NCBI RefSeq assembly: GCF_030409055.1
Contig: NZ_CP116619.1
Span: forward strand, 2,891,628-2,955,627
From: Trichocoleus desertorum NBK24
GTDB lineage: Bacteria; Cyanobacteriota; Cyanobacteriia; FACHB-46
Length of the DNA stretch: 64,000 nucleotides
Direction of reading: 5' to 3'
The notes under the pieces are model-generated. The model did not search any database, was not told the DNA's origin, and saw only the letters and a list, made by a program, of their open reading frames with translations. The position numbers and the translations under genes are program-made. Numbering within the stretch: the first letter of the stretch is position 1; every line of letters begins with the position of its first letter. This document shows, piece by piece, positions 1 to 64,000 of the stretch.

Positions 1-2760
1 TTCTTCAGGTCGAGAATCTCACCCTTCACATCCACGGTGATTTTCTTGGAGAGGTCGCCGTTCGCGATCGCCGTTGCCACCTCCGCAATGTTTCGGACTT
101 GGGCCGTTAGGTTGCCTGCCATCAAGTTCACGTTGTCGGTGAGGTCTTTCCAGGTGCCTGCGACCCCTCGGACATAGGCTTGCACACCCAACTTACCTTC
201 GGTTCCCACCTCCCGGGCCACTCTCGTTACTTCAGAAGCAAAGGAGTTGAGCTGGTCCACCATCGTATTGATCGTGTTCTTCAGCTCTAAAATCTCGCCT
301 TTGACGTCTACTGTAATCTTCTTCGAGAGGTCGCCGTTCGCTACCGCCGTTGTCACTTCGGCGATATTTCGCACTTGGGCGGTTAAAGAACCTGCCATGA
401 AGTTTACCGAATCAGTAAGGTCTTTCCAGGTTCCGGCGACCCCCGGCACGACCGCTTGCACACCGAGTTTCCCTTCGGAACCCACCTCCCGTGCCACTCT
501 GGTTACTTCAGAAGCGAAGGAGTTGAGCTGGTCCACCATCGTGTTGACCGTGTTTTTCAGCTCTAAAATCTCGCCTTTTACATCTACCGTGATTTTCTTG
601 GAGAGGTCGCCATTCGCCACCGCCGTCGTCACCGCAGCAATGTTCCGCACCTGGGCAGTCAACGAACCCGCCATGAAGTTTACCGAGTCGGTCAGGTCTT
701 TCCAAGTACCTGCTACACCCCGGACATCGGCTTGTACCCCCAGTTTTCCTTCTGAGCCTACTTCACGGGCGACTCTAGTTACCTCAGAAGCGAAGGAGCT
801 GAGCTGGTCCACCATGATGTTGATCGTGTTTTTCAGCTCAAGAATCTCGCCCTTCACCTGCACCGTGATCTTCTTCGAGAGGTCACCGTTGGCGATCGCG
901 GTCGCAACTTCGGCAATGTTCCGTACCTGGGCTGTCAGGTTGCCTGCCATCGAGTTCACGTTGTCGGTCAGGTCTTTCCAAACCCCCGCCACGCCTCTTA
1001 CTTCGGCTTGTACCCCCAGTTTTCCTTCGGTACCGACCTCACGGGCGACTCTAGTTACCTCAGAAGCAAAGGAGCTGAGCTGATCCACCATTGTGTTGAT
1101 CGTATTCTTCAGCTCTAGAATCTCGCCCTTCACATCCACGGTGATTTTCTTGGAGAGGTCGCCGTTTGCTACCGCTGTCGTTACCTCGGCAATGTTCCGC
1201 ACTTGGGCGGTCAGGTTGCCTGCCATCGAGTTTACCGAGTCGGTCAGGTCTTTCCAGGTACCTGCCACCCCACGTACTTCCGCCTGCACACCGAGTTTCC
1301 CTTCCGTTCCCACCTCACGGGCCACTCTGGTTACCTCAGAAGCAAAGGAGTTGAGCTGATCCACCATGATGTTGATGGTGTTCTTCAGCTCCAGAATTTC
1401 GCCTTTGACGTCTACCGTAATCTTCTTGGATAAGTCGCCATTCGCCACCGCTGTCGTCACTTCCGCGATGTTCCGTACCTGCGCTGTCAACGAACCCGCC
1501 ATGAAGTTTACCGAGTCAGTCAGGTCTTTCCAGGTGCCTGCTACCCCTCGCACATCGGCTTGACCTCCCAGCTTGCCTTCCGAGCCTACTTCCCGCGCCA
1601 CCCGCGTTACCTCAGAGGCGAAGGAGTTGAGCTGGTCCACCATCGTGTTGATCGTGTTCTTCAGATCCAGAATCTCGCCTTTGACATCTACGGTAATTTT
1701 CTTGGAGAGGTCGCCGTTTGCTACTGCGGTCGTCACTTCGGCAATGTTTCGTACCTGAGCGGTCAGGTTGCCTGCCATCGAGTTCACGGAGTCAGTCAGG
1801 TCTTTCCAGGTACCTGCTACGCCTCTTACTTCGGCTTGTACCCCGAGCTTTCCTTCCGTTCCCACCTCGCGGGCGACTCTGGTGACCTCAGAGGCAAAGG
1901 AGTTGAGCTGGTCCACCATCGTGTTGATCGTGTTCTTCAGCTCTAGAATTTCGCCTTTTACGTCTACTGTAATCTTCTTGGAGAGGTCGCCGTTGGCCAC
2001 CGCCGTCGTTACTTCGGCAATGTTCCGTACTTGCGCGGTCAAAGAACCCGCCATGAAGTTTACCGAGTCGGTGAGGTCTTTCCAGGTACCTGCCACGCCT
2101 CGCACTTCCGCTTGACCGCCGAGTTTTCCTTCCGCACCTACTTCCCGCGCCACCCGCGTTACCTCAGAGGCGAAGGAGTTGAGCTGGTCCACCATGATGT
2201 TGACCGTGTTCTTCAGCTCTAGAATTTCCCCTTTAACGTCTACCGTGATCTTCTTCGAGAGGTCGCCGTTGGCTACCGCTGTCGTTACCTCGGCAATGTT
2301 CCGCACTTGGGCGGTCAGGTTGCCTGCCATCAAGTTCACCGAGTCGGTGAGGTCTTTCCAAGTGCCTGCTACACCTTTCACCTCGGCTTGCACACCCAGT
2401 TTTCCTTCCGTCCCCACCTCACGGGCGACTCTAGTGACCTCAGAGGCAAAGGAGTTGAGCTGGTCCACCATTGTGTTGACGGTGTTCTTTAGCTCCAGAA
2501 TTTCGCCTTTAACGTCTACCGTAATTTTCTTCGAGAGGTCACCATTCGCGATCGCCGTTGCAACTTCGGCAATGTTCCGTACCTGTCCGGTGAGGTTGCC
2601 TGCCATCAAGTTGACGTTATCGGTCAAGTCTTTCCAGGTACCCGCCACACCTTTGACTTCGGCTTGCACGCCCAACTTACCCTCGGTGCCTACCTCGCGA
2701 GCTACACGGGTTACCTCAGAGGCAAAGGAGCTAAGCTGCTCCACCATCGTGTTGACGACT
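1..2760. repeat. 276-bp coding tandem repeat (HAMP array)
   Basis: The segment reading gctggtccaccat on the + strand (once gctgctccaccat, twice gctgatccaccat) recurs at 251, 527, 803, 1079, 1355, 1631, 1907, 2183, 2459 and 2735, an exact 276-base (92-codon) step with no indel. Units differ mainly by third-position changes and by a few alternating residues ([10 protein letters not shown] versus [10 protein letters not shown]). Confidence 0.95.
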
Positions 2761-3191
2761 TGAGCCGTTTGTAAAAACTCACCTTTGAGCTGGCGACCTT
2801 CAATTTCGGTCGGGATGGTTTGTGACAAGTCGCCATGCGCTACTGCCCGGATAACCCGCGACGTTTCTACGGTGGGCTGCACCAAGTCGCTGATCAAGCT
2901 GTTGACCGACTCCAAGCCAGCGCCCCAGGAACCGCCCGCATTACCAAGAGACGCTCGTTGGGTAATTTTGCCTTCTTTACCCACCACTTTGCCAATGCGC
3001 TCTAGTTCCTTCGTCATCCGCTCATTCAGCTCGATGACGTCGTTGAGGGCATCCGCAACTTTTCCTGCCATCCCTGTGTACTCATCAGGCACACGAACCG
3101 AAAAATTACCTTTTTTAACAGCGCTGAGTATTTTTAGTAACTGTCTGAGGTCCAAATTCTCGGTATCTTTAGTGACCTGTTCAGCGGGCAT
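1..3191 (-). CDS. Giant multi-HAMP signalling protein, probably hybrid histidine kinase (N-terminal part, runs off left edge)
   Basis: Leftward gene starting at ATG 3191 and still open at base 1, so at least 1,063 residues are visible. The first ~140 residues hold a HAMP-like segment ([11 protein letters not shown], then [17 protein letters not shown]). After that come about ten near-identical 92-residue units, each with the pattern [47 protein letters not shown] and [13 protein letters not shown]. There is no signal peptide or membrane segment, so the protein is probably cytosolic. Known proteins with this architecture (fungal Nik1/Os-1 type group III kinases and bacterial relatives) carry GAF, HisKA, HATPase and receiver domains after the HAMP array; those would lie beyond the left edge and are inferred. 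The opposite strand of the array is open by chance and is not coding. Confidence 0.9.
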
Positions 3192-3980
3192 AGCCTGATC
3201 CTTTTAGAACAATGAGGATATGAATAATCAAGGCGTTACTACTAAGCAAATCTGGCCTAAGTCCAGACTCGCTTGAGCAGCAGTCAAGGAGGAGGGAACG
3301 GCGTTAATGTGTCGATCGCTTATGTGGACATAGCTATGGCCTATTATCGATCGCGAAGGATGATACCTGACTTCTGCCAAAAGGTAGATGCTAAATCTAA
3401 AACAACAGTCCTGAGGGTTAATTGGATTCGTACGGCAGAAAAACCTGGATGGATGCTGTACGGTGAGTGATTCGGCACTGTCTAGGAATTGCAAGCGTTG
3501 CTTGAAAAACAAGCTCTGAAATAAATATACTCAAATCTTGTTGCAGGCGCTGTACGTTACTGTACCTGAGACGTATGTCCTTAATCTGGTGGTCAGCGTA
3601 CCCATCTATCGGCTAGGAAAACAGGTTGTTAAAGCAACAGGTGGCGTGAGAAATTGCGTTTCATTGCTAAGCGATCGCCTCACTAGCTATCAGAGAACGG
3701 TTGCGTCAGTAAGACACCTCAGTAACGCCCATCCTGTGAATTTTCTGCCTGTGGATTCCTAAACTCAATTCACTCCTAACCTGATCAAATTTAAATCAAA
3801 ATTGCCTGCTTTGGGACAAGCCAGATGCAAGCTAGATGCAAGCGATCGCTGGATAGGCTTACCCTTCGCGATCGCGGTCAGGGGATAGTTTGGATTACTG
3901 TGGTGATTGAGAGCAGTGGTGAGAAAGAGCATTGGAGCGATCGCTGCTTTACAACCTCAAAATTTAAGATTTTTATTTTT
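3192..3980. other. Intergenic region, no gene recognised
   Basis: About 790 bases between the divergent HAMP-array gene and the rightward gene at 3981. Only short unconvincing reading frames are present (for example 3228-3512 on the minus strand and 3538-3762 on the plus strand), without family resemblance or a ribosome binding site. Several HIP1 sites are clustered at 3830-3950. It must hold the promoters of both flanking genes, but no clear -35/-10 pair was identified. Confidence 0.6.
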
Positions 3981-4487
3981 ATGAAGCCGCACTTTCGAGA
4001 TCAAGTTGCTTGGGCACAAGCCGAATTGCTGATGCAGCCTGCTTTTATTCGCTTGTTGGATAATATCCGTAAGCAATTAGACCAATCGGATTGGAAAGGC
4101 AGCTATCAAGACGTTCAGGTTTGGCCGGAAAACACACCAGAGCCGCTTAAAGCTGAGGTGGCGCAATTGCAAGCTGAGCTGGCTACCGCTGAACCAGAAA
4201 AAGCTTCTGAGATTGAACAAACTTTGGCCCAACTGCCGACTCCCTTTCCTGGTTATCTCTTGTGTTTAGAAAAACAGGGCCAGCAAATGCAAGTTGATCT
4301 GTGGGAGCTGTGCTACCAAGTTTGTTTTCGTAATTACAAGCTGCTGCAAGATAGCTCTGACCAACAACCAGTTGAGATTGACACCAGCTTGATTGATGAT
4401 GAGATGGGAGAGGTGGATTGGAACCGCTTAGACGACAAAGCTCGACAGATCATCGAGCAAGTGTTTGCAGACCTGCCCCCACGTTAA
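3981..4487 (+). CDS. Conserved hypothetical protein (168 aa)
   Basis: The frame is open from further upstream, but the ATG at 3981 is chosen because the preceding translation is low-quality and HIP1-rich. The protein begins MKPHFRDQVAWAQAELLMQP, is acidic, and is probably mostly helical with no membrane segment. The middle is Glu/Ala-rich (residues ~55-80), followed by the segment FPGYLLCLEKQGQQM and a short region (LWELCYQVCFRNYKLLQ) that looks like a compact alpha/beta fold. The next gene, ygfZ-like, starts 25 bases downstream, so the two may be cotranscribed. I do not recognise the family; it resembles cyanobacterial proteins of unknown function. Confidence 0.75.
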   Translation: MKPHFRDQVAWAQAELLMQPAFIRLLDNIRKQLDQSDWKGSYQDVQVWPENTPEPLKAEVAQLQAELATAEPEKASEIEQTLAQLPTPFPGYLLCLEKQGQQMQVDLWELCYQVCFRNYKLLQDSSDQQPVEIDTSLIDDEMGEVDWNRLDDKARQIIEQVFADLPPR

Positions 4488-4512
4488 TTATTAGAGACAC
4501 CGTTTAAGCACC

Positions 4513-5568
4513 ATGACTCAAGATTTACATCAACTTCAAGTGGCTGCTGGGGCTACGTTTGAAGAAATCGGTCAAGCCACCGTTCCTGTGAGCTTTGGTA
4601 ATGATAGCGCTGCGCTTGAGGCTGCTCAGGCAGGAGTAGCACTGTGCGATCGCTCCCACTGGGGCCGCATTCAGATTTCCGATGCCGATCGGCAAACCTT
4701 CTTGCACAACCAAAGCACCAACGACATCAAGCGCTTGCAACCAGGCCAAGGCTGCGACACTGTATTTGTCACTTCAACGGCGCGCACCCTGGATCTCGCG
4801 AGTGTCTATGTCACGGAAGAAACGATTCTTTTACTGGTTTCCCCTAATCGCTGCCAGAGCTTGCTGGATTTTCTCGATCGCTACATCTTTTTTGCTGATC
4901 GCGTCAAGCTCACGAATCTAACGGCAGCAACTACAACCTTTAGTGTACTTGGCCCTCAGAGCGATGCTCTACTGGATAAACTGGGAGCAGGCGAGCTGGT
5001 CGGTCAACCCTACGGCAATCATGCTCTGTTGTCCCTAGGAGACAGTGAAGTTCGAGTGGCGGTGGGGAGTGGTTTAGCAACACCGGGTTATACCCTATTT
5101 GTCGCGGCTGAGGCGGCTGCGAGCTTGTGGCAGCAGTTGGTGGTTCTAGGGACAGTGCCGTTGGGCGATCGCGTCTGGGAGCAACTACGAATTCAGCAAG
5201 GCCGTCCAGTCCCAGACCACGAACTCACAGAAGACTACAACCCGTTAGAAGCAGGTTTGTGGCCCACTATTTCGTTTAGTAAAGGTTGTTACATCGGCCA
5301 AGAAACGATCGCACGTCTGGATACCTATAAAGGAGTTAAGCAAAAACTTTGGGGTCTGCGTCTCAGTGAGCCTGTGGCGGCAGGGAGCATCATTACCTTA
5401 GGAGACGACAAAGTAGGCGTTCTCACCAGTTCCACAACCATTGCTCAAGAAGCGGTTGGGCTTGGCTACATTAGAACCAAAGCGGGGGGTGCGGGGTTGC
5501 AAGTTCAAGTAGGTACGGCCCAAGGGGAAGTTGTCCCTGTACCTTTTTTGACCCATGAACGACAATAG
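4513..5568 (+). CDS. ygfZ: YgfZ/GcvT-like folate-binding protein (351 aa)
   Basis: The tetrahydrofolate-dependent YgfZ/CAF17 family assists assembly or repair of certain Fe-S enzymes and is related in fold to the glycine-cleavage T protein. The family signature KGCYIGQE is at about residues 257-264, followed by TYKGVKQKLWGL. The N-terminal half contains CDRSHWGRIQISDADRQTFLHNQ and LQPGQGCDTVFVT, typical of the aminomethyltransferase fold. Length fits the family. It sits between a hypothetical gene (25 bases upstream) and a sensor kinase (76 bases downstream). No gcv genes are nearby, which argues for YgfZ rather than GcvT. Confidence 0.88.
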   Translation: MTQDLHQLQVAAGATFEEIGQATVPVSFGNDSAALEAAQAGVALCDRSHWGRIQISDADRQTFLHNQSTNDIKRLQPGQGCDTVFVTSTARTLDLASVYVTEETILLLVSPNRCQSLLDFLDRYIFFADRVKLTNLTAATTTFSVLGPQSDALLDKLGAGELVGQPYGNHALLSLGDSEVRVAVGSGLATPGYTLFVAAEAAASLWQQLVVLGTVPLGDRVWEQLRIQQGRPVPDHELTEDYNPLEAGLWPTISFSKGCYIGQETIARLDTYKGVKQKLWGLRLSEPVAAGSIITLGDDKVGVLTSSTTIAQEAVGLGYIRTKAGGAGLQVQVGTAQGEVVPVPFLTHERQ

Positions 5569-5644
5569 GAAAATTCGTTGCAACCTCTGTTTCAAGCGCG
5601 GCAATTCTTAATCCCATCCCTGGAGGAAACCAGGCAACAAACCT

Positions 5645-7993
5645 ATGAAGCGGCAGTTCCGGGAGTTAGGATGGCGACTGCTTCCAGGGGGAATCACAGC
5701 ATTAGTGGTTGCCAGCTTGACTGCGTTAGAGGCTTGGCAGCCATTAGAACAGATTGCCTACAATACGCTGTTTCAACTGCGGGGTGCGATCGCTTGGGAC
5801 TCCAGAGTGGTCGTGGTGGGGATTGATGACCGGAGTCTGCGAGAACTAGGGACATTTCCTTGGGCGCGGCAGCACTATATTCAACTGCTCAGTGTTCTAA
5901 GCAAAGCTGAGCCGAATGTGATTGCCTTAAATGTGGTCTTGACCGATCAAAGTCCACAAGATACCCAATTGGCAGCAGCAGTGCAGCAGCAAGGGCGTGT
6001 GGTTTTAGCTCAAGCCTGGAACAGTACTGGAGAGCCGTTGTTACCCAGCCCCCCCTTGAGCAGAGTGGCTTTTGAGATTGGTCAAGTCTACAAGAAACAA
6101 GATTCTGACGGTCTAACTCGCAAAATTGACTTGCAGTTGCAAGGAGTTCCTACTTTGGGCTTGGCGACGGTTCAGGGTTACAGACTCGTTCAAGCCCCAG
6201 TAAATCTGCCCAACCTGCAACAACCTTTTTGGATCAACTGGCCTGGGTCTGTGCGCCAGCTCCAACATTACTCTTTTGTAGATGTGATACGGCAGCGCAT
6301 TCCTGCTCAAGCTTTTAAGGACAAAATTGTGGTGGTGGGAATGACAGCAGCGGGGCTTGATTCACTGCCCACCCCTTTCGATCGCAATCCTCCAGCCAGT
6401 GGCACACATCTACATGCGGCTGTGATTAGCAATCTGCTCCAGCACAACTCCTTGCGGCTGTTTCCCAAATCCTGGCTAATTTGGCTATTCTTGCTGGGTG
6501 GCCCTGGCTTGAGCTATGTGATGACCCGTTGGTCTACAGCGCGACAAGTGGGCTTGTGGCTGGGGTTATGTGGTGCTTGGGCTGTGGCTGGCTTGCTGCT
6601 GCTGCACCTGGGTTATTTAATCCCTGTGGTGTTGCCCATTATTCTCTTTAGCGCCACAGTTGGCACTGTCTTGATTGAGGAGCGATTGCGCGAAAATGCT
6701 TTGCTCCAGCATGAAGTGAAACAGCTTTGGCAAGCTCACCATCAAGACATCGTGCAAGACTTTGTGCAAGATACCGTAGCTCACGCCTCTATCACGACTA
6801 ACGCCAAATCACCGAACTGGCATACAGCTCATCAGCCCGCTTCCATGCAGCCTGTGGCTCAGTTAGCCTTGCTGGCAGAACAATTTGGCCGATCGCAGTC
6901 AGCCCAAGCCGCGATCGCTCGGAGTCTTTCCATTGGTCTCTTGGCTGCTGATCTTGATGGACTGGTATGGTTCTGCAATCCAGGGGCTGCGAAATGGCTG
7001 GGGATTCAAGTGGGCGATCGCCTCCACGCTCAACTGATTCCCCAGTGGTTGAGCCAAGAACAGTGGCAGGTAGACTTACAGTTGTTAAGGCAACAGCAGG
7101 CAGTCACTCCCCATGAATTGCAGCAAGATGGCACCTGGTTTGAACTCAAGCTAGAACCTCTGCTGTACGGCAATGCCGAAACCCAAGTCGAGCAAAAATC
7201 TCCTGCATTAGATGGTTTGCTGCTAGTTCTAGAGGACATTACGGCGAGGAAGCAGATTGAAGAAAACCTGAGTCAGCAAATGCAAGAACTACAGCGCATG
7301 AGCTTGCTGAAAGATGACTTTTTAAGCACTGTTTCTCATGAGCTTCGCAGCCCGATGGCGAATATGAAAATGGCTATCTACATGCTCAAAATTGCTAGAA
7401 CGGAGGAGCAAGAGGAGCATTATTTTAGAATTTTGCAAGCGGAATGCGATCGCGAAATTAGCTTAATTAATGACTTATTAGATTTGCAACGTTTAGAAGC
7501 CGCCGCCAAGCCGTTTAATCCAGAAACTATTGATATTGATGATTGGCTACCTCGACTTGTGGAGCCATTTGAAGAGCGGGCTAGCAATCGTCAGCAAACC
7601 ATTCAAGTGCAAATTTCTTCAGGGTTGCCACTATTAGTGACTGATCAACCGAGCTTAGAAAGAGTGGTGGCGGAGTTGCTGAATAATGCTTGCAAATACA
7701 CGCCTCCAGGTGGCGAAATTAGTGCGATCGCTCGCTTTGAGTCTCCCTATATAGAATTAAGTGTGAGTAATTCTGGCTCAGAAATTCCTGAAGTAGAATT
7801 GCCTCGCATTTTTGAGAAGTTTTATCGAATTCCTCGCAACGATCGCTGGAAACAAGGCGGGACTGGCTTAGGTTTAGCTTTAGTCAAAAAACTGGTGGAA
7901 CATGTGGGAGGAAAGATTCGAGTGACGAGCAGTACTGAACAAACCACCTTTACAATTTCGCTACCCACCCAATTCTCTCCGCCTGATCTTTGA
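5645..7993 (+). CDS. CHASE2-PAS sensor histidine kinase (782 aa)
   Basis: Membrane sensor kinase. The N-terminus (about residues 10-270) is a CHASE2 extracellular sensor preceded by a hydrophobic segment, with typical motifs VVVVGIDDRSLRELGTFPW and DKIVVVGMTAAGLDS. Three membrane segments follow (about 275-350), then a PAS domain (about 430-550, ending LVLEDITARKQIEENL). The HisKA domain has its phospho-acceptor His near residue 565 in FLSTVSHELRSPM. The HATPase_c domain has an N-box near 680 (NNACKYTPPGGE) and a G-box (GGTGLGLALVKKLVEHVGG). There is no receiver domain and no adjacent response regulator. The catalytic end is strikingly similar to the kinase at 36234-39485. The channel gene starts 24 bases downstream, so joint expression is likely. 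Confidence 0.93.
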   Translation: MKRQFRELGWRLLPGGITALVVASLTALEAWQPLEQIAYNTLFQLRGAIAWDSRVVVVGIDDRSLRELGTFPWARQHYIQLLSVLSKAEPNVIALNVVLTDQSPQDTQLAAAVQQQGRVVLAQAWNSTGEPLLPSPPLSRVAFEIGQVYKKQDSDGLTRKIDLQLQGVPTLGLATVQGYRLVQAPVNLPNLQQPFWINWPGSVRQLQHYSFVDVIRQRIPAQAFKDKIVVVGMTAAGLDSLPTPFDRNPPASGTHLHAAVISNLLQHNSLRLFPKSWLIWLFLLGGPGLSYVMTRWSTARQVGLWLGLCGAWAVAGLLLLHLGYLIPVVLPIILFSATVGTVLIEERLRENALLQHEVKQLWQAHHQDIVQDFVQDTVAHASITTNAKSPNWHTAHQPASMQPVAQLALLAEQFGRSQSAQAAIARSLSIGLLAADLDGLVWFCNPGAAKWLGIQVGDRLHAQLIPQWLSQEQWQVDLQLLRQQQAVTPHELQQDGTWFELKLEPLLYGNAETQVEQKSPALDGLLLVLEDITARKQIEENLSQQMQELQRMSLLKDDFLSTVSHELRSPMANMKMAIYMLKIARTEEQEEHYFRILQAECDREISLINDLLDLQRLEAAAKPFNPETIDIDDWLPRLVEPFEERASNRQQTIQVQISSGLPLLVTDQPSLERVVAELLNNACKYTPPGGEISAIARFESPYIELSVSNSGSEIPEVELPRIFEKFYRIPRNDRWKQGGTGLGLALVKKLVEHVGGKIRVTSSTEQTTFTISLPTQFSPPDL

Positions 7994-8017
7994 CTTGTCG
8001 ATTGGTGATGATTCCCA

Positions 8018-8797
8018 ATGCTTTTGCGTCAAAAAGTTTCTTTCTATCTAGAAGATATTGAAACGCCGATTGGCATCTTGATTAATTTGGCGATCGCCAG
8101 TTTAGTCTTACTCTCTTCAGGCATTTTTGTCGCAGACACTTATGCAATTCCTGATACCGTTCGGGAACAACTCAACCTAGTTGACTCTATTATTTTAGTT
8201 ATTTTTGCAGTGGAGTATGTCTTACGTTTTTGGTGCGCTGAGCAAAAAGCTAAATACTTTTTCAGTCTCTATTCAGCTATAGATCTAGTTGCCATTCTGC
8301 CGTTTTTTCTAGGCGTTACAGATGTTAGCTTTATTCGATTATTGCGCTGGTTTCGGATTTTACGATTAGTCCGTTTTGTGGAAGGTACAGCTTTATTTGG
8401 TCGAGTGAGTGGTGAAGATAGCGCCATTTTTACTCGCATCTTATTCACCTTATTTGCCATCATCTTTATCTATTCAGGCTTGATCTACCAAGTGGAGCAT
8501 CCCATCAACTCGGCAGGATTTAGAACGTTCTTGGATGCTTTTTATTTCTCTGTCGTCACCATGACCACAGTGGGATTTGGAGATGTAACGCCGATCTCCG
8601 AAATGGGGCGCTTGCTCACAGTGCTGATGATTTTGACTGGAATTGCTTTAATTCCCTGGCAAATTGGTGACCTAATTAGGCGGCTGGTAAAAACTTCCAC
8701 TCAAGTAGAAACTCAATGTTCTGGCTGTGGTTTAGCCCTACATGACCCCGATGCCCAGTTTTGCAAAATCTGTGGCACCAGCCTCAAGAAAACCTGA
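8018..8797 (+). CDS. Voltage-gated potassium channel subunit with C-terminal zinc ribbon (259 aa)
   Basis: Six-transmembrane, single-pore channel subunit; four would assemble into a K+ channel in the plasma membrane. The arginine-rich S4 voltage sensor is RLLRWFRILRLVRF (about residues 107-120), and the selectivity filter is TMTTVGFGD (about 181-189), flanked by S5 and S6. After S6 the protein ends in a short cytoplasmic zinc ribbon with four cysteines, CSGCG then FCKICG (about 233-255). The family is usually annotated as ion transporter; the zinc-ribbon tail is the odd part and may be a gating or assembly domain. It lies 24 bases after the sensor kinase and converges with rsmI, whose stop is only 5 bases away. 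Confidence 0.92.
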   Translation: MLLRQKVSFYLEDIETPIGILINLAIASLVLLSSGIFVADTYAIPDTVREQLNLVDSIILVIFAVEYVLRFWCAEQKAKYFFSLYSAIDLVAILPFFLGVTDVSFIRLLRWFRILRLVRFVEGTALFGRVSGEDSAIFTRILFTLFAIIFIYSGLIYQVEHPINSAGFRTFLDAFYFSVVTMTTVGFGDVTPISEMGRLLTVLMILTGIALIPWQIGDLIRRLVKTSTQVETQCSGCGLALHDPDAQFCKICGTSLKKT

Positions 8798-8802
8798 CTT
8801 AG

Positions 8803-9654
8803 TTACTCCGTCGGATCTGAAATGGTGAGCGCTAGTTGGTACAGTTGGCGGCGGGGTAAAGCAGTTTGTTGAGCCAGTTGGCGACTGGCTTGCGATCGCG
8901 AAATCCCCTGCCCCATCAGCACTTGCAACTCTGCTTTCAATGCGTCTTCGGTCAGTACCAGTTCTGTCGGTTCTGCACCCATGACCACTAGCGTAAATTC
9001 TCCGTGAGCTTCACGGTTGCTGTAGTAAGCGATCGCCTCGGCAATCGTGCCGCGCCAAATTTCTTCGTGGAGCTTGGTTAATTCTCGACCTAAAGCAATC
9101 TCGCGATCGCCGCCGAAGGTATCTGCAAAATCCTGGAGGGTTTGTTGCAAACGATGAGGCGCTTCATAAAAAATCAGCGTCCGAGATTCTGGCTTTAAGG
9201 CTTCTAAGCGGGTGCGACGGTCTGAGCCTTTGGGGGGTAAAAAACCTTCAAACACAAAGCGATCGCTGGGTAGGCCAGAAGCGCTCAACGCGGTAATGGC
9301 GGCACTGGGGCCAGGAATGGGCACCACTGGCAACCCCTCCTCCGCGCAAGCTTTCACCAATTCATAACCAGGGTCAGAAATTCCGGGCATCCCTGCATCC
9401 GTGACGAGGGCGATCGCTTGGCCTTGCTGTAACCGACTGATCATCTCTGGGAGACGGCTGAGGCGATTGTGGTCGTGATAACTAATTTGTGGCGTTTTGA
9501 TTTGAAAGTGCTGGAGCAGTTTTCCGGTGTGGCGCGTGTCTTCAGCCGCGATCGCGCTGACTTCTTTTAGCACCTGAATTGCCCGGAAGGTCATGTCCTC
9601 CAGATTGCCAATGGGTGTCCCAACGATGTAGAGAGTGCCAGCTTTGATTTCCAT
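8803..9654 (-). CDS. rsmI: 16S rRNA (cytidine1402-2'-O)-methyltransferase RsmI
   Basis: RsmI 2'-O-methylates C1402 in the ribosomal P site using S-adenosylmethionine. The 283-residue length matches the family. Diagnostic segments are LYIVGTPIGNLEDMT near the N-terminus, AEDTRHTGKLL, LVTDAGMPGISDPGYELV, PIPGPSAAITALSASGLP and IFYEAPHRL. These belong to the tetrapyrrole-methylase fold used by RsmI. It is divergent from the PfkB kinase, with 71 bases between starts, so the two promoters face away from a shared gap. Confidence 0.95.
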   Translation of the reverse strand: MEIKAGTLYIVGTPIGNLEDMTFRAIQVLKEVSAIAAEDTRHTGKLLQHFQIKTPQISYHDHNRLSRLPEMISRLQQGQAIALVTDAGMPGISDPGYELVKACAEEGLPVVPIPGPSAAITALSASGLPSDRFVFEGFLPPKGSDRRTRLEALKPESRTLIFYEAPHRLQQTLQDFADTFGGDREIALGRELTKLHEEIWRGTIAEAIAYYSNREAHGEFTLVVMGAEPTELVLTEDALKAELQVLMGQGISRSQASRQLAQQTALPRRQLYQLALTISDPTE

Positions 9655-9725
9655 TTGGCCATACTATCTTGTGGAGTGAACATCTTGCCTGGATTGCCGA
9701 CAGGAATGGTTGAGTAGGAGCAGGT

Positions 9726-10580
9726 ATGGCGAAGCGGGGATTGTTTGTGGGCATGGTGACTTTAGATATGGTGTATCTGGCTGCGGCACCGCCAACCAAT
9801 AACCAAAAATTGGTGGCGTCAGACTACACGGTATCCACCGGAGGGCCAGCGACCAATGCGGCAGTGGCTTTTAGCGCTTTAGGCAATCAAGCTACTGTGC
9901 TGGGCGTGGTTGGTAGTCACCCGATCACCCATTTAATTCGAGCTGATTTGGATAGTTGTGGAGTCGCGATCGCTGACCTTGCCCCCGATCGCACCGAACC
10001 ACCTCCGGTTTCCTCGATCATCACGACGGAAGCCACAGGAGAACGAGCCGTAGTGTCGATCAACGCCAGCAAAATCCAGATGTCTCCCGATCGGATTCCC
10101 CCAGATATTTTGCAGGATGTAGAGGTGGTGCTGATTGATGGGCATCAGATGGCAGTCGGAGCGGCAATCGCCCAACAAGCGAAAGCGCACAACATTCCAG
10201 TGGTGGTAGATGGTGGCAGTTGGAAACCAGGATTTGAGCAGGTGCTAGCGCTGAGCGACTATGCGATCTGTTCCGCCAACTTTCACCTTCCTGACTGCTC
10301 CAATTCAGCCGCCGTTTTTGCTGCTCTCATAAACTTAGGAATTCGACATATTGCGATTACCCAAGGCGACCAGCCCATTCAGTTCTATGACAATGGTGAG
10401 AGGGGGGCGATCGCTCCTCCTCAAGTGGAGGTGGTAGATACGTTAGGAGCTGGAGATATTTTTCACGGTGCGTTCTGCCACTTTATTCTACAAACCAATT
10501 TCAGGGAAGCATTGATGGCCGCTGCCAAGGTTGCAGCCCAATCCTGCACAGGGTTTGGAACTCGTCACTGGTTACGCTGA
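9726..10580 (+). CDS. PfkB-family carbohydrate kinase (284 aa)
   Basis: Ribokinase-like sugar kinase that phosphorylates an unknown sugar or nucleoside using ATP. The N-terminus begins AKRGLFVGMVTLDMV and is followed by GGPATNAAVAFSALG (substrate-binding signature 1). The C-terminal signature DTLGAGDIFHGAF (about residues 238-250) contains the catalytic Asp and the anion hole. Both signatures are intact, so it is probably active. The protein is slightly shorter than typical ribokinases (~300 aa). Substrate cannot be deduced; there is no sugar operon around it. Confidence 0.9.
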   Translation: MAKRGLFVGMVTLDMVYLAAAPPTNNQKLVASDYTVSTGGPATNAAVAFSALGNQATVLGVVGSHPITHLIRADLDSCGVAIADLAPDRTEPPPVSSIITTEATGERAVVSINASKIQMSPDRIPPDILQDVEVVLIDGHQMAVGAAIAQQAKAHNIPVVVDGGSWKPGFEQVLALSDYAICSANFHLPDCSNSAAVFAALINLGIRHIAITQGDQPIQFYDNGERGAIAPPQVEVVDTLGAGDIFHGAFCHFILQTNFREALMAAAKVAAQSCTGFGTRHWLR

Positions 10581-10794
10581 ATTACTATTTTTGCTACTAA
10601 GTTAAATCATATTTCTATCTTTGGGTAGTCCTAGTACAAGAGGTAGTTTGCTTGGGGGCGATCGCTCCTCCTTAAGGCATAGATCGGCAGTTTTGGGGTG
10701 AATTGTAGTCAGAGAGCAAGCTATGTCTTTAGCAAAACGTCATACTATGACATATAAGTTTGCATCTTCTTTGCAAAACATTAAGGAGTCACTG

Positions 10795-11452
10795 ATGACC
10801 AAATTAAAATCCATCAGTTCATTGAAAAAGCTCACTAGCTTCCTTGGAGTTGCGACAGCTAGTGCTCTGATCGGTTTGCCAGCATTGGCCCAAGTGAATC
10901 CCAACCCCAGCATCTTTAACGAGCCTCCTTACAACCGCGCCCGTGGTGCTCAAGCCTCTCCATCGACCTCCACACCTGCTTACACCTGCGGCACCTGTTG
11001 CCCCCGCTACCACAGAAGCCCCGGCAGAAGCCTCTTCTGGCACCACGATTACCGCAGTTGCCGCTTCTAACGATTCTTTCAAAATTCTCACCGCTGCTCT
11101 GCAAGCTGCGGATTTAACGAGCACACTCTCTGGTGAAGGGCCTTTCACCGTTTTTGCGCCAACAGATGCTGCCTTTGCAAAATTGCCTGCTGGAACCTTG
11201 GAAGCATTGCTGAAGCCAGAAAATAAAGAGACTTTAGTGAAAATCCTGACCTATCACGTTGTCCCTGGTGAAGTGACCTCAAGCCAACTCAAATCTGGCG
11301 AAGTTACAACTGTGGAAGGCAGCCCTGTGACAGTGAATGTCGATGGCGGGGGAGTTATGGTCAACAAGGCTACTGTGGTTCAGCCAGATATTCAGGCCAG
11401 CAATGGCGTTATTCACGTGGTGGATACAGTTATTTTGCCTCCGACCCTATAA
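10795..11452 (+). pseudogene. Secreted fasciclin (FAS1) domain protein, split by a one-base frameshift
   Basis: An ATG at 10795 with a good ribosome site (AAGGAG, 10783-10788) starts a signal peptide (LTSFLGVATASALIGLPALA) and a linker ([17 protein letters not shown]). This frame then degenerates and stops at 11070. The mature FAS1 domain continues in the +1 frame to 11452, with [44 protein letters not shown] and [11 protein letters not shown]. One extra base between about 10955 and 10990, in the Pro/Thr/Ala-rich linker, accounts for it. Corrected, this would be a complete ~218-residue exported adhesion-type protein. A sequencing error cannot be excluded. Confidence 0.85.
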
Positions 11453-11511
11453 CCGATTTTTAAGCAGGTTAATCAGATCATTGATTGGCTTCTGAGCCTA
11501 AAATTATTCAC

Positions 11512-11541
11512 CCTGTTCAGGCTGATCTGGACAGGTTTTTT
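11512..11541 (+). terminator. Rho-independent terminator after the fasciclin gene
   Basis: CCTGTTCAG (11512-11520), a six-base loop, then CTGGACAGG (11527-11535) form a 9-bp stem with one G-U pair, followed directly by six T. It lies 60 bases after the fasciclin stop. Confidence 0.85.
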
Positions 11542-11646
11542 AGTGAGCAATATCTAAGCAGAATTTAAGCAGACGCAGTTTGAACGGATTGTAGGATCGA
11601 GCAGAAGCCTTAGAATAAAACGGTGCCTAACCCTTCCCCTCAATCT

Positions 11647-12843
11647 ATGATGCTGAGCCTCTGCATGATCGTGAAAAATGAGGAAGCAACTTTGCCGAGC
11701 TGCTTAAAAAGCGTGCAAGGTGTCGTTGATGAAATGGTGGTCTTAGACACAGGCTCCAGCGATCGCACCCCAGAAATTGCTAAGAGTTTTGGGGCTAAGG
11801 TACATTTTTTTGAGTGGAGCAATGACTTTTCGGCGGCTCGCAATGAATCCCTCAAGTATGTCCAAGGCGATTGGATTTTGGTGTTAGATGCGGATGAGCG
11901 TTTAGCACCTGGTATTGTGCCCGCGCTGCGTCAAACCATTGGTAGCGAGCAACCTTATTTATTGATCAGCTTGGTACGCCAAGAAATTGGTGCGGAACAA
12001 TCTCCTTATTCGCTGGTTTCTCGTCTCTTTCGTAATCATCCTGACATCAGTTTTGTGCGGCCCTACCACGCAATGGTGGATGAAAGTGTATCCCTAATTC
12101 AGAGTATGGAACCGCATTGGCAAGTGGGCTATTTGCCAGAGGTAGCAATTTTGCACGAAGGATACCAAGCCAGTGCGATCGCCGGACGAGACAAATTCAC
12201 CAAAGCCAGAACGGCAATGGAGAGTTTTCTCAAACATCATCCTAGTGATCCGTATGTGTGCAGCAAATTAGGGGCGCTGTATGTGCAAATGAATGAGGTG
12301 CCTCAAGGCATTGAGTTGCTAAAGCGAGGTCTGAAATCAACTGCTGCTGATGCTTCTGTGTTGTACGAATTGCACTATCACTTAGGCATCGCTTACAGTC
12401 GCCTGCAACAATGGGCAAAAGCCGAGCAGCACTACCAACTGGCTTTGCAACAATCGATTATGCCGAAGCTAAAACTCGGTGCCTACAACAATTTGGGCAA
12501 TCTCCTGAAGGCAAAAGGAGATCTGGTGGGAGCCAAAGGAGTCTATGAAGCAACCCTCAAAATCGACTCTACGTTTGCACCGGGTTACTACAATCTAGGC
12601 ATGACTCTTAAAGCGCTAGGAGATCTCCCCCACGCGATCGCCGCCTATCGAGAAGCGCTGTTTTTGCAACCTAACTACGCCGATGCCCACCAAAATTTAG
12701 GCGTAGCCCTGTTGAAAATCGGTCAGGTATCGGAAAGTTTGAAGTCATTTCAGCAAGCGATCGCCCTGCATCAGCAAAACAACAATCCTTTCGAAGCACA
12801 AAGATTACGCCAGGGGTTGAAGGAGATGGGATTTGAGCTGTAA
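11647..12843 (+). CDS. Family 2 glycosyltransferase with TPR repeats (398 aa)
   Basis: The N-terminal GT2 domain has the usual opening LSLCMIVKNEEATLPSCLKS, then VVLDTGSSDRTPEIAKSFGA and the metal-binding region LVLDADERLAPG (Asp-Ala-Asp). The C-terminal half (about residues 200-395) is a series of tetratricopeptide repeats, with units such as LGAYNNLGNLLKAKGD, PGYYNLGMTLKALGDLPHA and ADAHQNLGVALLKIGQ. The architecture is common in cyanobacteria (cell-surface polysaccharide or glycoprotein glycosylation); donor and acceptor are unknown. The frame could start at GTG 11623, eight codons upstream; the ATG is preferred because the GT2 core begins at once after it. Confidence 0.9.
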   Translation: MMLSLCMIVKNEEATLPSCLKSVQGVVDEMVVLDTGSSDRTPEIAKSFGAKVHFFEWSNDFSAARNESLKYVQGDWILVLDADERLAPGIVPALRQTIGSEQPYLLISLVRQEIGAEQSPYSLVSRLFRNHPDISFVRPYHAMVDESVSLIQSMEPHWQVGYLPEVAILHEGYQASAIAGRDKFTKARTAMESFLKHHPSDPYVCSKLGALYVQMNEVPQGIELLKRGLKSTAADASVLYELHYHLGIAYSRLQQWAKAEQHYQLALQQSIMPKLKLGAYNNLGNLLKAKGDLVGAKGVYEATLKIDSTFAPGYYNLGMTLKALGDLPHAIAAYREALFLQPNYADAHQNLGVALLKIGQVSESLKSFQQAIALHQQNNNPFEAQRLRQGLKEMGFEL

Positions 12844-13031
12844 GTGAGATAAGGGGAAGGAGATAAGAGGAACGAGCCAGAAGCCAGAATTCGAGAATAT
12901 TTGCGGAATTTGTTGATAGCACTTTGTTGTAATAGTACGGGCGCTAAATAAAATGGCATCTCAAAATCGAAATCGTCACAGAAGTTTGAGAGCTATGGAT
13001 TTGGTGCCATGTTGTGACAATGGCTTCAGTG

Positions 13032-14111
13032 ATGAATTATCAATTACTTTCTCGGATCGTGCTGTTGCTAGGATTAGCGACGCTAACCGCCTGCCAACTT
13101 CCTACCGATCGCTTTGTAAATGCTCAAAAATCTAATCAAAGCGATCGCTCTGCTAATGTTCAGCAAACTAATTTAATTGGTCTTTCTCTCGTTAAAAAAG
13201 ATAACCTTACCAACGAATATCGTGGAGAAATCTATCCGATCGCTCTGTTGATTAATGGTCGTTATGTGGATGTCAGCACAGACGTCACAACTTCTGTTCG
13301 AGATGATCTTTCAGAAGAGGTGTTGCTGAGAACCTTTGGCAATCAATCTCTTTTGAGCGCGGTGCAGAATTTTACGGTTTTGAACCAAGGTGAGAAATTA
13401 GGAGAGTTTCAGGTTCAGAAGTTAGGTATTAGCCAATTTGCTTGCTCTACAAAGTTGACAGGACAAGGGAATTTCTCCAGTGAGCAACCCTTGGAAACTG
13501 TGTTTAATAGCCTGCCAGCAGATCAAGCGGGAGGTTTTAGCGGCTCGATCGGCAATAAACAGTTTGATGAATCTTGGCGCTGGACGATCGCCCTGAGCCA
13601 ATACAACCCTGCCAAAACTGCGATCGCGACTCCAGATGCCACAACTGAAGCCAAATATCGCCAAGACCTCACTACGACAGCTAATGCTCTGTTCTCCCAA
13701 GACCCACAGTTGCAGAATGTGGCGGGTGAAACCGTAGTAGAAAAGATCTCCGTGGTAGACCTCAATCAAGACGGTCAGCTAGAAGTGTATGGCTTGGTGC
13801 GTAAAGGAACTGATCCTAAAAGCCAATCTTCTAGAGATGCGAGAGATGCAGGTATAGTCGGTGCTTATGCCAATGTGTGGCTGACCTACAACAACCAACA
13901 ACCCCAAACCTTAGCGAGTCAAGTAACGCCCTACAGTGCGATCGCGGCTCGACCTGCCTACGAACTGATTACCACCGTGGATGTTAACGGCGATGGCATT
14001 CAAGAAGCGATCGTAAGAAACACAGGCTACGAAAGCACCAGCTTTGGCATCTACGAGTACAAAGATAATCAACTCAAACAGGTGTTTTCAGGCGCGGGCT
14101 ACGGTTGTTAA
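13032..14111 (+). CDS. Predicted lipoprotein with two DxNxDG loops (359 aa)
   Basis: The N-terminus is a lipoprotein signal peptide with lipobox LTAC (Cys about residue 21). Alternative starts at GTG 13014 and ATG 13020 would only lengthen the signal peptide. The rest is hydrophilic and presumably periplasmic or outer-membrane anchored. Two acidic loops, VDLNQDGQLEVYG (about residues 241-253) and VDVNGDGIQEAIV (about 317-329), follow the calcium-binding D-x-N-x-D-G pattern seen in FG-GAP/VCBS-type beta-propeller repeats. I do not recognise a specific family. It converges with the RbgA gene; the stops are one base apart. Confidence 0.75.
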   Translation: MNYQLLSRIVLLLGLATLTACQLPTDRFVNAQKSNQSDRSANVQQTNLIGLSLVKKDNLTNEYRGEIYPIALLINGRYVDVSTDVTTSVRDDLSEEVLLRTFGNQSLLSAVQNFTVLNQGEKLGEFQVQKLGISQFACSTKLTGQGNFSSEQPLETVFNSLPADQAGGFSGSIGNKQFDESWRWTIALSQYNPAKTAIATPDATTEAKYRQDLTTTANALFSQDPQLQNVAGETVVEKISVVDLNQDGQLEVYGLVRKGTDPKSQSSRDARDAGIVGAYANVWLTYNNQQPQTLASQVTPYSAIAARPAYELITTVDVNGDGIQEAIVRNTGYESTSFGIYEYKDNQLKQVFSGAGYGC

Positions 14112-14112
14112 C

Positions 14113-14976
14113 TTAATTGGGTGGTAGTTCCAAGGCAATGGAGCCGAGGATACCTTTGCGGAAGTCATTTAAGATTTGTCGGGCGGTGCGTTCCACGTCA
14201 TTTTGGTACTTTTGCTCTGCTAGAGCATGTAGATAAGATTCGCCTGTAAATTCGGCTGGGTCTAGCTCGTAGCGCGATCGCAATGGGTTGCCTGAAATAG
14301 CTTCAGGGGCAGTGGCTTGCAAACCCTTGATCAAATCAATTAGAGCAGAGGTGACGCGCTGGTTATCGTAGGCCGCTTCTCCAATGTCATCACAGATGGC
14401 GAGCTTGAAGGCAGCTTCCTGGTCGTTGAGTTTGGAGGGCAAAACCCCAGGAGCATCCAACAGTTCAATCTGATCTGAAATTCTTACCCACCGGAGTTGT
14501 CTAGTTACCCCTGCTCGCCGCGCACTCTCCACCACTCGCCGCTTCAATAACCGATTAATCAGGGCTGACTTGCCCACATTGGGAAAGCCCAACACCACAG
14601 CTCGGACTGGACGAGGCAACATACCACGATCGCGCCGTCGTTGGTTCATTTGAGCACCTGCATTTTGAGCCGCATGAGCGATCGCCTCAATCCCCTTGCC
14701 ATGCTGGGCATCGGTAAACAGCGCTTCTTCACCTTGCTCCTGAAACCAATTGACCCAGCGATCGCGCATCTGCACCGGAATCATATCCATCCGATTCAAA
14801 ACCAACACTTTCGCTTTGTTGCCAATCCAGTGCGGCACCTGCGGGTGGTGAGTGCTGAGCGGAATCCGGGCATCGCGCACTTCTAGGACTACATCGACCA
14901 GCTTGAGTTGGCTCAGCAGCGCTCTCTCGGCCTTGGCGATGTGACCGGGATACCACTGGATGGCAGGAGTTGTCAT
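14113..14976 (-). CDS. rbgA: Ribosome biogenesis GTPase YlqF/RbgA (287 aa)
   Basis: Circularly permuted GTPase that acts in late assembly of the 50S subunit. The motifs occur in the permuted order: G4 VLNRMDMIP (about residues 59-67), G1 P-loop GFPNVGKSALINRLL (about 130-144), then G3 DAPGVLPSK (about 176-184). The opening IQWYPGHIAKAERAL is typical of YlqF. The length fits. The gene is 37 bases downstream of the DsbA-like gene on the same strand, so a two-gene transcript is possible. Confidence 0.93.
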   Translation of the reverse strand: MTTPAIQWYPGHIAKAERALLSQLKLVDVVLEVRDARIPLSTHHPQVPHWIGNKAKVLVLNRMDMIPVQMRDRWVNWFQEQGEEALFTDAQHGKGIEAIAHAAQNAGAQMNQRRRDRGMLPRPVRAVVLGFPNVGKSALINRLLKRRVVESARRAGVTRQLRWVRISDQIELLDAPGVLPSKLNDQEAAFKLAICDDIGEAAYDNQRVTSALIDLIKGLQATAPEAISGNPLRSRYELDPAEFTGESYLHALAEQKYQNDVERTARQILNDFRKGILGSIALELPPN

Positions 14977-15013
14977 AATTCAGCAAGCCAGATTTGTTAA
15001 TGCAGATTCACTA

Positions 15014-15658
15014 TTATCCTAGCGATCGCGCTTTATGGCGAACTCGCTCCACAACGGTGCGGACAGTTTCATAAGGCTGAGCACCACTGAGCAAAACCAC
15101 TTTTTCTAAGGGTTCATCGGTTTGGTGAATGAGCAGGGCTGGCACGCCGGAAATATTTAACTTGTGAGCCAGGGATTGCTCGCTGACTACTCGTTCGGTG
15201 TACTGTCCAGCTTCTAGAGCGATGTGGAGAGCGTCACGATCCAAACCTACGGATGCGCCAACCTCCAGCAGAATATCGATATTGTTCAAATCCAATCCGT
15301 CTTCAAAGAAAGCGCGGAACAGGGCATGATGCATTGCCTCAAAACAGCCGCGATCGCGAGCAAACTCTGCCGCCTCTAGAGCTTTGCGGCTACGGGGTTG
15401 CACAGGTGGTAAGCGTAAAGTCACTCCTCTCTCTTTCGCCATTGGATAAACGGCACGGTCCCAAGTCGTGCGGAGGTATTCGCCTTGGGGGTCAAGCGTG
15501 GGAATTGGGTCAGGCCGCAGTTCAAAGGCACGCCATACAACCTGAACACTCTCACCATATTCCTGCCGCAGCTGCTCAAAAATTGGTTCTTCTAAATAAC
15601 AGAACGGGCAAACGTAATCACTCCAGACATCAATCTGAATTTGGACTTTTTGGGTCAT
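15014..15658 (-). CDS. DsbA-family (FrnE-like) thiol oxidoreductase (214 aa)
   Basis: Thioredoxin-fold protein with an inserted helical domain. The redox motif is CPFC, at about residues 17-20 in DVWSDYVCPFCYLEEP. The cis-proline region ISGVPALLIHQ is at about 169-179. There is no signal peptide, so it is cytosolic, as in the FrnE / 2-hydroxychromene-2-carboxylate isomerase-like branch rather than periplasmic DsbA. Substrate unknown. The RbgA gene follows. Confidence 0.88.
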   Translation of the reverse strand: MTQKVQIQIDVWSDYVCPFCYLEEPIFEQLRQEYGESVQVVWRAFELRPDPIPTLDPQGEYLRTTWDRAVYPMAKERGVTLRLPPVQPRSRKALEAAEFARDRGCFEAMHHALFRAFFEDGLDLNNIDILLEVGASVGLDRDALHIALEAGQYTERVVSEQSLAHKLNISGVPALLIHQTDEPLEKVVLLSGAQPYETVRTVVERVRHKARSLG

Positions 15659-15978
15659 GCTGTTCCCTAGTAGCAGTCTCTTTCAGGGTAGATCTCAACG
15701 CTCAAGCCAACAGCAGGCTGAGGAAATAGGCGATCGCCTTGACGTCGTTTTATCAGGTAGCACGATATTTATTCTGGAAAGTTTAGCGAACAAGAACAAC
15801 AACGGGTTTTGTCTTGGCTGCAAGTCCTAAATCTACAGCTGCACTTCACTAGGCTTAGTAGTCCGAAAGTTAGATTCATGCCAAATTCCAAGATCAAAGC
15901 TGAGGAAGTTTTTTACTATCGAAGAATCAGACTTGGATTCTCACACCGTTTTATTCTCATCAAGATACTTTTTTAACT
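15659..15978. other. Intergenic region, divergent promoters
   Basis: Gap between two divergent genes (leftward DsbA-like, rightward hypothetical). A HIP1 site lies near 15730. I see no RNA gene or convincing regulatory palindrome. Confidence 0.5.
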
Positions 15979-16374
15979 ATGTCTCCTTTAACCACTGAAC
16001 AGGAAAAAACTGTTACGGCTTTTGTGACTGCCCTTGCCCAGCAAGAGGAATCTTTGCCCCAGGGCCTACAAAAACAGCTACAGGCCATTGGTCAGAACTT
16101 GGAAGCTCGGGTTGTGGAACTGCCCGTGATTGCAGCCAGCCTCCCAGATTTAAATCATGCCTACCAGTCAGCTCTAGCTGATCCCCGAGCCAACCAAGGC
16201 GCACAAGGTGCAACACTTGTTTCCACAAATCAAGATCACAGTACCAAGCTTCAGGAACGCGCGATCCAAATTCTTACAGATCCAGATCCAGTTCAAGCAG
16301 CTCAGCGCCACCAATTCCGAGGTTTAGGACAAATTGCGTCAAACCCCCTGAAGCGCTTTTTTGGTAGAGGCTAG
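15979..16374 (+). CDS. Hypothetical protein (131 aa)
   Basis: Small soluble protein beginning MSPLTTEQEKTVTAFVTAL and ending NPLKRFFGRG. It is predicted to be mostly helical, with Gln/Ala-rich stretches and no membrane segment or known motif. It stands alone, divergent from the DsbA-like gene and upstream of the chaperonin promoter. Codon use and a normal start favour a real gene, but I cannot assign a function. Confidence 0.65.
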   Translation: MSPLTTEQEKTVTAFVTALAQQEESLPQGLQKQLQAIGQNLEARVVELPVIAASLPDLNHAYQSALADPRANQGAQGATLVSTNQDHSTKLQERAIQILTDPDPVQAAQRHQFRGLGQIASNPLKRFFGRG

Positions 16375-16514
16375 GAAAGGATGCCGATTAGGAAGCGCTA
16401 ATGATCTATGCAGAAGTTCAATCTGCGATCGCCTAACGTTGGTTGAGGCGTTGTTCTATAACGGGTGCGTTAGGGCACACCTGCTGAGTTCGGGAAGCCG
16501 TACAAGGCGATCGC

Positions 16515-16544
16515 TTGTCAGTGGCAATTTGTTACGGGTAAATT
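16515..16544 (+). promoter_or_regulatory. Probable sigma-70-type promoter of groES-groEL
   Basis: TTGTCA (16515-16520), then 18 bases, then TAAATT (16539-16544). The -10-like hexamer overlaps the left arm of the CIRCE operator, the arrangement expected for HrcA repression. The leader to groES is then about 185 bases. Promoter assignment is inference. Confidence 0.45.
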
Positions 16545-16569
16545 AGCACTCAGGAAATGAGAGTGCTAA
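16543..16569 (+). promoter_or_regulatory. CIRCE operator (HrcA binding site)
   Basis: TTAGCACTC (16543-16551), a nine-base spacer, then GAGTGCTAA (16561-16569). This matches the CIRCE consensus perfectly in both arms and in spacer length. It lies 164 bases upstream of groES, so HrcA-mediated heat-shock control of the groESL operon is expected. hrcA itself is not in the window. Confidence 0.97.
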
Positions 16570-16733
16570 CGCTGACGGGGCGATGAACATTAGAACTGTT
16601 CAGCTCACAACAGCAAGCATTCAGCGGGTTAGTTTGCCTGTGTGGTTAACTGTCCTGTCATTTTTTCCTGGCAACTTTTATTTACTGGTCTAAACGTAAG
16701 TCGCTTTTGTCACAAGCGCGTGGAGGATTTTAC

Positions 16734-17045
16734 ATGGCTGCTGTTTCTTTAAACGTGTCAACTGTGAAGCCTTTGGGCGATCGCATTTTGGTAAAAGTCA
16801 CTGAAGCCGAAGAAAAGACTGCTGGGGGCATTTTTTTGCCTGACACCGCTAAAGAAAAACCCCAAGTTGGTGAAGTTGTAAGTGTGGGTGCTGGGAAGCG
16901 AAACGATGATGGTTCCTTCCAATCTCTCGAAGTGAATGTAGGCGATAAAGTGCTCTACTCCAAGTATGCTGGCACCGACCTCAAATTAGGTGGCGACGAT
17001 CATGTCTTGCTGCGCGAGCAGGACATTCTAGCAACCTTGGCATAG
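16734..17045 (+). CDS. groES: Co-chaperonin GroES (103 aa)
   Basis: Heptameric lid of the GroEL folding chamber. Start at ATG 16734, preceded by GGAGG (16722-16726). The sequence shows [12 protein letters not shown], the mobile loop [18 protein letters not shown] and the C-terminal [12 protein letters not shown]. The 103-residue length is normal for cyanobacteria. groEL starts 63 bases downstream; both lie behind a CIRCE operator. Confidence 0.97.
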
Positions 17046-17102
17046 AGACTCGTCACGCTACACAACATCCTCATCTTCTAAACATTTCTGAATTCGGAGT
17101 AA

Positions 17103-18740
<1,638 letters not shown>

Positions 18741-18762
18741 TCGCTAGTCGCTAATTAATCTC

Positions 18763-18796
18763 AACCCTCATCTCTTCGGAGGTGGGGGTTTTTTAT
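18763..18796 (+). terminator. Terminator of groES-groEL with UUCG tetraloop
   Basis: AACCCTCATCTC (18763-18774), loop TTCG, then GAGGTGGGGGTT (18779-18790) form a 12-bp stem with two G-U pairs. The T-run continues to about 18794. It is a classic intrinsic terminator 22 bases after the groEL stop. Confidence 0.92.
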
Positions 18797-18899
18797 AACT
18801 TTTCTCTTTTTTTCAGGAGTATCTCAAGCATTAAAGAAAAATTAATTGAGAGTTTGGGAATTGTATCGATAAGCCAAATTCTTTACTTTGGGGTATGTA

Positions 18900-20696
18900 A
18901 TGGCTCAAATGATTCCTAATCGGTTGCTTCCCAGTACTACAAGTTTTGCTGAGAAGCGTTTGTATAAAGCGTTTCAGGAGCAGCTATCAGATGAATTTAT
19001 AGTATTTCATAGTAGATGGTGGCAAGTTATAGATCCTCGAAAAGGTGCTCAAGATGGCGAGGTAGATTTCATTATTGCTCATCCAAGCTTGGGAATTCTC
19101 ATTTTAGATGTGAAGGGTGGTCAAATTAGCTATAACGCAAAATCTGAGGAATGGTATCAAAATAGCAATCGCATGAAGGAAAGCCCATTTCAACAGGCTA
19201 CTCGGAATAAGTATAGCCTTCTGAGTTTCCTCAAGGAACGGCCTTACTTTTGCAGAAGATTTATTAACATAGGGCATTCAGTAGGCTTTCCAGATGTTGA
19301 TGTTATGCAGGCACGACTGCGGCTAGATTCTCCTCGCCAGATTGTCCTTGATAGGAGTGATGTAAGAGATCTGAAAAACTGGATCAATACGGCCTTTTAT
19401 CACTATCAAAATAGCTCTAGAATGGATGAAATTGGTTTTCAAGGGATAGAAGAGATTAAATCGCTTCTGGCTCAATCTTGGGAACTAAGGCCACTACTGA
19501 AAATAGATATTGAAGAAGAAAAGGAAGCGATTATTCGCTTAACTGAACAGCAATATGTGCTACTTGATTTTTTGGGACAGCATCGACGCGCAGCAATTAA
19601 GGGTTGTGCTGGCTCTGGCAAAACACTTCTGGCTGTTGAGAAAGCAAAACGTCTAAGTCAACAAGGCTTCCGAGTTTTACTAACCTGCTACAACAAAAAC
19701 TTGGGACAATTCTTAGCTCAAAGCTTATCTCAGGAAAATATTACTATTAGCCATTTTCATGGCCTATACTCTATGACTGACTCAAGTTCAGGCAATCAAT
19801 CTTATGACGGTTATTCAAAAACTGAAGAATTTTTTAAGGAAACTTATCCTAACCTTTTAGTCCAAAAAGCTAATAGTCAAGGATTAGAGTTTGATGCCGT
19901 AATTGTTGATGAAGGTCAAGATTTTCGCGAGAACTGGCTCTTGGCTCTTCAGTGCCTATTAACCGATCCTAATTACGGAATTTTCTATATTTTTTATGAT
20001 GACAGACAAAATATTTATCTTCCAAATTGGAAGCAACCTTTTGATTTCCCTCCTTATCCATTAACAGAAAATTGCCGAAATACACAAAATATTCACAACT
20101 ACCTTAACCAGTTTTATTCTAAGGAAGCCTCAATTAAATCAAAGGGGCCTATAGGTAGACCTGTAGAAATCTTGCAATATAAAACCACTAATGAGTTAAA
20201 AGAAATTCTAAATCAGAAACTAAACTATCTGATTGCCGAAAATTATGTTCCTGCGAAAGATATAGTGGTTTTGACACCACTTAAGACTGAACGTTCTATT
20301 CTTAGCACTATTAGGACGGCTGCAAACTTTTCTTTTAAGTGCCGTAACTATCAGTCAAGAAATCAAAAAAGCGAGAATACAGTATTCTGGACAAGTGTTT
20401 ATCAATTTAAGGGGCTGGAAAGCCCAATTGTTATTCTTGTAGAAATTGAAGATTCTGCATTGAACAGTCAAAATTCTTTGCTTTATGTAGGAGCCTCTCG
20501 TGCTTGTAGTCACCTGATAATCATCAGCAATGAACAGTCGAAGCCTGACAAGCCTGGTGTTTCTAAGCCTAGAGGAGCACCCTGGAAGATATGCCCTAAC
20601 TGTGGTTCAGACTATACTATTGATTGGGGTAAGAATAAAATTGGGAATCCGCAGTTTCAGTGTTGCCATTGCGGAAAGGTTTACGCCAAGGAGTAA
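18900..20696 (+). CDS. NERD nuclease-like domain / UvrD-like helicase / zinc-ribbon protein (598 aa)
   Basis: The N-terminal NERD domain (about residues 15-110) shows GEVDFIIAHPSLGILILDVKGG, with the Asp/Asp-x-Lys pattern of nuclease-related folds. A superfamily 1 helicase core follows: Walker A KGCAGSGKTLLA (about 234-245), Walker B VIVDEGQDF (about 334-342), LTENCRNTQNI, and late motifs VYQFKGLES and LLYVGASRACSHL. The tail is a four-Cys zinc ribbon (CPNCGSDY then CCHCGKVY). The role is probably DNA processing or defence; this is inference. The region is AT-richer than its neighbours and lacks HIP1 sites, suggesting transfer. A TTG at 18888 is a possible but less likely start. Confidence 0.87.
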   Translation: MAQMIPNRLLPSTTSFAEKRLYKAFQEQLSDEFIVFHSRWWQVIDPRKGAQDGEVDFIIAHPSLGILILDVKGGQISYNAKSEEWYQNSNRMKESPFQQATRNKYSLLSFLKERPYFCRRFINIGHSVGFPDVDVMQARLRLDSPRQIVLDRSDVRDLKNWINTAFYHYQNSSRMDEIGFQGIEEIKSLLAQSWELRPLLKIDIEEEKEAIIRLTEQQYVLLDFLGQHRRAAIKGCAGSGKTLLAVEKAKRLSQQGFRVLLTCYNKNLGQFLAQSLSQENITISHFHGLYSMTDSSSGNQSYDGYSKTEEFFKETYPNLLVQKANSQGLEFDAVIVDEGQDFRENWLLALQCLLTDPNYGIFYIFYDDRQNIYLPNWKQPFDFPPYPLTENCRNTQNIHNYLNQFYSKEASIKSKGPIGRPVEILQYKTTNELKEILNQKLNYLIAENYVPAKDIVVLTPLKTERSILSTIRTAANFSFKCRNYQSRNQKSENTVFWTSVYQFKGLESPIVILVEIEDSALNSQNSLLYVGASRACSHLIIISNEQSKPDKPGVSKPRGAPWKICPNCGSDYTIDWGKNKIGNPQFQCCHCGKVYAKE

Positions 20697-20855
20697 GACT
20701 ATAGCTTAATCATCTTCTGATCTTGATAATTGGCTTTTATTCCAGCAATTCTCACTTTGGTGCTTTTGTACTATTTTTCAGGTTGTAAAGGCACTGAGTT
20801 CTGCACAGAGCTAACGAGAGAATGAGTGTTTCAGCTGTTGCCGTTAGATAGAAAT

Positions 20856-20870
20856 TGAGAACGGTTCTCA
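20856..20870. promoter_or_regulatory. 7-1-7 palindrome resembling a Fur-family operator
   Basis: TGAGAAC-G-GTTCTCA is a perfect 7-1-7 inverted repeat, the geometry of Fur/Zur/PerR boxes. A partial third half-site (TGAGAAT) follows at 20874. It lies between two convergent genes, so no promoter is obvious. It may be a relic or coincidental. Confidence 0.35.
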
Positions 20871-20926
20871 TACTGAGAATTGCTGCTTTTATTCGGAGCC
20901 TGAACTGTTGAGCTTCAGATTTTCCT

Positions 20927-21391
20927 CTAATTAGTTTGCGAGGAATCCACTAGTAGACTAAGAGTTTTTGGGTCGCGATCGCCCTCAAAAAACTTATTAA
21001 GCAATTGCTCAAATACTGACCCTTCAGGTGACACGTAGGCAAACAACGTCGCGCAAGATTTTAGCTTCATATCATCAGGAAAACCAAAAATTTCGTGTGC
21101 AGTTCGCTCCTTGCCACTCAAAGCTGCTTCAACGCACTCAATCAGTCGTGGCCCCAGAATCGGATGGCTCAGGTATGCCTTAGCTTCTGCAACACTCTTG
21201 ATGGCGTACCGTTCAGACATCGCACTGAACCCTAGCCCGTCGAACTGCGGGAAGATGTACCACATCCAGTGCGATCGCTTCCGACCGCTTTTGACCTCAG
21301 ACAGCGCCCGTTCGTAATCGCGCTCCTGGGCTTGCACAAAGCGGTTGAGATCATATGGATCGCCTGCGTTCCCAGATTTCGTATCTGCCAT
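20927..21391 (-). CDS. DUF1810 family protein (154 aa)
   Basis: Start at ATG 21391. The protein shows the DUF1810 pattern: DPYDLNRFVQAQERDYERAL, then the strongly conserved SHWMWYIFPQFDGLGFS (about residues 39-55), and HPILGPRLIECVEAAL. Soluble, single domain, full length for the family. The biochemical function of the family is not established. It is convergent with the NERD-helicase gene. Confidence 0.88.
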   Translation of the reverse strand: MADTKSGNAGDPYDLNRFVQAQERDYERALSEVKSGRKRSHWMWYIFPQFDGLGFSAMSERYAIKSVAEAKAYLSHPILGPRLIECVEAALSGKERTAHEIFGFPDDMKLKSCATLFAYVSPEGSVFEQLLNKFFEGDRDPKTLSLLVDSSQTN

Positions 21392-21615
21392 CAATCGTCT
21401 CCTACCGGATGCGAGTCAATTATTACAATCTGTAGCGGATAAGCCTAAATTCCCGCTGAAAGCGATCGCCCTCACAACTACCAATCCCCGAACTGGGTAC
21501 AATCAACGAGAATCCAGTATTGAGGCAGACTTTTCAGTTCTCTCAAGACTGGTATACAAAGTTATAAGCAGTCGTACGTGTTCACTGGCAGAATCAGGGG
21601 AAGTGGGAGGCTCAC

Positions 21616-23007
21616 ATGGATGTAGATCGCGATCGAGAACGGTGTCTAGAAAGTTTGACTTGGGCTGTAGAACAACTCCAAGGCAAAGTAGACATCGCCA
21701 AACTAAACAAGATCGCGGAACTGATCATCCAAGCCATGACAGGCCCGTGGCGGTACTTCCACACCCCAGAACATATTTTTGAAGTGGGTGATTCTGGCGA
21801 CGCGATCGAAGTTTTAGCTGCGCTCTTCCACGATCTGGTCTATGTGCAAGTAGACCAAGGCATCAGCGTCAACATCAGCCGCTTCATCGCCCCCTTCATT
21901 AAAGAAACTCCAGGCCATCTCGCGATTCTGGATGCCGAGGACTTACCGAGCGATCGCAGCTTCACCTTAGCCCTCACAGTGTTTGGTTTTGCCCCTGGTC
22001 AGCGACTGTCCCCAATGGCGGGCCAAAACGAATTTCTCAGTGCCGTAATTGCTGCCAAAAGTCTAGAACCCCTACTTTCCTACAGTCATCTAGCCCAAAT
22101 TGCTGCTTGTATTGAAGCCACTGTTCCCTTCCGACCCAAATCTGCTGAAGGTATCAGTAGCGATGAGGGCCTATACCGCAGGCTCTTAAGCGTCAATCAA
22201 CAATTCGATTTAGGCTGGACAGAAGCGGAAACCCTCGAAATCACAAAACGATCCGTACGCCTTGCCAACCGAGACGTAGAGAATTTTGCGTTTCCTAGCT
22301 CTGCCCATTTTCTTGACAACACCTGGAACCTGATCCCCGAAACCAACCACGACCTGAAAAATACCAACGCCTACAAGGTGCAAGGTTATCGCCTATCGAT
22401 TCAAAAGATGGAAGGTTTCATGAACTTCCTCAAGCCTGAAGTGGTGTTTCGGCAGTTCCACGGTGAGCCCGATGACGAAACCTACCAACGGCTAATCAAA
22501 AACACTGCAAAAAACTTAGAAGTGGCGCGGCTATATCTGGGTGCCAAATTGGTTTCGATCGCCATTATTGAAGCTTTGGCGTTTCGGATTGGCCGCGATG
22601 TTCCGATCTCGACCATGATGGGTGAATTGCCATCTTCGGGCTTTTCAACGGTGCAATTAGAGCATTTCTTACCAAAAATCTCTAGCTACACGCCACCAGA
22701 AACTCCAATCGAACATGATGCCCTAGAACTGCTCGAAAAAGGCCGCAGCATTGATTCTTTCTACGATGTAAAAAACTCGCCCACCGCAACGTTTGTGGTG
22801 AAGTCGATCGGTTTCGCAGCCTTACGCCAGTTGTTGAAACATGCGAAAGCGTTCTTTCAAGATGAAATATCTGCCGAAGAGTTTCTGTCCTATTGTGATC
22901 CCATTGTGGTAGAGACAGTCACAAAGGGTGTGATCCAACTTTTCGAGAGCCGCAAACTAGCGATGCAACAAGAATCTCTCAATCGCCATTCTGCGATCGC
23001 ATCTTAA
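21616..23007 (+). CDS. HD-superfamily-like conserved protein (463 aa)
   Basis: Start at ATG 21616, with GGGAGG six to eleven bases upstream. The N-terminal part shows HTPEHIFEV (about residues 50-58) and LAALFHDLVYV (about 71-81), the spaced His...His-Asp pattern of HD-type metal-dependent phosphohydrolases. The remaining ~350 residues are helical and unknown to me, with no membrane segments. It is likely a cyanobacterial conserved protein; nucleotide or phosphate ester hydrolysis is inferred only from the HD motif. The gene ends in front of a nested palindromic element. Confidence 0.75.
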   Translation: MDVDRDRERCLESLTWAVEQLQGKVDIAKLNKIAELIIQAMTGPWRYFHTPEHIFEVGDSGDAIEVLAALFHDLVYVQVDQGISVNISRFIAPFIKETPGHLAILDAEDLPSDRSFTLALTVFGFAPGQRLSPMAGQNEFLSAVIAAKSLEPLLSYSHLAQIAACIEATVPFRPKSAEGISSDEGLYRRLLSVNQQFDLGWTEAETLEITKRSVRLANRDVENFAFPSSAHFLDNTWNLIPETNHDLKNTNAYKVQGYRLSIQKMEGFMNFLKPEVVFRQFHGEPDDETYQRLIKNTAKNLEVARLYLGAKLVSIAIIEALAFRIGRDVPISTMMGELPSSGFSTVQLEHFLPKISSYTPPETPIEHDALELLEKGRSIDSFYDVKNSPTATFVVKSIGFAALRQLLKHAKAFFQDEISAEEFLSYCDPIVVETVTKGVIQLFESRKLAMQQESLNRHSAIAS

Positions 23008-23015
23008 AAAACTAA

Positions 23016-23226
23016 CTCCCAGCCCCTTCCCCAGCAGGAAAGCAAGGTGGTTTCAAAGTGGATAGAGAAAAATTTTGAATACGATTGGCTCCCTGCACTG
23101 CCCCCTAAATCCCCCAATACTGGGGGACTTTGAGCAGGTTCCCCCCAACTTTGGGGGGCTAGGGGGGCTGGTTCGAAATTCTTTTTTCGTATGAAACCAC
23201 CCTACTCCCCTGCTAGGGAAGGGGAG
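23016..23226. repeat. Nested palindromic intergenic element
   Basis: About 210 bases between two convergent genes made of nested inverted repeats. The outer arms are CTCCCAGCCCCTTCCC...AGCAGG (23016-23038) and CCTGCTAGGGAAGGGGAG (23208-23225). The next pair is GGTGGTTTCA (23046-23055) and TGAAACCACC (23192-23201). Two inner hairpins are CCCCCA-ATAC-TGGGGG (23111-23126) and CCCCCCAA-CT-TTGGGGGG (23141-23158). No transposase. It looks like a small non-autonomous mobile or REP-like element that can also act as a bidirectional terminator. Confidence 0.75.
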
Positions 23227-23241
23227 CCTAGGATTTATTCC

Positions 23242-23640
23242 TTAGCGTTGCACTTTGTCAGAGTAACCTTGACGGCGCAGTTCATTCTTGTCTAGGTCGC
23301 TAGCGCTTCTGTCAGCGGTGTCGGGATAAAGGCCACCAAAGTCTTTCACAGCTTCTGTAGACTCTTTGGCAATTCTTTCGAGCCGACCTTCGCCATCAGC
23401 AGAATTGATTTCACGCGCTTCGCGATTCCATTCACCTGTGGTTTTGGGGCGGTCAGAGTCATTCTGGTGAGCAACGGTGTTAATCCGATCGCTAATTGCT
23501 TTGCTGCTGGCGCTGTTGGGCTGAGCGTTGGTGGTCAGCAGGATAAAACCAACGAGAGCGACGGCCAAAAAACGCTTGACTTGTAGTTGATTAAACAAAG
23601 AACTAACTTGAGCGATCGCTCCAGAAATCAAATTTTTCAT
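23242..23640 (-). CDS. Small hypothetical protein with N-terminal hydrophobic segment (132 aa)
   Basis: Start at ATG 23640. The N-terminus has a short amphipathic stretch, then one hydrophobic segment (FLAVALVGFILLTTNAQ, about residues 29-45) acting as a signal anchor or cleavable signal. The rest is hydrophilic, charged and probably helical (DRPKTTGEWNREAREIN, GRLERIAKESTEAVKDFGG). Export to the thylakoid lumen or periplasm is possible. I do not recognise the family with certainty; cyanobacteria carry similar small proteins of unknown role. Confidence 0.7.
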   Translation of the reverse strand: MKNLISGAIAQVSSLFNQLQVKRFLAVALVGFILLTTNAQPNSASSKAISDRINTVAHQNDSDRPKTTGEWNREAREINSADGEGRLERIAKESTEAVKDFGGLYPDTADRSASDLDKNELRRQGYSDKVQR

Positions 23641-23867
23641 CAAAGTACTCCACTAATTCATTTTCAATGCTTTTCATATTTCGAGAAACTATTGAACTTA
23701 TCCCGAAGGACACGAACCAATAATTCTCTCGACAAAATTAAGACTAACTAGTAAAACAAAATTCTTCCTCTAACAGAAGTCATAACTCGCGATCGCTGAC
23801 TGTCTGCTAAAGAGTGACGAGCACATCTATCAATAGAGGCAATGGTAGGGTTTGCTTACTAGCCACA

Positions 23868-23909
23868 GCGATCGCGAAGCTCGTGAGCCAGAAGGAGCTT
23901 CGCGATCGC
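23868..23909. terminator. Perfect 15-bp hairpin with HIP1 in both arms
   Basis: GCGATCGCGAAGCTC (23868-23882) and its exact reverse complement GAGCTTCGCGATCGC (23895-23909), separated by 12 bases. It lies just downstream of the leftward diguanylate cyclase gene, so it may end that transcript, though no clear T-run follows. Confidence 0.55.
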
Positions 23910-23930
23910 CCTCTGTGCGAGCTATTGTTC

Positions 23931-25613
23931 CTACAGCTGCTGGTTGACGCAACGAACTGAGAATTGATCTAGGGGCTGGTAAAACCCTTGCTTGATGCAG
24001 TTTCTTCCTGCCGCTTTGGCTGCATACAACGCTTGATCGGCTAAGTGCAACATGCAATCAAGCGTTCTCCCCTCTGGAGGAAAGGCACTAACGCCCCCAG
24101 AGAAAGTGGACTGGATTTGCTGCCCGCCAAACTCCACCAGGGTAGCTTGCCAAGCCAAACGAATTTTCTCAATCCGTCGGTAGGCAAGGTCTAGCGGCAT
24201 CTGCGGCATGACTAGCACAAACTCCTCACCCCCATAGCGACAAGCAATATCGCTAGAACGGCTGTGGCAGCGCGGCAACTCACCAAAGGCTTGCAACACG
24301 CGATCGCCTGCTAGGTGCCCAAACGTATCATTGATTTGTTTAAAGTGATCAATATCCAGGAGAGCAACTGTAATGAGATAGCTTTCACGGGTGGCTCGTG
24401 CCAACTCTCTATGAAACGTTTCTTCCAGATAACGGCGATTGAACAAACCCGTGAGGATATCTCGAACTGCTTGCTCTCGCAACTGAGTTTGCAGCACCTC
24501 AATTTCTAGTAACTGGTTTTGTAAACGTTGATTTGCCTGTTGCAGATCTAGCTCTGCTTGGTGGCGTTCGGTCACATCTCGTAAGACAATCAAGCGTCCG
24601 GTTAATTGCTGGGTGCGATCGCGCAGGGGCGTTGTGCGTAGCTCTATATAGCGCAGTGGCTTGCCCTCTCTAGCAATTGCCAGCCTATGGTCGCCGCTAT
24701 CGTAGCAACGTCGAGCTATATCTTGCCATTGCCATAAGCTTTTCGCTGCGGGCTGTCCAACACAGGCAACGGTTGTGCCTAGCAGCTCTCGTGCCGCTGG
24801 GTTAATATCTACAACGCGATTTTGCTGATCTAAAACTAGGACTCCATCACTCATGCTCTCAACCAACGTATCGCGAGCCACTGGCACTAGATCAAACAAT
24901 TGAAAGCGAAAGAGATTGGCAGAATAAATTAACCCGCTGAGCATAAAACTCATCGGTGTAATGTTCAATCCCGGAGGCGTGAGATTGAGCATATAGGCAC
25001 TACCCCCGATTAAGGGGATCATGGCTGAGGCTAGGGCCATGATGGCTTGCCGCCGATACAGAAGGGAGGGGCGGAGGGCTGCTTTTAGTAAGAGAAAGGC
25101 CCCAGCCAAGGTATAAGCATAAACACAAGCCATGATCCAGAAGAATCCGGGGCCATGCTGGTAAATGAGCAGGTTGCTGCTAGCAGAGCTCCATAAAAAT
25201 CCAGTCCAAACCCAACGATGCCAACTGTTTGTCATGACGAGAATGACATTCAAAATTGGCACAACCCAGAGCCATGCCAGAGTTTTGGGAGTCAGCCAAT
25301 TTTTTCGGTGGGTGAAGTGGGTGGCAAAGATCAAGAAGAGCGTAATCACGCTGCCAGAGCCGACATACTCTAGCTTCGACCACAGTATTTTGCTGGATAA
25401 CGTTGTCGCGGCTGCCTCTAATGCTGCAACAGTGGCATACCCCGCGATCGCCAACATCATTAAGAGAAAAGGCTTGCTAGCCGGAGCCGTAGTTCGTCGT
25501 TGCCAAGCTGCATAGGCGGCCACCAGAGAAATTAAGGCAGTGAGCCCTAAAAGATAGCAGTAGGGATTGAGGTGGGGAATACCAACATTATGATGCAGTG
25601 TGGGGAAACCCAT
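23931..25613 (-). CDS. 7TM-PAS-GGDEF diguanylate cyclase (560 aa)
   Basis: Makes the second messenger c-di-GMP. The N-terminal ~220 residues hold seven hydrophobic segments of the 'N-terminal 7TM region of histidine kinases' type. A PAS domain follows (LVESMSDGVLVLDQQNRVVDINPAARELLG, shown in part), then a coiled coil (about residues 350-390). The GGDEF domain starts with DILTGLFNRRYLEETF, and the active-site loop is RYGGEEFVLVMPQ, with an intact GGEEF, so it is probably active. GTG 25631 would add six residues; ATG 25613 is preferred. No partner gene is adjacent. Confidence 0.92.
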   Translation of the reverse strand: MGFPTLHHNVGIPHLNPYCYLLGLTALISLVAAYAAWQRRTTAPASKPFLLMMLAIAGYATVAALEAAATTLSSKILWSKLEYVGSGSVITLFLIFATHFTHRKNWLTPKTLAWLWVVPILNVILVMTNSWHRWVWTGFLWSSASSNLLIYQHGPGFFWIMACVYAYTLAGAFLLLKAALRPSLLYRRQAIMALASAMIPLIGGSAYMLNLTPPGLNITPMSFMLSGLIYSANLFRFQLFDLVPVARDTLVESMSDGVLVLDQQNRVVDINPAARELLGTTVACVGQPAAKSLWQWQDIARRCYDSGDHRLAIAREGKPLRYIELRTTPLRDRTQQLTGRLIVLRDVTERHQAELDLQQANQRLQNQLLEIEVLQTQLREQAVRDILTGLFNRRYLEETFHRELARATRESYLITVALLDIDHFKQINDTFGHLAGDRVLQAFGELPRCHSRSSDIACRYGGEEFVLVMPQMPLDLAYRRIEKIRLAWQATLVEFGGQQIQSTFSGGVSAFPPEGRTLDCMLHLADQALYAAKAAGRNCIKQGFYQPLDQFSVRCVNQQL

Positions 25614-25898
25614 CTCTAGCACTACGTACACTTTAGTATGTATCCCTTAGTATCCATAACCCGCCGCAGTCTTACTTCCGCTGAGTTACTTAAGATCCCT
25701 TATATTCTGCATAATATTCTGTACAAAACTGTAGTCAGCGTAAACTGGCCGAAACCAAATAGACGAATAGCTCTAGACGAAATAAATCCAATCGGATTGC
25801 GATCGCCCCTCGGCGATTCAAGAGATATCGATTCAAGAGAGCGATCGCGCCTCGAAAAGGCAGCTCTACAATAAGGACATTGAGGTTGAGCGATCGCC

Positions 25899-26403
25899 AT
25901 GCACATCCCAGAAATAGACCCAAAGGCTACCATTTCTGAACCAAACCTCTACGACAACGACTTCTACGCATGGACGCAGGAACAAGCTGCTTTACTCCAC
26001 CAGCAACAATGGAGCCAGCTTGACCTGCCAAATTTGATTGAGGAAATCTCATCTTTGGGTAAACAGCAACGCCAAGAACTCCGCAATCGCTTGAGTTTGC
26101 TAATTGGGCATTTACATCAAATGGCAGTACCAACCCGAACATCGTAGTCGTAGCTGGCTAGCCACGATTCGCGTCCAGCGCCTCGACATTTCCGAATTAC
26201 TAGAAGACAACCCCAGCCTCAAGCCTTACCTTAAAGAAGCGTTGCAGAAAGCTTATCTGAAAGGTGTGGAACTGGCAGTGAGTGAAACCGATTTACCCAG
26301 CCGTACTTCCCCCTCAGAAGGCCCCTATGATTTAGCAGAAATTCTAGGCGATCGCTTTTACTCTGGTGAACCCAGTGAGTTAGTTAACGAATTGAAACAA
26401 TAA
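25899..26403 (+). pseudogene. DUF29 family protein, frameshifted
   Basis: The first frame (25899-26147) gives LYDNDFYAWTQEQAALLHQQ, LDLPNLIEEISSLGKQQRQE and LSLLIGHLH, then runs into a stop. The family continues in the +1 frame from about 26116 with IKWQYQPEHRSRSWLATIR and LKEALQKAYLKGVELAV, ending at 26403. One extra base at 26114-26116 explains it: the family reads GHL-(L/I)-KWQYQP, as in the two intact copies at 46205 and 46717. Restored length is ~167 aa, close to the intact copies. Function of DUF29 is unknown. Confidence 0.88.
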
Positions 26404-26569
26404 TTTATCTCTAAGCTAAAAATTTGGGCTTAAAGCAACAAACGTTGTTCTATGGTCAATTAACCTTCCCTAAACAAGGTAAATCATACTTAAGCGTTCG
26501 CTTGTGGCAACGCAGATTGGAGCCTAAAAGCAACTACGCGTTCCTTATAAATCTTAACAGAAGATACCA

Positions 26570-26605
26570 TACATTTGTACTATAAAACTATTAAGTACAA
26601 ATGTA
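26570..26605. promoter_or_regulatory. 12-bp inverted repeat upstream of the 26707 gene
   Basis: TACATTTGTACT (26570-26581) and AGTACAAATGTA (26594-26605) are perfect complements, 12 bases apart. It is AT-rich, with no T-run, so it looks more like an operator or a leader hairpin than a terminator. Confidence 0.45.
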
Positions 26606-26672
26606 CCAAAATGGTTGCTTGTTTCTCTTTTCTTGAAGCTTGGGTAAAACATCCTGCTTGAGTTTTGAGAAA

Positions 26673-26684
26673 TACGTATACGTA
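26673..26684. promoter_or_regulatory. TACGTATACGTA palindrome just before the 26707 gene
   Basis: A perfect 12-base palindrome 22 bases upstream of the chosen start codon, where a dimeric repressor or activator could bind. Protein partner unknown. Confidence 0.35.
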
Positions 26685-26706
26685 ACCAGTAATGGAGAAA
26701 GTTTGT

Positions 26707-27210
26707 ATGTTTCCGACGTTAATAGATTTCTTTCAGCCAATTATGAGTCAAATTGACAAAGCGATAGGCAATCCAACAACAGCAGATATAGAAGAAATTC
26801 GTCAACAGCTTAAGGCAAGTGTGCTGATTGACTTATCTAAACTCCGAAAGCATTACGGCGAGCTTATCAAAGCTTACTATAGGAAAAACCCACCCTTTGG
26901 TAACCGAGAGTACTCTCAAGACGTAGAGGAAAACTTTGCAAAAGATCTTGAGGATTTTATTGAGATAGTAAGCTACTCCGCAGAGGCTGGCGACCCGTCT
27001 ATCTTGGATGAGTGTGTAGTTGGCTACCTTAATCAGAACCCCAAACTCTTATCTAAAAGCTTGCCTGCATATGTAGAGAGATTTAATCGAATAACCACGG
27101 ATTGGGAGGGCTTCATGAGCAAAATAGAAGCACAAGGTCAACCGAGGTGGCCGGATGAGACAAAGCCATACTGGGCCTATTTGGTCGGTAAATTTTCTTC
27201 CAAGCCCTAA
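26707..27210 (+). CDS. Conserved hypothetical protein (167 aa)
   Basis: ATG 26707 is chosen because GGAGAA (26694-26699) sits seven bases upstream; the alternative ATG 26692 overlaps that ribosome site. The protein is soluble and mostly helical. It opens MFPTLIDFFQPIMSQIDKAI and contains SVLIDLSKLRKHYGELIKAY, NFAKDLEDFIEIVSYSAEAG and LLSKSLPAYVERFNRIT. No family was recognised and there are no catalytic motifs. It lies in a HIP1-free stretch next to an IS630-type element inserted six bases after its stop, and has two palindromes upstream. It may be a regulatory or structural accessory protein. Confidence 0.75.
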   Translation: MFPTLIDFFQPIMSQIDKAIGNPTTADIEEIRQQLKASVLIDLSKLRKHYGELIKAYYRKNPPFGNREYSQDVEENFAKDLEDFIEIVSYSAEAGDPSILDECVVGYLNQNPKLLSKSLPAYVERFNRITTDWEGFMSKIEAQGQPRWPDETKPYWAYLVGKFSSKP

Positions 27211-27216
27211 GTACTA

Positions 27217-28342
27217 TAGCGATCCTAAATAATTCATGAAAAAGCATAAAGGCGGCATGCTTCCGTGTCACGATTGACCTTTGTCTAGTTAACTAGTGAG
27301 TCGGTCTATGGAAGAACTCGCTGAGTTTATTCGGAGCAATCCTGACTCTCGTGAACTCAAACGCGCCCTGGCCGTGCAGATGGTATCTCAAGGCTATACC
27401 TACTTTCAGATTCGGGATGCTCTGCACGTCTCAGTCGGCTTCATCAGTAAATGGAAGCAAGCTTTTGAAGAGCATGGAGTTCTGGGATTGGCTCTTCAGT
27501 ATCAAGGCTCCACGGGTTACCTCACACCCTCGCAACGCCAAGGGGTGAGGGATTGGCTCCAACAGAGGAACTACTGGAATCTGAGCGAACTCCAGCAGCA
27601 CATTGAGCAGGAGTATGGGGCGGCCTTTGCCTCCAAGCAGAGCTATTACCAGTTGTTTGCAGAAGCGGGCATCAGTTGGAAGAAGACCCAGAAGCGCAAT
27701 CCCAAAGCAGACCCAGAATTGGTAGAGAAAAAAACACGAAATCAGGGCTTGGCTGGAACGACATCGACAGGAGATTGTCCTGGGTCACTTAGTCGTCTTG
27801 TTCCAGGATGAATGTCATCTGCTCTGGGGCGACCTCTGCGGCTATGTGTGGGGCAAAACCAACGAACGCATCGAAGTGCCAATGACTAACGAACGTCAGA
27901 AGCAGACGTACTATGGAGCGCTGAATATCTTGAGCCAAGAGTTTGTTGTGAAAGCTTTTGAGCGAGCGAATTCCGAGGCCACGATTGCCTTCTTGCAACT
28001 GCTCCTGGCTGAGCATCCTCAGTCTCGCATTGCCTTGATTTGGGATGGAGCGAGCTATCACCGTTCTCAGGCGCTCAAGGACTATTTGGCCTCAGTCAAT
28101 CAGGGCTTAGGCGAGTCCGAGTGGAAAATTACCTGCCTTCGCTTCGCTCCCAATGACCCTCGGCAAAACCCAGTGGAGGATGTTTGGTTGCAGGCAAAGC
28201 GGTGGATTCGAGAGTTCTATCACCTGTGTCAATCGTTCTCAACGGTGAAGTGGTTATTTGAGTTCGTCACCCATCGTCAGACCTTTAATTTTTCGAAGGT
28301 CTTTATGTATGGTGCATTTTCATGAATCTCTTAGGATTGCTA
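27217..28342 (+). mobile_element. Complete IS630-type insertion sequence (1,126 bp)
   Basis: Terminal inverted repeats of 26 bp (27217-27242 and 28317-28342) match at 22 positions; the ends read TAGCGATCC and GGATTGCTA. TA dinucleotides flank the element (27215-27216 and 28343-28344), as expected for the IS630/Tc1-mariner target duplication. Between the ends lies a two-frame transposase gene whose stop is inside the right repeat. Confidence 0.93.
27308..28325 (+). CDS. IS630-family transposase, two overlapping frames
   Basis: Frame one (27308 to 27811) carries the DNA-binding region: YTYFQIRDALHVSVGFISKW is a helix-turn-helix, followed by Trp-rich segments. The catalytic part continues in the +1 frame with HEIRAWLERHRQEIVLGH, FQDECHLLWGD (first catalytic Asp), LIWDGASYHRS (second Asp) and RFAPNDPRQNPVEDVW (Glu). 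The switch falls on a run of seven A at 27728-27734. This could be programmed slippage, known for several IS630 members, or an inactivating base change. GTG 27296 is an alternative start. Confidence 0.88.
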
Positions 28343-28349
28343 TATGTTG

Positions 28350-28988
28350 CTAGTTATGGTTAGTAGAGGGTCCAGACAATTCACCAACAAGGATGGATGC
28401 TGCTACGGATTTGGATTTCCGCATATTTGCCGTTTCTCCCATTAAGTGGAGAAAATTGTCATAGCCTTGTTGTCTCTCTTGAACATCTTTAAGTACTGCA
28501 TCTACCGATTCTTTCAACTTATTAACTCTTGCATCAGTTTCTGGATGCACTTGGAGCAACTCGCTCACTTGATTGCTAATTCTGAGTAGCTGAGACTCTA
28601 TTCCTGAAAATGACTGATGTTTATCCTCAACTGCATCAAGCAGCTTTGTTCTTAACTCTTCTAACCTGGTATTTTCACTGTCGAGTTGGGCTTGCTTTCT
28701 TTTTATCCTGAGCTGACGTTCACTGAAAGCATGAACTATAAACAGCATGGATGAAATCCATAATAAAAATATACTTGCCAAGTGAAGTAATTTATCTGGA
28801 TTGGCGGCTAGGGAATAAGTCGAAAATGTAACTGGTATCAAACCTACAACTAAAGCCATACCTACTAATCGCTGTAAAATAGGAAGGTCTTTGATAGCTG
28901 AGGTAAGGCTATTCACCATGTTTGCAAGAGCATCATACCCATTTTGAATAGGAGCGTTGGTCTGAGATTCGGTAGAAGTTTGTGTCAT
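28350..28988 (-). CDS. Membrane protein with coiled coil, unknown function (212 aa)
   Basis: Two hydrophobic segments are visible (about residues 41-60, LVGMALVVGLIPVTF; and 69-88, LASIFLLWISSMLFIVHAF). They are followed by a long charged coiled coil (about 90-190, rich in Glu/Lys/Gln with heptad-like spacing). The C-terminal tail ends close to the right end of the IS630-type element, eight bases away, so the last residues may have been altered by that insertion. It resembles no family I can name; a membrane-anchored scaffold is a possible reading. Confidence 0.65.
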   Translation of the reverse strand: MTQTSTESQTNAPIQNGYDALANMVNSLTSAIKDLPILQRLVGMALVVGLIPVTFSTYSLAANPDKLLHLASIFLLWISSMLFIVHAFSERQLRIKRKQAQLDSENTRLEELRTKLLDAVEDKHQSFSGIESQLLRISNQVSELLQVHPETDARVNKLKESVDAVLKDVQERQQGYDNFLHLMGETANMRKSKSVAASILVGELSGPSTNHN

Positions 28989-29220
28989 AAACTCACCATA
29001 GAGATAGTTTGTTCCTAGAAGTATAAAACAGCCGACTTCCAGAAAGGATTTTATGAAGCTATGCTACTTTTTATTCCAGTGTTCTAATACTTGAGCGACT
29101 AGGGCTTACTTCTATGTAAAGAAGCAGCCTTTTTAAAAAGCAGTCCTTTTAGTGTGATTAAGAATATCGGATAGCCTGCGAGTAGGCTGATTGTCAAACT
29201 CCTGCATTAACTAAACTTCT

Positions 29221-29847
29221 TCATCCCATTGATCGCAAGCACCTTACCAAATTCTGTTTGCCCACAACGTAAACACCCACAATCGGGTTCTGCTCAACTT
29301 CAACCTTGGCTTGGGAAAAAGCCACAACCGGAGTCACAAAGCTTAACTGCTTGAGCTTTTTCATCGCGACGGCTTGCCGCTTAGCTTGGCTCAAGAAATC
29401 CTTTTCAAAAGGGTATTGCGATCGCCCGTACTGCCGATAGAGTTGCTTACCGTCGCTCCGCACCTCGCCGCGATGTGACTTGACATCAATGGTGTAGGCC
29501 CGACCTTGGGGTGATAGGAGAAACACGTCTACATCTCCGACTGAGCGATCGCGAACCCCAAACTCCATTTGCCAACCTTCGCTCTGGAGAGGTGCGAGAA
29601 CTGTGGCGATCGCCTCTTCTCCCGCTGCGCCTTGGTCGGCTCGATTGGCTTTGCCCCACAAATTTTGGGCTTGGAAGTAGCTGAAACCTGCTGGAACTAA
29701 GCAGCTCAAATAGACCCAACCAGGTAGTGAAAGCACGATGGTTGGGAAGAAAAACTGGAGGAGCCACGGTAGCACCCAGGGTAGCAATACCCATAAGCCA
29801 GCGATCGCAAACGCTAACACTGCTTTCGTGCGGCGCTGTCTCGCCAT
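29221..29847 (-). CDS. Membrane-anchored NERD domain protein (208 aa)
   Basis: Two membrane segments (about residues 8-30 and 38-60) are followed by a NERD nuclease-related domain: GAAGEEAIATVLAPL, GDVDVFLLSPQGRAYTIDVKSHRGEV (in part) and QLYRQYGRSQYPFEKDF. The conserved Asp, and the Asp-x-Lys motif in IDVKS, are present. The likely role is nucleic-acid cleavage or processing at the membrane; this is inferred from the domain. GTG 29877 would add ten residues. It is the second NERD protein in the window. Confidence 0.85.
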   Translation of the reverse strand: MARQRRTKAVLAFAIAGLWVLLPWVLPWLLQFFFPTIVLSLPGWVYLSCLVPAGFSYFQAQNLWGKANRADQGAAGEEAIATVLAPLQSEGWQMEFGVRDRSVGDVDVFLLSPQGRAYTIDVKSHRGEVRSDGKQLYRQYGRSQYPFEKDFLSQAKRQAVAMKKLKQLSFVTPVVAFSQAKVEVEQNPIVGVYVVGKQNLVRCLRSMG

Positions 29848-29926
29848 TACCCGCACATTTTGTCCTGCCCGTGGCACTGGTGCTTCTCTAGTTAGTTAGC
29901 TTTGTAAGCAATTCAGACTTTTTACT

Positions 29927-30337
29927 TTAGGGCACGATTAACACTGGGCAGGGAGAAAGGTTGATCACCCGATTGGTGACACTGTCGGCTACTCCCTCCT
30001 CCGTGAGTCCTAGACCTCGGCAACCCATAATAATTAGGTCAGCATCCAGTTCATCGGCGACATCACAGATGGTGAAAGCTGGTTTTCCTTCCCGTTCGAC
30101 CAGTTCGGTATTAATACCTTGATCTGAAAAAAGATTTCTAGCGGTTTTGAGTAATTCCGCGATCGCCTCCGGGGATGCCATTTCAGCACTTGGCGCTTCT
30201 TCTCCTGGCTCTGGTGTTTCTACCACAGACAAGATCACCAAACGGCTGTGATGAAACTTGACAAGTTCTGCCACAGTATCGGCAGCTTGACGTGATTCGC
30301 GGCTTTGGTCAATGGGAAACAGAACAGTTTTAAACAT
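29927..30337 (-). CDS. Universal stress protein UspA family (136 aa)
   Basis: Starts FKTVLFPIDQSRESRQAADT after ATG 30337, which has GGAG eight bases upstream. The frame continues to 30355, but that start lacks support. The C-terminal nucleotide-binding region IIMGCRGLGLTEEGVADSV (about residues 105-123) has the G-x2-G part of the ATP motif, but the later Gly is replaced by Asp, so ATP binding may be altered. It ends in PVLIVP as usual. Divergent from pgk. Confidence 0.9.
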   Translation of the reverse strand: MFKTVLFPIDQSRESRQAADTVAELVKFHHSRLVILSVVETPEPGEEAPSAEMASPEAIAELLKTARNLFSDQGINTELVEREGKPAFTICDVADELDADLIIMGCRGLGLTEEGVADSVTNRVINLSPCPVLIVP

Positions 30338-30517
30338 AAGCGCAACTCCGGACACAGACCTAGGTAAAATGTGGACGACGCATAGTACGAATCCAACGAA
30401 CAGATTCAGGTTGATCCGTTCAGGCTTTCCAGCTTGTTAGGTAGAAATACCTGCAACAGGTCACGGCTTGTTTTAATCTAATTAATAGGTACAAAGGCTC
30501 ATTCAGGAGATTTTTCT

Positions 30518-31720
30518 GTGTCCAAAAAAACTGTAGCAAATTTATCGTCGTCCGATTTAGCTGGCAAGCGGGTTCTGGTCCGCGCGGACTTCAACGTACC
30601 CCTCGATGACCAAGGTAATATCACAGACGATACTCGCATCCGGGCCGCTCTGCCAACCATCCAAGAGTTGACCTCGAAGGGAGCCAAGGTAATTTTGTGC
30701 AGCCACTTTGGACGGCCCAAAGGCGTAGACGACAGCCTCCGTCTGACTCCTGTGGCTAAGCGCCTCTCCGAGTTGCTAGGTAAAACCGTGGTCAAGACCG
30801 ACGACTGCATCGGCGATGAAGCTGCAGCTAAAGTCGGTGCTCTGCAAAACGGCGATGTCCTGTTGCTAGAGAACGTCCGCTTCTACAAGGAAGAGGAAAA
30901 GAATGATCCTGAATTTGCCAAAAAGCTAGCTTCTCTAGCCGACCTATACGTGAATGACGCTTTTGGTACCGCTCACCGGGCGCACGCTTCCACTGAGGGC
31001 GTGACCCACCACCTCAAGCCTTCGGTCGCTGGCATCCTGATCGAAAAAGAACTCAAGTACCTACAAAACGCGATCGAAAATCCTCAGCGTCCTTTGGCGG
31101 CGATCGTCGGTGGCTCCAAAGTTTCGAGCAAAATCGGCGTGATCGAAACCCTGTTAGACAAGGTAGACAAGCTGTTCATCGGCGGCGGCATGATCTTCAC
31201 CTTCTACAAAGCTCGTGGTCTGAATGTCGGGAAGTCTCTGGTGGAAGAAGACAAGCTAGATCTCGCTCGTGCCCTGGAAGCGAAAGCTAAAGAGAAGGGA
31301 GTTGAGTTGTTGCTACCTACCGATGTGGTAGTAGCTGACAACTTCGCGGCTGATGCCAACGCTCAAACCGTTAGCATTGAGAATATTCCCGATGGCTGGA
31401 TGGGTCTGGATATCGGTCCCGACTCAATCAAAGTGTTCCAAGACGCGCTGGCTCAATGCAAGAGCGTCATCTGGAACGGCCCAATGGGTGTGTTTGAGTT
31501 TGATAAATTTGCTGCGGGCACCGAAGCGATCGCTCACACCCTAGCAGGTTTGACCAAGCAAGGCGTAACCACCATCATCGGCGGTGGCGACTCTGTGGCT
31601 GCGGTGGAGAAAGTAGGTGTTGCTGACCAAATGAGCCACATTTCTACCGGGGGTGGTGCCAGCCTCGAACTACTCGAAGGTAAAGAGCTTCCTGGTATTG
31701 CTGCTTTGGATGAAGCGTAA
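30518..31720 (+). CDS. pgk: Phosphoglycerate kinase (400 aa)
   Basis: Converts 3-phosphoglycerate plus ATP to 1,3-bisphosphoglycerate in the Calvin cycle, and the reverse in glycolysis. GTG start at 30518 with AGGAGA upstream. The signature is [12 protein letters not shown] (about residues 19-30). It also has CSHFGRPKG, the ATP-site segments [12 protein letters not shown] and [11 protein letters not shown], and the C-terminal [18 protein letters not shown]. Full length. It stands alone, with its own terminator. Confidence 0.97.
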
Positions 31721-31769
31721 AACGCAATCACTATGACCTTAATAGCACCTTAATGGCGTTCTTCGTGCG

Positions 31770-31797
31770 GGGCAGGCTCAGGTCTGCCCTTTATTTT
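31770..31797 (+). terminator. Terminator of pgk
   Basis: GGGCAG (31770-31775), an eight-base loop, CTGCCC (31784-31789), then TTTATTTT. It lies 50 bases after the pgk stop. Confidence 0.75.
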
Positions 31798-31828
31798 GTG
31801 CGATCGCTTTTGCACCACTAGCACTCAT

Positions 31829-31868
31829 AAAAAACTGGCAGCTCCAAGGTTGTGGTCGGGAGTGCCAG
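31829..31868 (-). terminator. Terminator facing left, for the GST gene
   Basis: On the minus strand CTGGCACTCCC pairs with GGAGCTGCCAG (stem 31835-31845 with 31858-31868) and is followed by six T (31829-31834). It sits between pgk and the leftward GST gene. Confidence 0.75.
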
Positions 31869-31953
31869 CCTAGCGTGCATGGATTGATGTGAACTCTGTT
31901 TACAGTGTGGCTCACCTCGCTCAGCAGCAACATCCTCCAGTCAGGTGGTTTGC

Positions 31954-32760
31954 TTAGCCTCCTGCAAGATTGGCTGAAGTGGGCTGGACGTTATGGCGCT
32001 CTTCTCGAAATAATCTAAGCGCATAAGCAGCGGCTGGCATGGCTTGTAACTCTGCAACTCGTGCTGCCATCCCTGGAGGTAGTTCCTCAAATTTAGGTAG
32101 CGTAACGCCATACTCTTTCGGCATTAAGACAGGAGCCGCGAGAGCTGCAAAGGTTAAATCAGCAGCCGTAAAAGTATTGCCAACTAGATAACGACGACCA
32201 TCCGATAGCTGCTGGCTGACCATTTCAAAAATACTCTTGGTTTCGCTGAAAGCGGTTGCTTCTGACTCAGCGTTGACATCTAGCGCTTTTGTGATCAACT
32301 GGCGAGTCAAAGGAAACAGGGTACGGGATAAGCGCTGTTCTAAAGTAGGCGTACCTTCACACCAGACTGGCAGAGTGAGGTCGCGCCTGGGCAGCAAGTG
32401 AAAGTAAACCCAACATCGTAGAGCTACTCCCAACTGAGCATCAAATAATTCCTCTAATTCCTCAACCTCTTGTCGCAAAGCTGGATCGCTAGGATATAGC
32501 CTTTGGTCAGGAATGGAAATCTGATCTAAGTACTTCAAAATCTGGGTTGAGTCAGCCACAACTTCTGTCTGCGTGACTAAGACCGGAACTTTGGCTCCAG
32601 CTCCCAATTGCCAGGTCGCAAGGCGACTAAACAAGGGAGCATGAGGCTCTTCCATGTAATCTACCTGAAGCCGATCTAGAGCCCACCGAGCTTTCTCGCA
32701 ATAATGACTCACTGGAATCGTAATCAGACGGAGGGTGGGGCTTTCAAGGGATGGTTTCAT
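31954..32760 (-). CDS. Glutathione S-transferase family protein (268 aa)
   Basis: Start at ATG 32760; a TTG further up is less likely. The N-terminal thioredoxin-like domain has IPVSHYCEKARWALDRL (Cys near residue 20), the cis-Pro segment GAKVPVLV and the glutathione-site DSTQILKYLD. The C-terminal helical domain shows YLVGNTFTAADLTFAALAAP (about 190-209), the conserved N-capping box. Substrate unknown; detoxification or redox roles are typical of the family. Divergent from dtd. Confidence 0.9.
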   Translation of the reverse strand: MKPSLESPTLRLITIPVSHYCEKARWALDRLQVDYMEEPHAPLFSRLATWQLGAGAKVPVLVTQTEVVADSTQILKYLDQISIPDQRLYPSDPALRQEVEELEELFDAQLGVALRCWVYFHLLPRRDLTLPVWCEGTPTLEQRLSRTLFPLTRQLITKALDVNAESEATAFSETKSIFEMVSQQLSDGRRYLVGNTFTAADLTFAALAAPVLMPKEYGVTLPKFEELPPGMAARVAELQAMPAAAYALRLFREERHNVQPTSANLAGG

Positions 32761-32885
32761 GTGATTGATACCTGATGCCAACGTCAGCCGCCTATAACCT
32801 AGCTGGTTTCAGCCATAATTGCCATTAGTCCTGACTTAAATCCAAAGGCGATCGCGGCGGTAAAAATACCGTTCTACCTAAAACT

Positions 32886-33341
32886 ATGCGAGTGGTGATT
32901 CAGCGAGTTAAATCTTCTCAAGTTACGGTTGAGGGCCAAGTGATTGGCAAAATTGGCCGAGGTTTGAATCTTTTAGTCGGAATTTCTAGCACCGACACCG
33001 AAGCCGAACTTGATTGGATGGCTCGAAAATGCCTAGAGCTGAGGCTGTTTCCCGGCTCAGACAATGGCAGTGGTCGCTTTGACCAATCGGTGCAAGAAAT
33101 TGGGGGCGAGTTGCTGGTGGTCAGCCAGTTTACGCTGTACGGAGACTGTCGCAAAGGTCGCCGCCCATCGTTTGACCAAGCCGCTGCCCCCGCGATCGCC
33201 GAGCAACTTTATGAGCAATTTGTGGCTAAACTCCGCCAAAGCGGTCTCAAAGTAGAAACCGGAAAATTCGGGGCCATGATGGAGGTCGCGATCGAGAATT
33301 ATGGCCCGGTGACGATGTTGTTGGAACGGGAGGCTACGTGA
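32886..33341 (+). CDS. dtd: D-aminoacyl-tRNA deacylase Dtd (151 aa)
   Basis: Removes D-amino acids (and glycine from tRNA-Ala) mischarged on tRNA. Starts [16 protein letters not shown]. The catalytic pocket motif [17 protein letters not shown] (about residues 80-96) is present, and the C-terminal motif appears as GPVT within [12 protein letters not shown] (cross-subunit Gly-cisPro). The family usually has NxGP, kept here. Length typical. Confidence 0.96.
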
Positions 33342-33399
33342 TTGAGCAGGCGTGAATGGTGGGTGAGCGGTGCATTACAACGCACTCTACAGGATGGCC

Positions 33400-34284
33400 T
33401 TAAAAAATAGCCCCTGCTACCATTCCTGCCAGCAAGATAAAGCCTAACCAGACGTTTTGGCGAAACATTTGGCCGTAGGCGGCTGGGGGGAGGTGGTTTT
33501 GACGGAGGCGGATAGATTGCCAAGCCCAACCTGCTACTGCGATCGCCCAGGTAGGCCAAAAGCTGAAGTGCAGTTGCATCTCTAAGCCTAGCCAAGCCAG
33601 CAGTAGGGCGGTGCCGATGTAGAACAGACCGATCGCAGAGGCAGTTCTGGGGCCAAAAAACAAGGCGCTAGAGTTCACCCCAATGCGGTGATCGTCTTCG
33701 CGATCGGGCATGGCGTAAACGGTGTCAAAGCCTAGTGTCCATAGCACTGTGGCTCCCCATAGCAACCAGGCGGGAAATTCCAAGCGTCCTGTGACGGCAC
33801 TCCAGCTAATCAGCACTGCGAAACCCCAGGCGATCGAGAGGACGAGTTGGGGAACTGGGAATACTCGCTTGGCCGAGGGATATAACAGGATAACTGGAAC
33901 TGCTGCGACGCAGAGCCAAAAACTCAAAGGGGTAAGGTACAGGGCTAAGCCCCAAGCACAGAGCAATGAAACCAGCAGCACCACAAACCCTGTTTTGACG
34001 GAGAGGGCACGGGAGGCTAGAGGACGGTTGCGGGTACGTTGCACTTTGGGGTCAATGTTGCGATCCCAGAGGTCGTTCACCACACAGCCAGCGGCACTGG
34101 TCGCCAAACTGCCTAGAACAATTACACCAACCAAGAGTAACGGGGGTGTGCCTCGTGCCGCCAGAAACACAGCCCAGAGCGCTGGCAGCATTAGGATCAA
34201 GCGTCCTTCTGGCTTGTCCCACCGCAAAAGCCGAATTACAGTTAGCCAGGTGGGTTCAGGTTGTTGCTCAGGCTGGGTCAGCAT
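33400..34284 (-). CDS. ubiA: 4-hydroxybenzoate polyprenyltransferase UbiA, plastoquinone pathway (294 aa)
   Basis: Integral membrane prenyltransferase that joins a polyprenyl chain (solanesyl in cyanobacteria) to 4-hydroxybenzoate, an early step to plastoquinone. The first Mg-pyrophosphate motif is NDLWDRNIDPKVQRTRNRP (about residues 66-84), and the second acidic motif is YAMPDREDDHRIGVNS (about 190-205). About eight hydrophobic segments are visible. The assignment to plastoquinone rather than ubiquinone follows from the cyanobacterial host. Confidence 0.93.
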   Translation of the reverse strand: MLTQPEQQPEPTWLTVIRLLRWDKPEGRLILMLPALWAVFLAARGTPPLLLVGVIVLGSLATSAAGCVVNDLWDRNIDPKVQRTRNRPLASRALSVKTGFVVLLVSLLCAWGLALYLTPLSFWLCVAAVPVILLYPSAKRVFPVPQLVLSIAWGFAVLISWSAVTGRLEFPAWLLWGATVLWTLGFDTVYAMPDREDDHRIGVNSSALFFGPRTASAIGLFYIGTALLLAWLGLEMQLHFSFWPTWAIAVAGWAWQSIRLRQNHLPPAAYGQMFRQNVWLGFILLAGMVAGAIF

Positions 34285-34485
34285 GGGTTAAGTGGGGAAA
34301 ACTTGTAACAATTCCTAATCTTTTAGAATATCGCTGTTCTAGGTGCAGCAATTCGCTTTTATTGACGAAAAACTGGCGCGATCGCCCACTCCAGCCCTTA
34401 AACCAAGGTAAAAGCAGCAGAGGGCAACGTGCCGCGATAAGATCAGGGCGATCGCAGATTCAGCGCAAAAGGCAGAGGCAGTCCG

Positions 34486-36105
34486 GTGAGCGTTCCCATC
34501 TCGGCTGAGCAAGACCGCATTCTTGCCGCCATTGACATTGGCACTAATTCCATTCACATGGTCGTGGTACGGGTTCAGCCCACCTTGCCCGCCTTCAGCA
34601 TTATGGCTCGCGAGAAAGACACCGCTCGGCTGGGCGATCGCGACCCCGAAACCGGAGACCTGACTCCTGCGGCAATGGCACGGGCGATCGCGGCGTTGAA
34701 GCGCTGTAAAGATATTGCGGCTACGCTGAATGCTGAGCAAATTATTTCAGTGGCTACCAGTGCGGTGCGAGAAGCGCCCAACGGCAAAGATTTTGTCAAG
34801 CAGGTGGAAGCCGAAGTTGGCATCATCGTTAACTTGGTTTCTGGGCAAGAAGAAGCTCGACGCATCTACTTAGGCGTGCTGTCGGGGATGGAGTTTGATA
34901 ATAAACCCCATGTAATTATTGACATTGGTGGCGGTTCTACCGAGCTAATTTTGGGTGACGGACATGAGCCGCGTACGCTCAGCAGCACCAAGATTGGAGC
35001 CGTTCGTCTGACGGCTGAATATGTCAGCACTGACCCGATTAGCAACGCAGAATTTCAATACTTGCAAGCTTACATTCGAGGCATGATCGAGCGTCCGGTG
35101 GAGGAGTTACGCGCCCACCTCAAGCCTGGAGAAATGCCGCGTCTAGTTGGCACCTCTGGCACCGCTGAAACCGTTGCCATGCTCCATGCCCGTGAAAAGC
35201 TAGGCATTATTCCTGATCCGTTGAATGGGTATCAGGTGTCGCTGGCAGATTTGCGGGAAATTGTGGCCCGTCTGCGGCGGCTTAGCTTCGCTGAACGGCT
35301 GACTTTACCAGGCATATCGGAGCGCCGAGCCGAGATCATTTTGGCGGGAGCCTTGATTCTGCAAGAGACAATGGCTTTTTTGGAAATTGATACTCTTACC
35401 ATTTGCGAACGGGCTTTGCGCGAAGGTGTGGTGGTGGATTGGATGCTCACCCACGGTCTGATTGAAGATCGGTTGCGCTACCAAAGTTCGGTGCGGCAGC
35501 GCAGTGTAAAACGAGTGGCTCGCAAGTATCAGGTGAATCTGGAATATAGCCAACGGGTAGCGGCATTTGCCACCAGCTTATTTGACCAAACTCAGGGTTG
35601 GTTGCACTTCTGGGGTGAGGAAGAAAAAGAATTACTCTGGGCTGCTGGCATGCTTCATAACTGCGGGCACCATGTGAACCATGCCTCCCACCATAAGCAC
35701 TCTTATTACCTAATCCGCAACGGTGATTTACTCGGTTATACCGAAATTGAAATCGAAACTATTGCAAACTTAGCTCGCTACCACCGCAAAAGCAGTCCTA
35801 AAAAGAAACACGAAACTTACCGCAACCTTACTAGCAAAAAGCATCGGCGCGTGGTTGAGCAGTTGAGTGCTTTGTTGCGCTTAGCGGTCGCCCTCGATCG
35901 CCGACAAATTGGCGGAGTGCAACAGGTTCGCTGCGAGTATCGGGCCGAAACGCGGGAGTTGTATCTCTGGCTCCAACCGACGCAACCCACCGACGACTGT
36001 GCCTTAGAGTTGTGGAGCATAGATTATAAGAAGGGTGCCTTCGAGACGGAGTTTAACCTCAAGCTGATTGCCAAGGTAGAAGCGGCCCCAGTCCCAATTC
36101 CTTAG
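34486..36105 (+). CDS. ppx: Ppx/GppA exopolyphosphatase family protein (539 aa)
   Basis: Hydrolyses polyphosphate or pppGpp. GTG start at 34486; there is no nearby upstream ATG, and AAIDIGTNSIHMVVVRV begins by residue 14. The sugar-kinase/actin-like fold shows the second phosphate loop IIDIGGGSTELIL (about residues 144-156), ATSAVREAPNG and VGTSGTAET. The C-terminal ~200 residues form the HD-like helical domain of long Ppx proteins (LHNCGHHVNHASHHKHS). Divergent from ubiA. Confidence 0.93.
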   Translation: MSVPISAEQDRILAAIDIGTNSIHMVVVRVQPTLPAFSIMAREKDTARLGDRDPETGDLTPAAMARAIAALKRCKDIAATLNAEQIISVATSAVREAPNGKDFVKQVEAEVGIIVNLVSGQEEARRIYLGVLSGMEFDNKPHVIIDIGGGSTELILGDGHEPRTLSSTKIGAVRLTAEYVSTDPISNAEFQYLQAYIRGMIERPVEELRAHLKPGEMPRLVGTSGTAETVAMLHAREKLGIIPDPLNGYQVSLADLREIVARLRRLSFAERLTLPGISERRAEIILAGALILQETMAFLEIDTLTICERALREGVVVDWMLTHGLIEDRLRYQSSVRQRSVKRVARKYQVNLEYSQRVAAFATSLFDQTQGWLHFWGEEEKELLWAAGMLHNCGHHVNHASHHKHSYYLIRNGDLLGYTEIEIETIANLARYHRKSSPKKKHETYRNLTSKKHRRVVEQLSALLRLAVALDRRQIGGVQQVRCEYRAETRELYLWLQPTQPTDDCALELWSIDYKKGAFETEFNLKLIAKVEAAPVPIP

Positions 36106-36233
36106 CGATCGCGTAGCTTTTTACGCAACTATACTGAGTCAAGAATTTTACTCAATCTATTTAAACATACTCAGTAATCCTGGTTTGGCTGGGGCATGCT
36201 AATAGATAGCCATTCGGACCCAGCAGGATTTGT

Positions 36234-39200
36234 ATGCAAGGCCCCAATCAGCCGCTAGATCAAAATTGCTGTTGCTCCACCCATTGCTGTAGAAGCGATT
36301 CCAGGGAGCAGGGGAACCCGCAAGCGATCGCTGCTGAGCACCAAACTCAACAGCAGTCAGAGCAATATCAGCAGGAGCTAGAAGCCAAAGTGGCCGAGCG
36401 CACCGCTGAGCTGACTCGCATGAACCAGCAATTACAGCAGGAAATCTTACAACACCAAGCGACTGCCGAAAAGTTACAGGAAAGCCATGCCCTCCTGAGA
36501 ACTGTTATTGATCACATTCCCGATCATATTTTTGTCAAAGATGTGTCAGGCCGCTTTGTACTCGTTAATGCTGCGATCGCCAATGATTTAGAGCAACCTC
36601 TGGAAGTACTGCTTGGTAAACAGGACAATGAACTTTTTGGAGCCGAAATAGCCGCTCAGCTTCGAGCCAAAGATCTCCAGATCATTAGAGCAGGAGTCGC
36701 TGAGACCTTTGAAGAATCGTTTCACACTGCCACAGGCGAATTCACGACTAGGCTCACCACCAAATTGCCTTGGCGGAATGTGAATGGCGACACAATTGGC
36801 ATTATTGGTATCGGGCGGGACATCAGTGAAGCGAAGCGCGACGAAGTCATTCGCATTCATACAGAAATAGCCTTACGAGAAAGTGAGGAACGGTATCGCC
36901 AACTGGTAGAGCTTTGTCCGAATGCTATTTTTATTCAACGTGACGGCAAGTTTGTGTTTCTCAATCCAGCCGCTGTTGAGTTGTATGGCGGCACCTGTGC
37001 CGAAGATTTGATTGGCACCTCTGTTTTAGAGCGTGTTCATCCGGACTACCAAGTGTTAGTCCAAGCTCGCATGCAGCAGCTCCAGCAAAGTCAGGCGGCT
37101 GTACCTTTGATGGAACAAAAGCTTTACCGCTTAGATGGCACGATGGTCGATGCAGAAGTTACGGCTATTCCCTTGATCTATCAAGGAGAACCTGCCATTC
37201 AAGCGGTGTTGCGAGATATCACAACTCGTAAACAAGTCGAGGCAGCCTTGCGCGAAAGTGAGGAAAAGTATCGCCTGTTGTTTTCCAATGAACTAGACGC
37301 CATCAGTTTGTTTGACGTAGAAACTGGACAACTGCTGGATGTGAATCATGCTTTTACGGAATTGTATGGCTACGATCGCGAGGAAGCTCTAACCCTCAAG
37401 GCTATGGATGTCAGTGCCGAAGAAATGCAGACGAGGGCTGCAATTCAGCAGGCCAGTGTAAGTGGTGGCAAAGCTCATATCTACTTGCGCTGGCACCGAA
37501 AAAAAGATGGTAGTGTCTTTCCGGTAGAGCTGTGTGTAGGCGGTTTTGTGCTGCAAGGCCGTCAAGTCATGTGTGCGGTGGCGAGAGATATCACCGAGCG
37601 CCAAAGAGTAGAAGCGGCCCTTCGAGACAGCGAAGCTCAGCTCAAATTGGACATTATTGAGCGGCAACAGGCAGAAGAGCTGTTACAGCAGCAAAGCCAA
37701 CGAGAGCGGTTAATTGCAGACATTGCTCAGCAGATTCGTCAGTCTCTGCATCTCGATACCATCCTCAGCACCACAGTCAAAAATATTCGTCAGTGCTTAG
37801 AGAGCGATCGCGTCACGCTCTACCGTCTAGATGGTAACAGTCGGGGGCGATTTATTGCTGAGTCTGTAGCGCCAGAGTGGCCTTCATTGCTACGCACCAC
37901 CATGCGTCAATCCTGGTTGAAACATTATCTCGACCACTATCATCAAGGCTTGGTTTCCGTCTTCGTAGATGTGCAACAGGCAGAGTTCTCCCCAGGAATG
38001 AAGCGGTTTTTGCAGCGCTACCAAGTGCAAGCGGGTTTAGCAGTGCCGATTCTACAGGGACAAAAGCTATGGGGACTGTTGATGGTTCACCAGTGCTCTA
38101 CCCCCCGTGACTGGCAAGTTTCCGAAATAGATCTGCTCCAGCAATTAGCTGCCCAAGTCGCGATCGCCATTCAACAATCAGAACTGTTTCAGCAGGTGCA
38201 GCAGTTGAATGCTGTCTTGGAAGATCAAGTCCAGGAACGCACCGCTCAACTGGCCCAAGCTCTGAACTTTGAAGCACGGTTGAAGCGAATTACTGATAAG
38301 GTGCGCGACAGCCTAGACGAAGACCACATCCTCACCACAGCAGTACAAGAATTAGCCTTGGGCCTGGGTGTGTGTTGCTGCGACACCGGAATCTACAATA
38401 CCGCCCATACTACTTCCACGATCACCCATGAATATAGTGATGGATCGGTCGCCGTTGGTCGAACCATAGAAATGACCGATAGACCAGACATTTACCAGCG
38501 GCTTTTGCAAGGTCAGCATCTCCAATTTTGTATCTGCAATGGCTTGGTCCTTCGATCGATCCAAAATTGCTCAATGATTCTGGCTTGTCCCATCGTTGAT
38601 GACCAAGATGTGCTGGGAGATCTCTGGCTCTTTCGCTCCAGCACCGATACGTTTAACGAGCTGGAAATTCGCCTAGTGCAGCAGGTGGCAAACCAATGTG
38701 CGATCGCCATTCGCCAAGCGCGGCTCTACCAAGCAGCTCAAGCTCAAGTGGCGGAGCTAGAGAAGTTAAACCAGCTCAAGGATGATTTTCTCAGTACTAT
38801 TTCTCACGAATTACGAACGCCGCTGTCTAGCATCAAAATGGCCGCTCAAATGCTAGAAACCCGTCTGATGCAGCCAGGGAAAATCGTTCCTGATGTCTCT
38901 GATTGGGCCGAGCGGTACTTCCAGATCTTGCATGACGAATGCGATCGCGAAACTAAACTAATTAACGATCTGCTCGACTTAACTCGCTTAGATGCCGAAA
39001 CAGAGCCGCTCCTCTTCACCGCCATTGATCCGCATTGCTGGATTTCTAGCGTTACCGAGCCGTTTTTAGAGCAGGTTCGCCAGCAGGAGCAACAATTGCA
39101 AGTGGATTTGCCGCCCGACTTGCCAATCTTGCATACTGATCTCAACGTTTTGGAGCGTATCTTAACGGAACTGCTCCGCAATGCTTGTAAGTACACACCG

Positions 39201-39485
39201 ACCCAAGCCGCGATCGTGGTAACGGCTGAAGCTAACTCAGAATTTTTTTGGATCAGCGTGCATAACTCCGGCGTAGAGATTGCAGCCGTGGAACTAGAGC
39301 ATGTCTTTGATAAGTTTTACCGCATCCCCAACCATGATCCTTGGAAGCATGGTGGCACAGGCTTAGGTCTGGCGCTGGTGAAGAAGCTAGTCGAGCATTT
39401 GAATGGCAGCATCCAAGTGACGAGCCAGGAGAATCAGGTATGCTTCACGGTGCAACTCCCGATCGCGCCTCCTGTTTTAGCTTGA
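36234..39485 (+). CDS. Multi-PAS/GAF sensor histidine kinase (1,083 aa)
   Basis: Soluble sensor kinase; no membrane segment is seen. After a Cys-rich start (NCCCSTHCC) and a coiled coil (about 40-85) come three PAS domains: about 90-210 (VIDHIPDHIFVKDVSG), 220-340 (ELCPNAIFIQRDGKFVFLN) and 345-465 (LLDVNHAFTELYGYDREEA). Two GAF domains follow (about 495-660 and 685-840), then HisKA with its His near 859 (FLSTISHELRTPLSS) and HATPase_c (NACKYTP, GGTGLGLALVKKLVEHLNG). GAF1 resembles phytochrome-type GAF (LESDRVTLYRLDG), but no obvious bilin Cys was identified. No receiver and no adjacent regulator. Ends 12 bases before the lpxD stop. Confidence 0.92.
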   Translation: MQGPNQPLDQNCCCSTHCCRSDSREQGNPQAIAAEHQTQQQSEQYQQELEAKVAERTAELTRMNQQLQQEILQHQATAEKLQESHALLRTVIDHIPDHIFVKDVSGRFVLVNAAIANDLEQPLEVLLGKQDNELFGAEIAAQLRAKDLQIIRAGVAETFEESFHTATGEFTTRLTTKLPWRNVNGDTIGIIGIGRDISEAKRDEVIRIHTEIALRESEERYRQLVELCPNAIFIQRDGKFVFLNPAAVELYGGTCAEDLIGTSVLERVHPDYQVLVQARMQQLQQSQAAVPLMEQKLYRLDGTMVDAEVTAIPLIYQGEPAIQAVLRDITTRKQVEAALRESEEKYRLLFSNELDAISLFDVETGQLLDVNHAFTELYGYDREEALTLKAMDVSAEEMQTRAAIQQASVSGGKAHIYLRWHRKKDGSVFPVELCVGGFVLQGRQVMCAVARDITERQRVEAALRDSEAQLKLDIIERQQAEELLQQQSQRERLIADIAQQIRQSLHLDTILSTTVKNIRQCLESDRVTLYRLDGNSRGRFIAESVAPEWPSLLRTTMRQSWLKHYLDHYHQGLVSVFVDVQQAEFSPGMKRFLQRYQVQAGLAVPILQGQKLWGLLMVHQCSTPRDWQVSEIDLLQQLAAQVAIAIQQSELFQQVQQLNAVLEDQVQERTAQLAQALNFEARLKRITDKVRDSLDEDHILTTAVQELALGLGVCCCDTGIYNTAHTTSTITHEYSDGSVAVGRTIEMTDRPDIYQRLLQGQHLQFCICNGLVLRSIQNCSMILACPIVDDQDVLGDLWLFRSSTDTFNELEIRLVQQVANQCAIAIRQARLYQAAQAQVAELEKLNQLKDDFLSTISHELRTPLSSIKMAAQMLETRLMQPGKIVPDVSDWAERYFQILHDECDRETKLINDLLDLTRLDAETEPLLFTAIDPHCWISSVTEPFLEQVRQQEQQLQVDLPPDLPILHTDLNVLERILTELLRNACKYTPTQAAIVVTAEANSEFFWISVHNSGVEIAAVELEHVFDKFYRIPNHDPWKHGGTGLGLALVKKLVEHLNGSIQVTSQENQVCFTVQLPIAPPVLA

Positions 39486-39497
39486 GTGCCCTAACTA

Positions 39498-40547
39498 CTA
39501 CTCTGTCTTGCCCAAACGCCGTTGCAGTTGCCTGAAGGCTTGATACATTTCTGGCAACCGTTTGTAAATGGCGGAAGCTTTCAAATAGATTTTGTTATCT
39601 ACGGCTGGGCTGCCCGACACGATCGCTCCTGGTTCCACATCCCCGTGAATGCCTGATTGTGCCGTCGCGATCGCCCCATCTCCTACGGTTGCTTGGTTGG
39701 CAACTCCCACTTGACCCGCCAAAATCACCCGATTCCCAATTGTGACTCCACCTGCCATGCCCACCTGAGCAGCCATTGCACAAGCTTCCCCAATCTGACA
39801 GCCATGAGCGATATGCACCATGTTGTCGAGCTTGGTATTGCGGCGAATCCGGGTTTCTCCTACCGCAGGGCGATCAACCGTAGAATTGCAGCCAATTTCT
39901 ACGCCATCCTCCAGCACCGTATAACCCGACTGCTCCATCTTGTACCAACCTTCTTTGGTCGGGACGAACCCAAATCCTTCTGACCCGATCGCGGCTCCTG
40001 AATGAATCACACAATCATTGCCAATGCGGGTGCGCTCATGAATTACACAGTTGGCATGAAGTTTGGTGCGATCGCCAATCTGCACTTCTGGATAAATCAC
40101 CACATTAGGATGAATGCAAACTCCATCTCCAATCTTTGCGTTTGCCTGAATCACCACATGCGGCCCGATGTAAACTCTCTGGCCTACCTGAGCAGTAGGA
40201 TGAATTACCGCCGTTGGGTGAATTTCTGGCTCTGGGCGAAAGGGTTGGTAGAACAGGGCGATCGCTTGAGCAAATACCAATCGTGGCTGAGAGGTAGCAA
40301 TCCAGGCAATGCCACGCTCGGTTGCTTGGGCTTGCAAAGTTTCGTTGGGAGGCAAAATTAAAGCACTCGCCGCTGTTTTGCCGACTTCAGCCGCAAACTT
40401 GTCGCCCTCAATGTAACTAAGCTGGCCCGCCACCGCTTCATCTATCGCCGCAACCCCTTGTAGTTCTGGGTCACAGCTAGGGTTACTGATCAAGCTATTA
40501 CCAGTCGCAAGAGTACTGAGGGGTTGAATAATTTGACTAAACTTCAT
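39498..40547 (-). CDS. lpxD: UDP-3-O-acylglucosamine N-acyltransferase LpxD (349 aa)
   Basis: Third step of lipid A synthesis: transfers an acyl chain from ACP to UDP-3-O-acyl-glucosamine. Start at ATG 40547 (MKFSQIIQPL is the normal N-terminus; the frame remains open to 40637). The N-terminal uridine-binding domain is followed by a left-handed beta helix of hexapeptide repeats (about residues 105-320). The catalytic His region is NMVHIAHGCQIG (about 240-251), and GFGFVPTKEGWYKMEQ is the family insert. Full length. Confidence 0.95.
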   Translation of the reverse strand: MKFSQIIQPLSTLATGNSLISNPSCDPELQGVAAIDEAVAGQLSYIEGDKFAAEVGKTAASALILPPNETLQAQATERGIAWIATSQPRLVFAQAIALFYQPFRPEPEIHPTAVIHPTAQVGQRVYIGPHVVIQANAKIGDGVCIHPNVVIYPEVQIGDRTKLHANCVIHERTRIGNDCVIHSGAAIGSEGFGFVPTKEGWYKMEQSGYTVLEDGVEIGCNSTVDRPAVGETRIRRNTKLDNMVHIAHGCQIGEACAMAAQVGMAGGVTIGNRVILAGQVGVANQATVGDGAIATAQSGIHGDVEPGAIVSGSPAVDNKIYLKASAIYKRLPEMYQAFRQLQRRLGKTE

Positions 40548-40635
40548 CGCTAGCAGGCAACAAGAGGTGGCGTAACGCATGGTAAGCCGTAATCGAGGCG
40601 ATCGGCAACTTTTGCAACAAGACTCATACAAGCCC

Positions 40636-40680
40636 AAAAACTTGAACCCCCCTCTAGTGGCCGTCTAGAAGGGGTTCAAG
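40636..40680 (-). terminator. Strong hairpin terminator of the 40737-41159 gene
   Basis: On the + strand CTTGAACCCC (40641-40650) plus CCTCTAG pairs with CTAGAAGGGGTTCAAG (40665-40680), with one bulge. Read leftward, the stem is followed by TTTTTGGG. It ends the transcript of the Asn-rich protein before the lpxD start. Confidence 0.85.
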
Positions 40681-40736
40681 TGATTAACCTAGGTTATTAA
40701 CGATCGCTTAAAGCAAACTGATCTTAATGGTTGAGA

Positions 40737-41159
40737 TTATTGAGCGAAGACAACGACATCGCCACCGCTCAGTACATCAATTGCCACCACATCATTGACG
40801 GCGACATTGTTATTGTTCAATGCGTTCTTGATAACTTCGTTGTTGTTAAGTACGTTACGCAGAGTCACGATCTCTACGTTATTGCGATTTAACGCATTGT
40901 TAAGCGCTTCAACATTATTGCCGTTAAGCACATCTTCAACATTCACAACCCGCACGTTTTGAACAGTCAGGTCGTTCAAAGCTTGTAAATTGGTGATTTG
41001 AACTGCAATGTTATTCAGGGCTGCAACGAGATTGCCGACAGTTGCTTGTCCGGCTCTCTGAGCACTTGCAGGCTCTTGCATGAGAGTAACCGCAGGAATG
41101 CCTAGCATGAAGATGCCAGCGCCGAGCATAGAAGCCAACCGTACTTGTTTGTTCTGCAT
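40737..41159 (-). CDS. Secreted Asn/Val-rich repeat protein, unknown function (140 aa)
   Basis: AGGAGG ends six bases before ATG 41159, so translation should be strong. The N-terminus is a signal peptide (LASMLGAGIFMLGIPAVTL, cleavage probably after ASA near residue 33). The mature part is a run of short degenerate repeats rich in Asn, Val and Leu (EALNNALNRNNVEIVTL, NVLNNNEVIKNALNNNNV), with a spacing suggesting a regular solenoid or amyloid-like strand stack. No Cys, no catalytic motif. It is flanked by its own terminator. Probably extracellular or periplasmic. Family unknown to me. Confidence 0.8.
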   Translation of the reverse strand: MQNKQVRLASMLGAGIFMLGIPAVTLMQEPASAQRAGQATVGNLVAALNNIAVQITNLQALNDLTVQNVRVVNVEDVLNGNNVEALNNALNRNNVEIVTLRNVLNNNEVIKNALNNNNVAVNDVVAIDVLSGGDVVVFAQ

Positions 41160-41456
41160 ATTGAACCTCCTAAGGTCTTTGTTGCCTAAACTAGAAGTTT
41201 ACGCAGTCAACTAATTCAAACACTACTTATGGTGCCAAGCCTATAAGCTGAACTCCACTTGTAGTGTTTTGGCGTTGAAGTACGCAACTGTTAACTACGT
41301 TACAGTTTGGTTTTTCTAATCACGTCTGTCATATGAGTTACTTTTTTCTATCCAGATAAATACTCCTTTGGTCTGAAGGCTAAACAGTTCCCCAAAAAGG
41401 GCAAAAACTTTTGATGGTTATCATTCGATAGCCTCTCTATCACCAAAGCTATGAAG

Positions 41457-41963
41457 TTATAAACCTGCAAATGCAGAGGGATAACTTACTTTGCCTGGAT
41501 ATCCTTTTCGTTCAAACTGCAAGAACTCCACCATAAAGAACTCCGATGGAACCGCAAAAGGAGACTCAATTCCATAGTTCACAGATGGCTCAAAGCCAAA
41601 ACGACTATAGAACGGAGGATGCCCTAAGACAATGGCGATCGCCTCTCCTCGCTCCTTCGCTTTCGCTAGTCCTGCTTGAGTTAAAGCACTGCCAATTCCT
41701 TGCCGTTGATATTGTGGATGTACCGCTAAAGGAGCCAAACCTAAAACAGGCAGTACTTCCACTCCTACCAAGTCGATGTAGCTAAAAAGGATATGTCCGA
41801 CCACTACTCCCTCCTTTTCTGCTACTAAAGTCAGCTCAGGGATATAGCGATCGGACAATCGGATCTGTTCTACTAGACGGGCTTCATCTCCCTGCTCAAA
41901 CGCTGCAAGTAAGAGATCAGCGATCGCCGGATAATCTGCGGGAGTTTCAGCGCGGATATACAT
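41457..41963 (-). CDS. GNAT family N-acetyltransferase (168 aa)
   Basis: Acetyl-CoA-dependent acyltransferase of the YhbS-like type. It shows YIRAETPADYPAIADLLLAAF at the N-terminus (in part) and the acetyl-CoA motif LAVHPQYQRQGIGSALTQAG (about residues 79-98). The tail ILGHPPFYSRFGFEPSVNYG-like segment (here VLGHPPFYSRFGFEPS) is typical of COG3153. Substrate unknown. It lies nine bases downstream of rlmD on the same strand, so they are probably cotranscribed. Confidence 0.93.
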   Translation of the reverse strand: MYIRAETPADYPAIADLLLAAFEQGDEARLVEQIRLSDRYIPELTLVAEKEGVVVGHILFSYIDLVGVEVLPVLGLAPLAVHPQYQRQGIGSALTQAGLAKAKERGEAIAIVLGHPPFYSRFGFEPSVNYGIESPFAVPSEFFMVEFLQFERKGYPGKVSYPSAFAGL

Positions 41964-41972
41964 CTACAGCCA

Positions 41973-43382
41973 TCAAGATTGCCGTTCTAGAAAGGCCACA
42001 CATTCCACATGAGCCGTTTGTGGGAAGAAATCGGCGGGTTGAGCCTTGACCAACCGGTACTTACCTTCCTGACAGAGAATCTTTAGGTCACGGGCTTGAG
42101 TGGCGGGTTTGCAGCTCACATACACGATCCGCTGGGGCTGTATTTGTAGCAACGTCTCCAACACCGCGCGATCGCAACCTTTGCGAGGAGGATCGAGCAG
42201 CACCACATCCGGTTGCACAGACAGCGTGCGTAACACTTGCTCTACCGCACCCGCTTGAAACGTCACATTCTTAATGCCGTTTAGCTCTGCGTTTAGCTGG
42301 GCTTGCGCGATCGCTTCCGGTTGCAGTTCCAACCCGATCGCCTGCTTCACTCGTTTCGCCAGCGGTAACGTGAATGTCCCCACGCCACAGTAAGCGTCAA
42401 TCAACGTTTCATGGCCTTGCAAATTTAATTGGCTGATAATTTTCCGTAACAGTGCTTCTGCCTGCTCGGTATAGACCTGAAAGAAAGTTGTGGCATGGAT
42501 TTGAAACTGCAGACCCCCAAACTTTTCATTCAAGTAAGACTGGCCCGCAATGCAGCGAGTTTCATCCCCAAAAATTGCGTTGGTTTTATGCGGGTTGATA
42601 TTGAGCGAGACACCGACTAAATCTGGGTAACGATTCAGCCACTCCTGCGCTTGGTCTTCTAAACCCAATAAGTTGGCATCTTTTGACACCAAAATCAGCA
42701 GGATCTCCCCGGTACGACGACCAATCCGCAAGCCGAGATGGCGAACCTTGCCCCGATGTTGCTTCTCGTCATAAATACCCCAACCGCGATTATAGATATC
42801 CTGCTTAACCTCGGCTAGCAAAGGATTCAAGCGAGCATCTTGGATCGGGCACTGATTCAGGTTGATGAGCTGATGGCTACCTTTTTGGTAATAGCCCGCT
42901 TGCAATTGACCCGATTGCGATCGCCCCAAGGGATACGTTGCTTTGTTGCGGTAGGCTAAATCTGCTTCTGCGCCTAAAATTGGCTCCACAGGTGGCTCAC
43001 TAAACCCACCGATCCGTTCCAAGGCTTGAATTACCTGGTTGCGTTTAGCTTTAAGTTGATAGGCATAGTCAATATGCTGCCACTGACAACCGCCACATTT
43101 ATCTGCCACAATGCAACGAGGCCGAATCCGGTTAGGTGATGCTTCAATGGTCTGCACTAACTTGCCTTGGGCATATTGCGGCTTCACCAGTACTAAGCGC
43201 ACTGAGACGCGATCGCCAGGAACGGTATCGGGCACAAATACCACTCGCTGACCAAAGCGACCCACACCTTCCCCACCATCGGTCAGGTCGTGAATGTCAA
43301 TTTCTACCAACTCCCCTTGCCGCCATTGTTCGGTCGTAGGATCAGTGGCATGGTTCGCAGGCGTGGTTCGGGGAGTAGACAC
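41973..43382 (-). CDS. rlmD: 23S rRNA (uracil-C5)-methyltransferase, RlmD/RumA family (469 aa)
   Basis: Makes 5-methyluridine in 23S rRNA. GTG start at 43382 with AAGGAAAG upstream. The N-terminal TRAM domain (about residues 20-80) is followed by [4Fe-4S] ligands in CIVADKCGGCQWQH and CPIQDA. The SAM site is LIDAYCGVGTFTLPLAKRV (about 337-355), followed by VLLDPPRKGCDR and the catalytic Cys in IVYVSCKPATQARDL. The exact target base cannot be told apart from the related RlmCD type without a tree. Confidence 0.92.
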   Translation of the reverse strand: MSTPRTTPANHATDPTTEQWRQGELVEIDIHDLTDGGEGVGRFGQRVVFVPDTVPGDRVSVRLVLVKPQYAQGKLVQTIEASPNRIRPRCIVADKCGGCQWQHIDYAYQLKAKRNQVIQALERIGGFSEPPVEPILGAEADLAYRNKATYPLGRSQSGQLQAGYYQKGSHQLINLNQCPIQDARLNPLLAEVKQDIYNRGWGIYDEKQHRGKVRHLGLRIGRRTGEILLILVSKDANLLGLEDQAQEWLNRYPDLVGVSLNINPHKTNAIFGDETRCIAGQSYLNEKFGGLQFQIHATTFFQVYTEQAEALLRKIISQLNLQGHETLIDAYCGVGTFTLPLAKRVKQAIGLELQPEAIAQAQLNAELNGIKNVTFQAGAVEQVLRTLSVQPDVVLLDPPRKGCDRAVLETLLQIQPQRIVYVSCKPATQARDLKILCQEGKYRLVKAQPADFFPQTAHVECVAFLERQS

Positions 43383-43497
43383 AGTACTTTCCTTAATAAG
43401 TCAAATCACTGCGATCGCAGCAACCTTTCTATTTTGACGTGTAGAAACCCCGTTGCGTGCAACCCACTTGAATTGTAAAAATGCAGGATCGCGATCG

Positions 43498-44145
43498 CTA
43501 TTGTTTTTGCACTTCTGCCAGAAACCAAGCACCCACTTGGCTATTATCCGTCTGGCGACTACGCTGTAGAGCTTCTTCTAGAAGGGCGATCGCGAGTCCT
43601 GGTAATACTTGAGATTGAGCAATCCGTTGGCTGGCACTATCGGGCAAAATCCTAAAAGCCGTGATGTGCGCTTGCTGAACATCCACCACCCAATATTCCG
43701 TCACCCCTACATCTTCGTACAGCAGCCGCTTAATCCCCAAATCATCAGCCAAAGACGTATCGGCAATTTCGATCGCCAAATCTGGAGCGAGTGTGGTATC
43801 CAAATCCACCACTGAACTTCCTTGCGGTGATAGTGAGGCGCGATCGCCAATGTAGTAGGACAAATCAGGCTGACACTCTCGCACTCCCTGCTTACGGTAG
43901 GAACAGTTAGAAAGCGATCGCATCGGTATACCTTTGGCAATCCCGAACAAGTTGACCAAAATATCAATCAGACTGTTATCGGTTGCATGATTCGGCCCTA
44001 CAGGTGACATTTCTATCCTCATTTGCCCATTGTGATAGTAGCCCTTGGCCTTCGTATAGTTAGGACTCGCGATCGCCTGCTCATACTCCTCCCAAGTCGC
44101 TGTCACCCAAATATCGGTTGGTAGCGTTGTCTGCACACTAATCAT
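43498..44145 (-). CDS. Uma2 family (DUF820) endonuclease-like protein (215 aa)
   Basis: PD-(D/E)xK nuclease-fold family that is greatly expanded in cyanobacteria. It shows WEEYEQAIASPN, IEMSPVGPNHATDNSLI, the core QPDLSYYIGDRASL and LAPDLAIEIADTSLADDLGIK, and YEDVGVTEYWVVDVQ (Asp, Glu and Lys of the nuclease core). No established substrate. It is near the DUF433/DUF5615 and DUF29 genes on the same strand, but separated from the pentapeptide gene by 40 bases. Confidence 0.92.
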   Translation of the reverse strand: MISVQTTLPTDIWVTATWEEYEQAIASPNYTKAKGYYHNGQMRIEMSPVGPNHATDNSLIDILVNLFGIAKGIPMRSLSNCSYRKQGVRECQPDLSYYIGDRASLSPQGSSVVDLDTTLAPDLAIEIADTSLADDLGIKRLLYEDVGVTEYWVVDVQQAHITAFRILPDSASQRIAQSQVLPGLAIALLEEALQRSRQTDNSQVGAWFLAEVQKQ

Positions 44146-44185
44146 CAGCTTGGCTCACAACAATTTGCAATTAGTAGCGATCGCC

Positions 44186-45568
44186 TCACTCTGCTTCCAG
44201 CCACCCCTTCACTGTCTCCGCTGGAATGCTAAATAAAGGATGATCGAAAATTGCCTTTAGCGCTTCTAGACCACCAGCTTTTAAAGCACTGACTAATCGA
44301 GCTTTTAACGTAGGGTTTCGTTTAATTTCTTGATGAATTGCTTCAGCTACTACTTCTGTAGAGGTTTGATCCATCTGAGCTAACTGATCAAGCAGTTGCT
44401 GAATTTCCGCTGCTGCCTCGGCAAGATTCTGCCGTTGCTCTGGTGAATAAATATTTTGAGTATCTTGAAATTTCGCGCCTGATTGAACCGTGTCAGCAAA
44501 ATTACCAAAAGTAGAGCCACGCATGTCATACTTTGGAGCTTCTTTATCAGCCATTTTCTCAACAATCCTTCGCAGATCAGTATTTTCTTGTCTTTGGATT
44601 TTTATTTGGTCACGATACTCTTCTAATCTTTCACCTTGTAGTTGAAGCTGAAACTGGTACTTCTCGTCAATTACTTTTATCTCTATCTCATACTGTCGCT
44701 TCAAAAACCTCTCAATTTCTGCCTTGTTAGCTTCAAGTGGCACATTTACTCGAATAACAAATGCACCATCATTTTTGTTCTCGATCGCCTGAATTGATAA
44801 CTCTGCTCCTTCAGCCTCAACTCTCAGCTTCTCTAATGAAATGAGTAATGCGTTCCAATCAACTCCATCGCGGAAAAAGAGATCAACAGTACTTAATACC
44901 TTCTGAAATAACTTCGTAAACTCACCTGGTTTAAACTTTTTATCAGGATCGCTTGGACGGCGCTCTTCTAGCTGCTCTGTTAAGCCAAGCCTGTGGTAAA
45001 TATAATCACAGCTCACATTACTTAAAATTGTACCTTCGCTAATTGACCAGTCTTGAATACAGGCACCAGTGAGTATTGCTCCCTCAAAGTTTGTATAGAC
45101 TGCCCTAGCCAATAACAAAATTGATTCGCTCAGATCGGCGTTTGTAAAATTAGCTCCGGTGAGATCTGCCTTAGTGAGATTAGCTTTATGCAGTTTAGCT
45201 CCGTAGAGGCAAGCGCCACTTAAATTAGCTTGTAAAAGGTCAGCACTACTCAAATCCGCTTCGTATAAATTTGCTGGCCCTAATGCAGCTTCGCTGAGAA
45301 AGGCTCCACGCAGGTCAGCTCCAGTTAAATCAACTCCAAAAAGGTAAGCCCTTTGAAGGGACGCTCTGGTGAGTAAGGCTTCTCTAAGCGAGGAGCCACC
45401 AAAATTAGAACCCCAAAGAATTGTGTTATGAAGATCAAAGCCATCAAGATTAATTCCACTAAAGCTAAGAACACTAAGGTCAGGATTTACATCAGGATGC
45501 TTTTCCCTCCACCTATTCCAAGCCTCTACACCTTGCCTTAGTAGAGCTACATGCTCTAAATTTGCCAT
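44186..45568 (-). CDS. Pentapeptide-repeat protein with coiled coil and conserved C-terminal module (460 aa)
   Basis: After a short helical head (about residues 1-30) comes a right-handed quadrilateral helix of A(D/N)Lxx pentapeptides (about 35-175, for example LTKADLTGANFTNADLSES). A middle domain (about 205-300) is unrecognised. A coiled coil follows (about 305-342), then a small conserved segment KYDMRGSTFGNFADTVQSG (about 346-364) and a helical tail. That last module is, from memory, also found at the end of cyanobacterial NACHT/TIR-type and other multidomain proteins, suggesting an adaptor role; this is inference. Soluble. Function unknown. Confidence 0.85.
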   Translation of the reverse strand: MANLEHVALLRQGVEAWNRWREKHPDVNPDLSVLSFSGINLDGFDLHNTILWGSNFGGSSLREALLTRASLQRAYLFGVDLTGADLRGAFLSEAALGPANLYEADLSSADLLQANLSGACLYGAKLHKANLTKADLTGANFTNADLSESILLLARAVYTNFEGAILTGACIQDWSISEGTILSNVSCDYIYHRLGLTEQLEERRPSDPDKKFKPGEFTKLFQKVLSTVDLFFRDGVDWNALLISLEKLRVEAEGAELSIQAIENKNDGAFVIRVNVPLEANKAEIERFLKRQYEIEIKVIDEKYQFQLQLQGERLEEYRDQIKIQRQENTDLRRIVEKMADKEAPKYDMRGSTFGNFADTVQSGAKFQDTQNIYSPEQRQNLAEAAAEIQQLLDQLAQMDQTSTEVVAEAIHQEIKRNPTLKARLVSALKAGGLEALKAIFDHPLFSIPAETVKGWLEAE

Positions 45569-45592
45569 TTGAGCCTTCCTGGTGATGCTTTC

Positions 45593-45948
45593 TTAAGTTT
45601 CTAACTTGCGAATCCGAACAGTTTTTTCCGTGATGACTGTAAAGGCTTCTGGCAATTCTTCGGCATGTTGAGCAATCACTTGAGCAACAATGTCTGCTTT
45701 CTGGGCTGGAGACAGACCACCTAAGCGAAGGAGAATGACTCCTGAGGTGAGTTGACGTAGGCGAAAGACCAGTTCACCAAAATCCTTGTCGCTGGTCAGT
45801 AGCAAGGCAGATTCTTGGGTTGCGATCGCCAAGACCACATCATCCGTAATTCCTGGTTCCATCTCAGCCACAGACAAAACCTGATGGCCCTCTTGGCTCA
45901 ACCGTTCAACAACTTGCGTGTCGATATTTCATCTGCTAGGAAGTTCAC
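45593..45948 (-). pseudogene. DUF5615 PIN-like toxin with a one-base deletion near the start
   Basis: The GTG at 45948 overlaps the stop of the antitoxin gene (GTGA), the normal coupled start. It gives VNFLADE, then shifts out of frame and stops after 16 codons. The rest of the family is intact in the other frame from about 45930: NIDTQVVERLSQEGHQVLS, then TDDVVLAIATQESALLLTSDKDF (in part) and GVILLRL. Restoring one A (GAAAT to GAAAAT at 45927-45930) rejoins FLADEN-IDTQ. Without it, only a TTG start at 45901 would give a truncated 102-residue product lacking the first catalytic Asp. Confidence 0.85.
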
Positions 45949-46190
45949 GAAGCTACTTCAGAAAGGGGATAGACTACATCTGCGTGTAAAGCATTGGCAG
46001 CGAAGGCTAACGCGGCCTGGATGGCCTCACGAGTTAAGCGGGGGTGAGCTTCTAGAATCTGCTCTACGCTTTCGCCAGCCGATAGTTTCTCTAAAATCAA
46101 TTCCACTGTAATACGGGTGCCTCGAATCACAGGCTTACCCATCATAATTTTGGGATCAGATACAATTAATCGCTTGGGTTCTTGCTGCAT
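45945..46190 (-). CDS. DUF433 antitoxin-like protein (81 aa)
   Basis: Small DNA-binding-type protein: RLIVSDPKIMMGKPVIRGTR, then ITVELILEKLSAGESVEQIL and HPRLTREAIQAALAFAA, the usual DUF433 winged or HTH-like core. In cyanobacteria DUF433 genes are typically followed by DUF5615 PIN-like toxin genes; here the stop and the toxin start overlap by four bases. Likely role: antitoxin and autorepressor of a type II module. The first 15 codons recur as a relic upstream of the next DUF29 gene. Confidence 0.9.
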   Translation of the reverse strand: MQQEPKRLIVSDPKIMMGKPVIRGTRITVELILEKLSAGESVEQILEAHPRLTREAIQAALAFAANALHADVVYPLSEVAS

Positions 46191-46204
46191 GATCAGTACC
46201 TACA

Positions 46205-46669
46205 TCATTCAGTTGGCAAAAACTCATCGCTCAAAGCCTGCTCCAGTGGATAAGGACAGGCTTCTGGAAAGGTTTCGTAGAGTAAATTAGTTTCTCGAAC
46301 TGCCAAATCTAAGCCATCTTCAAAACCTTCTTGCAGAGCTTCTTCTAGATAGGAAGACAGGCTGGGGTTTTGCTCAAGCAACCTTTTAATCTTGCGGCGT
46401 TGTGCTCGAATCGTAGCCTGCCAGCTACTTCCTTGAAGGTTGGGCTGGTACTGCCATTTCAGTAGATGCCCCAGTAGAATGGCTAGACGATTAACTAACT
46501 CACGTCGCTCTTGCCTACCCAAAGACTCGATCTCCTCAATCAAATTCGCCACATCAACTAAATCCCATTGATGCTCTCTCAGCAATTTAGCTTGCTCTTG
46601 TGTCCAGGCATGGAAATCGGCATCGTAGAGGGCTTTCATGGATTGACTGGGAGTTGATGTGTCTTTCAT
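46205..46669 (-). CDS. DUF29 family protein, copy A (154 aa)
   Basis: Shows the family pattern LYDADFHAWTQEQAKLLREH, VDVANLIEEIESLGRQERRE, LAILLGHLLKWQYQPNLQ, SWQATIRAQRRKIKRLLEQN and LDLAVRETNL. Start at ATG 46669 (or 46639). Full length and intact. It is upstream of DUF433 with a 14-base gap, so cotranscription is likely. Function of DUF29 is not known. Confidence 0.88.
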   Translation of the reverse strand: MKDTSTPSQSMKALYDADFHAWTQEQAKLLREHQWDLVDVANLIEEIESLGRQERRELVNRLAILLGHLLKWQYQPNLQGSSWQATIRAQRRKIKRLLEQNPSLSSYLEEALQEGFEDGLDLAVRETNLLYETFPEACPYPLEQALSDEFLPTE

Positions 46670-46720
46670 GATTTTGGGTGCAGATACAATCAATCGCTTG
46701 GGTTTGGCTGCATTATTCAG
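46667..46720 (-). repeat. Relic of a DUF433 gene start between the two DUF29 copies
   Basis: Read leftward, ATGCAGCCAAACCCAAG then CGATTGATTGTATCTG matches the start of the DUF433 gene at 46190 (ATGCAGCAAGAACCCAAG then CGATTAATTGTATCTG), apart from a one-base loss and a few substitutions. In the right frame it still reads RLIVSAPKIM against RLIVSDPKIM. This points to a tandem duplication of a DUF29-DUF433 unit followed by loss of most of one DUF433. Confidence 0.8.
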
Positions 46721-47172
46721 GTCGGCAAAAACTCAGAACTTAAGATTTGCTCTAGAGCATAAGGACAAATTTCTGGAAAGGTTTCATAGGGAAGTTCTGT
46801 TTCTCGGACGGCGAGATCTATTCCCGATTGGTAGGCTAACTGCAAAGCTTCGCTTAAATAAGCCTTGAGGCTAGGATTTTCTTGAAGTAGGGTTGCGACT
46901 TCGCGACGCTGTTCTCGAACAGTAGCTAGCCAGCTATTGCTTCGCTTTTCAGGCTGGAAATGCCATTTCAATAGATGTCCCAACAAAACCGTTAAACGAT
47001 TTCTGAGTTCGCGTCGTTCCTGCCTACCCAACGTTTCGATTTCCTCAATCAAATTTGCCACGTCAACCAGATCCCACTGCTTCGCCCTCAGTAATTTGGC
47101 TTGCTCTTGCGTCCAAGCATAGAAATCGGCTTCGTAGAGTGTATTCATCGTCTTCGGGTCGGCTTCTAACAC
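46717..47172 (-). CDS. DUF29 family protein, copy B (151 aa)
   Basis: Same family as the neighbour: LYEADFYAWTQEQAKLLRAK, VDVANLIEEIETLGRQERRE, LTVLLGHLLKWHFQPEKR, SWLATVREQRREVATLLQEN and IDLAVRETELPYETFPEICP. GTG 47172 is taken because AGGAG lies about ten bases upstream; ATG 47148 is the alternative. The leading residues LEADPKTM vaguely echo the DUF433 N-terminus. First gene of the leftward block. Confidence 0.87.
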   Translation of the reverse strand: MLEADPKTMNTLYEADFYAWTQEQAKLLRAKQWDLVDVANLIEEIETLGRQERRELRNRLTVLLGHLLKWHFQPEKRSNSWLATVREQRREVATLLQENPSLKAYLSEALQLAYQSGIDLAVRETELPYETFPEICPYALEQILSSEFLPT

Positions 47173-47362
47173 TCGTTTGTCACTCCTATACTTAGACTCA
47201 GAATCTGGTTGGTTCTATTTACTCAGTGTAGCGATCGCCCCTCTTGCAGTCTCCGGATGCCTATTGATCCCTTGCATGGATCACTTGAAGCTAAGCGGCT
47301 CTTGGGCACCGCAGAAGCATTAAATTTTACAAAACTTTTTACTTTCTCATAAAGCTACAAGT

Positions 47363-47385
47363 TAGGCTCTTCATGGCAGAGCCTA
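47363..47385 (+). promoter_or_regulatory. Leader hairpin upstream of apcD
   Basis: TAGGCTCT (47363-47370), a seven-base loop, then AGAGCCTA (47378-47385). It lies about 86 bases before the apcD start, with no T-run. It could stabilise or regulate the leader. Confidence 0.35.
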
Positions 47386-47470
47386 TCCCTGATATTGGGA
47401 GACTCCTTGCTTTATTTGCGTCCCCAAGAGTCGCTAAACTACGAAGTGATACCTAAGTACCGCAATAATT

Positions 47471-47956
47471 ATGAGTGTAGTTAGCCAAGTCATTCTTCAA
47501 GCAGACGACGAACTCCGCTACCCCAGCTCCGGTGAACTCAGAGACATCAGCGAATTCCTCAAAACTGGTGCCCAGCGGATGCGCATTGCTGCTGCTCTCG
47601 CTGAAAATGAGAAAAAAATTGTGCAAGAGGCCAGCAAGCAACTGTGGCAGAAGCGCCCCGACTTTATCTCTCCAGGCGGTAATGCTTACGGCGATCGCCA
47701 GCGTGCGTTGTGCCTGCGTGACTTTGGGTGGTACCTGCGCCTCATCACCTATGGTGTGCTAAATGGCGACAAAGAACCCATCGAAAAAATCGGCTTGATC
47801 GGCGTACGGGAAATGTACAACTCCCTAGGCGTTCCGGTTCCTGGCATGGTGGAATCTATCCGGTGCTTAAAGCGGGCATCTCTCGCGTTGCTCAGTGAAG
47901 AAGATGCTGTGGAAGCGACTCCCTACTTCGATTACTTGATTCAAGCTATGTCCTGA
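47471..47956 (+). CDS. apcD: Allophycocyanin alpha-B subunit ApcD (161 aa)
   Basis: Phycobilisome-core terminal emitter that passes excitation energy, chiefly to photosystem I. The sequence follows ApcD rather than Apc[21 protein letters not shown] at the start, [19 protein letters not shown], the bilin-binding Cys in [20 protein letters not shown] (about residue 80), and [20 protein letters not shown]. Ends FDYLIQAMS. Single gene with no other phycobilisome gene nearby, which is usual for apcD. Confidence 0.96.
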
Positions 47957-48158
47957 GTATTGAACTCAGTTTTCAATATCAGCACAGTTGTGAATCTGAC
48001 GTTTTTTGTGAATTTTAGTACGCGCTTAGTTTGATTCTCAGTTGGCAAATTGCTTCCCCGCAGTTGGTGAAGGTTTCTGGCTCATGAAGTCAGAGATTTC
48101 CACGGATTGTGGGGAAATTTTCATTTTCACAACGGTCTTGCAGAAGGGGAAAGTCTAG

Positions 48159-48761
48159 ATGCAGCTCGGCAAAGTGGTTAAATCCAATTCCCATTGCGAC
48201 TACGTGGTGCAGCTCAACGACGAAATGGGCGTGCAAGCACCACCGAAGCCCGAAGATTATGGCTTTGGTTGCTTTGTCAAACTCGAAACTGAGAAACGTC
48301 ACTGGGCTGTCGGGCTAATCTACAACTCGCAACTCTTCAACCCCAACTTCCTTAACTCAGGGCCACGGCTTTCGAGCGAACCCGACCCGATCTTTACCCC
48401 CGATCTAATCAATGAAACGCGCGTTCTCCTAGGCACTGTCTTGATCGGCACGATGGAGCGGCAAGACGACGGGCTTTATGGACAGCACGGCATCCCCAGC
48501 ATTGTGGTTCCAGTCAATACTCCCGTCTACAAAATGACTGAGAGTGAAATTCATTGCTTTCACCTCAGCCAAGAGGGCCGACCCCAATTTCGGTACTACA
48601 GCCATCTTTTGCGGGCGGGTGGTGCATTTGCCTCCCAACTAACCCATCAAGTTTTAGAAGCTTTAATCAACAGTGATTTCTTTACGGGGCCAGACCAACG
48701 GGCGCTGCAAATCCTTTGTAAGGAGCTGTCGTGGAAAAATACGATGGGTGCCATTCGCTGA
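48159..48761 (+). CDS. Conserved cyanobacterial protein, HAS-barrel-like (200 aa)
   Basis: Strong ribosome site (AAGGGGAAAG) before ATG 48159. The N-terminal half is beta-rich (QLGKVVKSNSHCDYVVQLND, then DYGFGCFVKLET and WAVGLIYNSQLFNP), resembling the HAS-barrel found at the start of HerA-like ATPases and ATP synthase. The second half (about 130-200) is helical. No ATPase domain. I cannot assign a function; the barrel call is from pattern only. Confidence 0.72.
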   Translation: MQLGKVVKSNSHCDYVVQLNDEMGVQAPPKPEDYGFGCFVKLETEKRHWAVGLIYNSQLFNPNFLNSGPRLSSEPDPIFTPDLINETRVLLGTVLIGTMERQDDGLYGQHGIPSIVVPVNTPVYKMTESEIHCFHLSQEGRPQFRYYSHLLRAGGAFASQLTHQVLEALINSDFFTGPDQRALQILCKELSWKNTMGAIR

Positions 48762-48784
48762 CGCTGTATCAGTCCCAAAGCAAC

Positions 48785-48817
48785 AAAAAACCGACAGCTT
48801 CCAATGGATTCTGTCGG
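48785..48817 (-). terminator. Leftward terminator hairpin
   Basis: CCGACAG (48791-48797) pairs with CTGTCGG (48811-48817). Read leftward it is followed by six T (48785-48790). It may end readthrough from the leftward methyltransferase gene at 49158 and, as a stem alone, mark the end of the rightward gene. Confidence 0.65.
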
Positions 48818-48833
48818 CCAGTCGTGTGTTCCC

Positions 48834-49157
48834 TGTTGATGACTCGGCTAGAGTTGAGTCATTCATAAGTATGGATGTTGTTAGGTAAAGCAAGGGCGAT
48901 CGCGATCATCTAAACTTGTGATCTTCCTCACAGATTAATTACCCTCAAGTAGGCTTGACAATTCTTTTGCTGAGTTGAATTCAAAACTTTCTGTTTTTAG
49001 GTCGGAGTTGGACACAAACACAGTCCTAGATCTTCTAGAATGCTTGCTCCGAATGCCTTAGCTACACCTATTCGTACTTGCAGAGGTAGGACTGATTACT
49101 TTGGCTTGACCAAATTTGGTTTATCTGGGAGCTGTAGTTAGTATTGATATTAATGTG
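48834..49157. other. Intergenic region, nothing recognised
   Basis: About 320 bases between convergent genes. One HIP1 site near 48897; no reading frame, RNA gene or repeat that I can support. Confidence 0.5.
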
Positions 49158-49964
49158 TTAATTGCTACACTTGTTTGCCGAATTGATCACGCATAGATAA
49201 TAAAGCCACATATCAGAGTTAGCATGTACCTCCTCTGGAGTGGTTAGTTTTAAGCCAGTTTTCCAGGAATAAACTTTAACGTCGCTAAAGTTGGTTTCTA
49301 GTTGCTGAAGCTGTGCTTCGGGCCTAATGTAATAGGTCTTTAATCGAAAATTATGGGACTCATCCCTCACGATTGCATGGGTGGTAGCCTTTAACTGAGC
49401 AAGCGTGAACGAACGATTAATGAGGCGTAGAATGCCGAACATGACTAGATTGACATAGGTCGTAATCGGGTTGAGACTCAGGTGTTTTCTGAAATCAAAT
49501 TCTCGCTCTAGTCCCTGAAGATTATGGCTAGAGAAGAAGAAATATCCTCCCGGTTTACCTACTCTACGAATCTCTTGGAAGATCTTTAAACGATCGCTGT
49601 GGGAAACAAAGTCAATTCCGTTGAAACTAAACAGAATGAAGTCGAAGGAGTCATCTGGAAATTGGCTCAAATCTCTGGCATCACCAATCTGAATTTTGGG
49701 CGCTGGAGAAGCAGTTGCAAATCGTTTTTGGCAAGCGGCGACCATTTCAGCGGAGTAATCAATACCGACATATTCTGCGACTCGTGGGGCAAAGTGCTGA
49801 GTCGTGCGTCCGCCGCCCACGCCGATATCCAGCATTTTTATACTCGACCAGCGATCGCGGAACAGCTCCAGAATCGCCTCTTCAGCAGGTTGTAGCAGCT
49901 TTAACTGGGCATAATGTTGCACCACACTAAAGGCTGCATAGGTTTTCTGATTAATGCCGTCCAT
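49158..49964 (-). CDS. Class I SAM-dependent methyltransferase (268 aa)
   Basis: Rossmann-fold methyltransferase. ATG 49964 is chosen; upstream translation has no support. Motif I is MLDIGVGGGRTTQHFAPRVA, followed by VGIDYSAEMVAACQKRF, then IQIGDARDLSQFPDDSFDFI (motif II region) and RVGKPGGYFFFSSHNL. The C-terminal extension YYIRPEAQLQQLETNFSDVK may bind substrate. Substrate unknown; the neighbours give no hint. Confidence 0.88.
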   Translation of the reverse strand: MDGINQKTYAAFSVVQHYAQLKLLQPAEEAILELFRDRWSSIKMLDIGVGGGRTTQHFAPRVAEYVGIDYSAEMVAACQKRFATASPAPKIQIGDARDLSQFPDDSFDFILFSFNGIDFVSHSDRLKIFQEIRRVGKPGGYFFFSSHNLQGLEREFDFRKHLSLNPITTYVNLVMFGILRLINRSFTLAQLKATTHAIVRDESHNFRLKTYYIRPEAQLQQLETNFSDVKVYSWKTGLKLTTPEEVHANSDMWLYYLCVINSANKCSN

Positions 49965-50157
49965 TTTTTCTAATGTGCAATACCGTGCGATCGCAGTATT
50001 TAAGCTAAAAAATCCTTCACTAGAATATCGGGTTTTTGGCGTTGAGAGCCTGATCGACCAGTGAATGGGATTTGCGATCTCCAAACGCAGATATTCTTTG
50101 CGGCTCAGCCAACTATATTGATATGTTTCGGTGCAGTGCGGTTGTTAAGCAATGACC

Positions 50158-50628
50158 TTAATAAGGGCGACCATCTTTGTGTGTTATAGCCCACTTGCCA
50201 TTCGGCAATTGTGTTGCTTTGAGATCATCGTTTGGGTATTCGACTTCATCTCCTTCTGTGCGATCGCTAATCTCAAGGTATGTCACATTCTCTTGAGACC
50301 GATTGACAAGTTGATGGGCTATACCTGAACCTGCCTTGAAACCATAACACTCACCAGGATTTAGAGTGAGTTCCTCTTTTTCGAGAACCAGAGTTGGGGT
50401 TCCTTCCAGTACAAGGATGAATTCATCCTGCTTGGAGTGGCTATGAGCAAGCGCAGAAATTGCGCCTGGTGAAAGGTGAGTTAAATTGATACCAAAGTTA
50501 GTCAGCCCGAAGAACTCACCAAGTTTGCGTTTCAATCGACCTTGAACCAGTGAAGCATACGGTTCTGGATATATAGTCTTGCCCATTGCCGCTGGAATAG
50601 ATTTTGCCGAAATCGGTGATTTCTCCAC
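50158..50628 (-). CDS. Cupin-domain protein (156 aa)
   Basis: GTG start at 50628 right behind AGGAGG (spacing five bases). Single double-stranded beta-helix: the first cupin motif is SALAHSHSKQDEFILVLEGT (about residues 59-78; His, His, Glu metal ligands), and the second is LNPGECYGFKAGSGIAHQLVN (about 88-108; His ligand). Probable metal-binding oxygenase-like or sugar-binding protein; the substrate is unknown. Ends FLEISDRTEGDEVEYP-like (here YLEISDRTEGDEVEYP), common in uncharacterised cupins. Confidence 0.88.
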   Translation of the reverse strand: MEKSPISAKSIPAAMGKTIYPEPYASLVQGRLKRKLGEFFGLTNFGINLTHLSPGAISALAHSHSKQDEFILVLEGTPTLVLEKEELTLNPGECYGFKAGSGIAHQLVNRSQENVTYLEISDRTEGDEVEYPNDDLKATQLPNGKWAITHKDGRPY

Positions 50629-51074
50629 GATATCCTCCTATTCGCCGCATAACGGCAAAACGCAGCGGTGGTAGACAACATTGAAATTCGGCACTATCAG
50701 CTTTCGACCGTTCGCTGCTGTGATGTGTTAGGCGGTGGGTTCCAAATCGGTTCTCCTGGACCAACCGACCCAGGAAATTGCCAACCCATTTGGGTAACAG
50801 TATTGATAACCGCACATATCAGATTGACTGTGTGCTGCTGCACCTGATCAATAGATTGTTGATCTATTGCGGTATCAACAATCTGCTTTTGACGATTCAC
50901 GAAGAATGGAATCGAAGCGCCCTTTGTATCCGGCAACCTCCATGACCCATGACATAGAACATTCCGCATTTGTGATGCGTTTCGCAGATCGCCTAGAAGC
51001 TCATCGAGATTTTCTATTACAGCTACAGCATCCGGATTATCTCTCACTGCCTTTCCATAGGTATCAATCAGATT

Positions 51075-52311
51075 CAGTAGATCGCAAATTCTCTAGGAAA
51101 GGGGTAGGGTCAGGCTAAAAGCATTAGATCAAGCCATGACGACCTACCCATCTTCATTATCTCCTGCTCCCGCTCTGACCGATGAAGGGACACTGGAAGC
51201 TGCCCTTGATTGTCTACTCGAGTCTGTTCCACTGAACATGAAAGGCGGATACACCCCCCAAGACCTATTCGAGATCCTGCTGCGGGCTGCCAGCCGAGGC
51301 GATAGCATCGAACACACGGCTCAACGCTTGCAAGGTACACCCAGTGGTAATGGTATCCGCTATCACTTGGATAAGTTGGATGAGATGGCCACACTGGAGA
51401 GCCAACTCAATGCGGCTCTGCAAAGCCGAATTCCACCCAAGATTTGCAGAAGGCAGCATCGCATTGCCATCGATTTACACTTAATTCCCTACTACGGCAA
51501 CCCAAGTGAGGTGGAGGCTCCCTACATCTACCGCTCTCAAGCTAAAGCTGGAACTACCTCATTCTTCGCCTATGCCACAGTCTATGTTGTCTGTCGTCAC
51601 AAACGTGTGACCCTAGGGATTCATGCAGTGCATCGTCAAGAAACCTTAGTGGCGACCCTGACTTATTTGCTCGCAAGGTTGAGTCCGCTGCGAGTCCGAG
51701 TCAAACGGCTTTACTTGGATCGAGGGTTCTATAGTGTCCCTGTCATCCGTTGGCTGAAGGCATTGCAGATTCCCTTCCTGATGCCTGCGGTGATTCGGGG
51801 CAAAACTGGAGGAACCCGTCAACTGCTAAGGGGACGGCGCAGCTACCAGACACCCTACACCCTCAACAGTCCCCAGTATGGTTCGGTCAGCTGTCAGATG
51901 CGGGTCATTTGTAACTATTACAAAGGGCTCAAGGGCAAGCATGGGATTCAATACACTGTCTATGTGCTGCATCGGGTGAAGGTTGCCCTGCACCAGACCC
52001 ATCGGCATTACAGAGACCGTTTTGGCATTGAAACCAGTTACAGGATCAAGAACCAGTGTCGCATCCGCACCACGAGTAAAAATCCTGTAACCCGCTTTCT
52101 GTTTGTCGCTCTAGCGTTTGTCCTAGTCAATCTTTGGGTGTATTTGCTGTGGTTCTTTATCAGTTGGACACAACGAGGAGGGCGAGTGGTTTACCGAGAA
52201 CTGTTTGCCCTCAAGACAATGCTGGAATTCCTGTCCCAGGCAGTGGAGCGGCATTTTCCAGTCATCACAGCCATCTACTTACCCGCTCTGGAATGAATTT
52301 GCGATCTACTG
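51075..52311 (+). mobile_element. ISH3-like insertion sequence (1,237 bp)
   Basis: Perfect 17-bp terminal inverted repeats (CAGTAGATCGCAAATTC at 51075-51091, and its complement at 52295-52311). Direct 5-bp target duplication AGATT at 51070-51074 and 52312-52316. It carries one intact transposase gene. The perfect ends and duplication indicate a recent insertion. Confidence 0.95.
51136..52296 (+). CDS. ISH3-family-type transposase (386 aa)
   Basis: DDE-type transposase. Likely catalytic residues are Asp in RIAIDLHLIPYYG (about residue 115), Asp in VKRLYLDRGFYSVPVIRWL (about 195) and Glu in YRDRFGIETSYRIKNQCRIR (about 300). The spacing and the YRxRFxIExxYR motif fit the IS4-superfamily ISH3 branch, as does the 5-bp target duplication. 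Intact from ATG 51136 to a stop inside the right end. Confidence 0.9.
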   Translation: MTTYPSSLSPAPALTDEGTLEAALDCLLESVPLNMKGGYTPQDLFEILLRAASRGDSIEHTAQRLQGTPSGNGIRYHLDKLDEMATLESQLNAALQSRIPPKICRRQHRIAIDLHLIPYYGNPSEVEAPYIYRSQAKAGTTSFFAYATVYVVCRHKRVTLGIHAVHRQETLVATLTYLLARLSPLRVRVKRLYLDRGFYSVPVIRWLKALQIPFLMPAVIRGKTGGTRQLLRGRRSYQTPYTLNSPQYGSVSCQMRVICNYYKGLKGKHGIQYTVYVLHRVKVALHQTHRHYRDRFGIETSYRIKNQCRIRTTSKNPVTRFLFVALAFVLVNLWVYLLWFFISWTQRGGRVVYRELFALKTMLEFLSQAVERHFPVITAIYLPALE

Positions 52312-52618
52312 AGATTTCCAAGAGGATCGACGAGAGCACGTTCTAACTTAGGTAACCACTCGGCGTAAGCCTGATTAATCTCGTCCTCTTGGTATGCTCG
52401 CGTTGCTGTGAATGCAAAGATCGCTTTCCCTAATACTTCTTCTAGAAATCCGAATGTGGCAACGGCACGCCCTAGACTTTCCCAAAAGGCAGTCTCATGA
52501 CCGTGGGTAGGGAATTTATCAGGCAAGCCATCCTGATTGACTCGATATCGCGTTGGCTGTTCGTCATTCATATTGTTTGGTTCGTGAGCTGACTGCCCTA
52601 CTATTCATTAGGTGTACT

Positions 52619-52718
52619 TTTTCTGCATAAAATCCCGGATTGGGCAATTAGCTAGACTATTTCCGCCTAATTACACTTTATAAGCATTTAGGTGGAGAGC
52701 TTTTCTGCATAAAATCCC
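52619..52718. repeat. Direct repeat in intergenic gap
   Basis: TTTTCTGCATAAAATCCC occurs at 52619-52636 and again at 52701-52718 (82-base step). Between them, CCGCCTAA pairs with TTAGGTGG. A third related piece (CTAAAATCCC) lies at 52783. Confidence 0.65.
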
Positions 52719-52766
52719 TGAGCAATAGGTTTTGGTAGAAAAGTACAGTAAGCCCTTCATCTTTTT

Positions 52767-52824
52767 AGCTCTTTAAGTCAGCCTAAAATCCCAAAACAGC
52801 TAATTAGGCTGACTTGAAAGAGCT
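52767..52824. terminator. 20-bp hairpin downstream of the AIM24 gene
   Basis: AGCTCTTTAAGTCAGCCTAA (52767-52786) and TTAGGCTGACTT-GAAAGAGCT (52804-52824) pair over about 20 bp with one bulged base. The gap 52572-52937 holds no gene. The hairpin may stop the leftward AIM24 transcript or be part of a small repeat element. Confidence 0.65.
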
Positions 52825-52937
52825 TTTGTAGGGCAACGGCATAAAAAACTGCTAGATCAAGGGCTAAATACTATTCGAGTTATGGCATGTGGCGATCGCT
52901 AACCACACTTACACAAGCGATCGCCCTACTTCTACCA

Positions 52938-53756
52938 TTAAGCAATCGGAGCGGAGGTAGATAACAAGCCACCCATTCTGGCGTAGAGAGGTTGGGTTGG
53001 AGCAATCCACACCTTGCCTGTGCCTCGGAAAGTTTGGAGGAGACCTTCACCGCTGGTAAGGGCACCCAAAAAAGAAGTAGAAGCTTTCTCCACACTGAAA
53101 TGCACCTCAGCCGTGCGGAGCAGCGCAAAGGAACCGTCTACTTGTAGTGTTTCGTTATTCAATGTCAGCTCTAAAATTTCGCTGCGAGGCACCGGGATAC
53201 GGAAAACAACGACTCCAGTACCGCTGACCTTGGTTTGGTAGCGTCCTTCGCCCCCCGCCACTCGCGCCGAAAAGCTCTCAACCTTGTGGGCATCAACTTT
53301 CACCGCATCTTCGCAGCAGCAGAATAAACCTTGGTCAGCAAATAGAGTTTGGCCCTTCAACTGCATCAGCCAGTAGTGCCCAAAACTCGGCTCTAAGTAA
53401 AGTTCGCCAGTGCCTCGATACAGCGGCTTAAAGATAGTTTCTCCAGTGCGGGCGGCGGCAAGTGCTCCTTTCATAAACCCGCCAACCCCCGATCCTCCTC
53501 CCGTGGAGCTTTCCATCTCAATGTTGCCCTTGAGGAACTGCAACACCCCTGGTTCAGTTCGCACCGCATCATTCTGTAAACGAACCCGGAGTTGTCGCAG
53601 ATGCACCCCTGCCCGATTTAGCGAATACACTTGTTCCGCGATCGCCAGAGAGTTGCTGCCAGCCAAAGGTTTGTATTCTAGGAGTTCAAAGACAGTGCCG
53701 CCACGAGTCACACTCTCCGTTACCTGAAAAGGGAGATGGTTTTCGGGAGTATTCAT
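52938..53756 (-). CDS. AIM24 family protein (272 aa)
   Basis: Beta-rich protein of the AIM24/TIGR00266-type family. Family signatures are FELLEYKPLAGSNSLAIAEQ, GGGSGVGGFMKGALAAARTG (Gly-rich loop, about residues 86-105), YRGTGELYLEPSFGHYWLMQ and LTSGEGLLQTFRGTGKVWIA near the C-terminus. Soluble, no signal peptide. Bacterial function is not established. It stands alone. Confidence 0.9.
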   Translation of the reverse strand: MNTPENHLPFQVTESVTRGGTVFELLEYKPLAGSNSLAIAEQVYSLNRAGVHLRQLRVRLQNDAVRTEPGVLQFLKGNIEMESSTGGGSGVGGFMKGALAAARTGETIFKPLYRGTGELYLEPSFGHYWLMQLKGQTLFADQGLFCCCEDAVKVDAHKVESFSARVAGGEGRYQTKVSGTGVVVFRIPVPRSEILELTLNNETLQVDGSFALLRTAEVHFSVEKASTSFLGALTSGEGLLQTFRGTGKVWIAPTQPLYARMGGLLSTSAPIA

Positions 53757-53836
53757 AACCTGTCAACCCATTAAAGAGCTACTGCTGGCAGCTTAACATG
53801 CAGTTCTAGCAAGGCTTCCAACTGTGAACAAACGTG

Positions 53837-54148
53837 TCACTCCGGGTCTGCTTTAGCAAAGAGTTCTAACAAACCCACCGTGCCAACGAAAAAAGTATAG
53901 GTACCGTATTGCAAAGGCAGTTTGTTTCTAGATGGCGCAAGGCAAGCCGCGATCGCTCCCTCAATTAGATGGGCAGTAACAGCAAAGCGTTCTACCCAAA
54001 ACACTGGGGTCAGGCTGTTAGGGACAGGGAGATGGCTCAAGCCTGCATAGAGATTCCAAGATTCTAAAGCGATCGCTCCTGTAATTAGAACAGTCGAGAT
54101 AACCTTGATCCAGACGAAAAGATATTTCTTGGCATCCTGTAAATTCAT
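53837..54148 (-). CDS. Small membrane protein, unknown function (103 aa)
   Basis: Three hydrophobic segments (about residues 13-33, VISTVLITGAIALESWNLY; 50-70; and 78-97). Integral membrane protein with no charged motif suggesting an enzyme. The start ATG 54148 overlaps the ATG of the rightward methyltransferase at the shared CATG, unless one of them starts further in. Similar small cyanobacterial membrane proteins are uncharacterised. Confidence 0.7.
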   Translation of the reverse strand: MNLQDAKKYLFVWIKVISTVLITGAIALESWNLYAGLSHLPVPNSLTPVFWVERFAVTAHLIEGAIAACLAPSRNKLPLQYGTYTFFVGTVGLLELFAKADPE

Positions 54149-54938
54149 GCAATTAGCTCAGAGTTTTGGGCAGTTCTTATTAAAACCGATTCTTAGCACG
54201 TTCATCGGAGCCGAGAAACTGCAATGGTTTGAAACGATGGATTGGCAACAGGAGAGCGATCGCTTTCGCCAAACCAACCTCATCTATCCTCACTACTACA
54301 GCAGCCAAAATTTTCACGGCATTACGAATGGCTATCTCAACACGATCGCCGCTATTACTTATGATGCCGTCACCGCTTTTGCTTCTCCACCCAGCGAAAT
54401 TTGGATTCGGCAGCAATTGATCCAGGCGATCGCAGGTCAACCTACTAGAATCTTGGATTTGGGTTGCGGCACAGGCTCTACCACTGTAATTCTGAAACAA
54501 GTATTTCCCCAAGCAGAAGTCATCGGGTTAGATTTATCTCCCTACATGCTGGTGATGGCAGACTCTAAAGCAAAACAAGCAAAGTTAGATATCACCTGGC
54601 AACATGGCTTAGCAGAAGAGACGAGTTTGGCGGCAAACACTTTTGACTTAATCACCGCTGCCTTTTTATTCCACGAAATGCCACCCCAGGTTTCGCAACT
54701 GGTTTTGCAAGAATGCTGGCGTTTGCTGCAACCAGGTGGACAACTGCTGATTCTCGATGGTGACCAACCCAAACTGCGTCGTGCTGACTGGCTGATCACT
54801 CTCTTTCAAGAACCCTACTCCCAAGTTTATGCCGCAGGTAATGTGGATGATTGGTTGAATCAAGCTCAGTTTGAGGCGATCGCAACAAAACCTGTGGGTT
54901 GGATTAGTCAATTGACCAGCGCTAGGAAACCAGAATAA
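54147..54938 (+). CDS. Class I SAM-dependent methyltransferase (263 aa)
   Basis: Motif I RILDLGCGTGSTTVILKQVF (about residues 98-117), then VIGLDLSPYMLVMADSKAK, LITAAFLFHEMPPQVSQLVL and LLQPGGQLLILDGDQ. The N-terminal ~90 residues contain FHGITNGYLNTIAAITYD, seen in cyanobacterial methyltransferases of unknown substrate. The start could be ATG 54147 or, avoiding overlap with the divergent gene, ATG 54237 (MDWQQESDRF). Confidence 0.85.
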   Translation: MQLAQSFGQFLLKPILSTFIGAEKLQWFETMDWQQESDRFRQTNLIYPHYYSSQNFHGITNGYLNTIAAITYDAVTAFASPPSEIWIRQQLIQAIAGQPTRILDLGCGTGSTTVILKQVFPQAEVIGLDLSPYMLVMADSKAKQAKLDITWQHGLAEETSLAANTFDLITAAFLFHEMPPQVSQLVLQECWRLLQPGGQLLILDGDQPKLRRADWLITLFQEPYSQVYAAGNVDDWLNQAQFEAIATKPVGWISQLTSARKPE

Positions 54939-55085
54939 GAAAACGCAACTCCAGCTACCGAATTAGGCCAAAGGTACTAGTCGCAAAGCCTAGCTCATGG
55001 TAAGGACAACGGCTTGATAGAATGGTTTGATGCAATCAGACGATCCTTTTCTGGGGAGCAAACACCCTTTTAGGAAGAACACATC

Positions 55086-55835
55086 ATGGCGCAGTTGACC
55101 GAGCAGACCCCGACTGAACTGAATATTTCTAGCCTCGACGCTGAGCTTTCGACTCAAAGTCCACAAAGAATCCTGGAACGCGCCCTGAGCATGTATGACA
55201 ACATTGCCATTTCTTTCAGTGGCGCAGAAGATGTTGTCTTGATTGACATGGCGTACAGAATCAAAAAAGACATCAAAGTTTTCAGCCTGGATACAGGTCG
55301 CCTGCATTCCGAAACCTACCAATTTATCGATCGCGTCAGAAAGCATTACGGCATCACCATTGAGATGATGTATCCCGATACTGCTCAAGTAGAAGCTTTA
55401 GTCACAGAAAAAGGTCTTTTTAGCTTCTATGAAGATGGTCATAAAGAATGCTGTGGTATCCGTAAGGTTGAGCCTCTGCGTCGGAAGCTGGGTACCTTGG
55501 ATGCCTGGATTACCGGACAGCGCAAAGATCAAAACCCCTCTACTCGCGCGACTGTACCCGTGGTGCAAGTGGATACCGCTTTCTCTAATGATGAGCGGCA
55601 GTTGATAAAATTTAACCCCTTGGCAAATTGGTCATCGGCAGAGGTTTGGATGTATATCCGCGCCTTTGAGATTCCCTACAACCCTCTACACGAGCGCGGC
55701 TTTATCAGCATCGGCTGTGAACCTTGTACTCGCGCCGTTCTACCTAACCAACATGAGCGCGAAGGTCGTTGGTGGTGGGAAGATGCAACTAAGAAAGAAT
55801 GTGGCTTGCACGCCATCAACCCTACTCAAAGTTAA
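55086..55835 (+). CDS. cysH: Phosphoadenylyl/adenylyl-sulfate reductase CysH (249 aa)
   Basis: Reduces activated sulfate (APS or PAPS) to sulfite with thioredoxin. It shows [17 protein letters not shown] (about residues 39-55), [13 protein letters not shown] (about 124-136), [11 protein letters not shown] (CxxC, about 217-227) and the redox tail KECGLH. The two Cys pairs are the [4Fe-4S] ligands of the APS-type enzyme, so it may use APS rather than PAPS; that is an inference from family knowledge. Alone, no sulfate operon nearby. Confidence 0.94.
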
Positions 55836-55926
55836 TTTCTAACCTAACCTCTAACCAATCAACATCTAAATGTAGGGGCGAGGTAGTTCGCCCTTATGTT
55901 TAATCTCAACCCGCTAGAACATACGT

Positions 55927-56574
55927 TTAGCCCTTGGCGTTTCTAAGCAACAACTGACAGCCACAAGAAAACGGGTTTGGGCTTTCGATGCGATCGTCTG
56001 CCAGAACTTCAATGGCTAAATTGCTGTGGTAAATCAATTGGTCGTAGTCCATCAAGGCATTCCACTTGATCTTGCCAGGGGGGAAACCCAACTGTGAGGT
56101 AGCCTCAGAGATCAACTCCTGCCATTTTTGAACTTCTGGATCTCGCGACTTGCAGTAATCAACAATGGCAATCAGGGCACCTGGCTTCGTGACTCGTAGA
56201 ATCTCCTGTAGCGATCGCACAGGATCGGCTACAACACAGAGAGTAAATCCTGAAGCAGCGGCATCAAAGCTATCGTCAGGAAACTCAAGATTCTGCAAAT
56301 CCATAATTTTGAGGGCGATGTCTGCTTTGATAGACTTTTGCCGAGCTTGCTCTAGCATCTGCTCCGATAAATCTACACCTACCACCTGCACGCCAGCAGG
56401 ATAAGCAGCAAGATTCAACCCTGTACCAACTGCGGCATCCAGTACGCTCTGACCTGGGCTTAACTGTAAGGAAGCAATCAGCGGTTCGCGATCGACATGC
56501 CAGTAGCGCCGCATAATCGCATCGTAATCAGCCGCGCCTTGGTTGTAGGTTTCGATTACCTGGTCTGTTTGCAT
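55927..56574 (-). CDS. Class I SAM-dependent methyltransferase (215 aa)
   Basis: Start ATG 56574 (MQTDQVIETYNQGAADYDAI is typical of UbiE/COQ5-like methyltransferases). Motif I VLDAAVGTGLNLAAYPAGVQ has Ala-Ala in place of the usual Leu-Gly. Then VVGVDLSEQMLEQARQ, LEFPDDSFDAAASGFTLCVV and RVTKPGALIAIVD. Substrate unknown. Confidence 0.87.
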   Translation of the reverse strand: MQTDQVIETYNQGAADYDAIMRRYWHVDREPLIASLQLSPGQSVLDAAVGTGLNLAAYPAGVQVVGVDLSEQMLEQARQKSIKADIALKIMDLQNLEFPDDSFDAAASGFTLCVVADPVRSLQEILRVTKPGALIAIVDYCKSRDPEVQKWQELISEATSQLGFPPGKIKWNALMDYDQLIYHSNLAIEVLADDRIESPNPFSCGCQLLLRNAKG

Positions 56575-56701
56575 ACAGTTCCTATCCAGTAGAACTTCCG
56601 GTCTCACTGTTGAGCTAAATCTTTAGCCAAGATAATCGCCAAATCTTCTGTTTACTACCAGCAGAGAAATAAATTCACATTGTTAGGGGTAGTTGACATG
56701 G

Positions 56702-58036
56702 CTAGAAGCTCCAATTCACTTGGGCTGAGATCACATCTACGTCGCTATCAACACCACCTCTGAGTGTGCCTGCACCTGGTATCGTTTGGTTAATCTCGCG
56801 ATCGCCAAAGAACAGATGAGCATAGCTGAGATCAACCCGGACAGAATCTGTAGCTTGATAACTCACTCCTGCTGCGACCCAAGTGCGATCGGCATCGGGA
56901 ATGCGAGCGGTTACTTGATCCTCAGGTACGGGGCTGGGATCGTAAGCCACACCTGCCCGTAACGTCAGATCTTCATTCGGTTTATAGTTTACCCCCACAC
57001 CTACGCGCACCGTATCCTTCCACTCTGCGGGCTGGAGTGAAGCGGGTTGAGCGGGATTCTCAAACTCAATTCGCAGCCCTTCATAGCGACTCCAATTTGT
57101 CCAAGTTACATCGCTCATCACAGCCCATTTGGGGCTAAGTTCGTGGTAAACCCCCAGTGATAAAGAATCCGGCAGCTTCACTTCCGCCGCCGCCTCTGTA
57201 TCCGTGAACTGCCCCCGTGTGGTTAGAGCTTGAGCCGCAGTTGGCACCTCAAAATCGGCATCTCCTTCTAAGTCATGCGTCACTGCCGAACGATAGGCTA
57301 GACCGACCCGCGTCTGGGCGGAGGGTTCATACATTGCCCCGATGGTGTAACCCACGCTCAAGTCATCGCCAGAAATTCTCACTCGACCATCGAGTTGTTG
57401 CGGCACTGTGTTGAGCTGAGCCGATCGCCCAATTAAGCCAAAGTCGATCGCGTTGGACAGTTCCGCAGAGGCATACTGCACGTTCACACTCGCGCCAATC
57501 GAAACCTGGTCTGTAACCTTGGCAGCGATCGTGGGGCTGAAGTTGAGCGTAATCAGTTCCGATCGCAGCGCTTGATATCGCCCCACCCAATCTTCGTCGT
57601 AGTCGGTTGCCAAGCCAAAGGGTGGAGCAATGCCGAGTCCTAGCTTCAGGCGATCGCTCAAGCTCCAAGACGTATACAAGTTAGGCAAAAACTTGTTCGC
57701 CCCTGCATCGCCGCCTTCCCCACCCAGCAACGGCGTCCCAAGCACTGAGGTTGAGCCTTGGTTCTGAAATCGCACCGTTGGAAAAACGAGGTACCCTGCC
57801 CCGACGACAGAGTTACCTGGCAGACGAGTTAACCCAGCGGGGTTGAAGAAAAGCACACTAGCATCTTCAGCTCCTACAGTTCCACTCGCTCCTGCATTGC
57901 CTAGATTAGGAACGCTTTGTTCGGTCAAGGCAAAACCCGAAGCTAAAACCGATCTGGAGGTGTTGAGTGTGGCTAAAAGAGCCAGAATAGGTAACCCAGA
58001 TCGAAGCAATAATCGTCCGATAAAGCAACTTTTCAT
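56702..58036 (-). CDS. FadL/OmpP1-family outer-membrane channel (444 aa)
   Basis: The signal peptide (LRSGLPILALLATL...VLASG) is followed by the family start GFALTEQSVPNLGNAGASGT. The rest alternates like a beta-barrel, ending in VNWSF (terminal Phe). FadL proteins form 14-stranded barrels importing hydrophobic molecules; the substrate (fatty acids, hydrocarbons or other) is unknown here. Single gene. Confidence 0.93.
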   Translation of the reverse strand: MKSCFIGRLLLRSGLPILALLATLNTSRSVLASGFALTEQSVPNLGNAGASGTVGAEDASVLFFNPAGLTRLPGNSVVGAGYLVFPTVRFQNQGSTSVLGTPLLGGEGGDAGANKFLPNLYTSWSLSDRLKLGLGIAPPFGLATDYDEDWVGRYQALRSELITLNFSPTIAAKVTDQVSIGASVNVQYASAELSNAIDFGLIGRSAQLNTVPQQLDGRVRISGDDLSVGYTIGAMYEPSAQTRVGLAYRSAVTHDLEGDADFEVPTAAQALTTRGQFTDTEAAAEVKLPDSLSLGVYHELSPKWAVMSDVTWTNWSRYEGLRIEFENPAQPASLQPAEWKDTVRVGVGVNYKPNEDLTLRAGVAYDPSPVPEDQVTARIPDADRTWVAAGVSYQATDSVRVDLSYAHLFFGDREINQTIPGAGTLRGGVDSDVDVISAQVNWSF

Positions 58037-58311
58037 AAGTCAAAAAGTGGCAGACGAAAGAATGATTCAACTTTACGAGAATCTGTTGAAGCTGAGGTAA
58101 CTCTGCAAAAAGCTGTAAAAATTCGCCAAGAATCATCAAGATCTAGCAACGGACTCGACGACTGCTGCATCAATCCGTAGTGTCCCAATGGCTTGTAGCT
58201 TGATTTGCCCCCTAAAGCTGAGGTTTTAGCAAAACAAGTTCTTTATCTATGAGTTACGCACCTTGGTTGTGCGGCTCATTATTTGTATGAACCAAGCCTG
58301 GAGAAACCCGC

Positions 58312-58473
58312 ATGAGCGAGAAAAATGTTGAACAACAAGCTGCGGAAATTAACCAGGAGGTACAAGACCTTCTGGAAAAAACTGACGAGTGCGCAGCTCA
58401 AATGGATATGGATGAAATACTCATAGCAGGAAGAAAAATGGCTCAAGAGTTACAACAGCCTACTGAGGACTGA
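58312..58473 (+). CDS. Small acidic protein (53 aa)
   Basis: ATG 58312 with GGAGA upstream. It encodes MSEKNVEQQAAEINQEVQDL and continues through DECAAQMDMDEILIAGRKMAQ to a TGA at 58473. Highly acidic and helical, one Cys. No family recognised. The clean start, ribosome site and stop make it a plausible short gene in the otherwise empty 58037-58779 interval. Confidence 0.5.
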   Translation: MSEKNVEQQAAEINQEVQDLLEKTDECAAQMDMDEILIAGRKMAQELQQPTED

Positions 58474-58517
58474 TGATTAACTACTTGCTGCCAAATCTAT
58501 GATCCTCTTAACGGGAA

Positions 58518-58667
58518 TCAACTCTCTTTGTCTGATTGCTCTGATTGCTCTGGCTCTAGCTGTTCTGATTGCTCCTGCTCTCTTTCGGCTTCTATTTCTT
58601 TCAAAGCCTTATAAATCCAAAGCTTAGACAACTCCAGGGTGCTGATGCAATCGGGGATAGCTGACAT
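58518..58667 (-). CDS. Small Glu/Gln-rich protein (49 aa), doubtful
   Basis: ATG 58667 to TGA 58518: MSAIPDCISTLELSKLWIYK, then a charged low-complexity tail of EQSEQ-type repeats. No ribosome site of note. It could be a real small protein or a chance frame. Confidence 0.35.
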   Translation of the reverse strand: MSAIPDCISTLELSKLWIYKALKEIEAEREQEQSEQLEPEQSEQSDKES

Positions 58668-58779
58668 GCTAAAAGACTCTGTAAGGTTAATACTTTAAGC
58701 ATAGCGAGAGTGGGGCATTCGTTCCTGAAGATATATACCTAAAGTTGTAGGAAGATTTGAACTTTGATGACCTCTTTGA

Positions 58780-59466
58780 TCACAGAGGCGATCGCGTCCC
58801 CATGAAAATAATGGAAGCTGGCTTGCCTGTGCCTGGGTGTAACGGTTCTCGCAACTCTACCAACCTCAATCCACTGTCTACAAACAGCCGAGTCCAAGAC
58901 TCAAGCGTGCGGAAATACCACGGTGCAGGGTCTACGAAGTCAGGACTGAAGCCAGCCCACGAACCCGCACGCCACCCATCTTGATATGGCTGCTCTCCAC
59001 AGCCCCCCACAGGATGAATGGTTTGCACGATGAAGGTGCCATTAGGAGTCAACAAAGCGGGTACTGCCTGAATAAGGCTGACTACAGATTCGTTGCCAAT
59101 GAGCGAAAAATTAGCAACCGCCACATCAAATTTTGCTTTGAGCCGACCAGCCGCGATCGCTTCGTAACTCAGTAGTTCAAATTGGGTTGTTCCTGTGGTT
59201 CGTGCCTGCTCAATTAACTCAGGCACCACATCCACGCCTAACACCTGAATGCCCTGAGCGGACAGTTCGCGAGCCAGCCAGCCCTCGCCACAGCCAATAT
59301 CTACAACGCTCTGGGGTGTTCTACTGAGTACAGCATCCACGATCGCCTGATTAGTTACCAACGTACGGTTGGCAATTTGTCCTTGGCGCACTGCTACCGT
59401 CCAAGCTTTGGCATTCTGGTGCCAAGAATCAACTATTTTTTTGTCACTGAAGGGATGTAGTTCCAT
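58780..59466 (-). CDS. Class I SAM-dependent methyltransferase (228 aa)
   Basis: ATG 59466 avoids overlap with the divergent hydrolase gene. Motif I SVVDIGCGEGWLARELSAQG (about residues 52-71), then VLGVDVVPELIEQARTTG, FDVAVANFSLIGNESVVSLI and FIVQTIHPVGGCGEQPYQDG. The last segment, with SWAGFSPDFVDPAPWYFRTL, is common in proteobacterial and cyanobacterial methyltransferases of unknown substrate. Confidence 0.88.
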   Translation of the reverse strand: MELHPFSDKKIVDSWHQNAKAWTVAVRQGQIANRTLVTNQAIVDAVLSRTPQSVVDIGCGEGWLARELSAQGIQVLGVDVVPELIEQARTTGTTQFELLSYEAIAAGRLKAKFDVAVANFSLIGNESVVSLIQAVPALLTPNGTFIVQTIHPVGGCGEQPYQDGWRAGSWAGFSPDFVDPAPWYFRTLESWTRLFVDSGLRLVELREPLHPGTGKPASIIFMGTRSPL

Positions 59467-59521
59467 CACATTGTTTTGTAGCACATTCTTGTAGCACCTT
59501 ATATTTGTAGCGCTGCCCGTT

Positions 59522-60409
59522 ATGTTTCCCCGCTTTCTACCCCCTACTGTGCGATTGTTGCAAGACCCCACCGCGATCGCCTTAGCTCAACAAATTCAAC
59601 AACAAGCAATTTCTACACCGCTAACAGCCCAACCGATTCTCACGGCTTATGTGCAACAAGGCAATGGAGGTAGCCCCATTCTCTTATTGCATGGGTTTGA
59701 TAGTTCGGTGTTGGAGCTTCGGGCGATCGCACCCCTTCTAGCAAAGCAGCAAGCAACCTGGGCAGTTGATCTATTAGGCTCAGGCTTCACAGAGCGAATT
59801 GCAGATATCCCCCTCAATCCCAGCACAATTAGAACCCACCTCTACAGTTTTTGGGAGGCTCAGATTCAGCGACCTGTGATTTTAGTGGGTGCCTCGTTGG
59901 GTGGTGCAGTGGCGATCGACTTTACCTTGGCTTATCCGCAGTGTGTTGAGAAGTTGGTGCTGATCGATAGTGTGGGCTTTAGCGGCACTTTTCCGCTGGG
60001 TCAGCTCTTGTTTGCTCCTTTCGATCTGTTTGCAGTCGAGTTTTGGCGACAACGTAAACTCCTGCCGCTGACTTTTGGTGCAACCTTTGGCGGTTTCAGT
60101 GCAGCAGATCTAGAAGCCATCCGTTGTGCAGGGGTGCATTTAGAAATGCCCGGATGGGCGGAAGCGATCGCCAGCTTTACGAAAAGCGGTGGCTACAATC
60201 TGTCAGCTCAGCAAATCTCTCAAATCACCCAACCCACTCTAATTCTCTGGGGCGATCGCGATGACATGCTAGGAACGGCAGATGCGGAAAAGTTTAGAAG
60301 AGCAATTACCAATAGCGAGCTGGTTTGGATTCGTGATTGTGGTCATGTCCCGCATCTCGAGCAACCTGCCGTCACTGCTGAAGAGATTTTGAGATTTAGC
60401 CAGATTTAG
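59522..60409 (+). CDS. Alpha/beta hydrolase (295 aa)
   Basis: Nucleophile elbow GASLGG (Ser near residue 123) after ILLLHGFDSSVLELRAIAP (oxyanion-hole HG). The acid is in LILWGDRDDMLG, and the catalytic His is in IRDCGHVPHLEQP (about residue 278). A complete triad, so probably an active esterase, lipase-like enzyme or C-C hydrolase. No signal peptide. Substrate unknown. Divergent from a methyltransferase gene. Confidence 0.93.
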   Translation: MFPRFLPPTVRLLQDPTAIALAQQIQQQAISTPLTAQPILTAYVQQGNGGSPILLLHGFDSSVLELRAIAPLLAKQQATWAVDLLGSGFTERIADIPLNPSTIRTHLYSFWEAQIQRPVILVGASLGGAVAIDFTLAYPQCVEKLVLIDSVGFSGTFPLGQLLFAPFDLFAVEFWRQRKLLPLTFGATFGGFSAADLEAIRCAGVHLEMPGWAEAIASFTKSGGYNLSAQQISQITQPTLILWGDRDDMLGTADAEKFRRAITNSELVWIRDCGHVPHLEQPAVTAEEILRFSQI

Positions 60410-60508
60410 TGAGTCGGAGCGATCGCCTTTAAATGTAATGAACTTCTCGCTGAACTTGGAGAGGCAGTCCACTACTATTCAGTTGAGAAGACAGATCGAG
60501 GTCTTGGC

Positions 60509-61162
60509 ATGAGCAACAGTTCGGTAACGTCTGAGCAACGGGTTGTATTAGACAAAATTAGCTGGCAAAAATTTGAGAATTTATTAGCAGAGCTAGGTGC
60601 AGAACGTGCCACTCGCTTCGCCTACTATCGGGGGCGGATGGAAATGATGAACCCGTATGAGGAACATGAGCGCTACCGCAAACTGATTGAATCCTTGCTG
60701 TTGGTTCTAGCCGATGAAACTTATCTAAAAGTCGTAGGATTTGATTCAGCTTTGTTACAGCAACCCGAAGTGCAATGCGCGATCGAACCGAATGCTTGTT
60801 TCTATATTTCTCACGCGTCTCAGATGCTAGGCAAAACTAATCTTGATTTATCCCATGATCCAGTCCCCGATCTAGTTTTGGACATTGCCTTTACCAGTAG
60901 CACACTCGATAAATTACCCATTTATGCGGCTTTGGGCATTCCTGAGGTTTGGTGCTACACCAGTAACAACAGCGACCCTGTGCCAGAACAGCAACTCACA
61001 ATTTATCGATTGCAAAATCAACAGTATTTCACTAGCGAAACCAGCCTAGCCTTTAATTTTTTACCTGCGGCGAGAGTGCTGGAATTTATCGAGCAGAGCG
61101 ATTCGCTTGGCCTAGTTCAGTCTTTACAATTGTTGCGAGCTTGGGTGCAAGAAAGAATTTAA
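60509..61162 (+). CDS. Uma2 family (DUF820) endonuclease-like protein (217 aa)
   Basis: Second member of the family in this window: [58 protein letters not shown] and [20 protein letters not shown], then [16 protein letters not shown]. The core Asp is visible, but the usual Glu-x-Lys strand is degenerate ([11 protein letters not shown]). Probably cyanobacterium-specific; function unknown. Confidence 0.9.
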
Positions 61163-61238
61163 GACCCGCAATCTGGACACGGGAAACGCGAAAAATATCG
61201 ATAAAATTGAAACCTGTCCAGATTCGCGCAAGGCTTTT

Positions 61239-63593
61239 ATGTCCGCCATTTCCTCGGCTCCGTTTTCTCCGGAAGAAATTGCTTCAGAAGGTATCAAACC
61301 AGAAGAATACGAAGAAATTTTCAATCGCTTGGGTCGGCACCCCAACAAAGCTGAGCTAGGCATGTTCGGGGTAATGTGGTCTGAGCACTGCTGTTACAAA
61401 AACTCGCGGCCTCTGCTCAAGCAATTTCCTACCGAAGGCGATCGCATCTTGGTGGGGCCTGGAGAAAACGCCGGAGTCGTGGATTTGGGTGATGGCCTTC
61501 AGTTGGCCTTCAAGATTGAGTCCCACAATCACCCTTCAGCTGTGGAACCGTTCCAAGGAGCAGCAACCGGAGTTGGGGGCATTCTGCGTGACATCTTTAC
61601 AATGGGTGCTCGTCCGATCGCGATTCTCAACTCCTTGCGCTTCGGCTCCCTGGATGATGCCAAAACTCGACGCTTGTTCAACGGCGTGGTGTCAGGAATC
61701 TCTCATTACGGCAACTGTGTGGGTGTACCCACCGTGGGCGGCGAAGTTTACTTTGACCCTGCCTATTCTGGCAACCCCTTGGTGAATGCGATGGCTTTGG
61801 GGCTAATGGAAACCCCAGAAATCGTGAAATCAGGAGCTAATGGCCTTGGCAACCCCGTGTTGTATGTCGGCTCCACCACTGGACGCGACGGGATGGGCGG
61901 AGCCAGCTTTGCTAGTGCCGAACTCAGCGATGAGTCAATGGACGATCGCCCTGCCGTGCAAGTGGGTGATCCGTTCTTAGAAAAATCCTTGATTGAAGCT
62001 TGCCTAGAAGCCTTCAAAACGGGTGCGGTGGTTGCCGCTCAGGATATGGGTGCCGCTGGGATTACTTGCTCCACCTCCGAGATGGCGGCTAAAGGTGGCG
62101 TAGGCATCGAGCTAGATTTGGATCTCATTCCGGTGCGCGAGACTGGCATGGTGCCCTACGAATATTTGCTCTCCGAGTCTCAAGAGCGGATGCTGTTCGT
62201 AGCTCACAAAGGTCGCGAGCAAGAACTGATTGATATCTTTGAGCGTTGGGGTTTGCACGCGGTCGTCGCTGGCACCGTGATCCAAGAGCCGATCGTGCGG
62301 ATTCTCTTCCAAGGACAAGTTGCGGCGGAGATTCCTGCCACGGCCTTGGCTGACAACACCCCAATCTATCACCGGGAACTAATGGCCGAGCCGCCAGAGT
62401 ACGCCCGCAAAGCTTGGGAATGGACGAGCGATCGCCTACCGCCTTGCTCCGCTGCTGGCATTGAACTAGCAGGCAGCAGCAAAACCTGGAATGAAGTCTT
62501 ATTCCAACTACTGGAAGCCCCCACGATCGCCTCAAAGCGCTGGGTGTATCGCCAATACGACCATCAGGTGCAAAACAACACCGTTCTCATGCCCGGTGGC
62601 GCAGATGCAGCCGTAGTGCGCGTGCGTCCCATCAACAGTTCTCCTGCTCAAGCCAACACTGGAGTTGCGGCCACTGTAGACTGCAACCCCCGTTACGTCT
62701 ATTTGCATCCCTACGAAGGAGCCAAAGCCGCTGTCGCTGAAGCCGCTCGCAACCTCAGTTGTGTGGGAGCCGAACCCTTAGCGGTTACTGACAATCTCAA
62801 CTTTGGCAGTCCCGAAAAACCCATCGGCTACTGGCAACTTGCCGAAGCTTGCCGAGGTCTGTCTGAGGCTTGCACCGAGTTCAAAACCCCCGTCACAGGC
62901 GGCAATGTCTCTCTCTATAACGAAACCCTAGACTCCGAAGGCAAACCCCAACCGATTTACCCCACCCCCGTTGTCGGCATGGTGGGTTTAGTCCCAGACC
63001 TAAACCGAATTTGCGGTCAAGGTTGGCAAGCCGTAGGCGATCGCATCTATTTATTAGGACTTCGCCTAGATAGCCCTGCTTCAGAAGCCATTACCCTCGG
63101 CGCATCAGAATATCTCGCCGCCGTTCACAACACTGTGGCAGGGAAACCCCCTGTAGTTGATTTCGATTTGGAGCGGCGAGTCCAAGCTGCTTGTCGGGAA
63201 GGCATTCGTCAGGGTTGGGTGCGCTCTGCCCATGACTGTGCTGAAGGGGGAGTCGCGATCGCCCTTGCCGAAGCTTGCATCAGTGGTCAAGCAGGAGCCG
63301 AGATTACCCTAGATACCTCCGATTCCCAACCTGACTCTTTGCGCTGGGATCAGCTCCTATTCGGCGAAGGTGGCGCTAGAATTCTCGTTTCTGTAGCTCC
63401 AGACCAAGCCGCAAATTGGGAAACCTATTTACAAGAACACTTGGGAGAATACTGGCAAAATCTCGGTCAGGTGGGTAATCCGAACGCTGGTTTACGGATT
63501 TCCACTAGACCCTCCGTTCCGGTTATCGACGCTAGCATTGCAGATATGAGCGATCGCTGGCTCAATGCCATTGAGCGTCGCTTATCAGTCTAA
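61239..63593 (+). CDS. purL: Phosphoribosylformylglycinamidine synthase subunit PurL (784 aa)
   Basis: Fourth step of purine synthesis (FGAR to FGAM, with PurQ and PurS, which are elsewhere). It shows [91 protein letters not shown] and [14 protein letters not shown]. The length matches the small-type PurL. purF follows in the same direction after 184 bases. Confidence 0.97.
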
Positions 63594-63777
63594 ATAGTGG
63601 CGCGGCAACTGTAGTTGTAGCACAAGATACAAATTCCTTGGGTTAAGGCCAGGGAGTTGTTCCGTTTAAGGTTTTTGGTGGGATTATTAAAGAAACGTTA
63701 AGTCAACTGCTGGTTGTTTAAAGTTTCAATCTCAATCCCACCCCATCCGATTCAACCTACTAGGAGCTGACCGCAGC

Positions 63778-64000
63778 ATGATTCCCACCCATTCTGATCT
63801 TGCGTTTCCTGAAGATTCCTTGCCTCTGACTAGTGATAGCCAGGGAGAAGGGAGCGGCGACGCTCGACCCGACAAACCAGAGGAAGCCTGTGGTGTTTTT
63901 GGTGTCTATGCCCCCGAACAAGCTGTTGCGAAGCTAACCTACTTTGGTCTATATGCTCTACAGCATCGGGGCCAAGAATCGGCTGGGATTGCCACCTTCG
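63778..64000 (+). CDS. purF: Amidophosphoribosyltransferase PurF, start only (runs off right edge)
   Basis: First enzyme of purine synthesis. Start ATG 63778 after AGGAG (spacing ~10). The visible 74 residues include a ~38-residue propeptide ([20 protein letters not shown]...EEA) before the N-terminal nucleophile Cys of [18 protein letters not shown], then [16 protein letters not shown]. The long propeptide is of the self-cleaved B. subtilis-like type. The gene is cut by the window end. Confidence 0.95.

What the first reader, a model, noticed from the sequence alone, without database searches (positions are those of the whole stretch)
18800..20930. NERD-helicase-zinc ribbon gene in a HIP1-free island behind groEL
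HIP1 octamers are dense elsewhere, yet I see none from about 17960 to 20978; the gene itself is also AT-richer. The domain set NERD plus SF1 helicase plus zinc ribbon suggests DNA-targeting activity, possibly anti-phage. This is a candidate for a recently acquired single-gene defence element.
Basis: partly seen in the sequence, partly recalled or inferred. Interest (0 to 1): 0.6.

Follow-up and report, generated by a model that had tools for sequence, protein, structure and literature searches.

The report
Lone nuclease-helicase defence gene behind groEL
A cyanobacterium carries, in a gene slot just behind a spare groEL gene where its two nearest sequenced relatives carry other DNA, a foreign-looking single gene for a DNA-cutting motor protein of a kind that elsewhere is part of several anti-virus systems.

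Summary
Window 18900-20696 encodes a 598-aa NERD nuclease + SF1 helicase + C-terminal zinc ribbon. It fills a 2.1 kb segment (18794-20908). In the genus relative with the locus intact, homology stops and resumes at those edges, around a different gene; in the other relative it stops at the same right edge. The segment has the lowest GC of the window (38% against 49%). The HIP1 gap is real but weak evidence: a quarter of it lies in groEL, a longer gap exists in the same window, and about 57 such gaps are expected genome-wide. The protein belongs to PADLOC's "RTasNERD-Hel" family (427 bits), yet no reverse transcriptase lies in the window. Relatives sit beside DISARM, Tiamat, Druantia/ARMADA-like, BREX or UG34-RT genes in 48 of 73 loci with adequate flanks; a cyanobacterial subclade, this gene included, is solo. 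The zinc ribbon was found in no other relative examined. The best structural match of NERD plus helicase is the linker-helicase half of human Schlafen 11. Best reading: an acquired, single-gene, Nhi-like nuclease-helicase defence element. Defence is inferred, not shown; "recent" is unproven.

The parts
18794..20908 (.). Variable (acquired) segment between convergent groEL and DUF1810
   Evidence: Homology to G002 ends at 18793 and resumes at 20909; to G001 resumes at 20909; GC 38.1%, no HIP1, no CGATCG
18900..20696 (+). NERD-SF1 helicase-zinc ribbon gene, 598 aa
   Evidence: PDLC03813 RTasNERD-Hel 427 bits; start chosen by family consensus MA.M.P
18948..19256 (+). NERD domain (PD-(D/E)XK fold), E54-x-D56 ... 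D70-x-K72 in 598-aa numbering; Pfam range about residues 17-119, fold to about 200
19536..20537 (+). SF1 (UvrD-like) helicase: GCAGSGKT 235, VDEGQDF 336, NCRNT 391, KGLES 504, YVGASRA 529 (residues about 213-546)
20592..20672 (+). Zinc ribbon, C565-x2-C568 ... C588-x2-C591, transposase (IS1/IS1595) type
   Evidence: not seen in the other relatives examined
20743..20885 (.). 143-bp MITE with 17-nt inverted ends and the 9-bp direct repeat CTTTTATTC on both sides; inside the acquired segment
   Evidence: two more copies in the genome at 92% and 89%
17109..18740 (+). groEL copy (second groESL), native flank; relic left in G002
18763..18790 (+). groEL terminator-like hairpin, conserved in G002 up to the break point
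20927..21394 (-). DUF1810 gene, native flank (80% identical DNA in G002)

Best explanation
A single-gene anti-phage (or anti-plasmid) element acquired into a cargo slot between convergent groEL and DUF1810. Shown: foreign composition, exact edges, absence from both genus relatives, family membership, intact nuclease and helicase motifs, solo context. Inferred mechanism: the SF1 motor loads on invading DNA at ends, gaps or replication intermediates and translocates with ATP. The fused NERD PD-(D/E)XK nuclease nicks or degrades the strand being fed to it. The C-terminal zinc ribbon, of the type transposases use to bind DNA, supplies or strengthens DNA binding, perhaps standing in for the targeting subunits that relatives find in DISARM, BREX or RT partners. 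It would work like Nhi, the one-protein nuclease-helicase system.
For: Acquisition. Family: RTasNERD-Hel 427 bits over residues 1-545. Defence context of relatives: 48 of 73 NERD-helicase loci with at least 1.5 kb on both sides have a recurring partner gene within 2 kb. Cluster representatives were labelled DrmB, DrmA, DrmMII, GajB-like UvrD, TmtA, DruE, BrxC, DrmMI/type IIG and RT UG34. Solo members in the same cyanobacterial clade: L086, L111, L113. Motifs: NERD E54, D56, K72 in 70, 71, 69 of 73 rows; Walker A K241, D337/E338/Q340 and R393 in 73 of 73. Model pLDDT 89.7. The other fillers of the slot are a Uma2 nuclease (PADLOC PDC-S03) in G002 and a transposase-bearing segment in G001.
Against: No activity data. 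Most family members with good flanks (48 of 73) have partners, so a solo copy could be an orphan subunit; the other 25 were not searched for rarer partners. This copy is not in a defence island. Its sister clade in the tree is the UG34-RT-associated one (SH-aLRT 95), which allows that a partner RT was lost. The zinc ribbon is modelled with low confidence (pLDDT 57-69) and its link to transposases is weak by score (E=1.7e-4, below cut-off). No promoter-like site was found upstream of the gene.
Confidence: 0.55

Rival explanations
1. Orphan subunit: the protein belongs to a multi-gene system (an RT of class UG34, or a DISARM-like complex) and is inactive or repurposed on its own here.
For: The sister clade is UG34-RT associated (3 of 3 rows: L084, L085, L134). 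Most relatives have partners. The genome has a DRT8-type RT (490 bits, similar 39% GC, HIP1-free) behind its other groEL.
Against: That RT is class DRT8, not UG34. The five other strong DRT8 matches of the 386-genome phylum sample have no NERD-helicase within 1.5 kb. L086, L111 and L113 have no RT gene recognised next to their copies, and the Drt8 profile, which does find UG34 RTs in three control genomes, gives only weak RT matches (under 70 bits) in those three genomes.
Confidence: 0.22
2. A DNA-repair or recombination helicase of the host, not defence.
For: The SF1 core resembles UvrD, PcrA and HelD.
Against: Absent from both genus relatives and patchy in the phylum: only about 8 of 386 genomes have near full-length matches. 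Foreign composition. Relatives cluster with defence genes.
Confidence: 0.1
3. Cargo or function of a mobile element (plasmid or transposon maintenance), brought in by a transposon rather than selected as defence.
For: A MITE lies in the segment. L086 has resolvase and TnpB genes upstream. Relatives occur on plasmids (58 records) and viral contigs (7). The ribbon is transposase-like.
Against: No integrase or transposase ORF in the segment. The MITE has its own target repeat and sits inside, so it did not bring the gene. Family contexts are defence, not transposition.
Confidence: 0.13

Closest known systems
PADLOC RTasNERD-Hel (PDLC03813), partner of UG34 reverse transcriptase (DRT)
   Same: Same NERD + SF1 order; 427 bits over residues 1-545; sister group in the tree
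   Different: No UG34 RT adjacent; extra zinc ribbon; 36-37% identical to the RT-linked copies
Nhi and 'Nhi-like' single-gene nuclease-helicase systems
   Same: One protein with nuclease plus SF1 helicase; PMC10952713 (passages read) lists PF08378 NERD in 'Nhi-like'
   Different: PADLOC Nhi model matches the helicase only (33 bits); zinc ribbon; no activity data
NERD-helicases inside DISARM-type operons (DrmA, DrmB, DrmMII, Vsr)
   Same: Homologous NERD-helicase, about 30-35% identical
   Different: Here no DrmA, DrmB or methyltransferase gene
TALON (YprA-like helicase with a NERD nuclease; PMC12458937, preprint, abstract and passages read)
   Same: NERD nuclease in a helicase-based defence system
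   Different: No YprA, TPR-CSD or TBP gene here
Human Schlafen 11/12/14, linker plus helicase half
   Same: Structure match of model 1-545 to SLFN11 404-899 (Z 30.4, 429 aligned, rmsd 17.9); NERD alone to SLFN12 387-550 (Z 9.2, rmsd 3.8, 138 aligned) and SLFN14 401-564 (Z 8.7, rmsd 3.8, 142 aligned)
   Different: No Slfn core RNase domain here; the rmsd over both domains shows a different hinge; sequence profile reaches only the helicase half

Membership tests
RTasNERD-Hel family (PDLC03813) | Full-length profile match | tested here: met
   427 bits, E=4e-128, model 1-513 of 519
UG34 DRT system | UG34 reverse transcriptase adjacent | tested here: not met
   7 RVT_1 matches in the genome, none in the window; the only strong DRT-type RT scanned is DRT8, about 630 kb away
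PD-(D/E)XK (NERD) nuclease | E-x-D ... (E/D)-x-K motif and fold | tested here: met
   NERD Pfam 49 bits over cut-off 22; E54, D56, D70, K72; fold like Can2/Card1/Cdn1, Z about 7-10; Foldseek alone found nothing at E<=0.001 for this domain
Nhi | Profile match over the whole protein | tested here: not met
   32.9 bits, residues 215-439 only
Nhi-like (Millman 2022) | Match to the published Nhi-like proteins | not tested
   No such sequence or model was identified here; the name was seen only in PMC10952713
DISARM | DrmA and DrmB genes in the operon | tested here: not met
   The segment holds one gene only
Zinc ribbon | CxxC...CxxC with a three-strand ribbon | tested here: inconclusive
   Cysteines present; strands 572-574, 585-588, 594-596 but pLDDT 57-69; Pfam and NCBIfam scores below cut-off
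Defence system | Protects against phage | not testable with these tools
   No experiment

The most novel reading that the evidence does not exclude
NERD-SF1 helicase is one portable effector module that has been plugged into at least five different defence systems (DISARM, Tiamat, Druantia/ARMADA-like, BREX, UG34 RT), shares its two-domain plan with the linker-helicase half of human Schlafens, and in this cyanobacterium has become self-sufficient by gaining a transposase-type zinc ribbon as its own DNA-targeting part.
Probability: 0.25. Interest if true: 0.7.

Novelty: new variant of a known kind. Interest (0 to 1): 0.45.

Why it matters
If true, it is a minimal one-gene form of a nuclease-helicase that usually works with partners, so it could be tested alone to learn what the module does in DISARM-like, BREX-like and RT systems. 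The Schlafen resemblance would tie a human antiviral protein's helicase half to a bacterial defence module. The slot behind groEL gives a marked place to look for further cargo.

Tried and rejected
Split-system idea: the DRT8 reverse transcriptase behind the other groEL as partner. Rejected as unsupported: different RT class, and in the phylum sample the five other strong DRT8 matches have no NERD-helicase within 1.5 kb.

groEL as a functional partner: none of the 97 NERD-helicase loci has groEL on the DNA held.

groESL itself as part of the acquired unit: rejected. G002 keeps a groEL relic with the same 3' flank, and groEL has HIP1 sites and normal GC.

HIP1 gap as proof of acquisition: rejected as sole evidence.

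The first genome-contig scan with the single protein found nothing; the alignment scan worked. Rfam found no RNA in 18500-21500. A DNA alignment of MITE copies was badly framed and was replaced. A profile search of NERD alone against PDB sequences gave only chance-like hits. Six of 103 loci gave no usable ORF and were dropped.

Full report
1. The observation. The HIP1-free stretch 17958-20974 is real, but its first 783 bp are groEL. A longer one, 26356-29417, lies in the same window and contains an IS630-type transposase pair (HTH and DDE_3 domains; the IS630 name is recalled). The third longest, 50268-52891, contains a DDE_Tnp_1 transposase. So the three longest gaps all hold mobile or acquired DNA. 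Taken alone, a gap this long is expected by chance in about one of four such windows, and HIP1 occurs 9,179 times in 5.46 Mb. GC is stronger evidence: 38.1% against 48.7 +/- 2.9%, and GC3 0.32 against 0.47-0.58 in seven other genes.

2. The slot. Two genomes of the same genus are held. In G002 the region is syntenic. Homology runs through the 3' end of a groEL relic and its terminator to window 18793, breaks, and resumes at 20909, just past the DUF1810 stop codon. In between, G002 has a Uma2-type nuclease gene. In G001 homology stops at the same 20909. Beyond it lie a short unassigned ORF (its Pfam matches are below cut-off) and a transposase fragment, and then the contig ends, so the left edge cannot be seen there. 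Neither genome has an orthologue of the gene; their best matches are about 32% identical over the helicase only. The gene is therefore an insertion between convergent groEL and DUF1810, or less likely an ancestral gene replaced twice. In G002 most of the neighbouring groESL is missing, leaving the relic.

3. The gene. The start is ATG 18900, giving 598 aa. NERD residues E54, D56, D70, K72 and the SF1 motifs are intact; E54, D56 and K72 are kept in 70, 71 and 69 of 73 aligned relatives, and position 70 is E in 68 rows and D in this protein. The AlphaFold model has mean pLDDT 89.7. A C-terminal CxxC-x19-CxxC ribbon follows. Its matches are transposase zinc domains: IS1/IS1595 model NF050000, E=1.7e-4, below cut-off, and mostly IS1595-family transposases on plasmids at E 0.1-1. 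Of 97 family ORFs from other loci, one (L093) has a loose cysteine match, in an unrelated 338-aa tail; no other has the pattern.

4. The family. PADLOC calls it RTasNERD-Hel, 427 bits. In a phylum sample 72 of 386 genomes have some match, most of them partial; only about eight are near full length. Of 103 loci collected, six gave no ORF and 97 were used. Neighbours within 6.5 kb were clustered by BLAST and one representative per cluster was labelled by PADLOC: DrmB-like 27 loci, DrmA-like 23, GajB-like UvrD 13, DrmMII methylase 12, TmtA 11 (the expansion 'Tiamat' is recalled), DruE/YprA-like 8, BrxC 4, DrmMI/type IIG 4, each of 97. The UG34 RT cluster has 3 loci; two of its RTs were scanned directly at 672 and 683 bits. 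Of 73 loci with at least 1.5 kb on both sides, 48 have a recurring partner within 2 kb and 25 do not. The sample is the best 80 of 433 by similarity plus others, so these are not frequencies in nature. One of the recurring clusters (c19, 3 loci) was not labelled.

5. The tree (95 rows, quick method, SH-aLRT only). The window protein is sister to the UG34-associated clade (95), inside a cyanobacterial clade of seven (97). L086, L111 and L113 in that clade are also without recurring partners. The closest sequence is 48% identical (L111), so no recent donor is visible.

6. Structure. Foldseek and VIA-align rank human SLFN11 first for the whole model: 404-899 against 1-545, Z 30.4, 429 aligned, rmsd 17.9, which points to a different hinge. 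UvrD and Rep match the helicase alone (Z 25-29). NERD modelled alone (pLDDT 94.6) matches CRISPR ancillary nucleases Can2, Card1 and Cdn1 and Schlafen linker domains at Z 7-10. These rows are near-tied, and Foldseek itself gave no match at E<=0.001. By sequence, the family profile aligns to SLFN11 568-670 and 686-924 but not to the linker before that. PMC9482658 (passages read) describes the SLFN11 linker as residues 354-576 and the helicase as 577-901. Shared origin is thus plausible but not shown.

7. Mechanism. See Best explanation. Shown: intact motifs, solo context, acquired segment. Inferred: DNA targeting, the nuclease-motor coupling, the ribbon's role. Nhi as a working analogue rests on PMC12904381 (passages read), which calls it a single-gene nuclease-helicase linked to phage SSB; Nhi membership by profile was tested and not met.

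8. Literature seen. PMC12458937 (abstract, outline and passages), PMC10952713, PMC12904381, PMC8934634 and PMC9482658 (passages). Searches for NERD and helicase with reverse transcriptases and for the name RTasNERD-Hel found no paper in the held library; the UG/Abi classification paper is not held. Prior description outside this library is therefore not excluded.

Noticed in passing
window 20743-20885: 143-bp MITE, 17-nt inverted ends, 9-bp target repeat CTTTTATTC; further copies at G000:C1:3790966-3791108 (target repeat GGAGAACTT) and 2262314-2262455; diverged or partial copies in G001 and G002.
   Followed up: partly
L047 8842-10539 (G000:C1 about 2276900-2278540): A DRT8-class reverse transcriptase gene (490 bits), GC 39%, in a HIP1-free stretch behind the other groEL copy; G002 has a different small gene there.
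   Followed up: partly
L050 8509-8688 (G002): groEL relic: G002 lacks groES and most of groEL of the second groESL copy but keeps its 3' end and terminator.
   Followed up: partly
window 29221-29877: A second NERD protein with an apparent membrane segment (read by eye), vertical in the genus (86% identical in G002).
   Followed up: no
window 27296-28325: IS630-type transposase split over two frames, in the longest HIP1 gap of the window.
   Followed up: no
window 26692-27210: ORF with a weak phycobilisome-protein domain (27 bits, E=4e-6), next to the transposase in the longest HIP1 gap.
   Followed up: no
window 51136-52296: DDE_Tnp_1 transposase, in the third longest HIP1 gap.
   Followed up: no

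Follow-up and report, generated by a model that had tools for sequence, protein, structure and literature searches.

Bacterial amyloid signalling sequences (BASS) have been described together with the BELL domain and NLR proteins (Dyrka et al. 2020, as presented in PMC7889193 and PMC8086366), and the review PMC7889193 asks if bacteria have signalling amyloids in arrangements other than that of NLR and BELL. Other systems that invite comparison are effector-associated domains (EADs) and bacterial Death-like domains (Kaur et al. 2020, 2021; PMC7159879, PMC8195603), and Cas11b, which provides a precedent for internal in-frame translation in defence genes (PMC11899642). Here we describe a cyanobacterial gene that ends in one of a family of C-terminal modules whose layout, by analogy, is that of BASS pairs, though the helical partner is of another kind.

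The window, a 64,000-nucleotide stretch of Trichocoleus desertorum NBK24 (contig NZ_CP116619.1, positions 2,891,628 to 2,955,627), contains on its minus strand an ATG-initiated open reading frame for a protein of 460 amino acids (44186..45568), which was confirmed in the window. The predicted order of its parts is a pentapeptide repeat, an RRM/ferredoxin-like domain, a coiled coil, a short motif and a helical domain. The pentapeptide right-handed beta helix (residues ~31-180; 45029..45478, minus strand) is recognized by PF00805 at E 3.8e-27 with 93.9 bits against a cut-off of 20.2 bits, and resembles solved pentapeptide proteins; Pfam returned nothing significant for the protein outside these repeats. 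The middle domain (residues ~202-304; 44657..44965, minus strand) is predicted by AlphaFold to adopt a beta-alpha-beta-beta-alpha, ferredoxin- or RRM-like fold (pLDDT 88), and a fold search with this model matched assorted ferredoxin-like chains at Z 5-6.7. On the strength of the model, this domain between the pentapeptide helix and the coil is an addition to the anatomy given by the first-pass annotation. The coiled coil that the annotation proposed (residues ~305-345; 44534..44656, minus strand) is indicated by the sequence and backed by the long C-terminal helix in which the middle-domain model finishes.

The MRGSTFGNFADTVQSG-type tail, initially read as one module, is real and recurrent but consists of two separable units. 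The first is a motif of 28 residues, rich in N, G and Q (YDMRGSTFGNFADTVQSGAKFQDTQNIY, residues 347-374; 44447..44530, minus strand), with a putative signalling role, which is disordered in the AlphaFold model of the monomer (pLDDT ~43). The second is a domain of ~85 residues (375-460; 44189..44446, minus strand), modelled with moderate confidence as four helices (pLDDT ~78) that correspond to no known fold in the fold search. A PDB sequence search and the fold search gave nothing above noise for the helical domain, and solved Death-like or EAD structures were not among the fold matches listed, which is not evidence of their absence. For residues 345-460 as a whole, Pfam gave nothing beyond noise at E<=1. 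Motif and helical domain together are referred to below as the cassette.

The middle domain is present in 65 of 386 cyanobacterial genomes and has three copies in the window's genome, where a second gene of this kind, of the pentapeptide-membrane type, lies at positions 1129-4409 of locus L240 (C1:4013500-4021000) and is split between its N-terminal and C-terminal parts by an IS630-like transposase. Middle-domain proteins of this genome at L239:2896-4170 and L240:3303-4409 end in a different motif, GDISG...VTNTINQL, followed by a different C-terminal helical domain, KGMLTELAEPSAIVQ...VLPQIA..FGL, that is also found in many pentapeptide proteins of ~700 amino acids. Judged by its sequence, this ending is possibly a second type of cassette.

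Tails were matched in 53 of the 386 genomes and in 36 of 143 genera at E<=0.001, with copies at up to 8 places in one genome. Across 84,980 species genomes the tail was detected at 80 loci, essentially all of them cyanobacterial, the exception being a MAG labelled Bacillus. The tail nearly always occupies the extreme C-terminus. Its carriers, identified with Pfam and NCBIfam, include NACHT-HEAT and EruA-like NACHT proteins, LRR-Roc-COR proteins, CHAT proteins with pentapeptides, SPFH/Band 7 proteins, a response regulator, TPR and HEAT proteins, an alpha/beta hydrolase, an FGE-sulfatase, and pentapeptide proteins with or without membrane segments; it also stands alone as proteins of ~120 amino acids. 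The early suggestion that the tail ends diverse cyanobacterial proteins was thus borne out, and the profile search across cyanobacteria showed that it is not confined to pentapeptide proteins. NACHT proteins are found as tail fusions, as had been expected, but TIR proteins appear as motif-sharing neighbours and not as fusions. The pentapeptide carrier, regarded at first as an unusual join, is instead the commonest (57 of 149 tails), and tail and middle domain occur together in 39 genomes where 9 would be expected. On a tree of the helical domain (n=149) the five architecture classes change label 50 times, against a minimum of 4 and a shuffled mean of 77. In this tree, many forks of which are unresolved, the window's helical domain sits near Roc-COR and pentapeptide tails. 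Its helical part is up to 87% identical to that of a Calothrix protein, and the whole cassette is closest to that of Calothrix HK-06 (72%) and then to those of Roc-COR proteins (58-64%). The genomes in these counts are a sample, and some of the related loci come from near relatives; where possible, sequences were clustered and permutation tests applied.

The cassette is modular, has a wide range of partners, and shares its motif at the protein level, in a pair-specific manner, with linked NLR-type genes. For 48 of 149 unique tail proteins the motif recurs in a neighbouring, non-homologous gene that has neither tail nor middle domain, compared with 3 of 2980 for shuffled queries; most of these partners are NLR-type ATPases. 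The query was the 28-38 residues before the helices, the threshold a BLOSUM62 local score of at least 45, and the neighbours were genes within 1.5 kb called as longest non-overlapping ORFs. The partners lie on the same strand in 46 of 48 cases, with a median gap of 140 bp, and in 43 of 48 the motif is no more than 60 amino acids from an end of the protein. Outside a large Nostoc class, a tail scores a mean of 83.3 with its own partner and 28.6 with permuted ones, the former value being reached by none of 10,000 permutations (p 1e-4). Paired motifs have a mean identity of 59%, and the same codon is used at 47% of identical residues where 40% would be expected; because these codons are nearly random, motif sharing is taken to be kept at the protein level, and a recent DNA repeat is ruled out for most pairs. 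At L218 and L048 the sharing may reflect recent copying. Partners with an N-terminal motif are mainly NACHT, NB-ARC-TPR, TIR-NACHT and AAA_35 proteins, plus a WD40 protein, and those with a C-terminal motif include NACHT-HEAT, LRR-Roc-COR, HEAT-TIR, TPR, HEAT and DUF6232 proteins. A linked motif partner was found for 23 of 37 stand-alone cassettes, and went undetected for two thirds of all tail proteins. The motifs, sorted by eye, form eight classes or more; the window's class is also carried by the tail proteins of L075, L116, L104 and L153, and in other genomes it ends linked Roc-COR (L075) and NACHT-HEAT (L116) proteins.

Several loci show further arrangements of the motif. In two of them (L042:3416-3955 and L055:4439-5029) DUF6232 proteins end in the motif of an adjacent stand-alone cassette, a sequence match that suggests that DUF6232 belongs to the motif signalling network. 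In Nostocales (L181, L183, L191, L194, L199 and others) a pentapeptide-membrane-middle-cassette gene heads a conserved pair, the second gene of which follows within ~40 bp, encodes a pentapeptide-middle protein and stops right after the motif; NLR-type genes with an N-terminal motif often follow. In L158 the pentapeptide-middle gene runs past the motif into an apparent CHAT-type domain. Short neighbouring ORFs at the L200/L214, L227 and L063 loci also hold copies of the motif, hinting at further small components that would consist of the motif only.

How the labour is divided between the two units of the cassette bears on its mechanism. The helical domain is the constant part, occurs on sensors and on effectors and also stands alone, as EADs do, and could itself be the homotypic adaptor, on an EAD or Death-like principle, with the motif as a flexible linker. 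We regard this as unlikely, since the linked partners mostly carry the motif without the helical domain, the motif agrees within individual pairs and is maintained at the protein level, and Pfam EAD models give no match to the window protein at E<=1. The motif could alternatively be a small non-amyloid beta element, such as a cap or pairing strand of a beta helix, that docks in a 1:1 or low-order complex. On inspection of the sequences several motif classes space their hydrophobic residues five apart, as pentapeptide coils do, and pentapeptide helices are frequent carriers; cassettes are nevertheless also found on proteins free of beta helices (Roc-COR, NACHT-HEAT, SPFH and the stand-alone forms) and AlphaFold leaves the motif disordered, so this reading too has a low probability.

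The reading that we favour, with somewhat better than even confidence, is that the tail is an exchangeable homotypic-signalling cassette, composed of a specificity motif and a constant four-helix domain, in an NLR-like immune or cell-death network. Carriers of the cassette would be receptors or scaffolds among NLR-like immune or cell-death proteins, and the window protein one whose pentapeptide part, a sensor or scaffold, is joined to an RRM-like domain and a coil. Activation would involve oligomerization of the body, upon which the motif would become ordered and template the same motif on a partner, which might be the NLR product of an adjacent gene, a second cassette protein or a cassette on its own; on the pattern of BASS pairs, receptor oligomerization would seed ordered motif assembly in the partner. 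The helical domain may then transmit or execute the output. An immune role for the network is a supposition. Polymerization of the motif, presumably by amyloid-like beta templating, is a further supposition, and a comparison with verified amyloid-signalling peptides (PMC8086366) gave a marginal likeness of sequence: for three amyloid-forming peptides the real mean score was equalled in 13, 8 and 1 of 200 shuffles, respectively, and for a non-aggregating peptide in 124 of 200.

With regard to the window's own genome, one copy of the tail was found and no second. Searches for a second motif with a 39-amino-acid query and a degenerate DNA pattern were negative, short-peptide searches being insensitive; no motif partner was found at five NACHT loci of this genome, a COR-A search found no COR protein, and the window gene's neighbours lack the motif. 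The first-pass annotation had proposed an adaptor that recruits or inhibits effectors bearing the same tail. Calothrix sp. HK-06, in which a pentapeptide protein and an LRR protein (L153, L157) both bear the cassette, would accommodate such an adaptor, but the common element elsewhere is the short motif, often on receptors without the helical tail, and the combination of a single tail and no motif partner, as far as the searches reach, leaves the recruitment of same-tail effectors unsupported in this strain. We hold that model to be quite improbable. The same census would also suit a decaying orphan, that is, a cassette without present function whose partner receptor has been lost, and the splitting of the related pentapeptide gene at L240 by a transposase points in that direction. 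All 460 codons of the frame are, however, undisturbed, and conservation of the cassette is high, reaching 87% identity to a Calothrix protein in the helical part, and we doubt that decay is the explanation.

A comparison with a congener (G387) shows that the cassette has been swapped in place at a syntenic locus. At the DNA level the genes on either side are 85-91% identical. The orthologue, which has a longer N-terminus, shares 87% identity with the window protein over the pentapeptide part, but 41% over the middle domain, 13% over the coil, 16% over the motif and 24% over the helical domain. Its cassette belongs to the INTGGG...DYIQGDY class and is closest, at 55% identity, to a cassette from another genus; elsewhere in its genome the congener has two further tail proteins, adjacent to each other, with a motif of this class. 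The toxin-antitoxin block reported beside the window gene is real, and consists of a DUF5615 (PIN-like, toxin-type) gene (45593..45901, minus strand; PF18480, E 1.8e-18) and a DUF433 (antitoxin-type) gene (45945..46190, minus strand; PF04255, E 1.3e-25). Because the pair is missing from the congener's syntenic locus, it is regarded as an incidental neighbour rather than part of the system, and a linkage to it was rejected. Tandem paralogous genes at 46205-47172 of the window, which we take to encode DUF29-like proteins, adjoin the locus and are kept in the congener.

Internal in-frame start codons with Shine-Dalgarno sequences are enriched just before the motif. In the window protein the candidate is Met339 (44552..44554, minus strand), just upstream of the cassette and at the position of the start codons of stand-alone relatives; a candidate Shine-Dalgarno sequence, AAGGA (44566..44570, minus strand), precedes the ATG by 11 nt, a rather long spacing. 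Together these would define a possible nested in-frame gene for a free motif and helical domain of 122 amino acids (44186..44554, minus strand). The counterpart of Met339 in the congener is Met463, with AGGAG. An in-frame Met just before the motif is present in 84 of 114 large tail proteins against an expectation of 38 (86 under a slightly wider rule). Candidates were picked by residues and positions typical of stand-alone starts and not by their Shine-Dalgarno sequences, which reach at least 5 nt at 34.9% of internal Met codons and at 3.3% of the other Met codons of the same genes, a tenfold enrichment. The corresponding figure for gene starts in the loci is 13.2%, a control that is lowered by the mechanical placement of those starts. 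Glycine codons near the internal Met are GGA in 76% of cases and in 39% elsewhere (p 1.8e-6). Clustering at 45% identity leaves the Shine-Dalgarno enrichment in place, at 12.4 of 48 clusters and 7 of 236 for the controls (p 3e-6).

These sequence features may be either scars of cassette fusion or internal starts in use, and both fit the cassette as a unit of exchange. In favour of mere scars, left by recent fusion to stand-alone cassette genes and untranslated, nested and stand-alone products have median lengths of 123 and 126 amino acids and similar first residues, and cassettes are swapped as units. Against this, scars would be expected to decay, and the internal Shine-Dalgarno sequences are stronger than those of ordinary starts, the preference for GGA is marked and the enrichment survives the clustering of related sequences. 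We put the chances of scars alone at close to even, though slightly short of it. Rather more tentatively, we propose that the nested in-frame gene is used, and that a free motif and helical adaptor of ~122 amino acids is made beside the full receptor. The seed of a homotypic, possibly amyloid, signalosome and its soluble partner would then come from one gene, and the cassette would be swapped between receptors with its start site to change signalling specificity. In this strain, where no partner with the same motif was found, the protein could meet that motif only on further copies of itself and on any nested product of 122 amino acids, and would be an orphan unless this product is its partner. 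As with Cas11 (PMC11899642), a small C-terminal product could arise inside a larger defence gene; the proteins are unrelated, and the case here is built from sequence alone.

A single set of interchangeable motifs connects NLRs, Roc-COR GTPases, CHAT proteins and pentapeptide scaffolds by way of the cassette. Adjacent cassette pairs make its specificity directly testable, and the swap between congeners amounts to a natural experiment in rewiring at a single locus. Should the internal starts be in use, many genes annotated with a single product encode a receptor and its own soluble adaptor.

The locus can be set against the described systems on several counts. Like EADs and Death-like domains, the cassette includes a small non-catalytic helical domain that occurs on sensors and effectors. 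EADs have several copies per genome in multicellular bacteria; tails number up to 8 in some genomes and one in the window's genome. Unlike in EADs, specificity seems to reside in the motif and not in the helical domain. The window protein drew no EAD hit from Pfam at E<=1, and an EAD1 match in the L062 protein was insignificant (E 0.075). The middle domain resembles bacterial TRADD-N (PF20694; PMC7159879, PMC8195603) in its predicted RRM/ferredoxin topology and in its place at the junction of the constant and variable parts of pentapeptide proteins. Pfam nevertheless found no PF20694 match in the window protein, an hhalign comparison with six cyanobacterial PF20694 members gave a probability of 1.4%, with 1 of 20 column-shuffled controls scoring better, and the TRADD-N motif of a small residue and Ser in the beta2-beta3 turn is absent, the window protein reading NKNDG and the alignment lacking a conserved Ser; an assignment to TRADD-N was rejected. 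The cassette's only link to a defence library is a match of the PADLOC candidate model PDC-M14B, whose C-terminal ~90 positions align with the tail at residues 985-1081 of L083:1010-4333 (E 1.6e-5); the model, which has few members, matches three other proteins weakly, and the match is weak overall.

The closest likeness is to BASS. As BASS are described in the accounts cited above, both systems have a motif of 20-40 amino acids that is common to adjacent genes and lies at one end of an NLR and one end of a small protein with a helical domain; both comprise many motif families, occur in filamentous cyanobacteria and have CHAT and TIR partners, a likeness of description rather than of BASS1-10 profiles. 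A terminal motif on the proteins of two adjacent genes is seen at the level of the family (48 of 149) and not at the window gene, and NLR partners with an N-terminal motif are likewise seen at the family level (NACHT, NB-ARC, TIR-NACHT). By the same accounts the motif of BELL proteins is C-terminal to the helical domain, whereas here it is N-terminal. The helical domain here, unlike BELL, has no transmembrane helix (of 152 helical domains, no more than 3 attain a Kyte-Doolittle value of 1.6 over 19 residues), and many receptors and enzymes have it as a fusion. The present family is set further apart from BASS as so described by its pentapeptide/RRM carriers and candidate internal start sites. 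By analogy, cassette pairs would work in the manner of BASS/BELL-NLR pairs, with a helical domain that falls outside the definition of BELL.
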